The position numbers and the translations under genes were made by a program. Below the pieces are notes generated by a model. It was given only the letters and a program-made list of their open reading frames with translations. It was not told the DNA's origin and made no database searches. A DNA stretch of 47,639 nt, taken from contig JABXKU010000011.1 in the NCBI GenBank assembly GCA_013619105.1, positions 1 to 47,639 on the forward strand. The letters are read 5' to 3'. Positions within the stretch are counted from its first letter, which is position 1, and every line of letters starts with the position of its first letter. The stretch is from Desulfuromonadales bacterium. Lineage in GTDB: Bacteria; Desulfobacterota; Desulfuromonadia; Desulfuromonadales; Syntrophotaleaceae. This document shows positions 1 to 47,639 of this stretch, piece by piece.

Positions 1-177
1 CCGGAGTGACGAAGCGGATCTCGCTGTGTAAGTGTTCGGTGTTGTACCATTGTACAAAACGATCCACCCACTGTTGTGCTTGCTGCTCAGATTCAAACGG
101 GTTTGAGGGATATTCTGGGCGATACTTCAGCGTCCGAAACAGGGATTCCGAAAACGGATTGTCATTGCTGACACAGG
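1..177 (-). pseudogene. IS3-family transposase remnant (integrase core C-terminal end)
   Basis: Read on the minus strand, this gives VSNDNPFSESLFRTLKY and then WVDRFVQWYNTEHLHSEIRF, the typical C-terminal part of the DDE integrase domain of IS3-family OrfB transposases; the E of NPFSES is in the usual place for the catalytic glutamate. The frame meets a stop just upstream of about position 177, where the conserved sequence ends, so the N-terminal part is missing. The C-terminal end runs off the left edge of the window. No terminal inverted repeat is visible at the break. I read it as a decayed insertion sequence; if the rest lies outside the window it is still interrupted at this end. Confidence 0.8.
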
Positions 178-283
178 GGGATTCTCAGATTATCTAGGAT
201 TTATCAGTTATCAGAAGCGGGGTCAAACGGCTCGTTTCCTGCCGCAACGAACCATAAAATTTAGAACCAGTGACTAACGCACA

Positions 284-322
284 GAAAAGAGCCTCCCCTG
301 AGAACAAAGGAGGCTCTTTTTT
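284..322. terminator. Rho-independent terminator
   Basis: The stem AGAGCCTCC / GGAGGCTCT (288-296 with 309-317) is followed by a run of T and preceded by a run of A, so it could work in both directions. It lies between the transposase remnant and the small cysteine-rich gene on the minus strand and may end the latter's transcript. Confidence 0.75.
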
Positions 323-481
323 ACATATCGGCCAACACGTTAAGTGAACCCCTTGGGACTTTTTCTCTGGGGGCTTGTTTATTGCCGTTTATTCCGAAAA
401 TTCAAGAATCAACTAGGAAGGATGAATGGCCCAGGTGATTTTTTGGGGAGGAACCGGGGTCTGATGTTCCCAACAACCCAG

Positions 482-718
482 TCAGAGCTGGATATAGATA
501 TTAACTTCTTCACCATTGCAGCTCGGCGATCCCCACAGGGAACAATCCCTCTCGTTGCAATTGGGTCCGTGAGCACGGGGACAGGGAATTCCCTGACTGC
601 CTGTAAGGGTACTGACACTGACCCGTAACTGACCATCAACACAACTAGAAGTACCGTGGTAGGAACATTTCTCCGCGTTGCAGTCTACTGAAAAGGCAAG
701 CGGACAGTAAAAAATCAT
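482..718 (-). CDS. Small protein with two four-cysteine repeats (78 aa)
   Basis: I chose the ATG at 718 because GGAG stands 6 nt upstream; a longer version would start at a TTG. The 78 residues hold eight cysteines, C5, C13, C18, C26 and C46, C54, C59, C67. Each set has the spacing C-x7-C-x4-C-x7-C, and the second set lies exactly 41 residues after the first. Matching residues include the CP start, CN, CS, and G-x2-SC, followed by a hydrophobic strand. There is no clear signal peptide or membrane segment. The core C-x4-C-aromatic-x5-C resembles DUF1540-type metal-binding modules, but I cannot assign a family. It stands alone between a decayed insertion sequence and the ilvC terminator. Function unknown; the repeat argues for a real protein. 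Confidence 0.6.
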   Translation of the reverse strand: MIFYCPLAFSVDCNAEKCSYHGTSSCVDGQLRVSVSTLTGSQGIPCPRAHGPNCNERDCSLWGSPSCNGEEVNIYIQL

Positions 719-940
719 CGAGATCTCCAAATATTGCAGCAGTTTTGATGTTTAAACATCTATCCATCAGGGATAATGACACACTCCGCCCCGACTATTA
801 ATTTAAGCTAAGCATAATTGGTTAACTCTAGTTGTCAACAAAAGGCCTGAATTCACCAGGGACAAATAACAGAAAGTCCGATAAAGACAGAGGGTAGGGT
901 TCCTGCTGATCTCAGCGCAAAGATTCATCCATTGCTCAAA

Positions 941-978
941 AAAATAGGCAGACTGCTTTAATGCAGTCTGCCTATTTT
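941..978. terminator. Terminator downstream of ilvC
   Basis: A perfect 16-bp stem (941-956 with 963-978, core AGGCAGACTGC) has A and T runs at its two ends, so it can act on both strands. It lies 26 bp beyond the ilvC stop on the minus strand. Confidence 0.85.
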
Positions 979-1004
979 ACTGTCAGTCTATATTTATTTG
1001 TAAC

Positions 1005-2477
1005 TTAAACGATGGCTTTCATGCCCTGCATGGCAGCACGCAGTTCCTGACCAACCTCTTCGATGAGATGGTAACGGATCTCAGCGTTAATCGTCACCAA
1101 AGTGCTATTGTCGACACTGTTATCGGTAAGGTCGAGGCCTTTGCCGATGACCTCGGTGCCGATCTTGCTCATGAAATCCTGCAGCAAAGGCACACAAGCA
1201 TGAGAGAAGAGGTAGCAACCGTACTCGGCGGTATCTGAAATCACCCGGTTCATCTCGTAAAGTTTCTTACGAGCAATAGTATTAGCGATCAGCGGGGTTT
1301 CGTGCAACGACTCGTAGTAAGCCGACTCAGGCTCGATACCGGAGGAGACCATAGCTTCGAAAGCCAGTTCAACACCGGCCTTGACCATGGCGACCATCAG
1401 GATGGCCTTGTCAAAGAACTCCTGCTCGGAGATCTCGCCAGCCGCTTCGGTCTTCTCAAAGGCGGAATTTCCCGTTGCTTCGCGCCAGGTCAGCAAATTG
1501 ATATCGTCGTTGGCCCAATCTTCCATCATGGTACGAGAAAACTCGCCGGAAATAATGTCATCCATGTGCTTTTCGAACAGGGGCCGCATGATGTACTTGA
1601 GCTCGGCAGCCAGTTCAAACGCAGCCAGTTTGCCGGGATTGGAGAGGCGATCCATCATGTTGGTGATGCCGCCGTGCTTCAGAGCTTCGGTGATGGTCTC
1701 CCAGCCGAACTGAATCAGCTTGACGGCATAAGGAGCATCGATGCCATTCTGGGTCATCTTGTCGAAGCAGAGCAGCGCCCCGGCCTGCAGCATGCCGCAG
1801 AGGATGGTCTGCTCGCCCATCAGGTCCGATTTAACCTCGGCGACAAAAGATGATTCGAGAACCCCGGCACGATCTCCGCCCTGAGCGGAACAGAGGGCCT
1901 TGGCAATCTCCAGGCCGTCGCCATTGGGATCGTTTTCGCCGTGTACGGCGATCAGGGTCGGCACACCGAATCCACGCTTGTATTCTTCGCGAACCTCGGA
2001 ACCGGGGCACTTGGGCGCAACCATGATGACCGTCAGGTCTTTGCGGATCACAGTGCCTTCTTCAACAATATTGAAACCGTGGGCGTAGGAGAAAACCGCG
2101 CCCTCTTTCATCAGCGGTACCACGGTATTGACCACGTCGGTATGCTGCTTGTCGGGAGCGAGGTTCATGACGATGTCGGCGGTGGGCAGCATCTCTTCGT
2201 AGGTGCCGACGGCGAACCCATTCTCAGTAGCGTTGAGATAGGATTGGCGCTTTTCTTGGATGGCCCCTTTACGCAGGGTGTAAGAAACATCGAGGCCACT
2301 GTCGCGCATGTTGAGGCCCTGGTTAAGGCCCTGAGCGCCGCAACCGACGAGGACGATCTTCTTGCCCTTGGCATATTCGCAACCGTTGGTGAATTCAGAT
2401 GCGTCCATAAAGTTGCAGGTACCGAGTTCCTGCAGCTGACGACGCAGCGGCAGGGAATTAAAATAATTCTGTCCCAT
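1005..2477 (-). CDS. ilvC: Ketol-acid reductoisomerase, class II (long form)
   Basis: Converts acetolactate or acetohydroxybutyrate to the dihydroxy acids of valine, leucine and isoleucine synthesis, using NADPH and Mg2+. At 490 residues it matches the long enterobacterial/plant form (E. coli about 491) rather than the roughly 330-residue class I enzyme. The Rossmann motif [10 protein letters not shown] lies at about residues 46-55, followed by the [20 protein letters not shown] stretch, and the C-terminal half carries the duplicated knotted helical domain. AAGGAGAACAACC precedes the ATG. It is divergent from ilvY, as in E. coli, with an operator between them and no ilvB/ilvN nearby. A 164-bp repeat element lies between the start codon and the likely promoter. 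Confidence 0.97.
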
Positions 2478-2519
2478 GGTTGTTCTCCTTATGTGGGTGA
2501 ATTGGAAATTTTATAGATC

Positions 2520-2683
2520 AGGAGGCTGTCGGGCTTACCATGAGCCGACTGCAAAGTTGCCTGATCGGCCCATATTTCCGACAATTTTCGCCAAATAGCC
2601 CTGCTATTCGCTCTCAAATTCTCAAAAATCTGGTCTCTCACAGCCAATTTTTCGTTTCGGCCCGTCAAGTCCAACAGACTCCT
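2520..2683. repeat. Intergenic element with terminal inverted repeats
   Basis: The ends are imperfect inverted repeats: AGGAGGCTGTCGGGCTT at 2520-2536 and AAGTCCAACAGACTCCT at 2667-2683, whose complement differs at three of 17 positions. The middle has a small hairpin, ATAG-CCCTG-CTAT, near 2594-2606. It encodes no convincing protein. The size (164 bp) and TIRs fit a MITE or a REP-like structured element. It sits between ilvC and its putative promoter and so would be transcribed in the ilvC leader. Confidence 0.6.
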
Positions 2684-2688
2684 ATGGC

Positions 2689-2717
2689 ACCATACGCGAA
2701 AACCACTATTGCGTAAA
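2689..2717 (-). promoter_or_regulatory. Possible ilvC promoter
   Basis: On the minus strand TTTACG (complement of 2712-2717) and TATGGT (complement of 2689-2694) are separated by 17 bp. Each matches the sigma-70 consensus at four of six positions. It lies next to the IlvY-type operator, as expected for an activator-dependent promoter, and would start transcription at the edge of the repeat element. Confidence 0.4.
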
Positions 2718-2738
2718 TTGATTTATTGTGAATACTAT

Positions 2739-2755
2739 GTTGCAAACAACGCAAC
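2739..2755. promoter_or_regulatory. Likely IlvY (LysR-type) operator
   Basis: GTTGC-AAACAAC-GCAAC is an interrupted palindrome containing the T-N11-A core of LysR-family sites (TGC-N7-GCA). It lies 12 bp before the ilvY start in the divergent ilvC-ilvY region. In E. coli IlvY binds here, represses itself and activates ilvC with acetolactate or acetohydroxybutyrate as inducer; that role is inferred by analogy. Confidence 0.6.
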
Positions 2756-2767
2756 ACGGAGCCCCTT

Positions 2768-3667
2768 ATGGACATTCGTCATCTGGAGATTTTTCTGACC
2801 CTGGCCGAGCTGTGCCACTTCGGACGTGCCAGTCAGGCCTGCAATCTCAGCCCGTCGGCACTGACTCGAACTATCCAGCGTCTTGAAGAAGAATTGGGAC
2901 AGCCCTTGTTCATCCGCGACAAGCGGCGTGTGGCCCTGTCGACAACCGGAGAAGGGTTCCGCGCCTATGCCCGTCGAACGGTGCAGGAATGGCACGCCAT
3001 GCGCAACACCCTGCAAAGGAAGGGTGAACTCTCTGGGAATCTTTCTATCTATGCCTCGGTAACCGCAGTCTACAGCTTGTTGCCACGCCTACTGGAGGCC
3101 TTTCGCAGCGCCTATCGAGAGGTGCAGCTAGAGTTACGAACCGGGGTGGCCGAAGAGGCCGTTGCTCTGGTGCAGAGCGGTGAGATTGATCTGGCGGTGG
3201 CTGCCCTGCCCGACCAGTATCGTGGTCAGTTACAGTTTTTACCTATCATCAACACGCCGCTGCTGTTTATCGCCCCTCTGCAGAGCGATGCCAACGACCT
3301 GCCTCTGCGGGACGGCATCATCGACTTAACCCGGGTGCCACTGGTCGTGCCGCAACGTGGGCTATCGCGACGACGCCTCGATCAATGGCTAAAAGAGCGG
3401 CGCATCACCCCCAACATCACCTCTGAGGTCTCGGGCAATGAAGCGCTCATCGCCATGGTCCGCCTCGGCTGCGGCATCGGCATCGTCCCAGAGCTGGTCC
3501 TGGCCCGCAGCCCTTTTCGCGAAGAGGTGCACATCCTTGAGACCGCACCGGTCCTTGACCCCTATGTGGTCGGCCTTTGTTCCAGCAAACGCAACCTGCA
3601 ACGACCGGCAGTGCAAGCTTTTTGGCAATTGGCGGTAGAACGCTCTGGGATCAAACTCGATTCCTAA
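2768..3667 (+). CDS. ilvY: LysR-family regulator IlvY
   Basis: A 299-residue LysR-type activator. The N-terminal winged helix-turn-helix (about residues 1-60) begins MDIRHLEIFLTLAE and includes LSPSALTRTIQRLEEELGQP; the rest is the periplasmic-binding-protein-like effector domain (about 90-295). The sequence and above all the divergent position next to a class II ilvC identify it as IlvY, which responds to the acetohydroxy-acid substrates of IlvC. Its stop is 11 bp from the end of the convergent kamA-family gene. Confidence 0.9.
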   Translation: MDIRHLEIFLTLAELCHFGRASQACNLSPSALTRTIQRLEEELGQPLFIRDKRRVALSTTGEGFRAYARRTVQEWHAMRNTLQRKGELSGNLSIYASVTAVYSLLPRLLEAFRSAYREVQLELRTGVAEEAVALVQSGEIDLAVAALPDQYRGQLQFLPIINTPLLFIAPLQSDANDLPLRDGIIDLTRVPLVVPQRGLSRRRLDQWLKERRITPNITSEVSGNEALIAMVRLGCGIGIVPELVLARSPFREEVHILETAPVLDPYVVGLCSSKRNLQRPAVQAFWQLAVERSGIKLDS

Positions 3668-3678
3668 GAACCCATACT

Positions 3679-4722
3679 TCAAATTTCACAATTTGGGAAC
3701 TGGATGACCTCGCCACCAGGGGTGCGCAGTCGGGCCTGATCACCCAAGCTTAGAAGATATTCGGGTAGCAACGGTATTTTGCCTTTGCCACCAGGGCTAT
3801 CGATGACGTACTGAGGCAGAGCCATGCCGGACAGGGGGCCGCGCAACGCCTGAAGAATGTCGAGGCCGGTCTCAATGCGGGTACGAAAATGACCGGTACC
3901 GCGCACCAGATCCATATGGTGCAGATAGTAAGGCCGCACCCGCAATCGCAGCAGACCGCGCCAGAGGTTCGCCTGAGTCTCTGCGGAATCGTTAACCCCG
4001 CGCAACAGAACGGTCTGATTCCCCAGCACGATGCCTGCGTCGGCCAGTCGGACACAGGCGGCAGCCGCCTGGGGGGTCAATTCCCGAGGATGGTTGAAAT
4101 GTGTATTGAGGTAGATGGGCGAGAAGCGACGGAGCAATTGACATAGATTGTCGGTAATACGCTCTGGCAGCGTCACCGGTAGCCGGCTACCGATACGCAC
4201 CATCTCTACATGGGGGATAGATCTTAGGCGTAGTAGAATGGCCTCTAACTGATCGTCCTCTAGAAGCAAAGGATCGCCACCGGACAAAAGCACATCCCGC
4301 ACCTCGGGGTGGCTAGCGATATAGTCGATCCCGGCGGAAAGAGCCTCCTCACTAACCGTCATGGACGAACATCCAAGCTTACGTTTGCGGGTACAAAACC
4401 GACAGTAGGTGGCGCATTCACTGCCGACTAGCAGCAACACCCGGTCGGCATAACGATGCACCACGGCCGGGGTCGGTGAAAGACGTTCCTCATTCAGCGG
4501 GTCGGTAGACTCTGTCGGATCGGTCAACTCCCGCTCGTCGGGGACGCACTGACTCCAAATAGGATCACCTGGCTCTTCAATAAGACTTAGATAATAGGGG
4601 CTGATGCGCATGGGATAACGTCGAGCGACCCGTTGCAAGGGGGCCGAATCGATTCCGAACCGCTTAGCCAGCTCCATGGGATCGACCATGGCCTGTCGCA
4701 TATTCTGTTGCCAATTTTGCAT
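3679..4722 (-). CDS. KamA-family radical SAM protein (lysine 2,3-aminomutase-like)
   Basis: At 347 residues this is close to EpmB-type members and shorter than clostridial lysine 2,3-aminomutase (about 416). The radical SAM cluster motif CATYCRFC (C-x3-C-x2-C) lies at about residue 107, followed by LLSGGDPLLL, which contacts SAM. The C-terminal DSPGGKGKIP carries the lysine that holds pyridoxal phosphate. The family interconverts alpha- and beta-lysine, either free or for modifying elongation factor P. No acetyltransferase AblB or EF-P/EpmA gene is adjacent, so the substrate is undecided. It follows the B12 radical SAM gene by 123 bp on the same strand and may share its transcript. Confidence 0.85.
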   Translation of the reverse strand: MQNWQQNMRQAMVDPMELAKRFGIDSAPLQRVARRYPMRISPYYLSLIEEPGDPIWSQCVPDERELTDPTESTDPLNEERLSPTPAVVHRYADRVLLLVGSECATYCRFCTRKRKLGCSSMTVSEEALSAGIDYIASHPEVRDVLLSGGDPLLLEDDQLEAILLRLRSIPHVEMVRIGSRLPVTLPERITDNLCQLLRRFSPIYLNTHFNHPRELTPQAAAACVRLADAGIVLGNQTVLLRGVNDSAETQANLWRGLLRLRVRPYYLHHMDLVRGTGHFRTRIETGLDILQALRGPLSGMALPQYVIDSPGGKGKIPLLPEYLLSLGDQARLRTPGGEVIQFPNCEI

Positions 4723-4845
4723 AGAAAACGCTACTCCACAAATCAGAAAAAGCGAGGATACACCGAAGAAAGCGAGACAGGCCTGTTTGAGTTTAGAGGC
4801 TGTCTGACTTTCTAAATTCAGACCAGGGACTTTTGGCCGCCCGGG

Positions 4846-6444
4846 TTACCCTTTTGGTTTATCGAAGAAAAACGCATGGTCCGAGGTAAACAGCGGCGGA
4901 GTACGGTTGACGATGGTCCGAATGGCCGGCAAGGCCAGCAGCTCTTGCTGGATGAAGCGTCGCGCATCGCTACGCCGTTGCCGCTCTGCAGCGCCGGTCA
5001 GATAAAGGCCCCGCGTCGCCTTCTCACCCTCTGTTTCAACGGTTGGGTTCCGGCCTGCGGCCAATTCCGACTGATGGGGCAGATTCATGATGGCCACGTT
5101 GAGATAACCTATGGCCTCGGCATGTTCCTCTAGAAAACGCAGGGTCGCAAGGCGATCCTCCTCCGTTTCGTCCGGAATGCCGAACATGACATAAACATAT
5201 GTCGCAATACCGGCCTGGTGCAGAGTACTTAAGACTGCCGCAGCAGTCGTGACCGATGTGCCCTTACCGAGATGATCGAGAACCGACTGGGAACCACTTT
5301 CCAGACCGAGTTGCAGCATGCGACACCCGGCAGCGGCCAATTGATGGACCAGCTGGGGCTCGGCCAAGGCTTCTTCAAAACGAACGAATCCATACCAGGA
5401 CAATCCAGCCAAATCCTCACGACGCGCTGCCAGAGCTTGCAGCACTGGCACCGGCAGGGCATTGTCAGTGAAATGAAAGTGGCGCACCTGCCATCGCTGA
5501 GCCAGGGCCAGCAGCAGGTCGGGCACCTCGGCCGGCGCACAACTGCGATACGGATGAGTTGGCGCTACGGCTTCAGGGCAAAAGAGGCAACCTTTCCAGT
5601 AGCAGCCCCGCGAGGCGGTTAGCGGCAAGACCGGTTCAGGACTCAAATAATCGGCAGGATCCAAACCGCTAAAATCCGGTTCAAAAGACAGGCAAGTGCT
5701 GCCTTCGAGAAAAAACTCTGTAACTTCTTCGTTGGCCAAACGCAACAAGGCCTCTTCCCCAGGGCCGAATACCAAATGATCGAAGGGAAGCAAAGCATCA
5801 CTTGCCTTTTCTAGTTCTTCCCGCCAAGAGGTCAGCATGCCGCCGCCCGCCACCAATTTCACCCCGGGCAGGGCACGGCGTAGCATCCCGGCCAACTCGA
5901 AAGCGGGCAACAACTGGTGGCGATAGTTAATAGACAAGGCGATGAGTTGCGGATTGCAGGACACAACAGCTGGCAGTAGCTCCTCTGCAAAATAAGCAGA
6001 AAACAGCGTGGAGGCTTCTCCCGCGGCTAGCTGTTGTAAGTTGTGCGGAGAAAACTCCGATCGCCCCCCGTGCCGATAGTCGCCGAGGGTTAAGCGCTCG
6101 TCGCCATCCACCCCACGATAGACACCCAGAGCGGTATTTAGATGTTGTACAGCACTTTGATAACGAGCAAAGGAGCGGCAAGCGGCCGGGGAAGTAAGTA
6201 GAGCCCAAGATCGTGCGAGGTTTTTTATCGCCCGGCGCAGAGACGTGTTGACCTTCGCCGGGGCCATCGCAACCAATCGTTCAGGCTGCAGCAGATAACG
6301 GTAGGCGGCCACATTGGCATCAAGAGCTTGGGCCTCTATCCCCTGCCGACACAGATAACCGAGAAGCACCGCCAAACCAAGGGGCGGGCCGGCCGGCTTG
6401 ATTGCCGGCGGTTGCAGCAACAACACAGACACGCTTTCAGCCAT
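4846..6444 (-). CDS. B12-binding-type radical SAM protein
   Basis: 532 residues. The N-terminus (LLLQPPAIKPAGPPLGLAVL) is the usual opening of cobalamin-binding radical SAM proteins and leads into a Rossmann-like region; VAGGGMLTSWREE lies near residue 200. The cluster motif is GCYWKGCLFC at about residues 281-290, that is C-x4-C-x2-C, a spacing seen in some B12-type members in place of C-x3-C-x2-C. The TIM-barrel part contains LQLGLESGSQSVLDHLGKGT. Such enzymes methylate or rearrange unactivated carbons, but the substrate cannot be inferred. The start overlaps the MauE-like gene by 8 nt, so the two are translationally coupled with the rhodanese gene upstream. Confidence 0.8.
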   Translation of the reverse strand: MAESVSVLLLQPPAIKPAGPPLGLAVLLGYLCRQGIEAQALDANVAAYRYLLQPERLVAMAPAKVNTSLRRAIKNLARSWALLTSPAACRSFARYQSAVQHLNTALGVYRGVDGDERLTLGDYRHGGRSEFSPHNLQQLAAGEASTLFSAYFAEELLPAVVSCNPQLIALSINYRHQLLPAFELAGMLRRALPGVKLVAGGGMLTSWREELEKASDALLPFDHLVFGPGEEALLRLANEEVTEFFLEGSTCLSFEPDFSGLDPADYLSPEPVLPLTASRGCYWKGCLFCPEAVAPTHPYRSCAPAEVPDLLLALAQRWQVRHFHFTDNALPVPVLQALAARREDLAGLSWYGFVRFEEALAEPQLVHQLAAAGCRMLQLGLESGSQSVLDHLGKGTSVTTAAAVLSTLHQAGIATYVYVMFGIPDETEEDRLATLRFLEEHAEAIGYLNVAIMNLPHQSELAAGRNPTVETEGEKATRGLYLTGAAERQRRSDARRFIQQELLALPAIRTIVNRTPPLFTSDHAFFFDKPKG

Positions 6445-6865
6445 TGCGGCGACCGGCGCCTAACCAGGTCACAAGGGCCAACAGCATGATGCCGGCATCC
6501 CGCAACAGGGCCATCTGAGCGCTGGTATGTCCTTCGCCACCGGGGCGAAAACAACCACAATCAATATCGAGGCCACGCAGGATAACGGAAAGCAAGGCGA
6601 CCATGAACACCGCATTCATCCCGGCAATCAGCAACACGGCCGGGCGCACTTGGCGTCCGAGCAACAGCAGTACCCCCGCGGCCAGCTCAACATAAGGCAA
6701 TAGGGCGGCGACCAAAAAATTGAGCTGATAGGGCAGCACCTGATAGTTGGCCACACTGCCGGCGAAAGCTACCACGTCCAGAGCCTTGACCAGCCCGGCG
6801 TAACAGAAAATAGCGCCAAGCAAACAACGACTTCCGTGATAGAGCATGGTGCGCCAGCATGTCAT
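6437..6865 (-). CDS. MauE/DoxX-family membrane protein
   Basis: 142 residues from the ATG at 6865, which overlaps the rhodanese stop (ATGA). It has four predicted transmembrane helices, starting with GAIFCYAGLVKALD, a typical MauE/DoxX first helix. DIDCGCFRPGGEGH near the third loop has the CxC pair found in MauE-type redox-associated proteins. The family is linked to disulfide formation or thiol electron transfer in the membrane. The coupled rhodanese and radical SAM genes suggest a sulfur- or thiol-related role, which is inference. Confidence 0.75.
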   Translation of the reverse strand: MTCWRTMLYHGSRCLLGAIFCYAGLVKALDVVAFAGSVANYQVLPYQLNFLVAALLPYVELAAGVLLLLGRQVRPAVLLIAGMNAVFMVALLSVILRGLDIDCGCFRPGGEGHTSAQMALLRDAGIMLLALVTWLGAGRRNG

Positions 6866-7374
6866 GGTTGCGCCCCCTCGACCGGTAGTCCTGCATCCCG
6901 CCATTCGGGAAATCCGCCTTCAAAGATCCGTACTTGCTGGTAGCCAGCGGTGATCAAGATTTCGGCCAGAGCAAAAGAGTCACTGCAGTCATAACCACTG
7001 CAATAAACGATGAGAGGTGTACTTAAGGGCACCTCAGCCTGCAAAGCACCCACTCCGGCTACTTCTTCCCCTCGTGGCAGAGAACGGGCTGCGGGCAAAT
7101 GACCTTCGGCGAAAGCGGTTTGGCTACGGGCATCGATAAGCACGGTCGTCGAATCTTGCAGTTCCCTTACCTCGGCTAGTTCCACCGGCAAAGGCAGGAT
7201 CGTTTCAGTCGATCCGTCCACGCTAGTCGTCACAGAGTTCAAGGTCTGGCCGGACAACACCCGCCAAAGCAACTGACTGTTAACCGCCAGACCGACCACA
7301 ACGGCCAGCAGAGCGATGAGCAGCGCTCCCTGAAGGTCCTGCCACAGCGCTCTGCCCTTAAACTCTTTACTCAT
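6862..7374 (-). CDS. Membrane-anchored rhodanese-domain protein
   Basis: 170 residues from the ATG at 7374, which overlaps the slyX stop by 8 nt. One transmembrane helix (LLIALLAVVVGLAVNSQLL) near the N-terminus places the rhodanese domain (about residues 70-165) outside the cytoplasm. IDARSQTAFAEGHLPAA is the CDC25/rhodanese entry motif, and the active-site loop is VYCSGYDCSDS with the catalytic cysteine in YCSGY. Rhodaneses carry persulfide sulfur. The gene is tightly packed with a MauE-like membrane redox protein, a pairing that suggests shared sulfur or thiol chemistry. Confidence 0.85.
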   Translation of the reverse strand: MSKEFKGRALWQDLQGALLIALLAVVVGLAVNSQLLWRVLSGQTLNSVTTSVDGSTETILPLPVELAEVRELQDSTTVLIDARSQTAFAEGHLPAARSLPRGEEVAGVGALQAEVPLSTPLIVYCSGYDCSDSFALAEILITAGYQQVRIFEGGFPEWRDAGLPVEGAQP

Positions 7375-7558
7375 CGGGGGATTCCGACAGCTCGGGGGCA
7401 AAGGAACTCAGCATCTCCCGCAGACGACCGTTCTCCGTTTCCAGCCGGGCGAGACGCTGGTTACATTCGGTGACCACATCATTCAGTTCCTCGATGAGAC
7501 AAGCTTGGTGGGTAAAACGGATTTCAAGTTCGGTCAGGCGTTCTTCAATTTGTGACAT
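7367..7558 (-). CDS. slyX: SlyX-family coiled-coil protein
   Basis: 63 residues from the ATG at 7558, which follows GAAGGAAAACAAT. The start MSQIEERLTELEIRFTHQ and the heptad pattern running through ECNQRLARLETENGRLREML are characteristic of SlyX, a short coiled-coil protein of unknown function. It is the first gene of the overlapping slyX-rhodanese-MauE-radical SAM string. Confidence 0.8.
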   Translation of the reverse strand: MSQIEERLTELEIRFTHQACLIEELNDVVTECNQRLARLETENGRLREMLSSFAPELSESPDE

Positions 7559-7771
7559 ATTGTTTTCCTTCAGCAACCTTGTGCTGTTTATGAGATGATT
7601 GCAGCGGTCCTTTTGTTGCAAGTTCAGTCGCCATGCTAGCAGAACCGCGAAGTCCCGGCAACAAGGAGAACCTATCGTCACGGAAGCTTTGCATAATGAA
7701 CTGTTTTGCGTATAATCGCATGAGTTGTTTCACCTGTTTAGCACCGTTCCGCCGAATCGATCGAGGCCTTG

Positions 7772-8695
7772 ATGAATTGCAACATCTCCTCTGCGCGTCC
7801 CCACGCCCTTATTAATAACAGCCTATCCCTGCTGACATTACTGGTCTTGGCCATCCTGCTCAACCTATCAGCGACCCGAGCCGGCGCAGTGCAGTCAACC
7901 ACTGAGTCAGACATGACCGGCACGGCCTCCATGCAGCAGCATAATCAGCAGACTGAACAGCAGACTCCACAACACCAGCATGATCATACAACCCAAATGA
8001 TGCCGGATAACCAGGTCGGCATTGATGAGAAGCTTGGCGACTTCATCCCCCTTGACCTGACATTTCGGGACGAAAACGGACAGACGGTGGTCTTGCGTGA
8101 CCTTATCACCGGTCCAACTATTATCGCCCCCGTCTACTACAGCTGCCCCAACGTCTGTGCCTTTCTGCAAGCCGATCTGGCCCGTAACCTGCCAGCGATC
8201 AAGCTGCAACCGGGACAGGAGTACCGAGTACTGTCGATTAGTTTCGATGAAAAGGATACTCCAGCGGCGGCCCGGGCGGCCCGTAAGACCTATCTGACTG
8301 CCATGGGACAACCCTTTCCAGAGCAAGGCTGGCGCTTTCTCACCGGCGAGGCCGACGCCAGCCGGGCTCTGACCAAAGCAGCTGGCTACAGCTATATGCG
8401 CCAAGGCAGCGATTTTCTGCATCCGGTGGTGATCTTCGTCGTTACCGGCGAAGGCCGTATCGTCCGCTATCTACATGGCACCCGCATGCTGCCCATGGAT
8501 TTGACTTTGGCTCTTACCGAGGCCAGCGAGGGGCGCCTCGGCAGCACCATCCGCAAGGTGGTGCGTTTCTGTTTCAGCTACGACTCACAACAAAAACACT
8601 ATGTGTTCAATCTACTGCGTATCTCCGCCACGGTGATCTTGATCACCGCCGGTGGATTTCTGCTGTTCCTGTTCATCTCTGGTCGCAAACGCTAG
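7772..8695 (+). CDS. SCO-family copper chaperone for cytochrome oxidase
   Basis: 307 residues from the ATG at 7772, preceded by GAGG; a TTG directly before it is also possible. An N-terminal hydrophobic segment (about residues 18-38) exports the protein. A His/Gln/Met-rich stretch around residues 55-75 (HQHDHTTQMMPDN) could bind copper. The thioredoxin-like domain has SCPNVC (C-x3-C) and the distal histidine in DFLHPVV, the Cu-binding set of SCO proteins. A second transmembrane helix closes the protein, which is less usual. SCO proteins load the CuA site of subunit II, and this gene heads the oxidase operon. Confidence 0.92.
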   Translation: MNCNISSARPHALINNSLSLLTLLVLAILLNLSATRAGAVQSTTESDMTGTASMQQHNQQTEQQTPQHQHDHTTQMMPDNQVGIDEKLGDFIPLDLTFRDENGQTVVLRDLITGPTIIAPVYYSCPNVCAFLQADLARNLPAIKLQPGQEYRVLSISFDEKDTPAAARAARKTYLTAMGQPFPEQGWRFLTGEADASRALTKAAGYSYMRQGSDFLHPVVIFVVTGEGRIVRYLHGTRMLPMDLTLALTEASEGRLGSTIRKVVRFCFSYDSQQKHYVFNLLRISATVILITAGGFLLFLFISGRKR

Positions 8696-8764
8696 TCTGC
8701 TGCCGACAGGTTCGAGACCGGGGCTCACCACAGCCTCTAACCATGCACGGAAAGCAGTCCTTCT

Positions 8765-10378
8765 ATGGCCAAGCTAAACGACCGCGGTTTTCTTCAGGCT
8801 TCCAACCGACAGCCGCTGCTCTTCGACTGGATATTCTCCGTCGACCATAAACGTATCGGCCTACTCTATCTCTACTCTGTCTCCGCTTTTTTCCTCGTTG
8901 GCATGATGTTGGGCCTGCTGATCCGACTAGAGCTCATCGCTCCCGGACCGACTATCGCCACGGCTCAGACCTACAACGCCCTGTTCACCTTGCACGGCGT
9001 GGTGATGATCTTTCTCTTTATCATTCCCGGAATTCCCGCCGCCTTCGGCAACATCATGCTGCCTTTGCAGATCGGCGCTCAGGACGTGGCCTTTCCGCGG
9101 CTCAATCTCCTGTCTTGGTGGCTCTATATCCTTGGCGCGTTTATGGCCCTGACCTCCTTGTTCAGTGGAGGCGGTCCTCCGGATACCGGCTGGACCTTTT
9201 ATGTACCCTTCGCCTCCGAGACCCCGACTAACGTCTCGCTCGCTCTGCTGGCGGTATTCATCATCGGCTTTTCCTCAATTCTGACCGGGGTCAACTTCGT
9301 CACCACCATCCATCGTCTGCGGGCGCCGGGCATGCACTGGGGTCGACTGCCGCTCTTTATCTGGTCCCTCTACGCCACCGCTTGGGTACAGATTCTCGCC
9401 ACGCCGGTCCTCGGCATCACCGTAATCCTGGTGATGGTCGAACGGCTCATCGGTCTCGGCCTGTTCGACCCGGCCCGGGGCGGCGACCCGATCCTCTACC
9501 AGCACCTGTTCTGGATCTATTCCCATCCAGCGGTCTATATTATGGTTCTGCCCGCCATGGGGGTAATCTCTGAGATCATTCCGGTCTTTTCCCGCAAACC
9601 GACTTTCGGTTACAAGGCTATCGCCGCTTCGAGTGTAGCCATCGCCGCCGCAGGCTCCCTGGTCTGGGGACATCACATGTTCGTCAGCGGCATGAGCGAC
9701 ACCGCCATCATGGTCTTCTCCCTGTTGACCTTTTTGGTGGCTATTCCGTCGGCGGTTAAAGTCTTCAACTGGGTAGCCACTCTCTACCGAGGCTCCATCT
9801 CCCTTGAGCCCCCGATGCTCTTTGCCCTGGCGTTCGTGTTCCTTTTTTCCATCGGTGGGCTCACAGGTCTGGTTCTTGGTTCGGCGTCTGCCGACGTCCA
9901 TGTCCACGACACTCATTTCGTCGTCGGCCACTTCCATTACATCATGTTCGGCGGCACCGGCTTTGCCTTCTTCGCCGCACTGCATTACTGGCTGCCAAAG
10001 ATTTTTGGCCGCATGTACAACATGAAAATCGCCACCATTGCCTGGGCCATTATCTTCGTCGGTTTTAACCTGCTCTACTTTCCAATGATGCTGGTCGGTC
10101 TGCACGGAATGCCCCGCCGTTACTACGATTATCTGCCGCAATTCCAAAATCTCAATGTGATTGCTACCGTCGGATCTTGGGTGTTAGCCATCGGATTGTT
10201 ACTGATGTTTGTCAATCTCTATCGGGGCATACGTCGTGGTACGGCAGCAGGAAACAATCCCTGGCAGGCCGCCACCCTGGAATGGGTGGTTACTTCGCCA
10301 CCGCCAGAGGAAAACTTTTCTCAACCGCCGCAGGTAAGCCATGATCCCTACGACCTGCAGCAAGCAGGCAAGCCATGA
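8765..10378 (+). CDS. ctaD: Cytochrome c oxidase subunit I (A2-type)
   Basis: 537 residues with about twelve transmembrane helices. Heme and copper ligands are visible: TLHGVVM (heme a), HPAVY (CuB), WGHHMF (two CuB histidines) and DTHFVVGHFHYIMFGG (heme a3 and heme a). Helix VI reads YSHPAVYIMVLP rather than GHPEVY, so the proton-path glutamate is replaced by the YS pair of A2-type oxidases such as Rhodothermus marinus and Thermus caa3. It reduces oxygen to water and pumps protons. It is followed by ctaE with a 4-nt ATGA overlap. Confidence 0.97.
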   Translation: MAKLNDRGFLQASNRQPLLFDWIFSVDHKRIGLLYLYSVSAFFLVGMMLGLLIRLELIAPGPTIATAQTYNALFTLHGVVMIFLFIIPGIPAAFGNIMLPLQIGAQDVAFPRLNLLSWWLYILGAFMALTSLFSGGGPPDTGWTFYVPFASETPTNVSLALLAVFIIGFSSILTGVNFVTTIHRLRAPGMHWGRLPLFIWSLYATAWVQILATPVLGITVILVMVERLIGLGLFDPARGGDPILYQHLFWIYSHPAVYIMVLPAMGVISEIIPVFSRKPTFGYKAIAASSVAIAAAGSLVWGHHMFVSGMSDTAIMVFSLLTFLVAIPSAVKVFNWVATLYRGSISLEPPMLFALAFVFLFSIGGLTGLVLGSASADVHVHDTHFVVGHFHYIMFGGTGFAFFAALHYWLPKIFGRMYNMKIATIAWAIIFVGFNLLYFPMMLVGLHGMPRRYYDYLPQFQNLNVIATVGSWVLAIGLLLMFVNLYRGIRRGTAAGNNPWQAATLEWVVTSPPPEENFSQPPQVSHDPYDLQQAGKP

Positions 10379-10971
10379 CCACACAACGCGATGCGTTCGG
10401 TGCCCGTCTCGGTATGTGGCTGTTTCTGTTTTCAGAGCTGCTACTGTTCGGTGGTCTTTTTCTACTCTACGCCGTCTACCTGGCCCGCTATCCCTCCGAC
10501 TTTGCAGCCGGCGGCCAGCAACTCGACACCCTGCTCGGAACCGGCAACACGCTGCTACTCATCACCAGCAGCCTGACGGTGGCCCTGGCATTGAGTGCCT
10601 TGCAACAGGGCAGGCGCCAGCTCTGCCAGATGCTGCTTTGTGTCACAATACTGGCTTCACTGCTTTTCTTGACCATCAAAGGGATCGAATGGCAGGCTAA
10701 ATTCGGCCACGGTCTCTTCCCCGGTGGCGCTGAGCTGGAAACCCTGCCGGCGGGCCAGCAAATATTTTTCAGCCTCTATTTCGTGACCACCGGCCTGCAC
10801 GGCTTACACGTATTGATCGGTGCGGCCCTGTTACTGTGGACCCTCGGACTGACTCGCAAGGGCCAGGTCTCTGCAGAGAATCCGATCATGCTGGAAAACA
10901 GCGCTCTTTACTGGCACTTGGTGGACCTGATCTGGATCTTCATCTTCCCCCTGTACTATCTGCTACTGTAA
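10375..10971 (+). CDS. ctaE: Cytochrome c oxidase subunit III
   Basis: 198 residues, the short five-helix bacterial form. RLGMWLFLFSELLLFGGLF is the first helix with the conserved WLFLxSE pattern, and TTGLHGLHVLIGA and YWHLVDLIWIFIFPLYYLL are the signatures of the last helices. It stabilises the catalytic core of the oxidase. Overlaps ctaD by 4 nt. Confidence 0.95.
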   Translation: MTTQRDAFGARLGMWLFLFSELLLFGGLFLLYAVYLARYPSDFAAGGQQLDTLLGTGNTLLLITSSLTVALALSALQQGRRQLCQMLLCVTILASLLFLTIKGIEWQAKFGHGLFPGGAELETLPAGQQIFFSLYFVTTGLHGLHVLIGAALLLWTLGLTRKGQVSAENPIMLENSALYWHLVDLIWIFIFPLYYLLL

Positions 10972-10981
10972 CGAGGGATTT

Positions 10982-11266
10982 ATGAATCAAACTACCCATG
11001 GAGCTCTAAGCTTTCGCTGCCTGACCACCGTCTGGATTCTATTACTGGTCCTGACCGGGATAACCGTCGGGGTTTCCCATCTCGATCTCGGCGCCATCAA
11101 TATCTGGGCCGCCCTCGGTATCGCCACTTTGAAAGCGAGCCTGGTTGTGTTCTATTTTATGCACCTGAAGCACGAACCGCGACTGCTGGTGATCTGCCTG
11201 TTCATCACCCTGCTGACTCTGGCCACATTTATCGGCCTAACTTTTTTTGACGTCCTCTATCGTTGA
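10982..11266 (+). CDS. ctaF: Cytochrome c oxidase subunit IV
   Basis: 94 residues with three transmembrane helices. IATLKASLVVFYFMHLKHEP is the conserved subunit IV (COX4_pro) motif. Small accessory subunit of caa3-type oxidases. Its TGA overlaps the TTG start proposed for the next gene. Confidence 0.92.
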   Translation: MNQTTHGALSFRCLTTVWILLLVLTGITVGVSHLDLGAINIWAALGIATLKASLVVFYFMHLKHEPRLLVICLFITLLTLATFIGLTFFDVLYR

Positions 11267-12207
11267 GTCTAACTGTGACCGATCTGCCTTTTTCGACTAT
11301 TGAAGCTGTCGATGCCGTTTTTCTTTATATCTTCGGCATCTCCGGCCTGCTGCTCCTCGGCATAACCGCGACTATGGTGGTGTTCGTGATCCGCTACCAC
11401 CATCGCCGTCATCCCCAGCCGCAACCAAGCCCCAGCTCCAAACTCTGGCTTGAGTTGGTCTGGACCCTGATCCCGACCCTGATCGTGCTAAGTATGTTCT
11501 GGTACAGTTGGGAGGGCTATCTGAAGTTGAGTGATGTGCCGCCCGATGCCCTTAAGGTACAGGCTGAAGGCCGCAAGTGGTCATGGAGCTTCAACTACGA
11601 AAACGGTCGAAGCAGCGACCGTCTTTACGTGCCTGTGGGCCGAGCAGTACGGGTGGCGATCACCTCAAAGGATGTGCTGCACAGCCTCTACATTCCAGCC
11701 TTCCGCGTCAAAAAAGATGCGGTACCCGGTATCAGCACCTACGTCTGGTTCCGAGCTCCAGAAGTCGGTTCCTTTGATCTGTTTTGTGCTGAGTACTGCG
11801 GCGTCAGCCATTCGTCCATGATCACCACCGTCGAGGCCCTGCCGCAAGAACAGTTCAACGCCTGGCTGAAACAGGGCAAAAAAGCGGCACCGGTCGAAGG
11901 ACCTGCCCTGCTCACTCGCCATGGTTGCAGCGGCTGCCATTCGGTCGATGGAAGCCAGCGAATCGGGCCGACATTTCAGGGTCTGTTCGGTCGGCAGGTA
12001 CAAGTAGTGAGCAAAGGACAAGAACAAAACCTGATTGCCGATCGAGACTATGTACAGCGCTCCATCTTGGAACCCCAGGCCGATCTGGTGCAGGGCTATC
12101 CGCCGGTTATGCCTTCGTATCAGGGACAGATCCCGAGGGATGAATTAGAGCTTTTGGTCGACTATCTGTGCAGCGAGGCGCTATCGATACCTCCGGCAGG
12201 CCCATGA
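11263..12207 (+). CDS. ctaC: Cytochrome c oxidase subunit II with fused cytochrome c (caa3)
   Basis: 314 residues if it starts at the TTG at 11263; a GTG at 11275 is the alternative. Two transmembrane helices (about residues 15-40 and 65-83) precede the CuA cupredoxin domain, whose ligands are in FCAEYCGVSHSSM (C-x3-C-x3-H-x2-M). The C-terminal domain has the heme c motif CSGCH at about residue 222 and a likely distal methionine in VMPSYQGQ. The fusion defines a caa3 oxidase, which accepts electrons at its own cytochrome c domain. Placing subunit II after I, III and IV is not the common C-D-E-F order. Confidence 0.96.
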   Translation: MSLTVTDLPFSTIEAVDAVFLYIFGISGLLLLGITATMVVFVIRYHHRRHPQPQPSPSSKLWLELVWTLIPTLIVLSMFWYSWEGYLKLSDVPPDALKVQAEGRKWSWSFNYENGRSSDRLYVPVGRAVRVAITSKDVLHSLYIPAFRVKKDAVPGISTYVWFRAPEVGSFDLFCAEYCGVSHSSMITTVEALPQEQFNAWLKQGKKAAPVEGPALLTRHGCSGCHSVDGSQRIGPTFQGLFGRQVQVVSKGQEQNLIADRDYVQRSILEPQADLVQGYPPVMPSYQGQIPRDELELLVDYLCSEALSIPPAGP

Positions 12208-12977
12208 TCGCCGCCCTACTGAGGGTCCGGCTCTGTTTTGCTGTGGCGGCAGCCGCCATGGTGGGCTGGCTGCTCTGCCCCGGAACTTCATGGGCTATTG
12301 CCTTGCCGCTGAGCATAGGTACTTTACTACTGGCCATGGCCGGAACCATGCTCAATCAGGTCCAAGAGCGGCACAGCGACGCCCGCATGCTCCGCACCCG
12401 CAACCGACCGCTACCAGCCGGCCAATTGCTGCCCCGTACGGTACTCATTGCGGCGGCCATTGCCTGTGGTCTTGGCCTGGCGCTGCTGACCATTTGCGAT
12501 AAGCGCAGCGCGTTAGCCGGTGTGGCTGCACTCATTTGCTACAACGGTCTCTACACACCCCTAAAACGGCATACAGCGCTGGCTCTACTACCTGGTGCCT
12601 GCTGCGGAAGCTTGGCTCCGGCTCTGGGCTGGTTGGCTGGTGGCGGCCAGATTAGCGACCATCGTCTGGTTTTGCTCAGCGGCCTGCTGCTGCTCTGGCA
12701 GTTGCCCCACTTCTGGCTGTTTGCTCTACGCCACCAAGTCGACTTACAAGAGGCCGGCCTCTTTCCAGATCTTTCCTTGCAACCAACGGGTCCCTTACTC
12801 GGCCTGATTTTTCTCTGGACCTTTGCCCTGTCGGTGGCTAACCTGCTGCTAGCAACCCTTAACATGCTGCCTGAATGGCTGGCCGTACTGCTCTGCTTGG
12901 CCGTGTGGATCGGCCCACTGAAGCACTGGCGTTCATTGCAAAGACCGATAGCGGCCCCCGCTACCATCGCCCCTTAA
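12204..12977 (+). CDS. ctaB: Heme O synthase (protoheme IX farnesyltransferase), UbiA family
   Basis: 257 residues from the ATG at 12204, which overlaps the ctaC stop. The prenyl-diphosphate motif region reads NQVQERHSDARMLRTRNRPL, matching the N-x3-D-x3-D-x4-RT-x2-RP pattern of CtaB except that the first aspartate is glutamate. A later loop, WQLPHFWLFALRH, is the CtaB signature (LPHFW). About eight transmembrane helices. It farnesylates heme b to heme O for the oxidase encoded just upstream. No heme A synthase (ctaA) is in the window. Confidence 0.92.
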   Translation: MIAALLRVRLCFAVAAAAMVGWLLCPGTSWAIALPLSIGTLLLAMAGTMLNQVQERHSDARMLRTRNRPLPAGQLLPRTVLIAAAIACGLGLALLTICDKRSALAGVAALICYNGLYTPLKRHTALALLPGACCGSLAPALGWLAGGGQISDHRLVLLSGLLLLWQLPHFWLFALRHQVDLQEAGLFPDLSLQPTGPLLGLIFLWTFALSVANLLLATLNMLPEWLAVLLCLAVWIGPLKHWRSLQRPIAAPATIAP

Positions 12978-13017
12978 TTCTTCCTAAACCCGCAATCACA
13001 GCAGATAAATACTCATC

Positions 13018-13842
13018 ATGATTTCCCGCACAAACAAAACTCGCCTGTTCATCTATCTGGTTATTTTTATTCTGGTGATGCTGGTCGGCACCTTTGGCTT
13101 CATGCTGGTTGAACAGCTGCCCTTGGTTGATGCTGCCTACTTCACCATGGTAACTATCGCCACCGTCGGTTACGGAGATATTGCCCCCGTCACCACAACC
13201 GGCAAAGGGTTGGCCATCGTTCTGATCTTTGCCGGCGTCGGCACCTTTGTCAGCTTACTGGCCAACGCCACCGAAATTTTTATTGAACGGCATGACAACC
13301 AGATCCGTTTACAAAAACTGCAGATGGTTATCGGGCTTTTTTTCAGTGAAGCGGGAACCGAACTGATGCGTTTCTTTGCCGAAGCTGATTTCCACCGGGA
13401 TGATTTGGAACAGGTTCTGAAGTTGGATAATGACTGGAATGCCCGCAACTACCAGCAGGCCTTGAAAAAACTCGATCGACACCTGTATAAAGTCGAAGTC
13501 GAAAAGATCGACATCGACAAGCTGCGCGAGTTTATCGGTAAGCAAACCCAATTACTGGTACGCTTGATAGAGAGCCCCTATATGCTGGAGCACGAATCCT
13601 TTACCGATCTTCTCATCGCCATCATGCATCTCAAAGAAGAACTGCTGCACCGCAAGGATATTGGAGCCCTGCCAGAGAGCGACAATGACCATCTATGCGG
13701 CGATATACGCCGCGCCTATGCGCAATTGGTACGTCAATGGCTGATCTATGTACAACATCTACAGAACAACTATCCTTTCCTCTTTTCCCTCACCCTGCGA
13801 ACCAACCCCTTTGATCGCAACGCTTCGATCGTTGTGCGCTAA
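13018..13842 (+). CDS. Two-helix potassium channel with helical cytoplasmic domain
   Basis: 274 residues. Two transmembrane helices (about 10-30 and 62-85) flank a pore loop with the selectivity filter TVGYGD. The remaining 180 residues are charged and mostly helical; they do not look like an RCK/TrkA-N domain (no GxGxxG). What ligand gates it is unclear. It follows ctaB by 40 bp and may be on the oxidase transcript. Confidence 0.85.
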   Translation: MISRTNKTRLFIYLVIFILVMLVGTFGFMLVEQLPLVDAAYFTMVTIATVGYGDIAPVTTTGKGLAIVLIFAGVGTFVSLLANATEIFIERHDNQIRLQKLQMVIGLFFSEAGTELMRFFAEADFHRDDLEQVLKLDNDWNARNYQQALKKLDRHLYKVEVEKIDIDKLREFIGKQTQLLVRLIESPYMLEHESFTDLLIAIMHLKEELLHRKDIGALPESDNDHLCGDIRRAYAQLVRQWLIYVQHLQNNYPFLFSLTLRTNPFDRNASIVVR

Positions 13843-13855
13843 GAAACTAGAGGGC

Positions 13856-14173
13856 TTAATCCTGCCAGTTCTTGCGGCCACTTTTGATTTCCGAACGCTG
13901 TCGTTTCTGCTGTAACCTCCGCTCACGGGCGCCGCGGCCCGGCCGCGTGGCAATCCGCTTTGCTGGCCGGCGACGTTGGGCTTGTAATCGTTCTTCAAGT
14001 CGTTGAAGAGCTCGTTCCAGGTTTCGCTGCTGAGACCGCTCCTCGGCGGCCACAACCAGGATTCCGGTGGGCAGATGTTTAATCCGCACCGCCGATTCGG
14101 TTTTGTTTTTTTTCTGTCCTCCCGGGCCTGAAGCTCTAAAAAAGGTAATGACCAAATCCTTGCGATTCAACAA
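13856..14173 (-). CDS. Release-factor-like protein (GGQ domain)
   Basis: 105 residues. [20 protein letters not shown] is the peptidyl-tRNA hydrolase motif of class I release factors, with the catalytic GGQ at about residues 18-20. The codon-recognition domains of RF1/RF2 are absent. The C-terminal third is a basic Arg/Lys/Gln-rich tail, as in ArfB/ICT1-like rescue factors, where it enters the empty mRNA channel. Probably releases nascent chains from stalled ribosomes. It is convergent with the channel gene. Confidence 0.85.
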
Positions 14174-14285
14174 TGCCCTGCCTCCTACAGAAAGATGGTA
14201 TTATTTGACGCGTCATGTTAGAAAAAAAATGCATCACTAACGCTAAGGTTGATGCCTATCATACCTACCTCAGCAGGAGCCCGCT

Positions 14286-14825
14286 ATGAACCATTTTGCT
14301 CTGACAATTATTGGCCGCGATCATCCTGGTATTGTTGCCCGTGTGACAAAAGTACTGTTTGACCTGGGCTGCAATATTGCCGATTCGAGCTGTACCATTC
14401 TTGGCGGTCAATTCGCCATGATTCTGATTATATCCCACCCTCGGTTCAGCACCAGGGAAAGCTTCGGCACCGCCTTTGAGCCGATAGAACAAGATGGCCT
14501 GTCGGTCTTTCTCCGCACATTGCAAGCTGGCGGAGAAGCAGCTCCCCAACTACCGGGAGAGCTCTGCCTAATTTCGGTCTACGGATCCGATAAACCGGGA
14601 ATTGTCTATCCCGTCGTCAAGGAATTGGGAGATCGGCAAATCAATATCACCGACCTCAATACCCAACTGGTCGGTTCACCGGAGCGACCGGTCTACGTGA
14701 TGATGATCGAAGCTATTTTGCCGCCAGGCATCCCTCTCGAAAAGTTGGCTGAAGTAATGGCCCAATTAAAGGATAGACTGCAGGTCGATATCTCAGTGCG
14801 TGATATCACACCGGTGGAGCTGTAA
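14286..14825 (+). CDS. GcvR-like protein with two ACT domains
   Basis: 179 residues. Two ACT domains: the first starts FALTIIGRDHPGIVARVTKV, the second CLISVYGSDKPGIVYPVV near residue 95. This layout is that of glycine cleavage repressor GcvR and related amino-acid-sensing proteins. No DNA-binding domain is present, so it should act by binding another protein. It is 3 bp before def on the same strand. No gcv operon is in the window, so a link to glycine cleavage is not shown. Confidence 0.85.
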   Translation: MNHFALTIIGRDHPGIVARVTKVLFDLGCNIADSSCTILGGQFAMILIISHPRFSTRESFGTAFEPIEQDGLSVFLRTLQAGGEAAPQLPGELCLISVYGSDKPGIVYPVVKELGDRQINITDLNTQLVGSPERPVYVMMIEAILPPGIPLEKLAEVMAQLKDRLQVDISVRDITPVEL

Positions 14826-14828
14826 CCA

Positions 14829-15332
14829 ATGGCTGTTCGTAAAATTCTCTGTTATCCCGATCCTCTACTAAAAATGGTTTGTGAACCGGTCGCTGAACTG
14901 AATCAAGCATGCGACACCCTGGCTCAGGACCTGCTCGACACCATGCTCGCCTCCGGTCATTCCGTCGGAGTGGCGGCGCCGCAAATCGGTGTCTCGCAAC
15001 GGATGGTGGTGGTCGATGTTTCCAACAGCAAACTTGGCCGGAACAACAACCACGGCCAGTTGGTGATGATCAATCCCGAGATCCTCGAACAGTCGGGACA
15101 GAAGAGCATGCGCGAAGGCTGCATGAGCGTTCCGGACTACACCGGCAATGTGGTCCGGGCCGAAGAAATCCTAGTACAATTTCTCGACCGTCGTGGCGAC
15201 CAACAGGCCATTCGCGCTACCGGTTTTGAAGCCGTGGCTATCCAGCATGAGCTGGACCATCTCGACGGCCTGCTCTTTCTCGACCGGGTTTCTAGTCTAA
15301 AGACCGATCTGTTCCGACGCAAAAAACGCTAA
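14829..15332 (+). CDS. def: Peptide deformylase
   Basis: 167 residues. The three family motifs are present: VGVAAPQIG (GxGxAAxQ), EGCMSVP (EGCxS, with the metal-binding cysteine) and HELDHLDG (HExDH, with two metal ligands and the catalytic glutamate). It removes the formyl group from the N-terminal methionine of new proteins. Lies 3 bp after the ACT-domain gene. Confidence 0.96.
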   Translation: MAVRKILCYPDPLLKMVCEPVAELNQACDTLAQDLLDTMLASGHSVGVAAPQIGVSQRMVVVDVSNSKLGRNNNHGQLVMINPEILEQSGQKSMREGCMSVPDYTGNVVRAEEILVQFLDRRGDQQAIRATGFEAVAIQHELDHLDGLLFLDRVSSLKTDLFRRKKR

Positions 15333-15452
15333 CAGATGCTCGTTCCATGGGCCGCAGCGCCCCCAGCAATAACGGGCTTTTCTTTACGGCCAACAGAAAT
15401 CACCAAAATTAGCCCTGATCTTTCCATGATATACTCAAACCTAATTAGGGCC

Positions 15453-15616
15453 CATCTGGAAACTTTGGATGGACACATGACGTTTTCATATAAGAAACGA
15501 GTAATTTTTCCAAGGTCAAGGAAATCAAGCGCTTGCACGGAGGCGTAGCTGTTTACGCCGCACACGCAAGGGCGCGGATTGACGCCGAGATTGGAAAAAA
15601 GAGCCGTTTCCGGATG
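15453..15616. repeat. Structured intergenic element with nested inverted repeats
   Basis: The ends are CATCTGGAAAC (15453-15463) and GTTTCCGGATG (15606-15616), inverted with one mismatch. Inside are a second pair, TTTTTCCAA (15505-15513) with TTGGAAAAA (15591-15599), and a hairpin GGCGTA/TACGCC (15542-15547 with 15554-15559). There is no ORF of note. The nested arrangement fits a MITE or a REP-like structured element; it fills most of the 355-bp gap between def and the next gene. Confidence 0.6.
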
Positions 15617-15687
15617 AAAACTAGTTATTTCGGCTATGGTTTATCCTTTAAATGTTCTCTCTGCTATAACTCCCCGGGAGCGGTCCA

Positions 15688-17214
15688 ATGACCCAACACC
15701 CCATCATCTTACCCGTCAGCAAAAGCAACCAGGCCCTGCTCGACAATGTCCATCCGGACGACTGGGACAACCCGCAGCCGGCGCCCTGTTATAACCTGGT
15801 GGTCATTGGTGGAGGTCCTGCCGGGCTGGTTACAGCAGCCGGAGCGGCCGGCCTCGGCGCCAAGGTCGCCCTGGTGGAAAGATCTCTGCTTGGCGGCGAT
15901 TGCCTTAACCAAGGCTGCGTGCCCTCCAAATGCCTGATCCGTTCCGGACGGGCCTTGCACGAGGCTCGTCACGCCGGCCCGTTTGGCGTTCACGGCGAAA
16001 CCGATCTGCGGATCGATTTTGCCGAGGTCATGGCCCGCCTGCAGAAGGTTCGAGCCGGACTAAGCGACCACGATTCGGCACGGCGCTTCAGCGAGGAACT
16101 CGGAGTCGATGTGTTTCTCGGACAGGGTCACTTCTCCGGACCCGACCGCTTGCAGGTCGGAGAGCAAATACTGACCTTTAAAAAGGCGGTCATCTGCACC
16201 GGCGCTCGAGCCGCAGCTCCACCCATTCCGGGACTGGAGGACGCGGGTTATCTGACCAACGAAACGGTTTTTTCCCTCAGTGAGCTGCCGCCACGCTTGG
16301 CGGTATTCGGTGCCGGCCCCATCGGCTGCGAGCTAGCTCAGGCCTTTGCCCGTCTAGGCAGCAAGGTGACGGTCCTCGAATACGGTCCCCGGCTGCTACC
16401 CCGGGAGGACCAGGATGCCGCCGATATTGTGCACCAAACCTTTGCCGCCGAAGGCATCGAACTTCGTTTCAACGTGCGCACCCAGCTGGTCGAAAAGCAA
16501 GAAACCGAACGCATCATCACCTACCAAGACAACGGCCACACCAGTCAACTGGCCGTCGATCAGATTCTGGTCGGCATCGGCCGGGCACCCAACGTCGAAG
16601 GACTCGATCTGGAAAAAGCCGGGGTCGACTATCACCCAAAAGCAGGGATTACGGTCAACGACCGCCTGCAAACCAGCAATCCTCGTATTTTTGCGGCTGG
16701 GGATGTCTGCTCTCTTTACAAATTCACTCACACTGCTGACGCCCAGGCGCGGATCGTCATTGCTAATGCTCTGTTCATGGGCAGACAGCGCAATTCGCGG
16801 TTGGTCGTTCCCTGGGCGACCTATACTTCTCCTGAGATCGCCCATGTCGGAATGTATGAAAAAGAAGCGCGTGATCGGGGATATCAGATCAACACCCTGA
16901 CCGTGCCCTTAACGGACAGCGACCGAGCCCGAATCGACGGCCAAACAGCAGGCTTTGCCCGGGTCCACCTGAAAAAAGGCAGCGATAAAATCCTTGGCGC
17001 GACCATAGTGGCCGAGCATGCGGGAGAAATGATCGGCGAACTAGCCCTAGCTGTTACCAACGGTATTGGACTGGCAGCCATCGGCCGCACCCTGCACCCC
17101 TATCCGACTCAGGCCGAAGTGATGAAAAAGCTGGCCGATGCTTATAACCGTAACCGTCTGACGCCCAGACTGCAAAAGCTGTTTCGCCTCTGGCTGCGCT
17201 GGCAACGACGCTAA
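15688..17214 (+). CDS. Flavin disulfide-reductase family protein (mercuric reductase-like)
   Basis: 508 residues. An N-terminal extension of about 30 residues precedes VVIGGGPAGLVTAAGAAGLG (FAD site). The redox disulfide motif is GGDCLNQGCVPSKCL (C-x4-C), followed by an NAD(P)H site with GAGPIGCELAQAFARLGS, the second FAD motif IFAAGDVC, and a C-terminal dimerisation domain with HPYPTQAE. This is the class that includes dihydrolipoamide dehydrogenase and MerA. It lacks the MerA C-terminal cysteine pair and the N-terminal heavy-metal domain, so mercury reduction is unlikely; the substrate is unknown. It precedes cdd by 20 bp. Confidence 0.88.
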   Translation: MTQHPIILPVSKSNQALLDNVHPDDWDNPQPAPCYNLVVIGGGPAGLVTAAGAAGLGAKVALVERSLLGGDCLNQGCVPSKCLIRSGRALHEARHAGPFGVHGETDLRIDFAEVMARLQKVRAGLSDHDSARRFSEELGVDVFLGQGHFSGPDRLQVGEQILTFKKAVICTGARAAAPPIPGLEDAGYLTNETVFSLSELPPRLAVFGAGPIGCELAQAFARLGSKVTVLEYGPRLLPREDQDAADIVHQTFAAEGIELRFNVRTQLVEKQETERIITYQDNGHTSQLAVDQILVGIGRAPNVEGLDLEKAGVDYHPKAGITVNDRLQTSNPRIFAAGDVCSLYKFTHTADAQARIVIANALFMGRQRNSRLVVPWATYTSPEIAHVGMYEKEARDRGYQINTLTVPLTDSDRARIDGQTAGFARVHLKKGSDKILGATIVAEHAGEMIGELALAVTNGIGLAAIGRTLHPYPTQAEVMKKLADAYNRNRLTPRLQKLFRLWLRWQRR

Positions 17215-17234
17215 AGGGAGGCAGTAGCACCGCT

Positions 17235-17657
17235 ATGAAGCTCATGAATCCCTCGCAAAAACTGACTCTAGAGGATGCCGCCCGCAAAGCTTGTCAACAC
17301 GCCTATGCCCCCTACAGTAATTTTCCAGTAGGGGCGGCAGTGTTGACCAACAGGGGACAGATCATCACCGGCTGTAACGTGGAAAACGCCTCTTTGGGTC
17401 TGTCCTGCTGCGCCGAGCGGGTCGCCGTCTTCAACGCTGTTTCCCAGGGGCAGCGACAGATCGTCGCCCTGGCTATTTATACTCCGACGGAAACCCTGAC
17501 CATGCCCTGCGGCGCCTGCCGGCAGGTACTGCAGGAATTCGCTTCTGAAGCAGTCATTATCTCCCTGTGCCAAGGCGACCAACGCCTGGAGGTTTCTCTC
17601 CCAGACTTGCTACCCAAGGCATTTTCGGTACAACGACCACTGGAGGGAAGATCATGA
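17235..17657 (+). CDS. cdd: Cytidine deaminase
   Basis: 140 residues, the short tetrameric form. CNVENASLG binds the ribose, CCAERVA gives one zinc cysteine and the catalytic glutamate, and PCGACRQ gives the other two zinc cysteines. Deaminates cytidine and deoxycytidine to uridine forms. GGGAGG lies 13 nt upstream, a rather wide spacing; the ATG at 17244 is a possible alternative. The stop overlaps the start of the uridine phosphorylase gene, coupling the two salvage steps. Confidence 0.95.
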   Translation: MKLMNPSQKLTLEDAARKACQHAYAPYSNFPVGAAVLTNRGQIITGCNVENASLGLSCCAERVAVFNAVSQGQRQIVALAIYTPTETLTMPCGACRQVLQEFASEAVIISLCQGDQRLEVSLPDLLPKAFSVQRPLEGRS

Positions 17658-18469
17658 GTTCTGAACCTCTCTACCATATCGGCTTCAGTCGGCAAGACCT
17701 GGGTGAGCCTGCCCCTCTCATGGCCCTGCTCTGCGGCGACCCTGAACGCAGCCGGCAGATCGCCGAGCAGACTCCGGGGGTGACGTTACTCAAAACCCTG
17801 TCTCAGCAGCGCGGCCTGAACAGCTATCTGGTGAGTCTAGCGGATGGTCGTCCTCTGCTGATTTCCACCAGCGGCATGGGCGCACCTTCGTTGAGTATCG
17901 TAGTCAACGAACTCTATCAGGTCGGCATTCGGCAGATTATTCGAGTCGGCACCTGCGGCGCCATCGCAGACAACATAGCAACTGGCAGCCTGGTGATCAG
18001 TCGAGCGGCCCTCTGCCGCCAAGGAGCCGCCGAGGATATCGCCCCCCTTGAATATCCAGCCGCCGCCGACCCCTTTCTTACCGTCGCCCTAGTCGAAGCA
18101 GCTCGCGCCCTCCATGTGCCTTGGCATCTCGGCATCACCGCTTCTGTCGATACATTCTATGAAGGCCAGGAACGAACCCTGTCATCAGCCAACCCTCATC
18201 TGTTAAGACGGCTACAGGGCATCACCGAGGAATATCGACAACTCAACATCGCCAATTACGAGATGGAAGCCGCTACCCTATTCAAAATGGCGGGGGTGTA
18301 TAATTTTGCTGCAGCCTGCATCTGCGCAGTGCTAGCGGATCGCAGTCAAAGTGAGATAGTGGAGAGGGAAAAGAAAGAGCAGGCGGTTCGAGAGGCTATT
18401 CAAGTGGCCCTGCACGCGGCACTTCACAGCAACAAGCTGCCGGAATCACATCGATCAAAGCCTGAATAG
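17654..18469 (+). CDS. udp: Uridine phosphorylase-like nucleoside phosphorylase
   Basis: 271 residues from the ATG at 17654, overlapping the cdd TGA by 4 nt. Family motifs: LCGDPERSRQIAEQ (phosphate), IRVGTCGAI, and NYEMEAATLF, which binds the ribose and base. It splits uridine with phosphate to uracil and ribose 1-phosphate. Coupling with cytidine deaminase supports a pyrimidine rather than purine substrate; a broader specificity is possible. Confidence 0.88.
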   Translation: MSSEPLYHIGFSRQDLGEPAPLMALLCGDPERSRQIAEQTPGVTLLKTLSQQRGLNSYLVSLADGRPLLISTSGMGAPSLSIVVNELYQVGIRQIIRVGTCGAIADNIATGSLVISRAALCRQGAAEDIAPLEYPAAADPFLTVALVEAARALHVPWHLGITASVDTFYEGQERTLSSANPHLLRRLQGITEEYRQLNIANYEMEAATLFKMAGVYNFAAACICAVLADRSQSEIVEREKKEQAVREAIQVALHAALHSNKLPESHRSKPE

Positions 18470-18500
18470 AAAACTCTTGGGCTGAGGGACGGGCTAACAA

Positions 18501-20369
18501 CTAAAGGTGGGGTTGGTCACCGGATGCTGAGGATCCGAAACAGGAGAAAAAGACCGCTTCCGGTTCCCGGCTAGCAATAATGATTTGGTTTCTACCCCGC
18601 GCCTTAGCTTCGTACAGAGCCTGGTCGGCGCGGCGCACCAGATTCTCCGCCGACTCACCCGGCAGATGTTCCGCCACGCCGATGCTCATGGTGATCCGAT
18701 TGATGCTCTGTCCTTCAGCTCCGAAATGGAGGGCTTCCAGTTCACAGTTGACCCTTTCGTAGATTTCCACAGCGGTGGAATTCTGCCCTCCCGGTAAAAT
18801 AATGGTAAATTCCTCGCCGCCATAGCGGCAGGCGACATCCTTATCCCGCACACAAGAAAGCATGACTTGACCCAACGTGGACAGTACCCGATCACCCTCC
18901 TGGTGGCCGTAGCAATCATTGAACGCCTTGAAGTTATCCACATCCAACATCATCAAAGTCAGTTTATGGCCGAGCCGGTCAGTCCCTTCGATCTCCAGAT
19001 CAATTTGCGCTTCGAAATAGCGGCGATTGAAAAGCCCGGTCAGGCTGTCGGTTACGGCCAACTCTTTATGACGCCGCTCACTATGGCTCAACTGCTCCCG
19101 TTCCAGGCGCAACAGATTAATGCGATCAGCCAGGGCAAAGGACAGAAAAATGGCCTCCAGAGCCGAACCGATCTGAAAACTGTGAAACGTAGCATCGTTA
19201 AAAGGCAGCCAGCCCAAGAAGGTCAGGGAATAGACAAAACCGCATACCCCGTAAAGCCCCCAGGACAAAACCAAAAAACGAGCCGGACGATAGCCGCGAC
19301 ACCAACAGACTGCGGCAGCAGAGATCAGGGTAATGGGTACCAGACCACCAACCAGAAGATAACAGCGATTGAGGTAAGACATGGGCATAAAAGGCACTTG
19401 CAGCAGGACGGCCAGCATCAGCAGTAGCAGCCCTTGCATGGCGCGATCGGCCTGTGGTGCCCGTGCTTTAGTTTGCAAGAAAGAGCGGGCGAACAATACC
19501 AAGGCCATCAAACTGGCAGCCAGAGCCACTAAATTGAGACGCAACACCGAGGTCGGCGGATGGTCAATGAGAAATTCGTAGGTCAGCCGGTTAGCCCCTA
19601 AAAAGTAGACCCCGATCGCCGCAATGGAGGTCACATACCAGAGGTAACTGCGATCACGCAGGCAAAAGTAAAGAAACAGATTATACAGCAACAGGGCCAA
19701 CAAAAGACCAAGATATAGACCGAAACAGAGCATCCGCAGCGCCGAAGTCTCTAAATAGCTTTTGACGGTACAGATCACCGGATGCAGAAAAAACACACCA
19801 TCCGGGCGTAGGCGTAAATAAACGGTCTGTTCGGCTGGGGAGAGTTTCGGAATCCGGGCCAACAGCCCTTGGCGCTCAGAGTGACGCCCCCCGACGGGTC
19901 GAAATGCCTCGTAAAAGGGCATCGGCACGATCGTTGGCTGCGCCTTGGACGATGCGTCAGAAACCAGATAGGCGTCGACCTGATCAAAAAAGGGCCAACC
20001 AATATCGAGCAGCCAGGGAATCTTAGGGGACCAGGTAGAGGCGCTATTCGTCTGCTGGCTGAAGGAAAACCTAACCCAATAGGTGGAGGAAGTGACACCG
20101 CGATTAACGGTGGAGGAATGGATGGGAGAGAACGCAGCATTGAAGCTGGACTGAGCGACATCGCCGATGGCCCACTGCCCTTCGGCATCTTCCAGTATTT
20201 CCAGATGGGGACCGACCTCGTAATGTTCCGCGCCGTCACCAAGGGAGAGCCGCGACATCGCTCCTGCAGCCAGCCCATCGGTTGCCAAAATACCAGCAAA
20301 CAGACAGCAAACTATCAGCAGAAACCAAAAAGGTGAAACCCTTTGTCTGGATAGACCTGAGCAACACAT
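18501..20369 (-). CDS. Diguanylate cyclase with 7TMR-DISM sensor
   Basis: 622 residues. An N-terminal hydrophobic segment (about 12-35) is followed by a periplasmic 7TMR-DISMED2-type domain (about 45-200), seven transmembrane helices (about 205-405), a short coiled coil (LERE...ERRHKEL) and a GGDEF domain (about 440-600). The active site is RYGGEEF, with LDVDNFKAFNDCYGHQEGD for metal and GTP binding. RDKD lies five residues before GGEEF and is an inhibitory I-site (RxxD). It should make cyclic di-GMP in response to an extracellular ligand, probably a carbohydrate or similar small molecule. Confidence 0.93.
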   Translation of the reverse strand: MCCSGLSRQRVSPFWFLLIVCCLFAGILATDGLAAGAMSRLSLGDGAEHYEVGPHLEILEDAEGQWAIGDVAQSSFNAAFSPIHSSTVNRGVTSSTYWVRFSFSQQTNSASTWSPKIPWLLDIGWPFFDQVDAYLVSDASSKAQPTIVPMPFYEAFRPVGGRHSERQGLLARIPKLSPAEQTVYLRLRPDGVFFLHPVICTVKSYLETSALRMLCFGLYLGLLLALLLYNLFLYFCLRDRSYLWYVTSIAAIGVYFLGANRLTYEFLIDHPPTSVLRLNLVALAASLMALVLFARSFLQTKARAPQADRAMQGLLLLMLAVLLQVPFMPMSYLNRCYLLVGGLVPITLISAAAVCWCRGYRPARFLVLSWGLYGVCGFVYSLTFLGWLPFNDATFHSFQIGSALEAIFLSFALADRINLLRLEREQLSHSERRHKELAVTDSLTGLFNRRYFEAQIDLEIEGTDRLGHKLTLMMLDVDNFKAFNDCYGHQEGDRVLSTLGQVMLSCVRDKDVACRYGGEEFTIILPGGQNSTAVEIYERVNCELEALHFGAEGQSINRITMSIGVAEHLPGESAENLVRRADQALYEAKARGRNQIIIASREPEAVFFSCFGSSASGDQPHL

Positions 20370-20560
20370 CTCTTACCTGACACCCTGCAGCAAAATGGAG
20401 TTTGTCGACAGGAAGGAAGCACGGCACAAGGCCGTTGACTGGTGGAGGCAACCCAACAACTGAAAAAATTAACATTGTTTTATACCATGGCCATGCCACG
20501 TCTTGACAACAAAAATCTGCTAGCAGCCCCGATCTATCCCTGGATCTTGAAGAGGCCCCC

Positions 20561-20589
20561 TTGACAAACAGGAGGTAAGTGATTAGATT
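20561..20589 (+). promoter_or_regulatory. Likely sigma-70 promoter of the FmdB-like gene
   Basis: TTGACA (20561-20566) and TAGATT (20584-20589) are separated by 17 bp, 31 bp before the start codon. Confidence 0.55.
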
Positions 20590-20619
20590 AGCGACGATAA
20601 AAAACTTGGAGGTTGTCAC

Positions 20620-20874
20620 ATGCCGATGTACGAGTACCAATGCGAAGAGTGCGGTCTGGTGTTTGAAGCCAGACAAAAATTTTCCGATGCCCCGCTGACC
20701 GAATGCCAAGCCTGTGGCGGTCCGGTCAACAAACTGATTTCCCAAACCGCCTTTGCCCTTAAGGGCAGCGGCTGGTACGAACAGGGTTATTCAAAGACCG
20801 CTAGCAAACCAGCCTGCCCCTCTGCTGCTGCTGGCAAGGGTTGCGGCGGTTGCCCCAAAGCAGCCAACGAATAG
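20620..20874 (+). CDS. FmdB-family zinc-ribbon protein
   Basis: 84 residues. MPMYEYQCEECGLVFE followed by CQACGG gives the CxxC...CxxC zinc ribbon of the FmdB/putative regulatory family. The C-terminal tail is rich in Gly, Ala and Cys (KGCGGCP), which is common in delta-proteobacterial members. Role unknown; the family was named from a formamidase operon. Followed by a strong terminator, so it appears monocistronic. Confidence 0.88.
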   Translation: MPMYEYQCEECGLVFEARQKFSDAPLTECQACGGPVNKLISQTAFALKGSGWYEQGYSKTASKPACPSAAAGKGCGGCPKAANE

Positions 20875-20882
20875 CAGGCCCT

Positions 20883-20913
20883 AAAAATCCCCGGCTTATG
20901 GCTGGGGATTTTT
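20883..20913. terminator. Terminator after the FmdB-like gene
   Basis: AAAAATCCCC and GGGGATTTTT pair around a short loop, with the T tract completing the intrinsic terminator 9 bp after the stop codon. Confidence 0.85.
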
Positions 20914-21545
20914 GTATCGACCCTACGTCCCTAAGTTTGCGCCCTTGCTACGGGAGAACAAGCTGCAGTTCAAAAGCCTGTCGGCATTGACCGATTGCAG
21001 GCAGCTTGGCTATTCCGCCCACTGGACTCAGGGACACCCAGTTCTCCCCCAGCCGTGATTTTGCCAGAAACAACTGCAACGTCCCAACAACGACAGTATC
21101 GAAGCGATAGCGACCTGTAACGTCCCTACGCCACCGGGAACCTGGTCGCAACCAAAGCGTTCGACCTGAAACCGCGACGCTTTGTTTCCCCAACGCCGAC
21201 AGCCTTCCCTAGCAAGGCTTTTTGAGCGTCAAGGCGCTGAATCCATTTCCGAGCAAACCACCTCCCGACCGGCCAGGAATAACAGTTCATGAATTAGTCC
21301 ATCGGCAGCCCTTCCTCCCAAATGGCTCAGATTTCAGCGAAGGTTTGCCATGGCTATTGAACCACTGTTCAGCGACAATACCTTGAACGGACCGACCACA
21401 ATTCTCCCCCCTGAAGCCCTTTTTCTGGCTTTACAGAACCCGAGGCTTCTCGTATAGTTTTTCTCGGACTAGTGGTGAACCGGACGCAGGCAGGCTTGCG
21501 CAGTGCCGGACAAAGGTCACTTGAAATAAGGTTTGGGAGGAAAGC
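20914..21545. other. About 630 bp without a recognisable gene
   Basis: I see no convincing coding region here. An 81-codon minus-strand frame at 20948-21193 has no ribosome-binding site or motif. The sequence (A)ACGTCCC(T/A) occurs three times, at about 20925, 21079 and 21120. Just before the GcvH-like gene, 21470-21525 contains several short complementary pieces (AGTG/CACT, CCGG/CCGG, GCA/TGC) that could form a leader structure, but it matches no riboswitch I know. This may be decayed coding sequence. Confidence 0.4.
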
Positions 21546-21929
21546 GTGGAAATACCTGAAGAACTATTTTATACGGAAGAACACCTTTGGCTGCTGGTGG
21601 AAGGGGATACCGCCACCATCGGCGTGACAGAATATCTACAGGAAGATTTGGAAGAACTGGCCTCGGTCGAGATTCCCGAACAGGGCGATCTGCTGGAGCT
21701 TGGCGGCCCCATGGCCACAGCCGAGTCGATAAACAGACTGATTGACCTTTACGCCCCGCTAACTGGGGAGGTTCTTGAGACCAACGACGACTTGGCGGAC
21801 TCACCGGACTGGCTGCATCATTCGCCCTATGAAGACGGCTGGCTGCTGCGGATCAAAATCGCGGTTCCGGCGGAAACAGAGGACCTGCTCGAAAGCGACG
21901 ATTACCAGGACTTTGTCGACGGTTTTTAA
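21546..21929 (+). CDS. GcvH-like protein lacking the lipoyl-lysine
   Basis: 127 residues from a GTG preceded by GGGAGGAAAGC. The sequence follows the glycine cleavage H protein fold from end to end: YTEEHLWL, IGVTEYLQEDLEEL, then the hammerhead region ESINRLIDLYAPLTGEVLET. In true H proteins this reads ESVKAxSDxYxPxSGEV and the lysine carries lipoate. Here Asn63 stands at that lysine position with no gap in the alignment. The usual C-terminal SPYEDGWLLRI is kept. No gcvT, gcvP or lipoate ligase gene is adjacent. It cannot be lipoylated at the normal site, so a non-catalytic or carrier-independent role is likely. Confidence 0.82.
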   Translation: MEIPEELFYTEEHLWLLVEGDTATIGVTEYLQEDLEELASVEIPEQGDLLELGGPMATAESINRLIDLYAPLTGEVLETNDDLADSPDWLHHSPYEDGWLLRIKIAVPAETEDLLESDDYQDFVDGF

Positions 21930-21941
21930 AGTCAACAGAAC

Positions 21942-22769
21942 CTAACGGGCACCAAAGATGTCACCGCCGCGTTGCCCGCTGAGGGTCAAGCGATACTGGA
22001 AGAAAGCCATAATCTTTAGTTTGTCGTCCGTATAGGCGCTGGGCAGTTTCCCGTAAGGTGCACCGCGAAAGACTGCGGCCAGAGCTTCCCGGTCGAGACT
22101 CGGGAATCCAGACTTTTCTAAATGCTTCACGGATTCAACACTGCCGTCGCGATTAATGATGATTTCCAGTAGACAGACCCCCTGCTCCCTGCGCTTCGCC
22201 GCCTGTGGTGGGTAATTCCAAACATTGTAGATATTGTTTCGAAAACGTTCGAAAAACGATAACAGCACATCCTTTTCCGTGTCGAGCCAGACCGCATCCC
22301 CTTCCTCGACATCCTCGCGATATTTACTCCGCCATTCTTCTTGATAACGGGACTGGGTGTTCTGCGCCAGGTTAAGATCGATAGCTGAGGGATCGGGCAA
22401 AGGGGCCGAGCCGGGCGCCTTACTGATCGGAGAAGGCTGGCGGGGCTGCGGTGGCGGTGGCGGTGGCGGAACCGGCAACCGATCCTCGGGCGCATCACCC
22501 TTGGGAGCAACCTCTTTCGGCACCGTACGATCCTGCGGGCCAAGACGCTTGGCCGGTGTTTTACGGGGCTCTGGCTGCTCCGGCTGAGGCGGCAGATCGA
22601 GTTCCCGTTCACGGGCCTGCGGCGGACGCACCTCGACGATTACCGGATCCTTCTGCCTTAGATCGCTCAATGAACGAGCGGGAAGAAAGTGCAGCAACAG
22701 AAAATGCAGCAATATAGAACAGAGAATGAATCCTGCGAGAACGGCATCATGCCGACCATGAATATTCAT
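21942..22769 (-). CDS. TonB-like energy transducer
   Basis: 275 residues. One N-terminal transmembrane helix (about 11-29, VLAGFILCSILLHFLLLHFL region), then a Pro/Arg/Lys-rich linker with PPPPPPPQ that spans the periplasm, then a C-terminal TonB domain with LLEIIINRDGSVESVKHLEK and PSLDREALAAV. It would couple the proton motive force to outer-membrane receptors or act in a TolA-like way. No exbB/exbD is adjacent, so the partner is unknown. Convergent with the GcvH-like gene. Confidence 0.85.
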   Translation of the reverse strand: MNIHGRHDAVLAGFILCSILLHFLLLHFLPARSLSDLRQKDPVIVEVRPPQARERELDLPPQPEQPEPRKTPAKRLGPQDRTVPKEVAPKGDAPEDRLPVPPPPPPPQPRQPSPISKAPGSAPLPDPSAIDLNLAQNTQSRYQEEWRSKYREDVEEGDAVWLDTEKDVLLSFFERFRNNIYNVWNYPPQAAKRREQGVCLLEIIINRDGSVESVKHLEKSGFPSLDREALAAVFRGAPYGKLPSAYTDDKLKIMAFFQYRLTLSGQRGGDIFGAR

Positions 22770-22856
22770 TGTGGGTAGCAGGCTCCAGCTATAGTTTAGT
22801 TATCGTACGCATTATACAATAAGCCCGAAACAGGATGCCAGTAAAGATTCAGCCGA

Positions 22857-22872
22857 CCCCTGTCAACAGGGG
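22857..22872. promoter_or_regulatory. Perfect palindrome upstream of the pta promoter
   Basis: CCCCTGTCAACAGGGG is an inverted repeat (7-bp arms, 2-bp centre) ending 20 bp before the -35 box. It could bind a dimeric regulator or form a small hairpin; which protein is unknown. Confidence 0.35.
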
Positions 22873-22892
22873 GCTTGAGGGGACAAAATAGG

Positions 22893-22921
22893 TTGACCCT
22901 CGGTATTCCATAACGTATAAA
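22893..22921 (+). promoter_or_regulatory. Sigma-70-type promoter of pta
   Basis: TTGACC (22893-22898) and TATAAA (22916-22921) with a 17-bp spacer, about 50 bp before the start codon. Confidence 0.7.
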
Positions 22922-22970
22922 AGGGACCGCTAACGTCTATTCATTCCCTGCTGCCACGAAGGAGGAAGCA

Positions 22971-23972
22971 ATGCATTTAGTAGATCAGATAAAGGCAAAA
23001 GCCCGTCAGAGCCTGCAAACTGTCGTACTGCCCGAAGGTTACGATGACCGCATGATTCAGGCCGCTGGCCCGATCGCCAAGGACAATCTTGCTAATGTCG
23101 TACTGCTTGGTGAACCCGCGGCCCTACAGGCCAAAGCTGCTGAACTCGGTGTTTCCCTTGAGGGCGTCACCCTGCTCGATCCCAAAAGCGCACCTCAGCT
23201 CGACGCCTATGCCGACGAGTTGGTAGAAATCCGCAAGAAAAAGGGCCTGTCCCGTGAAGACGCCCTGAAGCTGCTAACTGGCGACGACAATCTGTTCTTC
23301 GGTGCCATGATGGTCCGCAAGGGCGATGCTGGCGGCTGTGTCGCCGGTGCATACAACACCACCGGCAATGTGCTGCGCGCCGCATTCCAGGTCATTGGAC
23401 CTGCGCCTGGCATGAAAACCGTCTCGTCCTGCTTTATCATGGTAACCAACACCCCTGAATACGGTGAAAACGGCTCCATGCTATTTGCCGACTGCGCCGT
23501 CAATCCCAATCCCGATGCCCGCGCTCTGGCAGAAATCGCTATTTCGACCGCCCGCAGCTGCAAAAGCTTCCTCGGTGTCGATGCGCGAGTGGCCATGCTC
23601 TCCTTCTCCACCAAAGGTAGCGCCAAGCACGCAGACGCAGACAAGGTCATTGAAGCTCTGGCCATCGCCAAAGAGATGGCCCCCGAGCTCCAGATCGACG
23701 GAGAGCTGCAGGCCGATGCCGCCCTGGTACCCAAGGTCGGCGCCAGCAAGGCTCCCGGTTCGACGGTAGCGGGCAAGGCCAACACCCTGGTCTTCCCCAC
23801 CCTGGACGCCGGCAATATCGGGTACAAATTGGTCCAGCGCCTGGCCGGTGCCGAAGCCGTTGGCCCGATCATTCAGGGCTTAGGCAAGCCGGTTAACGAC
23901 CTGTCCCGCGGTTGCTCGGTAGACGACATCATCAATGTCACAGCCATCACTGCTGTTCAGGCTCAGGGCTGA
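22971..23972 (+). CDS. pta: Phosphate acetyltransferase
   Basis: 333 residues, the short form with only the catalytic PTA/PTB domain. It opens with [18 protein letters not shown] and has [19 protein letters not shown] and the C-terminal [17 protein letters not shown], a family signature. It interconverts acetyl-CoA and acetyl phosphate. Preceded by GGAGGAAGCA. It faces ackA across a shared terminator, so the two acetate genes are convergent rather than in one operon. Confidence 0.97.
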
Positions 23973-23999
23973 CCACAGGCCTCAACGCAATCAGCAAAC

Positions 24000-24036
24000 A
24001 AAAAAGGCCGGTGGAAATTTCCACCGGCCTTTTTTT
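24000..24036. terminator. Bidirectional terminator between pta and ackA
   Basis: AGGCCGGTGGAAATTTCCACCGGCCT is a perfect palindrome flanked by six A on the left and T on the right; it serves both convergent genes. Confidence 0.92.
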
Positions 24037-24059
24037 ATGCAACGCTTTGAATCAACTTA

Positions 24060-25322
24060 CTAGCGTTCGTAGTCCTTCGATTTGAAGCTGTAGTCGAAGT
24101 CCATGTGATCGCAGTAGGTGCTTTCCAGAATGCCAACCACGTCTTCAGTGAAGACCAGCTCTTCGTCGGTAGGGATAACAAATACCTTGACCGGCGAATC
24201 GGGAGTGGAGATTTCCACTTCGGCTTTTTTGGTACGGGTCTTGAGGTTCTTTGTCTTGTCGATCTTGATACCCAAGGCCTCAAGCCCTTCGAGAGCCTGC
24301 TGACGAATTTCGGAGCCCATTTCGCCAACACCGGCAGTAAAGACGATAGCGTCGACTTTACCCAACACTGCCATGTAGGAACCGATATATTTCCTGATGC
24401 GATAGCATTCGATATCATGGGCCAGTTTGCAGCGCTTGTCGCCGGCATCGATGCCGTTTCCGATATCGCGGCGGTCGGTGTACTGACCGGTGATGCCGAG
24501 CAGACCGGACTTCTTGTTCAGAATGCTGTCCATCTCTTTGGCAGAGTAGCCTTCGACCTGCATCATGAAGGTAGGAATCGCAGGATCGATATCGCCACAG
24601 CGGGTGCCCATAACGGCGCCCTCCAGCGGAGTCATGCCCATGCTGGTATCGACACAGACACCACCGCGAATGGCCGCGTGGGAGGCGCCATTACCGATGT
24701 GCAGAGTAATGACATTACACTCCTTCGGATCCTTATCGAGCAGTACGGCAGCCCGCTTGGATACGTACAGATGGGAAGTGCCGTGAAAACCGTACCGACG
24801 CACGCTGTGCTTTTCGTACCACTCGTAAGGCAAGGGGTACATAAAGGCTTCTTCAGGCATAGTCTGATGGAAAGCGGTATCGAAGATGGCTACGTGGGGC
24901 ACATTAGGCAGCACTTTTTGGGCCGCTTCGATACCCATGATGTTGGGCGGGTTATGCAGAGGGGCTAGATGCTGCACCTCTTTGATCCCATCGAGTACGG
25001 CCTTATCGATCAGCACCGAAGCGGCAAATTTTTCCCCCCCGTGGACCACACGATGGCCGACCGCGGAGATTTCATCCATCGCCTTAACGACGCCGACTTC
25101 TGGGTCGGTCAGGGTCTTGATGATCAGGCCGATGGCAACGGTATGATCGGAGCAATCCTGAGCAAATTTATAGTCGTCGCGGCCGGGTACTTCATGGGCA
25201 ATGAAGGACTCGCCGATGCCGACCCTTTCAACCACACCTTTGGCGATAACGACCTTTTTGTCCCAGTTATAAAGCTGATATTTTACCGATGAACTGCCAC
25301 AATTTAGTGCAAGAATATCCAT
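24060..25322 (-). CDS. ackA: Acetate kinase
   Basis: 420 residues from the ATG at 25322, which follows AAGGAGAAAACGC; a longer frame upstream is not needed. MDILALNCGSSSVKYQLY is the phosphate-binding start of the family, RRYGFHGTSH the second signature, and FTAGVGEMGSEIRQ the third. It makes ATP from acetyl phosphate and ADP, or activates acetate in reverse. Acetate-using Desulfuromonadia rely on it with Pta. Confidence 0.97.
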   Translation of the reverse strand: MDILALNCGSSSVKYQLYNWDKKVVIAKGVVERVGIGESFIAHEVPGRDDYKFAQDCSDHTVAIGLIIKTLTDPEVGVVKAMDEISAVGHRVVHGGEKFAASVLIDKAVLDGIKEVQHLAPLHNPPNIMGIEAAQKVLPNVPHVAIFDTAFHQTMPEEAFMYPLPYEWYEKHSVRRYGFHGTSHLYVSKRAAVLLDKDPKECNVITLHIGNGASHAAIRGGVCVDTSMGMTPLEGAVMGTRCGDIDPAIPTFMMQVEGYSAKEMDSILNKKSGLLGITGQYTDRRDIGNGIDAGDKRCKLAHDIECYRIRKYIGSYMAVLGKVDAIVFTAGVGEMGSEIRQQALEGLEALGIKIDKTKNLKTRTKKAEVEISTPDSPVKVFVIPTDEELVFTEDVVGILESTYCDHMDFDYSFKSKDYER

Positions 25323-25440
25323 GCGTTTTCTCCTTAGCTTTTTTGTTAGGCAAACCATCAAATGGACGCCTAACTCTTGAACAATAAAACGCTTTTTTAC
25401 AAAAAAAGCGCCTTCCAGATCCGGTACAAACTTCGAAATA

Positions 25441-25504
25441 CTAAAGCAGAGACCTTGGAATTGCAAGGGCTTTTATGGACCGACATAGCAATCGGCTGCT
25501 TTAG
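25441..25504. other. Possible three-way-junction structure between ackA and ferredoxin
   Basis: A 9-bp perfect closing stem CTAAAGCAG (25441-25449) / CTGCTTTAG (25496-25504) encloses two hairpins, CCTTG/CAAGG (25453-25457 with 25464-25468) and CCGA/TCGG (25480-25483 with 25492-25495). It could be a structured leader of ackA (minus strand) or a DNA site; it lies upstream of the ferredoxin promoter. It matches no riboswitch I recognise. Confidence 0.35.
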
Positions 25505-25506
25505 GG

Positions 25507-25536
25507 TGGACAAGCAAACTGGAGCTGTTGTATATA
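25507..25536 (+). promoter_or_regulatory. Promoter of the ferredoxin pair
   Basis: TGGACA (25507-25512) and TATATA (25531-25536) with an 18-bp spacer, each five of six to consensus. The leader would start with the hairpin GTGGC-ATCAA-GCCAC (25544-25558). Confidence 0.6.
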
Positions 25537-25591
25537 TACCGCTGTGGCATCAAGCCACGGTTCCTATCTTAAAGCAAAGGAGGTGAATCCC

Positions 25592-25762
25592 TTGGCCTAT
25601 ACAATTACTGAAGAATGCATCAATTGTGGAATGTGCGACGATGAGTGCCCTCTGGGCGCCATCGCAGAGAAGGGCGACATCCGCGTCATCAACGCCGATG
25701 AGTGCACCGACTGTGGCGCTTGCGTTGACTGCTGTCCCGTAGACGCGATCAAGGCTCCCTAA
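25592..25762 (+). CDS. 2[4Fe-4S] ferredoxin, copy 1
   Basis: 56 residues, clostridial type. I chose the TTG at 25592 because AAAGGAGGTGAATCCC precedes it and the protein then starts MAYTITEECINCG exactly like its neighbour. The two cluster motifs are CINCGMCDDECP and CTDCGACVDCCP (each C-x2-C-x2-C-x3-CP-type). It is a cytoplasmic low-potential electron carrier. The start codon TTG, against ATG in copy 2, may lower its expression. Confidence 0.93.
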   Translation: MAYTITEECINCGMCDDECPLGAIAEKGDIRVINADECTDCGACVDCCPVDAIKAP

Positions 25763-25872
25763 TAATAAAGCAGAGAAGGAGAGACTTCAGGGGACCCCCT
25801 ATTTCTCTTTTTCCATCATGCTTCACACATTAAAACGATGAATCTTATCTTAACACAAAGGATGTGACCCCC

Positions 25873-26043
25873 ATGGCCTATACCATCACTGATGAATGCA
25901 TCAACTGCGGCGCTTGCGACGACTCCTGTCCTCTGGGTGCCATTGCAGAGAAGGGCGACATCCGCGTGATCAACGCTGATGAGTGCACCGATTGCGGCGC
26001 TTGCGTTGACTGCTGCCCAGTAGACTGCATCAAAGCTCCCTGA
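25873..26043 (+). CDS. 2[4Fe-4S] ferredoxin, copy 2
   Basis: 56 residues from an ATG after AAAGGATGTGACCCCC. It differs from copy 1 at only four positions: E7D, M14A, E18S and A52C. The last gives VDCIKAP at the C-terminus and so one cysteine more than copy 1. Cluster motifs are CINCGACDDSCP and CTDCGACVDCCP. The near identity of the DNA shows a recent tandem duplication. A terminator follows. Confidence 0.93.
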   Translation: MAYTITDECINCGACDDSCPLGAIAEKGDIRVINADECTDCGACVDCCPVDCIKAP

Positions 26044-26052
26044 TCAAAAAGC

Positions 26053-26084
26053 AGAGAGGAGCGCCCCTAAAGGCGCTCCTCTCT
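26053..26084 (+). terminator. Terminator after the second ferredoxin
   Basis: AGAGAGGAGCGCC (26053-26065) pairs with GGCGCTCCTCTCT (26072-26084); a short pyrimidine-rich tail (TCCTTT) follows, so termination is probably good but not perfect. Confidence 0.75.
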
Positions 26085-26112
26085 TCCTTTAACAAGCTCC
26101 GAAGGGGAACGC

Positions 26113-26304
26113 ATGGGAATACCCGGCACCTTTGAACTAATCCTGATCCTAGCCGTGGTTGTTCTGATTTTCGGTGGCCGCAAACTGCCTGAAATAGGGT
26201 CTGCTCTTGGTAAAGGCATTACCAATTTCCGCAGAAGCCTGCAGGGCAAAGACGAAATTGACGTCACCCCGGAAACCAAAAAAGACGATGAGCCCAAACC
26301 CTGA
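26113..26304 (+). CDS. tatA: Twin-arginine translocase subunit TatA/E
   Basis: 63 residues. One transmembrane helix (ELILILAVVVLIFGGRKLPE) with the FGxxKLPE hinge, then an amphipathic helix (GSALGKGITNFRRSLQG) and an acidic tail. It forms the translocation pore for folded proteins such as the Tat-signal protein ActB encoded in this window. tatB and tatC are not here. Confidence 0.93.
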   Translation: MGIPGTFELILILAVVVLIFGGRKLPEIGSALGKGITNFRRSLQGKDEIDVTPETKKDDEPKP

Positions 26305-26337
26305 CTGACCGTCTCGTCCGGGAATTTACCATTAATG

Positions 26338-26366
26338 AAAAAAGCCGCCCTTCAAGGCGGCTTTTT
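26338..26366. terminator. Terminator after tatA
   Basis: AAAGCCGCC-CTTCAA-GGCGGCTTTTT, stem of about 8-9 bp with A and T tracts; works for tatA. Confidence 0.85.
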
Positions 26367-26450
26367 CATTTTCAGGTTGGCAAGCCTACCGACATTTAGT
26401 ACTCATCTCGAGTTTCCGGATGAACACCCAGCGGGTTTCCGAGTCGAAAA

Positions 26451-27623
26451 CTATTTGATAACCGGTTCGCTAGCCTCCACGATTACATCGAACTCCACCA
26501 CCTCGCCGGGCAAGTCTTTGAACACCAAGGTAAAGGGGATCGCCCGTTGCGGTGCCAAATTGAGATTGGCCAACATTTTTCCAAACTGATTCTGCATCCG
26601 CTCTGACATACGCATTAATGGCCAGACGCGAAGCTGCTCCCTGTCCATAGGATTGCCGCAAAAGGCTCTCTGTTGAGCCAATTTCACACCCTTAGCATTA
26701 TAGACACTACCCTGCACGACAATAGCCGCCCGCGGTTCGGCCCCTTCATTCAACACCTGTCCTTGAATTATAAACAACCGGCCTTCCCGTTGATTGACTA
26801 GAACATACCCCGTCAGCTCTACCGGTTTCAGCTCCCTGCCCTCGGCGGGCGGTGCTGGGATCAACTGCCACTCAACCAACAGCTTCTGCCAAGATTCCGT
26901 CAGTGGCCCTCGAGCATGATAGACATAACCACCGCCGGCTATCACCAGCAGCAACACCAGCAACCACATCAAACCCCGATAAGATTGTTTGCGGCACTCC
27001 GCCGGTGGACGCGGAGCAGGCAGGGATACGCGAGACGAACCTTCGTCATAAAAAACATCCTCTTCGAGCAAACCCGAGACCGCATCGCCGATCTCCGGCT
27101 CATCCTCCTCCGCAAGGGTCAGCGGAACATCAAGAGATGGCTCTTGCGCCGTCGGTTCTGCAGTCTGAGGAGCCCCGGGTTCTCCATCCAAAAGCTCATC
27201 GGCCAAAGACAAGTCATCCGTCTGTTTCGTATCCGAGGTCAAAGGGAACAGATCCGTATCATCGGACCAGTTTAAACCACCTTGCTCATCGAAATCTGCA
27301 CCAGCTACCGCTAAAAAGTCGTCGTCATCGTCTTCAAAATTCGTCTCGCCGAGCAGGAACTCATCCCCGTCATCGTCACCTGAGAAAAATTCACCCCCAT
27401 CAAAATCTTTGCCGAACTCCTCGGCAGCCCCAAATTCGTTCTCCCCGCCAAAACCTAGTACGCTCGCATCGACAGTTGCATCCTCTGTCCGAACGTCGGC
27501 CTGAGGCGGAGTGATCATGAAAATGATCTTACACTTGGTGCAACGCAACTTGGTACCACCGGGCTTTACTTTATTCTGCTGCAGCTTAAAACAGGCCTGG
27601 CAATGAGGGCATTGAATTACCAT
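26451..27623 (-). CDS. Zinc-ribbon (MJ0042-type) membrane protein with DUF3426 domain
   Basis: 390 residues. The N-terminus MVIQCPHCQACFKLQ ... LRCTKCKIIF is a CxxC...CxxC zinc ribbon. A long acidic low-complexity linker (about 45-200, rich in D, E and G) leads to one transmembrane helix (about 218-240, WLLVLLLVIAGGGYVYHARG). The C-terminal part (about 260-385) is the DUF3426 beta domain with AQQRAFCGN and LNLAPQRAIPFTLVF. Function unknown; the topology places the ribbon in the cytoplasm and the C-terminal domain outside. It precedes nothing on its strand for over 600 bp. Confidence 0.82.
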   Translation of the reverse strand: MVIQCPHCQACFKLQQNKVKPGGTKLRCTKCKIIFMITPPQADVRTEDATVDASVLGFGGENEFGAAEEFGKDFDGGEFFSGDDDGDEFLLGETNFEDDDDDFLAVAGADFDEQGGLNWSDDTDLFPLTSDTKQTDDLSLADELLDGEPGAPQTAEPTAQEPSLDVPLTLAEEDEPEIGDAVSGLLEEDVFYDEGSSRVSLPAPRPPAECRKQSYRGLMWLLVLLLVIAGGGYVYHARGPLTESWQKLLVEWQLIPAPPAEGRELKPVELTGYVLVNQREGRLFIIQGQVLNEGAEPRAAIVVQGSVYNAKGVKLAQQRAFCGNPMDREQLRVWPLMRMSERMQNQFGKMLANLNLAPQRAIPFTLVFKDLPGEVVEFDVIVEASEPVIK

Positions 27624-27632
27624 AATCCCCCC

Positions 27633-28169
27633 TTAAACCGACTGTGCCGGATCGAATAAATAGATATCAGCAAGATTTCGATAGGCTTCCTGATAATCGA
27701 GGCCATAGCCGACAACAAACCCACTATCAAAGCTGATGCCGACATAATCCGCCTCAAATGGTGTTTGCCGGGCATGTCGTTTATCGAGCAACACACAGGA
27801 CTTAAGACTTGCCGGTTGGCGGCCGGCCAGTTGCCGATAGAGCGCTTCCAGGGTAAAGCCGCTATCGAGAATATCATCAACAATCAGAACATGACGATCG
27901 GCAATAGACATTTCCAAATCTTTACGAAATTCCACTAATCCTGTAGTCTCGGTGAGAGAGCCGTAGCTGGACACCCTTACAAAATCCACCTGTGCTGGCA
28001 GGGAAATCTCCCGCACCAGATCGGCAAAAAACAAAAATGCACCCTTCAACACGCCGACCAACAAGAGGTCTTTACCCGCATAATCACGGCTGATTTCCTC
28101 AGCCAGACGCTGAACTTGACCGGCGATATACTCCCGACCGTATAATTTTTCCATTCCCTGTGACGGCAT
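27633..28169 (-). CDS. hpt: Hypoxanthine phosphoribosyltransferase
   Basis: 178 residues. VLIVDDILDSGFTLEALYRQL carries the PRPP-binding motif (VDDILDSG); the substrate-binding region has KSCVLLDKRHARQ and ADYVGISF. It salvages hypoxanthine and guanine. GGAGG stands only 3 nt before the first ATG; a second ATG five codons on is a possible alternative start. It lies 9 bp upstream of the zinc-ribbon gene on the minus strand, so the two are probably one transcript. Confidence 0.93.
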   Translation of the reverse strand: MPSQGMEKLYGREYIAGQVQRLAEEISRDYAGKDLLLVGVLKGAFLFFADLVREISLPAQVDFVRVSSYGSLTETTGLVEFRKDLEMSIADRHVLIVDDILDSGFTLEALYRQLAGRQPASLKSCVLLDKRHARQTPFEADYVGISFDSGFVVGYGLDYQEAYRNLADIYLFDPAQSV

Positions 28170-28339
28170 AAGCCTCCGTTTTTTCTATAAACCCAAAGAG
28201 AAACTCATTCTATAGCAGATCGGCAAATAGGGTGTCAATTTATTCGCCCGTTCCCGGGGCTCTGGCAATCACTTCCTTTTTTGTGCTATATATTTACCAT
28301 AGACTCGCAAACTTTCCATCAAACGACAGGACAGCCACA

Positions 28340-29026
28340 ATGATGAGATACCTACTGCTGTTACTGACATTCCTGATTCTGCCGACAACGGTCCTGGCTG
28401 CTCCGCACCTTCAGGCGGAAACGGCGCTCTTTAACTTCGGTCGAGTGGCCGAGGGCAGCAAAACCGAACACACCTTTCGCTTCCAAAACACCGGTGATAC
28501 GCCACTAATCATCAGCAAGGTACGTAGTTCCTGCGGCTGCACTGCAGCATTGTTGTCCGCGAAGGAACTGGCCCCCGGTGAATGGGGTGAATTGAAGACT
28601 ACGTTTAACTCTAAGGGATTTCAGGGATCTGTCACCAAAACGATCGTTGTCTATTCTAACGATCCCGACCAACAGAAAGCCCGATTTCGGCTACAGGGCG
28701 AGGTGCAAAAGGAACTGCTGGTCTCACCCAGACGTCTTCAGTTCAGCGCCATAAAAGATAAAGCGCCCTTCGCAGCCACGATCAACCTGCGCAACGATGG
28801 CACTTCAAACATTTTCCTCTCCGACCTTAAAACTACCAGCGAGGAACTCCAGGCTGAGCTTTCCTCCTCACAACTTGCTCCCGGAGAGAGTGTTCAAATC
28901 GCTATCCGCTTAGCTCCCGACACAGACAAGAGCCGCTTTGCCGGCTATGTAACTCTGCGTACCAGCAGTCCTCGAGCTCCTACATTACGAATCCCTGTAA
29001 CAGCCGTTCTCTCGAACCGCCAATAA
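28340..29026 (+). CDS. Exported DUF1573-domain protein
   Basis: 228 residues from the ATG at 28340 (a second ATG follows directly). Signal peptide of about 20 residues ending TTVLAAP. Then an immunoglobulin-like DUF1573 domain: FNFGRVAEGSKTEHTFRFQN and the RSSCGCTAA cysteine motif, then VYSNDP. A second, similar beta domain follows (about 125-225). Such proteins are periplasmic or outer-surface and of unknown function; the CGC pair may bind metal or be oxidised. The start is weakly supported by its ribosome-binding site. Confidence 0.85.
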   Translation: MMRYLLLLLTFLILPTTVLAAPHLQAETALFNFGRVAEGSKTEHTFRFQNTGDTPLIISKVRSSCGCTAALLSAKELAPGEWGELKTTFNSKGFQGSVTKTIVVYSNDPDQQKARFRLQGEVQKELLVSPRRLQFSAIKDKAPFAATINLRNDGTSNIFLSDLKTTSEELQAELSSSQLAPGESVQIAIRLAPDTDKSRFAGYVTLRTSSPRAPTLRIPVTAVLSNRQ

Positions 29027-29183
29027 AAGGGTCGCCCAATCAGCGTACGAAGAGCAAAAGTGTTGCAAAACAAGGGATTTATGCTTTAATGGCCAAACAG
29101 CTCATCTGAGCTAGACCGACGGTTGCATCCATGGCCGCCAATGGTCTTGCAATTCACTTTCCCCCACATCCCAGGGACCCCGA

Positions 29184-30398
29184 ATGCTGCCGGTCATCCA
29201 GGAACAGTTACTACTTATCAAAGTGATGCAGGGCGCTTGCCAGACCCTGCTCTGCCTGTCCCTCGGCTACCTGGTGGGCGAGGCTCTGCTCAGCCTGCCC
29301 GGCAAAGCCCTCTTTACGACCAGCCCCCTGCTCCCGGCCCCATCCGAAACATCTTCCGGCCCCAAAGTGCTTACCGGCAGACGTGCCGGCCTGTTGATCG
29401 CCCTAATCATGGCCTGCAACCTACTGCTGATGAAAATCGCCTATCGCGCAGCACTTTTCACCGGCCCCTTCTGGGGGGGAGTGACCGTCCTGTTCATCAT
29501 CGGCCTGGCCCTCATTCTGGCAACCCGGCAGCACCTCAAGGGGGCTCACTCAGCCGGACGCCTATCTCTCATTGCGATTGCCGCCGGCGATTTATTACTG
29601 TTGTCGATCTGCTATTTTCTTCTTAATGCCGAAAGCCTGCTGCTAACTCCTGAGACCTGGCCCTTTCTCACCAGCCGGCCACCCTTACTATTATCCTGGC
29701 ACGGCACCGTCCGTTTTGCTCAATTCACCCTGCTGGCTTTAATGCTGGCGGGACTTGACCGTCGCCACAACCGTCAGCTGCTAATTTTCGTAGCAGCACT
29801 GCTGTGGCCTCTTACTCAGGTTCTTGAGTTGCTGCTGACCCCAGAACTGGCCAGTTCCCCGAATCTCTATCTGATTGCCGCCCTGGCCCTGATGACAAGT
29901 GCCGGTCTTGGCCTGATGATAATTAGGCCACTGTTGCAAAAACGACCGTCGTCTCTAACTCTCCCCCTGACCGGCATCATTATCCTGGCCATGCTCTGGG
30001 TTTTGGGTGCTCAAACCGCTCGCGAGAACACCCTTACAGTGGCCTCTCTGGCGGGCTTACAACTCCCTCCGGTAACGAGCCAGGCAACGGCCACCCCGCC
30101 TGCTACCCAGGCGGCAGCAAAACCAGAGACATCACCGGCAGTCGACGGCGCCCAACTGTTCCAACAAAAATGCAGCGTCTGTCATCGTTTCGACCAACGC
30201 CTGATTGGGCCGCCGCTGAACAGTGTGCTCGAAAAATATCGGCCAGGAAAAGCTAAACTAACAGGGTTTTTACGCACTCCGCAAAAGATCGACCCAGACT
30301 ATCCGACGATGCCCAACCTCGGCCTGACAGAGCAAGAAGCTGGCGCGATAGCCGACTACCTGCTTGATCACAAAATTGTTCAACCAACGCCGCGCTAG
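29184..30398 (+). CDS. Multi-span membrane protein with C-terminal cytochrome c (ActE-like)
   Basis: 404 residues. About eight to nine hydrophobic helices fill residues 10-285, ending with LPLTGIIILAMLWVLGA. A Thr/Ala/Pro-rich linker leads to a monoheme cytochrome c (about 320-400) with CSVCH and a likely distal methionine in YPTMPNLGLTEQEAGAIADY, typical of class I cytochromes. It is the first gene of the alternative complex III cluster. In described complexes ActE is a separate monoheme cytochrome; here no separate ActE gene is present and this protein is the natural candidate for its role. The membrane part is not a known Act subunit to me. Confidence 0.75.
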   Translation: MLPVIQEQLLLIKVMQGACQTLLCLSLGYLVGEALLSLPGKALFTTSPLLPAPSETSSGPKVLTGRRAGLLIALIMACNLLLMKIAYRAALFTGPFWGGVTVLFIIGLALILATRQHLKGAHSAGRLSLIAIAAGDLLLLSICYFLLNAESLLLTPETWPFLTSRPPLLLSWHGTVRFAQFTLLALMLAGLDRRHNRQLLIFVAALLWPLTQVLELLLTPELASSPNLYLIAALALMTSAGLGLMIIRPLLQKRPSSLTLPLTGIIILAMLWVLGAQTARENTLTVASLAGLQLPPVTSQATATPPATQAAAKPETSPAVDGAQLFQQKCSVCHRFDQRLIGPPLNSVLEKYRPGKAKLTGFLRTPQKIDPDYPTMPNLGLTEQEAGAIADYLLDHKIVQPTPR

Positions 30399-30415
30399 GT
30401 CGACACAGGGATTAG

Positions 30416-30447
30416 GGGACCGACCACCCATTTTTGCCGTCGGTCCC
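30416..30447. other. Hairpin between the cytochrome gene and actA
   Basis: GGGACCGAC (30416-30424) pairs perfectly with GTCGGTCCC (30439-30447). No T tract follows, so it is more likely an mRNA-processing or stability structure than a terminator. Confidence 0.45.
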
Positions 30448-30493
30448 TTGGCAACCCCATTCAACCTGCTGCTCGGCCCAAAGAGGCTTTACA

Positions 30494-31006
30494 ATGCCCA
30501 AGTGGTTGCCCCATTCCCTGTTATACGCCTACTTTGGCGGCTTTATACTTCTCATTGCTGCGTTGGCCTGGTTCAGGCCTGTAACGCATCAGGACAACAG
30601 CCAACCCATTGCTTTTCCTCATACAGTTCATGCTGGCCAGCTAGGTCTAGCTTGCAACTTCTGTCACGAGTCGGTAACGCAGGGGCCGCAGGCCGGCATG
30701 CCAACTGTTGACAAATGCGTCTCCTGTCACCAGGCCATTGCGACGGAACGACCGGAAATTCAGAAACTACTGAGTTATCACGAAAAAGGCGAACCGATTC
30801 GTTGGCGTCGCATCCATCAAGTACCCGACTTCATTTACTTTACTCATAAGCGCCACGTTAGAAGCGGGCTGGATTGTAGCGCCTGTCACGGTGCCATCGA
30901 AGAGATGAAGGAAGTACGCCGAGTCCGTTCTCTGCAGATGGGCTGGTGCCTTAGCTGCCATCGCAGTCGAGGGGCTTCCTTTGACTGCGCGACCTGTCAC
31001 AAATAG
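30494..31006 (+). CDS. actA: Alternative complex III subunit ActA, pentaheme cytochrome c
   Basis: 170 residues from the ATG at 30494 (AAGAGG upstream); a longer frame is poor. One N-terminal membrane helix (YAYFGGFILLIAALAWF) anchors a periplasmic domain with five CxxCH motifs: CNFCH, CVSCH, CSACH, CLSCH and CATCH. This is the expected heme count of ActA, which passes electrons from the iron-sulfur chain of ActB to the cytochrome acceptor. First of the canonical Act genes, 62 bp before actB. Confidence 0.9.
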   Translation: MPKWLPHSLLYAYFGGFILLIAALAWFRPVTHQDNSQPIAFPHTVHAGQLGLACNFCHESVTQGPQAGMPTVDKCVSCHQAIATERPEIQKLLSYHEKGEPIRWRRIHQVPDFIYFTHKRHVRSGLDCSACHGAIEEMKEVRRVRSLQMGWCLSCHRSRGASFDCATCHK

Positions 31007-31068
31007 CGTTCATAGAGAAACTCCTTATGAACACTGAAGAGTTTCTGATTTAACGGAGAGAATCGAAC

Positions 31069-33867
31069 ATGGATCGACGGCAGTTTTTACAGATGCTTGG
31101 CCTGGTTTCCGGAGCGGCAGCACTCTCATCTTGCGGTTCAGAAAAGGGCCAGAAAGAACTTGTGTCGCTTCTGGTACCAGCCGAAGACGGCATCGTTCCC
31201 GGGACCGAAAGCTGGCAGCCATCGACCTGTTGTGAATGCCCGGCCCACTGTGGCTTATTGACCCGCATACGAGAAAACCGCCCGGTCAAACTTGAAGGCA
31301 ACCCCCAGCATCCTGTCAATCGCGGCGGCCTGTGCCTGCGCGGTCAGGCCTCGTTGTGGCGACTGTATCATCCTCAACGGTTACAGACCCCTCTTAAACG
31401 GCAAGCCGACGGTCGTTTGCAGGCGATCACCTGGGCTCAGGCATTAACTGAAATCACCGAAGCTCTGCAGCTTAGCCGTCAGCAAGGCCGGAAAAACACC
31501 TGGCTGGCCGGTCGCACCAGCGGCACCCTAAGCACCCTCATCGAAGAATTCTGTGATTCTCTGGATATTGAACGGCTGGCAGAATTTGAACCCTTTTCCC
31601 ATGCCGCGCTGAGACAAAGTTATGGCCTTCTTTTAGACCAGGCCGACCTACCCCGCTATCGGGTCGAACAAGCCGATCTGCTGATCACCGTCGGTGCCGA
31701 CTTGCTCGAAACCTTTATTAGTCCGGTCGATTACACGGCCCAGGCAAGCACCCTGGCTGCCGATCAAAAGCGCCACTGGATGCACCTGGAACCGCACTAT
31801 TCCCTGACCGGTGCCAATGCTGACGACCGGTTGGTCCTGACACCCGGCAGCGAAGGGACTCTGTTGCTCTGGCTGCTGCAGTCCCTGACCTCCCAGAGCC
31901 GATATCGGAGTCGCTGGCCTCAAGCACTGCAGGACTTGCTTCCAAGCACAAACCTTGCAGCAACAGCCAACGCCACCGGATTAAAGCCCCAACAGCTACA
32001 AGAATTGGTATCGCGCTTGATGCAGGCCAAGAAGCCGTTGCTGATTGTCGGCGGGATCGCCACAGGTCATCGCAACGGTCAACCGGTCGCCTTGTTGGGT
32101 GCCCTGCTACAGTGGTTAATCGCTCTTCCTTGGGCCGGGCTGGATTTTTCTGCGGCAGAAAACTATTCACGGGTCGGCTCCCTGCGGGACCTAAAAGATT
32201 TAAACCAGCAGCTCGCCGAGGACCGCATCGGGGTACTGTTTGTCAGCCGCTGTAATCCGGTTCGTCACAGCCCCACTGAGCTAGGTCTGAAAGCGGCCCT
32301 GGCCAAAGCAACGCTGAGGGTTGGCCTGGCGGATTTGGCCGATGACACCACTGACCAGATGGACCTGATCCTGCCACTGGCCCACGGCCTCGAAACCTGG
32401 GGGGACACTGAGCCCCGCCGGGGCGTTATCGGTTTACTGCAACCATTAGCCACCCCGCGACAGCAAGCCCTCAGTGAAGGGGATCTGCTGCTAAAATTGC
32501 TGAAACAGGCCACCGGCAAGAGCCCGGCTGCCGATTGGGAAGCCTACCTGCAACAAACCTGGCAGAAGCGCTTTAGCCGTGCTCAACTCGGTCAACTGAT
32601 GAAAGATGGCTACCTGATCGAACCTCAGCCCCAACCCTCCATTCGTCTCAACCAGGCCCGTGCAGCCAAGGCGCTTCGCAATCTACAACTGCAAGCTCCC
32701 TTAGCCCAGCCAACGGCCGTCATCGCACCGTCAATCCGCTCCTTTGATGGCCGCAGCCGCAGCCTGGAGCTGCTCTCGGAAATTCCCGACCCTCTGACCA
32801 CCATCTCTTACGGTAGTTGGATGGCCGTTTCCCAGCAGACCGCAGATCGACTCCGACTGCGGGACGGTAATGAGCTACAGATTAAAACCGCTGACTGGCA
32901 GAGCAGCCAACCGGTGCGCATCCAGCCGGGTCTGGCAACCGAAATCCTGACCCTGCCCATGGATAGCCTGCCAGCCCCGGTGACAGGCATTGATCCCCTT
33001 ACAGGAGAAGCGCTGCGCTACGTTGAAGGTTTGCAATTAAAGCCCACCGGCAAGCTGCACCGCTTGCCCATCCTGGCCGGATCGCCTTCACAACATGGGC
33101 GCGGCCTGATTCCCAAACCGGTGCAGCGCAAGAAAAAGGGCGACCAACAACATCACGGCCCCCGGGCGTCCTTCTATCCCGAGCCCGAATACGAAAACTA
33201 TCGCTGGACCATGGCCATCGATCTGCAGCGCTGCGTCGGCTGTAGCGCCTGTGTCGCCTCCTGCTATATAGAGAACAATGTACCGGTGGTGGGAGCCTCG
33301 GATCATCTGGCCGGCAGAGAGATGTCCTGGCTGCGCATTGAACCCTTCTACGATGAGCACGGCCAGGTCGATTTTCTGCCCATGCTCTGCCAGCACTGCA
33401 GCTATGCTCCCTGTGAAGCCGTCTGCCCGGTCTATGCTGCCTACCATAACCCCGAGGGACTCAACGTGCAGGTCTATAACCGCTGCGTCGGTACCCGCTA
33501 CTGCAGTAACAACTGCCCCTACAAAGTACGGCGTTTCAACTGGTGGCAGCACAAACGCACTGCGCCCCTCGACCAACTGCGCAACCCTGACGTGCCTGTG
33601 CGCAGCAAGGGAATGATGGAAAAGTGCACCTTCTGTCTGCAACGTATTCGTATCGCCAAGGATCGCGCCAAGGATGACAAACGCCTAGTACAAGACGGTG
33701 AAGTCACCACGGCCTGTGCCCAGAGCTGCCCGACGGGCGCCATCGTCTTTGGCAACCTGCTCGATAAGGAGTCGCAAATTTATCGTCTGACCCACAGCCA
33801 GCGTGCTTACCGGGTCCTCGCCGAACTGGGCACCGAACCGAGCGTGCATTACCTGCGCCCTGAGTAA
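31069..33867 (+). CDS. actB: Alternative complex III subunit ActB (molybdopterin-like plus Fe-S domains)
   Basis: 932 residues. The N-terminus DRRQFLQMLG resembles a twin-arginine signal and is followed by a lipobox ALSSC (C22). Residues about 50-640 form a molybdopterin-oxidoreductase-like domain that begins C54-x2-C57-x3-C61 and C89, a complete [4Fe-4S] site. The C-terminal part (about 700-920) is a NrfC-like ferredoxin with CVGCSACVASC, CQHCSYAPCEAVCP, CVGTRYCSNNCP and CTFC...CAQSCP, enough for four clusters. It receives electrons from quinol at ActC. A 203-bp gap with a repeat element separates it from actC. Confidence 0.9.
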   Translation: MDRRQFLQMLGLVSGAAALSSCGSEKGQKELVSLLVPAEDGIVPGTESWQPSTCCECPAHCGLLTRIRENRPVKLEGNPQHPVNRGGLCLRGQASLWRLYHPQRLQTPLKRQADGRLQAITWAQALTEITEALQLSRQQGRKNTWLAGRTSGTLSTLIEEFCDSLDIERLAEFEPFSHAALRQSYGLLLDQADLPRYRVEQADLLITVGADLLETFISPVDYTAQASTLAADQKRHWMHLEPHYSLTGANADDRLVLTPGSEGTLLLWLLQSLTSQSRYRSRWPQALQDLLPSTNLAATANATGLKPQQLQELVSRLMQAKKPLLIVGGIATGHRNGQPVALLGALLQWLIALPWAGLDFSAAENYSRVGSLRDLKDLNQQLAEDRIGVLFVSRCNPVRHSPTELGLKAALAKATLRVGLADLADDTTDQMDLILPLAHGLETWGDTEPRRGVIGLLQPLATPRQQALSEGDLLLKLLKQATGKSPAADWEAYLQQTWQKRFSRAQLGQLMKDGYLIEPQPQPSIRLNQARAAKALRNLQLQAPLAQPTAVIAPSIRSFDGRSRSLELLSEIPDPLTTISYGSWMAVSQQTADRLRLRDGNELQIKTADWQSSQPVRIQPGLATEILTLPMDSLPAPVTGIDPLTGEALRYVEGLQLKPTGKLHRLPILAGSPSQHGRGLIPKPVQRKKKGDQQHHGPRASFYPEPEYENYRWTMAIDLQRCVGCSACVASCYIENNVPVVGASDHLAGREMSWLRIEPFYDEHGQVDFLPMLCQHCSYAPCEAVCPVYAAYHNPEGLNVQVYNRCVGTRYCSNNCPYKVRRFNWWQHKRTAPLDQLRNPDVPVRSKGMMEKCTFCLQRIRIAKDRAKDDKRLVQDGEVTTACAQSCPTGAIVFGNLLDKESQIYRLTHSQRAYRVLAELGTEPSVHYLRPE

Positions 33868-33888
33868 CTGAAAACAGTCGCCATCGAC

Positions 33889-34040
33889 TGATGCATTTGC
33901 AAAAAACCATAAGATGGCTAAGCAAAAATTTCGATCTACAAGGCCTGGTGTTTTTTCAGGGGCGAAGGCATACATCTCGTATGTCGAGGTCCTGAAAAAA
34001 CGCCGTAACGCCGGAGGGCGGACTTTTTGCAACGACATCA
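33889..34040. repeat. Structured repeat, copy 1 of 2
   Basis: About 150 bp, same orientation as the copy at 38322-38468. Outer inverted repeat TGATG..TTGCAAAAA / TTTTTGCAA..CATCA; main stem GGTGTTTTTTCAGG / CCTGAAAAAACGCC; tip hairpin CATAC-ATCTC-GTATG. Core blocks GATGGCTAAGCAAAAATT and GTCGAGGTCCTGAAAAAA are shared with copy 2. It lies between actB and actC inside the operon and encodes nothing evident. Confidence 0.75.
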
Positions 34041-34069
34041 ACGACCGATATTCATACGATTGAGAGACC

Positions 34070-35362
34070 ATGCAAAACACATCTTCCACTGAGCAGATCG
34101 AACAGGATGTTCTCGCGGCCATGAGTAGACCGAGTCGCTGCTACCTGGCCTGTATTTTTTTGGCCGGGCTGGTGTTTCTTGGCGGCATGGCCCTGTGGAG
34201 CCGACAGATCGCCCTCGGCATGGGCGTTGCCGGCATCAGCCACCCCGTCGGTTGGGGTGTTTACATCACTGATTTTGTCTTTTGGGTCGGCATCGCTCAT
34301 TCCGGCACCCTGATCTCGGCGGTGCTCTATATTTTCCGCGCCCGCTTTCGCACCAGCTTCAACCGCGCCGCCGAAGCGATGACCATCTTCGCCTTGATGG
34401 TGGCAGGCTTGTTCCCCCTGATCCACCTCGGTCGCGTCTGGCTCGCCTACTTCTTGTTTCCTTACCCCAACCAGCGTCAATTGTGGGTCAATTTCCGTTC
34501 GCCTCTAGTGTGGGACGTATTCGCCGTTTCCACCTATATGCTGGTCAGTCTGGTGTTTTTCTTTGTCGGCCTGGTGCCCGATCTGGCCATCGTCGCCCGT
34601 CGCCGCCCCGGCTTTATCGGTAAAATCTATCGCCTGGCGTCCCTCGGCTGGGTCGGCAACTCCCAACAATGGCGTCACTACACCAAGCTCTATTTCTTTC
34701 TGGCTGCCTTTGCCACCCCCCTGGTCGCCTCGGTCCACTCCATCGTCTCCTGGGACTTCGCGGTAAGCATCGTACCCGGTTGGCATACCACCATCTTTGC
34801 CCCTTATTTTGTGGCCGGGGCCATCCTCTCCGGCACCGCCATGGTCATTACGCTGGTGATTCCCATGCGCCGTCTCCTGCGCCTGGAAACCTATATCCCT
34901 ATCTCGCATATCGAATCCATCGCCAAGATTCTGCTGCTGACTTCTCTAATCGTTGGCTTCGCCTATGTGGTTGAACAAGGGCTGGCCTTCTACAGCGGCA
35001 ACCTCTATGAAATGGAACAATTCCGTTTTCGCGCCCTTGGCGACTACCGACTGTTGTTTTGGATTATGGTCAGCTGCAACGCCATCCTGCCACTCACCCT
35101 CTTTGTCGGCCGCCTGAGGCGCAACCTGGCCTACCTCTTTATCCTCTCGCTACTGGTCAACGTGGGGATGTGGTTGGAGCGGTTTGTTATCGTGGTCACT
35201 TCTCTGGCCAGAGACTTCGACCCTTACGCTTGGGGGAATTACACCCCGTCCTTTACTGAGATCGGTATTACCGCAGGCTCTTTTGGGTTATTTTTCTTAC
35301 TCTTTTTGCTCTTCATCAAGATTCTGCCCGTATTGTCGATTACCGAACTGAAGGAGCGCTGA
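34070..35362 (+). CDS. actC: Alternative complex III subunit ActC (NrfD-like quinol-binding)
   Basis: 430 residues, about ten transmembrane helices, NrfD/PsrC family. Signature-like stretches: GVYITDFVFWVGIAHSGTLISA near residue 65 and SVHSIVSWDFAVSIVPGWHT near 225, which are conserved in ActC. It oxidises menaquinol or ubiquinol at the periplasmic side and hands electrons to ActB. Starts 203 bp after actB because of the repeat element. Followed by actD with 1 bp between. Confidence 0.93.
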   Translation: MQNTSSTEQIEQDVLAAMSRPSRCYLACIFLAGLVFLGGMALWSRQIALGMGVAGISHPVGWGVYITDFVFWVGIAHSGTLISAVLYIFRARFRTSFNRAAEAMTIFALMVAGLFPLIHLGRVWLAYFLFPYPNQRQLWVNFRSPLVWDVFAVSTYMLVSLVFFFVGLVPDLAIVARRRPGFIGKIYRLASLGWVGNSQQWRHYTKLYFFLAAFATPLVASVHSIVSWDFAVSIVPGWHTTIFAPYFVAGAILSGTAMVITLVIPMRRLLRLETYIPISHIESIAKILLLTSLIVGFAYVVEQGLAFYSGNLYEMEQFRFRALGDYRLLFWIMVSCNAILPLTLFVGRLRRNLAYLFILSLLVNVGMWLERFVIVVTSLARDFDPYAWGNYTPSFTEIGITAGSFGLFFLLFLLFIKILPVLSITELKER

Positions 35363-35363
35363 T

Positions 35364-35816
35364 ATGGCCCGACAGCTTTTCTTTGACGATCAGCAAACCT
35401 TTCTGCAGCAGTTGGAACAATTGCTAAGCGATGGAATACCCAGTGGACAGCTGGACGTACGAACCCCGTACCATCTCAGCGAAATCGACACCTTGCTTGG
35501 CCAGCCGCCGAGCAAGCTGCCGTTGTTTGCTCTGGGAGGAGCCCTGGCCGGTTTCGGCGGCGGCTTCCTGCTGGCAGCGCTAACCTCCCTCGACTGGCCC
35601 GTCATCACCGGCGGCAAACCGATTGTGGCAGTACCCGCCTTTCTGCTGATCGGCTACCTGATGACCATCCTCATCGGATCGCTGGCCTCCTTTGCCGGTT
35701 TTCTACTCCTGGCCAGGCTGCCCCAAGTCGACGCTCTGCTCGAAGAACAGGATTTCGACTCTCGATTTATCATCACCATTGCCGACGAGGTGGCCCCATG
35801 CACGACACCAAACTGA
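35364..35816 (+). CDS. actD: Alternative complex III subunit ActD
   Basis: 150 residues. DVRTPYHLSEIDTLLGQPPS is the DUF3341 start typical of ActD, followed by two transmembrane helices (LFALGGALAGFGGGFLLAA and a second near 85-120). A membrane subunit of unknown function in the complex. AAGGAGCGCTGAT precedes the ATG. Its end overlaps actF by 19 nt. Confidence 0.9.
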   Translation: MARQLFFDDQQTFLQQLEQLLSDGIPSGQLDVRTPYHLSEIDTLLGQPPSKLPLFALGGALAGFGGGFLLAALTSLDWPVITGGKPIVAVPAFLLIGYLMTILIGSLASFAGFLLLARLPQVDALLEEQDFDSRFIITIADEVAPCTTPN

Positions 35817-36859
35817 GCATCGGCGGCTGCTATAGCCTGCTGTTGATTCTGGCCGCCACCATCGGTCTCATTGAATACGGTGGACTCATCGCTCAACCCG
35901 GCTCACTGCTCCTCACCCTGACCTTTTGGGGATCCATCATTCAGGGTGCCGTCGCCGTCGCGGCGGTGACCGCCCTGGTGCGGGCCCAATGGATCGCTTC
36001 GCTGCGCCGCGAGCTGCTCGCCCTCTACCCCCTGCTATTACTGTTGGCGCTGCTCTTCGCCCTACTCTGGCCCCAGCTCGACCTTTTCCCCTGGAGCGAC
36101 CATCCCACTATCTGGCTCAACCGGCCTTTCTTTATGGGACGTAATCTGGTCAGCTTGCTATTAACGTTTCTGGCCGGGCGTCAACTGGCCCTGCACAGCA
36201 CCAGCGGCGCTCCCTTCAAGGACCGTTATGCCGTAATCTATCTGGCCACCTTTGTTCTTTCTCAAAGCCTATTAGGGTTCGACTGGCTCATGTCGGCGGC
36301 TTTCCCCTGGATCAGCACCATGTTCGGCCTCTACTTCTTCACCGAAGCCCTCTATGCGGGTATTGCCGTTTCTGGCCTGGCCATGCTGCTCTACTTCCGC
36401 CCCCGGATGCAGACCGCACCAAAGGATACGGTTCGTCACTTGCGCGATGTCGGCCTGCTATTGTTCGGTTTCAGCATCCTCTGGGCCGGACTATTCTTCG
36501 CCCAGTTCCTACTCATCTGGTATGCCAACCTGCCCGAAGAGGTTCACTTCGTTACCGAACGTCTGGCCAGTTTCCCCGAACGGGAGCTATGCTGGCTGTT
36601 TCTGCTCGGCCTGTTTCTGGTCCCCTTTGTCGCCTTGCTCGGCAGCCAGGCCAAAGGCGACTTACGCTTTGTTTCGGCCGTTTCGTTGTTGGTTCTAAGC
36701 GGGCTTTTTGCCGAGCGACTGTTCATTCTATTACCCGCCATCCCCTATCATGGTGGTGCTCTGTTGCTTTACAACGGCCTGATCTTTGTCATGCTATTAC
36801 TAGTCCTGCACAGCAGCGAACGTTTGCTGCCTTCAGCCTCTTTTCTGACAAAGGATTGA
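35798..36859 (+). CDS. actF: Alternative complex III subunit ActF
   Basis: 353 residues, about nine to ten transmembrane helices. FKDRYAVIYLATFVLSQSLLG and GFDWLMSAAFPWISTMFGLY resemble the ActF/NrfD-like family, and the pattern continues with a second GLLLFGFSILWAGLFFAQFL. It is a second NrfD-like membrane subunit that lacks the quinol site in described complexes. It overlaps actD by 19 nt; GAGGTG stands upstream of the ATG. Last gene of the cluster; actE is not present between actD and actF as it is in Rhodothermus. Confidence 0.9.
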   Translation: MHDTKLSIGGCYSLLLILAATIGLIEYGGLIAQPGSLLLTLTFWGSIIQGAVAVAAVTALVRAQWIASLRRELLALYPLLLLLALLFALLWPQLDLFPWSDHPTIWLNRPFFMGRNLVSLLLTFLAGRQLALHSTSGAPFKDRYAVIYLATFVLSQSLLGFDWLMSAAFPWISTMFGLYFFTEALYAGIAVSGLAMLLYFRPRMQTAPKDTVRHLRDVGLLLFGFSILWAGLFFAQFLLIWYANLPEEVHFVTERLASFPERELCWLFLLGLFLVPFVALLGSQAKGDLRFVSAVSLLVLSGLFAERLFILLPAIPYHGGALLLYNGLIFVMLLLVLHSSERLLPSASFLTKD

Positions 36860-36882
36860 TGCCATAGCCGCGCAATTATCCG

Positions 36883-36911
36883 TTGCAATTACGCAGCGAA
36901 TGAGTTATACC
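36883..36911 (+). promoter_or_regulatory. Promoter of tRNA-Arg
   Basis: TTGCAA (36883-36888) and TATACC (36906-36911) with 17 bp between, ending 11 bp before the tRNA. Confidence 0.55.
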
Positions 36912-36922
36912 ATCAGGTCCAA

Positions 36923-36999
<77 letters not shown>

Positions 37000-37010
37000 C
37001 AATACAAATC

Positions 37011-37042
37011 AAAGGGTTACGTCATTGACGTAACCCTTTTTT
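37011..37042. terminator. Terminator after tRNA-Arg
   Basis: AAAGGGTTACGTCA and TGACGTAACCCTTT form a long perfect stem followed by T residues, 12 bp after the tRNA end. Confidence 0.88.
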
Positions 37043-37053
37043 ATATTTACCCC

Positions 37054-37081
37054 TTGACAGAAAATCCTTTTTAAGTAGAAT
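37054..37081 (+). promoter_or_regulatory. Promoter of the RCKP-type gene
   Basis: TTGACA (37054-37059) and TAGAAT (37076-37081), 16-bp spacer, 48 bp before the start codon. Confidence 0.65.
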
Positions 37082-37128
37082 CATTACCGATCTGGTTTTA
37101 TTTAAACCTTCCATCAAAAGGAGATTCT

Positions 37129-37236
37129 ATGGCTATCTTTAAATGTGAAAAATGCGGGCATGAAAAAGAAGGACGCTGCAAACCTAAAAAATGCCTTTCC
37201 TGTGCCGAAGCCGGGACCTTTGTCAAACAAGCCTGA
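37129..37236 (+). CDS. RCKP-type rubredoxin-like protein, 35 aa
   Basis: Too short for most ORF callers. From the ATG after AAAGGAGATTCT it reads MAIFKCEKCGHEKEGRCKP and then KKCLSCAEAGTFVK. Two cysteine pairs (C6/C9 and C22/C25) in a rubredoxin-like arrangement, with the RCKPxKC signature used for this small family. It may bind iron or zinc, like the C-terminal domain of rubrerythrins. Own promoter and terminator, so it is a separate unit. Confidence 0.85.
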   Translation: MAIFKCEKCGHEKEGRCKPKKCLSCAEAGTFVKQA

Positions 37237-37260
37237 GCATTACACCTCCCCTTCCCCCTA

Positions 37261-37305
37261 AAACAAATAAGCGGGTCGCCCAAATGGCGACCCGCTTATT
37301 TGTTT
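37261..37305. terminator. Bidirectional terminator
   Basis: A 20-bp perfect stem (37261-37280 with 37286-37305, core GCGGGTCGCC) lies between the RCKP-type gene and the convergent CAP-protein gene. Confidence 0.9.
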
Positions 37306-37331
37306 CAAACTTGAAGATATTTGCCCGCTCT

Positions 37332-37946
37332 TTAATAAGGCACCTCGTCCACAACATTGCCAGGAGGCGCATAATTACAAACAAGGATAATCCGTCCCTG
37401 GCACTCGGCCTTACCACAACCGACCTGAGTCGTCCTTCGCCAGACCAACTGGGTGTAATGGCCAACTTGCTGTACATTGGCCAGCGTAACAGCGTCACCT
37501 TTGAAATAGCGTTTTTCACTCTCCCAGGCTTCTACCCCATCGCCGACGTCATAATAACCTGCGGTGCCCGTAAACAGATTTTCGCCATAGATTCCCTTCC
37601 ACTCGCCCTCTGTCGGACGGTGCTCCATTCGGCATCCGCTGCCGGCGAGCTGGCCTGCCCATTGCTGCGCATATTCGGCAAGATCAGACGACCAGCTGAC
37701 AGGCCCCACACCCACCGCCAACCGTACCCGATTGTGTTCTTGTAACAGCCTCTGTACTTCGTCGTCAGCTAGGGCAGAAGAATCAGCATTTGTGGTCTCG
37801 CCCCTTGCGGCAGAAACCTTTTGTGGTTGGCCTGATATGGGGGCCTCGTACACCTTTGCATTATTACCGCAAGAAACAATGCCCAGCAGAACCCCAAAAA
37901 AAATGAGTAAAAAGAAATACTTGGTGAGTATCAGTGATTGCGTCAT
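37332..37946 (-). CDS. CAP-domain (SCP/PR1-like) lipoprotein
   Basis: 204 residues. An N-terminal hydrophobic segment ends in the lipobox LGIVSC, so the mature protein begins with a lipidated cysteine at about residue 26. The CAP domain (about 65-200) has EHNRVR, GHYTQLVWRRTTQVGCG and ILVCNYAPPGN, the family signatures including the active-cavity histidine and glutamate. Secreted CAP proteins bind lipids or act on cell surfaces; the bacterial role is open. It precedes the Tad genes on the same strand but downstream of them. Confidence 0.9.
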   Translation of the reverse strand: MTQSLILTKYFFLLIFFGVLLGIVSCGNNAKVYEAPISGQPQKVSAARGETTNADSSALADDEVQRLLQEHNRVRLAVGVGPVSWSSDLAEYAQQWAGQLAGSGCRMEHRPTEGEWKGIYGENLFTGTAGYYDVGDGVEAWESEKRYFKGDAVTLANVQQVGHYTQLVWRRTTQVGCGKAECQGRIILVCNYAPPGNVVDEVPY

Positions 37947-38086
37947 GAGATCTTTATCTAAGGATGAAAAAACGGTTTGCTAACTGTTACTCCGACAATG
38001 AATTTTCCTCTATACAACAGATAAAATGACGCCGCAAACCAGACAGGTCGTGACGCCATTGCTTACACGAAAATCTGAAAATTGCC

Positions 38087-38275
38087 TCAAGAGCCCGGAG
38101 GGTTAGCCAACTCGTTGGTTACCGCATCAAAAGAATTTTCGACCTTATTTTCGATAAGCACAACCGCTCCGATTACCAACAAAGTGAAAAGCGCCAGCAG
38201 TACCGCATATTCCACGATAGTCGCCCCCGCCTCTCCACACCGAAATATATTTCTTTGTTTGGCCAAGTCTGCCAC
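38087..38275 (-). CDS. Flp/Fap-type pilin
   Basis: 62 residues. A short leader ends GEAG and is followed by ATIVEYAVLLALFTLLVIGAV: the type IVb prepilin cleavage site G/A with glutamate at +5 and a hydrophobic helix, as in Flp pilins. It would form the shaft of a Tad pilus. It lies last in the minus-strand tad group here, separated from tadG by a repeat element. The assembly ATPase, outer-membrane channel and prepilin peptidase are not in the window. Confidence 0.88.
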   Translation of the reverse strand: MADLAKQRNIFRCGEAGATIVEYAVLLALFTLLVIGAVVLIENKVENSFDAVTNELANPPGS

Positions 38276-38321
38276 CAGGGTCCTCTCTAAATGTTTGATT
38301 TCGGATTTGAACCTTAATGCC

Positions 38322-38468
38322 TTCGCAAAAATTTATAGGATGGCTAAGCAAAAATTGCGTCCTACAAGGCTTGGTGTTTTTTCAGGGGTTCCAGGCATAC
38401 ATCTAGTATGTCGAGGTCCTGAAAAAATGCCGTAACGCCGTAGGGCGGACTTTTTGCGACGCCATCAA
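38322..38468. repeat. Structured repeat, copy 2 of 2
   Basis: Same family and orientation as 33889-34040. Terminal stem TCGCAAAAA / TTTTTGCGA (copy 1 has TTGCAAAAA / TTTTTGCAA), main stem GGTGTTTTTTCAGG / CCTGAAAAAATGCC, tip hairpin CATAC-ATCTA-GTATG. Differences between the copies keep the stems paired. It sits between the tadG-like and flp genes. Confidence 0.75.
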
Positions 38469-38474
38469 CTTTGA

Positions 38475-39818
38475 TCAACGGGTAAGACGAAGAATAGCGC
38501 TGGCAACTTGATTGAAAGCCGCTTCTGCATCTTCAGGGTCCTCAAAAATAATACACAGTCCACGGGGCTGATCATCATCAGACACATCGGCTGCCGTTGT
38601 GTTAGCCAACCGCTGAAGAATATTGGAGCCCAGTTCTTCAGAGCCATAGCCGCAAAAGGTGATTTCTTGGGTAGAAAGCCTGGAGCTGCCATTGAACCCT
38701 AAAGAAAAAACAAAAATATCGTTTTCCCGGGCCGCATTGGCCACATTCTCTACCATATTTCGGGCGGCCATATTTACGTTACAGCGAGTATTATCGTAAG
38801 GCGCAGTACTTGGATCCAGAGTGCGGGCATTGTTATGGCTGGATAGTGACACACTACCGAGACCAAATTCCGGCAATGTGGCAATACCGTCCCCCCAATT
38901 ACCGGAGTAAGAATTGAGTTGCAGGTGATTGTAAAACGGTCTGGCGCGGTTATCGCCTGGCCCCGATGTCCCGGAAGCGAGGGTCCCGGTCACAGTCGAA
39001 CCAAAGCGAGTGTAATCGGCAGCAACAGTATTTGGTGCACCGTCGCTAAAAAACACGATCACTCGCAAACTGGAACGCAACCCGGCCGGCACGGCTTCCA
39101 TTTCCTGATAGGCCCTTTGCATGGCCCACTCGGAGGTCGTATAACCACTTGCAGACAAAGCGTTGATAGCGTTATGCATGTCTATTTGATCAAAGCCACG
39201 GGTCGAATCCTTGTTGATCGGCACATCCAGGACCGAACCTGACGCGAAAGAAACCAGGCCGAGGCGATCGCCACCGGGACCGGAGTTGAACAAATCAATA
39301 AAATTATTGGCCGCGTCTTTAACTTCACCAAAGGCACTCGAAGGATTACCCATAGAACCGGAGGAGTCGACAACCAGCACCATATCAAGATCTCGCCGAA
39401 TGGCCTCAGCCGAAGCATTAACCGTCATAACATCACGGCCCATAAGGCGCATAAAGCTGGTGGGAACTACCGCGGAACCGGACGCGTCTATTTCCCAATA
39501 ACCATCTTCGTGGTGAACAGCCGTTATAATGGGTGCACTGGGCGTCGCCCCTAACCAGCCATCAGGAAAGTTGGCCGCGAAAAACTTTTCTCCTGCAGCC
39601 TGCGCCGCAGCCGCCCGCTGGCTATCGGTATTTCCTTTGGCAACTGCCCGTGCGGCAGCAATGGCCGCAGAGTCCAGAGCGGCATTGAGTTTAGCCCGCA
39701 CACCAAAACCGATGCCGGAATCGATGGCCAGCCCCGTGATGGCCAGCAGGGCCACCGTGAACAGGGCAACCATGACCAGCACAGCACCTTTATCATTAAA
39801 CAAGCTATTTGTTTGCAT
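38475..39818 (-). CDS. TadG-like protein with von Willebrand A domain
   Basis: 447 residues. The N-terminus NDKGAVLVMVALFTVALLAI is the TadE/G-type membrane helix (putative Flp-pilus assembly domain), followed by a DSAAIAAARA segment. A vWA domain (about 145-440) has the metal site VVDSSGSMG (DxSxS). The C-terminal part contains cysteines in ITFCGYG and GLCIIFED. It is a surface or pilus-associated adhesion protein. GGAG lies 7 nt before the ATG. Third gene of the tad group. Confidence 0.88.
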   Translation of the reverse strand: MQTNSLFNDKGAVLVMVALFTVALLAITGLAIDSGIGFGVRAKLNAALDSAAIAAARAVAKGNTDSQRAAAAQAAGEKFFAANFPDGWLGATPSAPIITAVHHEDGYWEIDASGSAVVPTSFMRLMGRDVMTVNASAEAIRRDLDMVLVVDSSGSMGNPSSAFGEVKDAANNFIDLFNSGPGGDRLGLVSFASGSVLDVPINKDSTRGFDQIDMHNAINALSASGYTTSEWAMQRAYQEMEAVPAGLRSSLRVIVFFSDGAPNTVAADYTRFGSTVTGTLASGTSGPGDNRARPFYNHLQLNSYSGNWGDGIATLPEFGLGSVSLSSHNNARTLDPSTAPYDNTRCNVNMAARNMVENVANAARENDIFVFSLGFNGSSRLSTQEITFCGYGSEELGSNILQRLANTTAADVSDDDQPRGLCIIFEDPEDAEAAFNQVASAILRLTR

Positions 39819-39837
39819 AATGCGGCTCCGTTAAAGG

Positions 39838-40425
39838 TCAGAGCAAAGTACGAGAGTAGAACGTCAGATCTTTTTTCAAATAAAAGGTGAAGGCCGGCCG
39901 GTAGACATAGAAAACTTCCACCGCAACAATCTCTTCACCATCATTAAGTGTCATATCGAGAGTGGCCGTTCGCGTTGCACTTGGTAGGGCCGGGCCGATG
40001 TCGCACTGTTCACCGTCCCAATCACTGGAACCGGCACATAACCAAACTCCGCTGGAAGGGGGGTCGACCAACGCCGAATCGATCCAACGAAACTGTTCCA
40101 GGACCTGAGGCTTGCCCCCGGTCTGTTGAATTCTAGTCATATAGATAATGCCGTTATCCACCATATTCACCTGGCTGGCGGTGCCGGACAGGGCGCTCAT
40201 AATATCTCCGGGCGGCGTTCCCGTGCGGGAATAGAGGTTGGCTCCTTCGCGGCTCATACTGGTAATGGTATTGTTGGCCAGAATCCCCCGGGAAAACTCA
40301 AACAGGCCGAAGACCACCACCAATAGTAACGGTAATATTAAGGCCATTTCCACCGCCGCTGCCCCTTTTTGAAAGCGGGAATGGCGCAAGGAATAAAGAC
40401 TCCGTTGGGCTTTAAAAGTTTTCAT
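39838..40425 (-). CDS. TadE-like pseudopilin 2
   Basis: 195 residues from the ATG at 40425. KGAAAVEMALILPLLLVVVF is the TadE helix with the conserved glutamate at +5 of the prepilin-like site, followed by EFSRGILANNTITSMSREGA. A periplasmic domain of about 130 residues follows. Overlaps the upstream TadE gene by 14 nt. Minor pilin of the Tad system. Confidence 0.85.
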   Translation of the reverse strand: MKTFKAQRSLYSLRHSRFQKGAAAVEMALILPLLLVVVFGLFEFSRGILANNTITSMSREGANLYSRTGTPPGDIMSALSGTASQVNMVDNGIIYMTRIQQTGGKPQVLEQFRWIDSALVDPPSSGVWLCAGSSDWDGEQCDIGPALPSATRTATLDMTLNDGEEIVAVEVFYVYRPAFTFYLKKDLTFYSRTLL

Positions 40426-40894
40426 TACGCATCGTTGCACTCACTTGAAAGTTATAGGTTCCACCGTCAAAGAAAGGCCGGATCAACGGCGTCAATAGGG
40501 GCCAGGAACATTGCAGGTTGATAACCAGTGTCTCTCCGGGACCACCAAAACCGGCCAAAACATCCCCATCCGGGTCGGTGACAACCATGTCACTAACAAC
40601 CGAATCGTACAGCCCCAGCGAACTCAGTTTGATTTTCTCGGCAACCGCTTCGGGACGCAACCGGTCCGCCGGAGTGGGGTTGGGGTCCAGGTCAAAACGG
40701 CCGGTGACCGCGTACCTGGCACCCTCTCTTACGGCATGTTGCATGGTCATATTGACCCAAAACAACGCCCCTAGCTCTATGATCCCCATGAGAAGGATCA
40801 AGAGAAGGGGCACGATAAGGGCGAACTCAACAACAGTAGCCCCCTTCTCTGGGAAAGGGGTTCTTCTTAACAACAAATTCATCGATCTATTCAT
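40412..40894 (-). CDS. TadE-like pseudopilin 1
   Basis: 160 residues from the ATG at 40894, preceded by GGGGGAAAATC. KGATVVEFALIVPLLLILLM and then IIELGALFWVNMTMQHAVRE are typical of TadE. First gene of the group here, so its promoter should lie in 40895-41327. Confidence 0.87.
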   Translation of the reverse strand: MNRSMNLLLRRTPFPEKGATVVEFALIVPLLLILLMGIIELGALFWVNMTMQHAVREGARYAVTGRFDLDPNPTPADRLRPEAVAEKIKLSSLGLYDSVVSDMVVTDPDGDVLAGFGGPGETLVINLQCSWPLLTPLIRPFFDGGTYNFQVSATMRNENF

Positions 40895-41093
40895 GATTTT
40901 CCCCCTTGCAAAACAGGTCAGGAAAAACAACGAATATGCTGAGACGTATTAATAGGTTATCTTGCGTCTTCACGATGTCAAGAATGGCAGACAAGGTGGC
41001 GGTTGTTTTAAAGAGTGGGCAAGCATCTAAAATCCTACTGAAAAAATCCACAGCAGCTTTAAAAAGCCCGGCGCTGGACGTGTTCTCGTATTT

Positions 41094-41116
41094 GGCATTC
41101 ATTTAAAATGAGTGCC
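41094..41116. promoter_or_regulatory. Palindrome in the tad / small-protein divergent region
   Basis: GGCATTCATTT-A-AAATGAGTGCC is a 23-bp inverted repeat with one wobble pair, in the 433-bp gene-free stretch 40895-41327. It could be an operator for the divergent transcripts. Otherwise that stretch shows only a doubtful 71-codon minus-strand frame and no clear promoter. Confidence 0.35.
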
Positions 41117-41327
41117 ATTGAATACGTTACTAACAAGGTCAGAAAGAATCCCCATATGGTTCAAATGGGTCAATTGTGGACGCCGACCAACCCCGTAAGC
41201 AGGTCAATGCTGCATGCTGTTTGACCAATACCTTCCCTCCGTAAAAGAAAACAGTACAATCACACTATTTAATTTGATAGTATTCACAATAGTTTTCAAT
41301 TATCCAACCATTACAAGGAGGGTTCCT

Positions 41328-41525
41328 ATGGAAAAAACATTTGTTAAGCTCACCCTGACTGATGAGTTGAAGCAATTGCTGGTGAAATACGCTCAGGACA
41401 GCGAGCGCATCGACCCGGACGCTGAACTTGAACTGAAGCCGGAAGAGATCGTGATTGAAGTCCGCGACGCCCACTGTGGAGACTGTGCCGCAGGGCGTGA
41501 TTGTGGCACCCGAATGGATGCCTAG
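41328..41525 (+). CDS. 65-aa small protein with cysteine-rich C-terminus, next to ycaO-tfuA
   Basis: Starts at the ATG at 41328 after AAGGAGGGTTCCT, a strong ribosome-binding site. The first 45 residues are charged and helix- or sheet-prone (MEKTFVKLTLTDELKQLLVK, then an acidic DAELELKPEEIVIEV). The end, AHCGDCAAGRDCGTRMDA, has C50, C53 and C59 with two Cys-Gly steps. The leader-plus-core look and the position 66 bp before a YcaO gene suggest a substrate for the YcaO/TfuA pair, but it could equally be an unrelated metal-binding protein. A strong terminator follows. Not a family I recognise. Confidence 0.65.
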   Translation: MEKTFVKLTLTDELKQLLVKYAQDSERIDPDAELELKPEEIVIEVRDAHCGDCAAGRDCGTRMDA

Positions 41526-41527
41526 CT

Positions 41528-41564
41528 AAAAGCCCGCTCTTCTGATCGGAAGAGCGGGCTTTTT
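41528..41564. terminator. Terminator between the 65-aa gene and ycaO
   Basis: AAAAGCCCGCTCTT and AAGAGCGGGCTTTT form a 14-bp stem with a T-rich tail, 2 bp after the small-protein stop. Partial read-through into ycaO is possible. Confidence 0.88.
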
Positions 41565-41591
41565 ATTTCACCGAAAAGACGGTTCTGTGGC

Positions 41592-42749
41592 ATGAGCAAC
41601 GCAGCATTCTGGAAAGAACTTTGGCATGACAGGGACCCTATCGTCTACCGACAGGGAGGTTGTCGAACCTGCCCTGCTGAAGCCACCCTTGATCGCATCC
41701 ACCCCCTGTTGTCCCGAGCCGGAATTGTTCGAGTAACTGAACTGACCGGACTAGACCGGGTCGGTATCCCGGTAGCCATGGCTGTTCGCCCGGACGGGTG
41801 GATTGAATCCGCATCTTACGGCAAAGGGGCGACCCGGGTACAAGCCATCGTCGGTGCGGCCATGGAATGCCTGGAACGCTGGCACGCGGAACACGTCATG
41901 CTTAGCCCCATGCAATGCCCTTACGGACAGATTGAACAACGATTGGGTTATGACCTTTTCCAGTTAACCGTCGCCGATCCCTGTCTGATCACTGAGTCGA
42001 CACCAATCGACTGGCTTCCGGCCATCATCGCCCGCTCTGGGGAGCCCACCTATATCCCTGCAGAACTGGCACATCTGGATTTTCGAACAGACAGGCGCCT
42101 AGACCTTCCCAGGTTCCGACCCAACACGAACGGACTGGCCAGCGCAAACACCGTACAGGAAGCTTTCCTGCATGCACTTTGTGAACTGGTTGAACGTGAC
42201 GCTCTGGCAAGACACCACAACGGAAGCTCTCGCGAAAAGATCGTTCGACTTGAAAGCATTCCGCCTGGAGAGGTCCAACACCTGGTCGCCAGGTTTCAGG
42301 AACAGAATTTCGTGGTTAGGCTGTCCGAGCTACCTTCGCCAACGGGACTTCCAACGATGATGGCCCAAGTGTGGTGCCCTGAGGACCAAAGCCTTTTTAT
42401 GGGGTCTGGCAGCCACCTCGACCGTAATATTGCAGCGGTCAGAGCCTTAACTGAAGTCGCCCAGACACGGTTATGTCGAAAGGTTGGATTGGGTGAAAGC
42501 CTGAACCCTGAAGATGACCTACGTTGGCCCTATCCTCCCGAGACTTCTGATTTGGAGATGGTTAACTGGCAACAAACACCGCACGTGGAGTGTAACCTGT
42601 CATTGGCACAGTTGACGGCGCTGGTCCTTGATCGCATTGAACAGTATACCGGGCAAAGCGTTATTGCTACCGACCTGCGCCACTCCCAAATGAACCAATT
42701 GCCAGTTGTTTTTGCCTTTGCGCCTGGGATGCTCTATGTCGAAGCCTGA
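41592..42749 (+). CDS. YcaO-domain ATP-dependent cyclodehydratase/thioamidation protein
   Basis: 385 residues. ATP and Mg2+ site elements of YcaO are visible: GAAMECLERWHAEH (about residue 93), LHALCELVERDALARHH (about 195) and AVRALTEVAQTRL (about 285). YcaO proteins phosphorylate a peptide amide so that a cysteine, serine or external sulfide can attack it, giving azolines or thioamides. The adjoining TfuA protein points to the thioamide-forming subgroup. No E1-like or ocin-ThiF leader-binding domain is fused. The C-terminus ends FAFAPGMLYVEA, without the Pro-rich tail of azoline-forming members. The ATG at 41592 has only a weak ribosome-binding site. Overlaps tfuA by 14 nt. Confidence 0.88.
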   Translation: MSNAAFWKELWHDRDPIVYRQGGCRTCPAEATLDRIHPLLSRAGIVRVTELTGLDRVGIPVAMAVRPDGWIESASYGKGATRVQAIVGAAMECLERWHAEHVMLSPMQCPYGQIEQRLGYDLFQLTVADPCLITESTPIDWLPAIIARSGEPTYIPAELAHLDFRTDRRLDLPRFRPNTNGLASANTVQEAFLHALCELVERDALARHHNGSSREKIVRLESIPPGEVQHLVARFQEQNFVVRLSELPSPTGLPTMMAQVWCPEDQSLFMGSGSHLDRNIAAVRALTEVAQTRLCRKVGLGESLNPEDDLRWPYPPETSDLEMVNWQQTPHVECNLSLAQLTALVLDRIEQYTGQSVIATDLRHSQMNQLPVVFAFAPGMLYVEA

Positions 42750-44211
42750 AAAAGAAGTTCACGTTTTTTCCGGTGAGGCCACTCTCACCATTGAGGATCG
42801 TCTCATTATTCCACAGGCGGTCTGGCATCCGCCTGCTGCCCGTGGCGACCTATTGCGCGTCGCATCAGCGGATGTCATCATCCTCTACATCGATGCGGCT
42901 CCATCTAGGCTGCAACCGTCTTACAAAGAAATCCAGGCCCTCCTTAAAAGGGGGGCCGTTGTTGTCGGAGCTGGCCGGGAGGGGGCACTCCGAGCAATGG
43001 AATTGGAATCTTATGGCATGGCGGCCCCTGGACGCCTGCCTGCCTTGTTGAAAGAGGATGTGCTTGCCCGTGAGGATGCCATTCTGCCCGCTGCATGCGA
43101 GACAGGCGCCCCCTCCCTTAGTCTGGCCCATCTAGCCCACCTGACATCGAACCTTGTCGAGCAGGGCCTTTGGAGCGCCACATTAAGAACCTGTGCTATC
43201 GATCAGGCAGGAGAAATTCCTGCTGCAGACAGGCGCCTATCGCAACTGGTCAAGAGATGGCGTATCGCGGGAATGGACAAGGAGGAGATAGAAAGGCTGA
43301 CCTCACTGCTCTTTGCACAGCCGGTGGACATTTGCCGCCAGGACGCTCTTCATGCATTAAACACCATCTACCAACAGCAGGGCCCCTCCACCACGGTTCT
43401 AAAAAAACTGGCACCACCGACCCTTTTTTTCTGCCCCACGGAACGCTTAGCAATGGGGCAGTGGGAAGAAAAAGAGTTCATTCGTGACAACCACGTTTTG
43501 GCAACTTTCCGCCTGTTTAGTGGACAAGCGAAGCAGGTTCATCAGGAAACCATTCAGCACCTGGCCATGCTCGAATGGGCCAGGGACGAAGGGGGCAAGG
43601 ACAACCGGACAAAGCCTGGGCACCTATTGGGGGCCAACATTCCTTCACGCCCTTCACAACAGGATCCTTGGGCATTGGGTCATAGTCTCTCCTCGGAAGA
43701 AAAGGTCCAATGGCTCAACGAGGAGTCGGTACTTGCCCAGTTTGAGGAATGCAAAGGCGTAAAGAGTAAAGAAGGACAGGCCCAAATTCGGTCTGCCGCC
43801 CTACGGCGCGTCTGTAAAATAAAAGGGATTAACCTCGAAGGCAAAGAACTGCCCCCTGACCAGTATGCGGTGGCCTGGCTACGCTTTCGCCGCTATCTGG
43901 ATCCGATGGAAAATACCCTCATCTGGGTCAAAGCCAAAGGCTTGTACCAATCAGCCGTTAACTGCTGGCGTGATATCTCGACCTTTAACAGAGCCCTTGC
44001 AACACAGAACCCTGAGTTTCAATGTGGCACCATCTCCACGGCAGTCGTTCGAGATTTTTTCTGCGACCTTTGGAATATCCCCCCAGAGGAATTTCATCAT
44101 GACCTGCGCTTACGGGGTTTTCGCGGGGAACGTGACTTTCTTACAGCCGCACGACGCCACTACGCCTTTGCCCTACATATTCAGCAACTCGGCTGTCGCC
44201 TAACGCTTTAG
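42736..44211 (+). CDS. TfuA-domain protein with long C-terminal extension
   Basis: 491 residues from the ATG at 42736, overlapping ycaO by 14 nt. The TfuA core (about 5-150) is recognisable from VFSGEATL, PPAARGDLLRVASADVIILYI, LQPSYKEIQALLKRGAVVVG and EGALRAMELESYGM, the counterpart of the usual SMGALRAAEL-x2-FGM. After about residue 210 come nearly 280 further residues with no similarity I know, mostly helical, including EFQCGTISTAVVRDFFCDLW near the end. TfuA proteins work with YcaO in thioamidation (trifolitoxin, thiovarsolin, archaeal methyl-CoM reductase), perhaps handling sulfur. Known members are often about half this size. Confidence 0.8.
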   Translation: MSKPEKEVHVFSGEATLTIEDRLIIPQAVWHPPAARGDLLRVASADVIILYIDAAPSRLQPSYKEIQALLKRGAVVVGAGREGALRAMELESYGMAAPGRLPALLKEDVLAREDAILPAACETGAPSLSLAHLAHLTSNLVEQGLWSATLRTCAIDQAGEIPAADRRLSQLVKRWRIAGMDKEEIERLTSLLFAQPVDICRQDALHALNTIYQQQGPSTTVLKKLAPPTLFFCPTERLAMGQWEEKEFIRDNHVLATFRLFSGQAKQVHQETIQHLAMLEWARDEGGKDNRTKPGHLLGANIPSRPSQQDPWALGHSLSSEEKVQWLNEESVLAQFEECKGVKSKEGQAQIRSAALRRVCKIKGINLEGKELPPDQYAVAWLRFRRYLDPMENTLIWVKAKGLYQSAVNCWRDISTFNRALATQNPEFQCGTISTAVVRDFFCDLWNIPPEEFHHDLRLRGFRGERDFLTAARRHYAFALHIQQLGCRLTL

Positions 44212-44281
44212 AGTTTGCCTACCCTATAATTAATTCTGCCCCAGCCTTACTACTCCGTTTAAAAAACCGAATGGCCCCCTC

Positions 44282-45133
44282 CTAGGTCTGCTTGTCCAAC
44301 CACCGATCGAGTTCGTCGCTGATCAGGCCGAGGTGAGCCTTTTCCTCACGAGCTAGCTTAGCAAAGCCGTCACGGCTCTCGTCATCAATGGCATCACGGC
44401 TCATAATCCGATAGCGGTCGTAGGCGTTGATCTCCAAGCCCATGGCCAGCTGCAGGGCCTGCTCGGCGCTCTTGCCAGCCAACCACTGCAAGGCATCGGC
44501 GAGGGACACGCCCCCTTCGAGCATCGTCTCGCCGACGGGCTCGGGGAGCAGGGCTGAAGGAAAATCGTCGCTGGCGGAGCGGGTGCTGAGCCCGTGGTAG
44601 AGATGGTGCAGGGCCTCTTTATGGGCTTCTTCAGCACCGACCAGGCGACGAAAGAAGTCGCCTTCACCTCTGGCTTGATGGCGCATGGCCAGTTCGGCGT
44701 AGAGCTGGCGGGTGCCGTCTTCGAGGAGCCAGGCCAGGGCCAGGTACTCGCCGGGGTTAGCGGCCTGGGCAAACCAGGCGGTGTTCATCTCCAGTTCCCC
44801 TTCGGCGACGAGGCCATCCCAGGCGTTAATACCGCCGGACATGCTGTACACTTCTTTGAAACCGGCGTTGTTGAGCACCGAGGCGGCGGCGCGGCTGCGC
44901 ACCCCGGCGGCGCAATAGGTGATGGTCGGCTTGCCTGGATCGAGTTCAATCAATCGCTCGTCCAGAGTCTTGACCGGTATCAGCTGAGCCCCAGGCAGAT
45001 GGCCCCGCTCGTATTCGCGAGGCTGCCGCACATCGACCAGGTTATAGCTGCCATCCGGCTGCTCTTTTAGAAAAGCGCGCACCTGATCGGTACTCCAGGT
45101 GGCCACCGGCTTAAAATAATCGATTAGTCCCAT
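44282..45133 (-). CDS. Rhodanese-ferritin-like fusion protein
   Basis: 283 residues. An N-terminal rhodanese domain (about 10-110) has NLVDVRQPREYERGHLPGAQ and the active-site loop ITYCAAGVRSRAA with its catalytic cysteine. The second half (about 120-280) is a ferritin-like/rubrerythrin-type four-helix bundle, with E/H pairs in GAEEAHKEALHHLYHG and LAREEKAHLGLIS that could hold a di-iron site. It may link persulfide sulfur to iron or peroxide chemistry. It follows the FAD oxidoreductase gene by 15 bp on the same strand and faces tfuA. Confidence 0.85.
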   Translation of the reverse strand: MGLIDYFKPVATWSTDQVRAFLKEQPDGSYNLVDVRQPREYERGHLPGAQLIPVKTLDERLIELDPGKPTITYCAAGVRSRAAASVLNNAGFKEVYSMSGGINAWDGLVAEGELEMNTAWFAQAANPGEYLALAWLLEDGTRQLYAELAMRHQARGEGDFFRRLVGAEEAHKEALHHLYHGLSTRSASDDFPSALLPEPVGETMLEGGVSLADALQWLAGKSAEQALQLAMGLEINAYDRYRIMSRDAIDDESRDGFAKLAREEKAHLGLISDELDRWLDKQT

Positions 45134-45148
45134 TATTGATGCCCCGTA

Positions 45149-46291
45149 TTAAGAATGATGGTTTTCGTTACCTTCACGCAACTCTCCTGAAACCTGGTAG
45201 GTTTTCATAAAACGGCGGTCGATCCAATCCTTAAAGAGGAAGGGCAATCGCCCCTCCCAGGCCCAGCGCCCCTTACTCAGTATCCCACGATGGTTCCCAA
45301 GGTTGAGAATAAGCAAGTAATGAGACTGCGGCGTGAAAGAGACCAACGGTTGCTCTTCGAGAGCCGCCAGCAGGTTCGCATGCAGAATGGGGTTCTGCCG
45401 CACCGCATAGACTCCGACCTTGGCCAGGGGGTTCCCTTGTAGACTGATGCAATCACCGCCACCAAATAATTCAGGATGAGCTATCGACTGTAGCTGTTCA
45501 TTGACCAATAGCCCACCATCCTTCCCGACAGGCAAGCTCGAATCGGAAAAGATCGGAGAGGGTTGGACCCCGGCGGCAATAAAGGCCATATCGTAGGCTA
45601 GAGTGCGACCATCGTTAAGTTCAGCGTGCCCCTTGGTAACGGAGGAAGCCCGCCCCCCTTCTAGCACCTGCACACCCCTTTCCCGCAAAGATTTCAGGGC
45701 CAGTTGCCTCACCCGATCAGGAAAACGATGCAGCAGCCGGCTACCTGCCAGCAGAGTGATCTGCGCCTGGCCGCCGGCCCTATTGAACAGTCGCCAAAGA
45801 TTACCAGAAAGCTCGACACCGGCAGGCCCTCCCCCCACGACCAAAAGGTTTTGGCTTTTGCCTCCCATGTTCTGCAATAGCTGCGACCGGGCTTGCAAAA
45901 GGTTGACAATGGGTTTGACCGGCACCACCCCTTCGCCCTGAGCCCCCGCAATCTGAAGAGGCACACCACTGCCGGTGTTAAAGGAAGCAATATCGTAATC
46001 GAGCACATCGCCAGAGGCCATCCTCAGCCTGCGCTTCTCGGCATCTATAGAAACCACCCGGTCTTCGATAAAACGGGCGCCACGCTTCTCCACCAACTTT
46101 CGAATATGAAAGCGCGCCTGCTGGGGACGATAAAACCCGCCGAGCAGCCCCGGCCCCATGCCCGAATAATAGTGGTAGGGGCTTGGGCTGACCAGAGTTA
46201 CTCGATGGCCGCGGCTTATAAAGTTGGAAAGATTCAGCATCACGGTCATATGGGCGTGGCCGCCCCCGACCAGAACCAAGTGTCTGCTCAT
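45149..46291 (-). CDS. FAD/NAD(P)-dependent oxidoreductase (NDH-2/SQR-like)
   Basis: 380 residues. FAD motif VLVGGGHAHMTVMLNL at the N-terminus, of the GGGHAH type found in the FAD domain attached to selenide-water dikinases; a second nucleotide site LLVVGGGPAGVELSGNLWRL near residue 145; and ELFGGGDCISLQG (GGGD) near 270, which closes the FAD site. NADH dehydrogenase II and sulfide:quinone reductase have the same layout. SQR cysteines are not evident, so the substrate is unclear. Together with the rhodanese-ferritin gene it suggests a sulfur or redox role. Confidence 0.82.
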   Translation of the reverse strand: MSRHLVLVGGGHAHMTVMLNLSNFISRGHRVTLVSPSPYHYYSGMGPGLLGGFYRPQQARFHIRKLVEKRGARFIEDRVVSIDAEKRRLRMASGDVLDYDIASFNTGSGVPLQIAGAQGEGVVPVKPIVNLLQARSQLLQNMGGKSQNLLVVGGGPAGVELSGNLWRLFNRAGGQAQITLLAGSRLLHRFPDRVRQLALKSLRERGVQVLEGGRASSVTKGHAELNDGRTLAYDMAFIAAGVQPSPIFSDSSLPVGKDGGLLVNEQLQSIAHPELFGGGDCISLQGNPLAKVGVYAVRQNPILHANLLAALEEQPLVSFTPQSHYLLILNLGNHRGILSKGRWAWEGRLPFLFKDWIDRRFMKTYQVSGELREGNENHHS

Positions 46292-46416
46292 AGATAATCT
46301 CTTATTCCCGAGGAAAGAGTGTTAAAGTCACTAACCTTAAACAAGATGCCACCTTTACAATCGCATGATGCTTAACTATATTAACGAAAATTCGTCGACT
46401 TTCTCAAGGAGATTAC

Positions 46417-47010
46417 ATGATGCGTAAATTCTCGCTGTTATTCTGGCCTCTGTTGCTCATTACTTTGTTGTCGCTGTCCGGTTGTGGTTACAACAGCATT
46501 CAAGAAAACGAAGAGGCGGTCTTTGCCTCCTGGGCCGATGTCGAAGCGACTTATCAGCGCCGCGCCGACCTGATCCCCAACCTGGTGGAAACAGTCAAGG
46601 GCTATGCTTCCCATGAAAAAGAGACCCTGCAAGCGGTCACCCAAGCCCGAGCGCAAGTCGGCCAAGTCAAGCTTGACGCCAGTCAACTCGGCGATGCCGC
46701 CAGCGTAGCGCGATTCCAAAAGGCTCAACAAGGCATGTCCGGCGCCCTGTCCCGCCTGCTGGTGGTTGCAGAACGCTATCCGGATCTGAAGGCGAACCAG
46801 AACTTCCGCGACCTACAGCATCAATTAGAAGGCACCGAAAACCGCATCAACGTGGCCCGCCAGCGCTATAACCGGGTAGTGCAAACCTTCAACAGCTCAA
46901 TTCGCACCTTCCCCGGCAACCTGACCAACAAATTCATGCTCAAGCTGGAACGCAAGGAGCCCTTCAAGGCGGCGGCTGGTGCCGAACAAGCTCCCCAGGT
47001 GAAATTCTAA
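46417..47010 (+). CDS. lemA: LemA-family lipoprotein
   Basis: 197 residues. Hydrophobic N-terminus with a lipobox LSLSGC. The LemA helices follow: RRADLIPNLVETVKGYASHEKE and then NRINVARQRYNRVVQTFN. Membrane-attached protein of unknown function, often paired with a TPM-domain gene as here (stop and next ATG 1 bp apart). CAAGGAG lies before the ATG. Confidence 0.93.
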   Translation: MMRKFSLLFWPLLLITLLSLSGCGYNSIQENEEAVFASWADVEATYQRRADLIPNLVETVKGYASHEKETLQAVTQARAQVGQVKLDASQLGDAASVARFQKAQQGMSGALSRLLVVAERYPDLKANQNFRDLQHQLEGTENRINVARQRYNRVVQTFNSSIRTFPGNLTNKFMLKLERKEPFKAAAGAEQAPQVKF

Positions 47011-47011
47011 C

Positions 47012-47639
47012 ATGAGAAGACTTCTGATCACCCTGCTGATTCTGCTTGCTCTGGTGCTACCTGCCGCGGCCCTGGACGTGCCCTCATCGAACGGCTATGT
47101 CACGGACCAAGCCGGAATCATTAGTTCTGCCACGGAGCAAAAGCTTGAACGTTTCCTACGCTCCTTTGAAGAAAGCGACTCGACCCAGATCGCAATTCTG
47201 ACCATTGCTTCCCTGCAAGGGGAGTCCGTAGACGAATATGCTCTAAAAGTTGCTGAAACCTGGGGGATCGGTCAAAAAGGGAAGGATAACGGTGCCCTGC
47301 TGCTAGTGGCCAAAGGGGATCGAAAAATTCGAATCGAGGTTGGTTACGGCCTCGAAGGGAAATTAACCGACCTGCTGTCAGGACGTATCATCGACAACGA
47401 GATATCCCCCCGTTTCAAACAGGGGGATTTTGACGGCGGCATCATCGCCGGAGTCGGTGCCATGACCCAGGCAGTGCGGGGTGAATACAAAGGCACCGCC
47501 CGCGCGAACGGCAAAAAGAAACGCAGCCCCTTCGGCCTGTTGTTTTTTCTGTTTTTCCTCGGACCAGGCCTGCTCCGGATGTTCCTACCCCACTCCCGTT
47601 ACGGTCGCAGAGGAGGCATCTGGTTCGGTGGTGGTGGAG
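47012..47639 (+). CDS. TPM-domain membrane protein (YgcG family), partial
   Basis: The ATG at 47012 is 1 bp after lemA; the reading frame runs off the right edge after about 209 residues. Signal peptide ending PAAALD; then a TPM domain (about 30-150) with YVTDQAGIIS and GKDNGALLLVAKGDRKIRIE and GYGLEG. The last residues are a hydrophobic helix and a glycine-rich run (WFGGGG), the usual YgcG tail. Pairs with LemA; role unknown. Confidence 0.92.
   Translation, partial: MRRLLITLLILLALVLPAAALDVPSSNGYVTDQAGIISSATEQKLERFLRSFEESDSTQIAILTIASLQGESVDEYALKVAETWGIGQKGKDNGALLLVAKGDRKIRIEVGYGLEGKLTDLLSGRIIDNEISPRFKQGDFDGGIIAGVGAMTQAVRGEYKGTARANGKKKRSPFGLLFFLFFLGPGLLRMFLPHSRYGRRGGIWFGGGG

Follow-up and report, generated by a model that had tools for sequence, protein, structure and literature searches.

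A glycine cleavage H-protein gene, here called gcvH*, persists in a family of Syntrophotaleaceae-like Desulfuromonadales as the in-place remnant of a stripped gcv operon; its products lack the lipoyl-lysine at all family loci found and remain under purifying selection. We analysed the gene and its surroundings in a single stretch of 47,639 nucleotides (the window), part of a draft genome (G000) in which gcvH* is the only GcvH found, and compared it with homologues across the family, the order and the class (Table 1).

Table 1 Features of the stripped gcv locus in the window
Feature	Position	Strand	Remarks
gcvH*	21546..21929	+	H-protein fold, 127 aa, GTG start, without lipoyl-lysine
Asn63 codon AAC	21732-21734	+	at lipoyl-lysine position
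Ribosome-binding site GGGAGG	21535..21540	+	five bases ahead of GTG start; assigned by eye
fmdB-like zinc-ribbon protein	20620..20874	+	upstream flank of stripped locus
Putative aminopeptidase gene remains (PF10023)	20921..21350	+	frames broken; eroded
TonB-like protein	21942..22769	-	convergent neighbour of gcvH*
pta, phosphate acetyltransferase	22971..23972	+	anchor of conserved locus
ackA, acetate kinase	24060..25466	-	anchor of conserved locus; likely start downstream of listed ORF start

Residues 8–124 of gcvH* match the Pfam family GCV_H (PF01597) at 111.3 bits against a cut-off of 22.2. The protein also scores 116.6 bits against the NCBI equivalog for GcvH (TIGR00527), barely above the cut-off of 115.85, so automatic annotation would call it GcvH; its relative in genome G006 falls below the same cut-off at 110.0 bits. 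An AlphaFold model built from 12 input sequences reaches a mean pLDDT of 91.7 (an earlier prediction from 5 sequences was poor, with a pLDDT of 56.3, and was discarded), and the four best Foldseek matches to this model are H-proteins with TM-scores by query of 0.93–0.95 and rmsd of 1.2–1.5. Predicted strands at residues 55–61 and 65–69 still flank position 63, where an asparagine faces the lipoyl-lysine of solved H-proteins, and the site is gap-free in four alignments. Alignment to solved structures thereby bears out the central observation of an earlier, sequence-only reading of this DNA, which had placed Asn63 at the lipoyl-lysine of a GcvH-like protein. The sole lysine of gcvH*, K104, lies outside the hairpin, and the protein contains no cysteine. 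The good ribosome-binding site remarked on in that reading is also present, and among the other family loci a GGAG-containing site precedes ATG in six of seven compared, the seventh (L055, in G006) having a run of G.

Comparison with relatives that hold a complete system reveals the origin of the locus. Six loci (L089, L091, L094, L095, L096 and L100) show the full order folD-metV-metF-gcvT-gcvH-gcvPA-gcvPB-<tonB-pta-<ackA; L090 begins within folD, and L098 has the identical gene set with the pta side rearranged. Family loci instead read fmdB, gcvH, tonB, pta and ackA, as far as contigs extend. Because the place that holds the full operon in relatives is stripped here, gcvH* is an in-place remnant of the native gcv operon. 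The sequence-only reading had proposed collecting lysine-less homologues and looking for shared neighbours. Such homologues exist and do share fmdB, tonB, pta and ackA, but these genes also flank the complete operon of relatives and therefore look inherited, giving no evidence for a new functional partner; beyond these inherited neighbours, no partner gene linked to gcvH* was found. Upstream, the 630-bp stretch once described as gene-free holds an eroded gene: from the end of fmdB at 20874 to the start of gcvH* at 21546 lie fragments, with broken frames, of a putative aminopeptidase gene. Genomes G003 and G004 of the same genus carry it there as an open frame, with the G004 copy, the one run against Pfam, scoring 384.2 bits to PF10023.

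Loss of the neighbouring genes extends to the genome. No GcvP or GcvT scores above cut-off in the window's own genome, consistent with the earlier statement that no glycine cleavage gene adjoins gcvH*. Across the family, GcvP is above cut-off in 0 of 14 genomes (G005 and G009 have weaker matches of about 105 positions each) and GcvT in one, as a partial match near a contig edge in G012; LipA is above cut-off in all but G009. The wider set of 58 relatives includes 42 with a match to the window protein and 32 with GcvP above cut-off, and a GcvH match without GcvP occurs in 11 genomes, namely ten of the family and G017. The reverse, GcvP without a GcvH match, is found in one genome, G048. Separately, the window's genome carries a full LipA match and a partial 154-bit match in a 137-aa frame (G000:C75, G000:C102).

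Homologues of gcvH* occur at 11 loci in 10 of the 14 family genomes, with two loci in G009; none was found in G001 (86% complete), G005 (100%), G012 (84%) or G013 (78%). In G005 (locus L088), 145 bases separate fmdB from tonB and gcvH is absent; as this genome is complete, the gene is dispensable there. The remains of the locus differ in another relative, G052 (L093), which keeps folD between fmdB and tonB, whereas in G005 tonB directly follows fmdB; neither genome has a GcvH match or GcvP above cut-off. Four weak GCV_H matches in G007, G008, G011 and G012 (21.6–24 bits over 46–74 profile positions) were set aside as presumed parts of other proteins; three of them sit in frames of 448–473 aa.

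The lipoyl-lysine is absent from 11 of 11 family loci. Lysine in close relatives, which the sequence-only reading had named as a sign of local mutation or sequencing error, is thus seen in none of the family sequences, and the observation stands. No conserved replacement emerged, since position 63 is Asn in genus g1 (4 loci), Arg in g4 (3) and Gln in g3 (4). One of the G009 loci encodes the same Arg protein as G007, leaving 10 distinct proteins. All 20 lysine-bearing relatives compared have AAA or AAG at position 63, and the family codons AAC, AGG and CAA/CAG each lie one step from one of these, so up to three separate lysine losses within the family are possible on codon grounds. Although the assembly behind the window is a draft of 205 contigs, an assembly or sequencing error, or a mutation confined to one strain, has a negligible chance of explaining the missing lysine, which is absent in 10 genomes of three genera, including the single-contig genomes G003 (3.2 Mb) and G006 (3.7 Mb). 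Lysine loss is therefore more general than a view of one sequence could reveal: the original observation is confirmed, and its interpretation is partly supported.

One part that does not survive is the claim that every other H-protein landmark is retained. Changes are seen in 11 of 11 family sequences at sixteen positions whose residue is shared by at least 19 of 20 lysine-bearing relatives (14, 29, 31, 36, 37, 39, 40, 54, 56–59, 63, 66, 100 and 102), and seven of them fall at 54–66, the hairpin surrounding the lysine. Among the 20 comparison sequences Glu14 is missing from one, that of G017, which is also a lone gcvH. Glu14 and Ser66 in gcvH* numbering, lost throughout the family, correspond to E. 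coli Glu14 and Ser67; the equivalent of E. coli Glu12 is E, D or K in the family, that of Asp68 is D or E, and that of Tyr70 is retained. According to the available portion of PMC7733448, these five E. coli residues hold or gate the aminomethyl-lipoate arm, and E. coli tolerates many changes of Ser67, which alone mostly tune activity (PMC7733448), so that loss of this serine is by itself not decisive. With both the lysine and the lipoate-arm residues gone, H-protein chemistry would rule out carriage of lipoate or an aminomethyl group by gcvH* in the usual way.

Despite these losses relative to the canonical glycine cleavage H-protein, gcvH* shares with it the fold, the length, the native place of the gcv operon in the order and 23 family-invariant positions at which at least 19 of 20 lysine-bearing relatives have the same residue, including HxW and SPYxDxW. 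The family also has residues of its own: Glu29, Leu31, Thr58, Ser86 and Trp89 occur family-wide and are missing from the 20 lysine-bearing relatives; among 76 sequences from outside the family Trp89 is found in none and Ser86 in some. Ten within-genus family pairs give dN/dS of 0.067–0.199, values that are rough because dS exceeds 1, near saturation, in five of them; the eleventh pair is identical. Four pairs of lysine-bearing relatives, one including the lone G017 copy, give 0.084–0.161, and a fifth is saturated. Nonsynonymous changes are likewise in deficit between the window and G002, G004 and G003 (p = 6e-7, 3e-7 and 2e-17, respectively, from rounded counts and uncorrected for three tests). 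These data demonstrate that gcvH* is under purifying selection and, as the sequence-only reading had held, not decaying. The opposing idea, that gcvH* is a relic left unmaintained after the other gcv genes went and merely unbroken so far, could draw on the genus-by-genus variation of the lysine site, the loss of arm-cavity residues and the absence of the gene from G005. We nevertheless regard it as improbable in view of the low dN/dS in three genera, the full predicted fold and the 40 invariant columns among 10 family sequences; moreover, the neighbouring upstream gene did decay in the same genome.

Lone gcvH genes are not restricted to the family. A profile of the family proteins matched 239 of 277 genomes of the class searched, with family members at 215–225 bits and the next best, among the matches listed, at 163.5. 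Position 63 was checked in 76 outside sequences, comprising part of the profile matches and one Thiomargarita sequence, and is lysine in 75; the exception has Asn and comes from another family (locus L156, genome G116). Three more lineages of the order have no gcvT, gcvPA or gcvPB beside gcvH, and one of them is also without the lysine. Lone lysine-bearing copies lie at the same place in G017 and G135 (genus g8), where folD, metV and metF are retained, and in G039, G129 and G130 (genus g27), where folD is retained. The third lineage is G116, whose locus has folD, gcvH, tonB and pta, with ackA about 4.6 kb further, on a contig that ends in folD. All six thus resemble gcvH* in place and in the missing partners, and differ from it in the adjoining folD and, in five, in the lysine. 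Because folD adjoins gcvH and the pta of G116 is only 78% identical to that of the window (88–99% within the family), the G116 locus differs from the family type. G116 and G135 possess a second cluster elsewhere with gcvT-, gcvH-, gcvPA- and gcvPB-like genes, and GcvP of G039 is on another contig, with the reservation that several of these genomes are drafts in which contamination is possible. Purifying selection likewise acts on the lone copies with lysine (0.039–0.131 in four pairs).

A tree of 54 sequences places the family in one group (support 99/95), although the bootstrap is unsettled, and calls for at least two changes for lysine loss and four for lone status. On the gene alone, an AU test does not reject one shared origin for both lysine-less groups (p = 0.193), with L156 on a long branch, and the case for their separateness rests on taxonomy and locus context. 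Glu14 loss was tried as a sole marker of lone gcvH and dropped, as 15 of 76 outsiders lack Glu14 and keep the lysine and the lone copies of G129 and G116 have Glu14. These 15 outsiders, the GcvH proteins L138–L146 and L159–L164, belong to families f22–f25, and in them a DPYD-type motif replaces SPYED. A further divergent GcvH-like protein, on an IMG/VR contig (L208:1001-1381), aligns without lysine at position 63 and scores under the cut-off of all four NCBIfam models matched.

H-like proteins outside glycine cleavage have precedents. Chlamydiae encode a GcvH-like protein (TIGR03077) where the rest of the system is absent; gcvH* scores 53.2 against the cut-off of 144.05 for this model (not_gcvH), and 35.7 against the cut-off of 150 for NF045810 (GcvH_rel_desulf). 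Streptococcal GcvH-L, which has the H fold, likewise functions elsewhere than in glycine cleavage, in partnership with a sirtuin and a macrodomain protein. Its structure (PDB 5a35) matches gcvH* with a TM-score of 0.78 at 22% identity, and sirtuin and macrodomain partners are absent among the gcvH* neighbours scanned. LbpA of sHdr sulfur oxidation, as described in the available part of PMC6067878, is a GcvH relative that also acts outside glycine cleavage, but it strictly keeps the lysine and two cysteines (some archaeal ones are without the cysteines; PMC6067878), and gcvH* has neither the conserved lysine nor the two cysteines. A literature search by titles and abstract openings, covering the matches listed and few subscription journals, found no description of an H-protein retained without its lysine.

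The gene order of the window also matches that of Pelobacter carbinolicus, in which the accessible part of PMC3543383 lists a TonB-like gene (Pcar_2541), phosphate acetyltransferase (Pcar_2542) and acetate kinase (Pcar_2543), so gcvH* is apparently the P. carbinolicus 'LarG'. That source, as far as it was available, proposes LarG as a lipoyl carrier passing electrons from the Act complex to dihydrolipoamide dehydrogenase and makes no reference to an absent lysine (PMC3543383). The setting in the window is similar, with act-like genes at 29184–36859, but the missing lysine contradicts this published idea of a lipoyl electron carrier for the apparent LarG, at all 11 family loci. A nearby oxidoreductase, taken as the dehydrogenase gene of PMC3543383, reaches 376.3 bits against dihydrolipoyl dehydrogenase, short of the cut-off of 408.8, and 818.1 bits against 'FAD-containing oxidoreductase'. 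We consider the lipoyl carrier role very improbable for the family protein. The act-like (alternative complex III) gene set itself, assigned by eye, comprises a long ORF whose C terminus carries a cytochrome c domain, multiheme-like and NrfD-type proteins and a molybdopterin/Fe-S protein of 932 aa. Elsewhere in the window, a TfuA-like protein comes after a YcaO protein, their frames overlapping (41592–44211), a pairing that occurs in peptide thioamidation.

Retention of the fold under selection, together with new fixed residues, suggests a binding role. An ancestor of the family lost gcvT, gcvPA and gcvPB around gcvH, as synteny shows. The lysine and the residues holding the lipoate arm are gone, the fold and a set of positions stayed under purifying selection, and Glu29, Leu31, Thr58 and Trp89 became family-wide. 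We propose that the product now most likely works by binding without lipoate, as an adaptor or regulator docking on a partner via the H-protein body and no longer shuttling a cofactor. From the sequence comparisons, reuse of the operon remnant in this manner is probably what occurred, with some room for doubt given the absence of the gene from G005 and the variation of position 63 among N, R and Q. More tentatively, H-proteins of the Desulfuromonadales may have had a second, lipoate-independent function older than the loss of glycine cleavage, which, if true, would account for the survival of gcvH alone in four lineages and the loss of its lysine under selection in two.

The most concrete rival to reuse as an adaptor holds that gcvH* is a pseudosubstrate: LipA and LipB would still bind its retained H-protein body, and as a protein that cannot be modified it would buffer or regulate how far E2 and other remaining lipoyl enzymes are lipoylated. 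The prevalence of lipA in the family (13 of 14 genomes) suits this proposal, as do fold matches that include H-protein complexes with lipoyl synthase and lipoate ligase (8ugo, 3a7a); the clustering of lost positions in the hairpin around the lysine and the presence of lipA in G005, which has no gcvH*, make it unlikely. Another candidate function is a docking role kept in the assembly of dithiomethylamine on HydF during [FeFe]-hydrogenase maturation. Aminomethyl-lipoyl-H-protein takes part in making this ligand, according to the available part of PMC11736057, and HydF is above cut-off in 13 of 14 family genomes as against 3 of 44 other relatives. The known way of carrying the group is, however, impossible without the lysine, and the link between HydF and gcvH*, strong by family, failed on individual genomes: HydF is present in G005, where gcvH* is missing, and no HydF scores above cut-off in G017 or G039, each with a lone gcvH. 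A role as hydrogenase maturation helper is accordingly even less probable than the relic considered above.

This kind of protein is already known; what is new is a presumably lipoate-free form under selection at a repeatedly stripped locus. The finding bears on the P. carbinolicus proposal and on standard annotation, in which the window protein still receives the name GcvH from an equivalog model. It also bears on whether [FeFe]-hydrogenase maturation universally needs lipoyl-H-protein, as no lysine-bearing H-protein was found in the family even though HydF is above cut-off in nearly all its genomes. If the proposed reuse is true, gcvH* would be a clear case of a cofactor carrier retained for another use despite the loss of its cofactor site, with repeated natural experiments at one locus available to compare.
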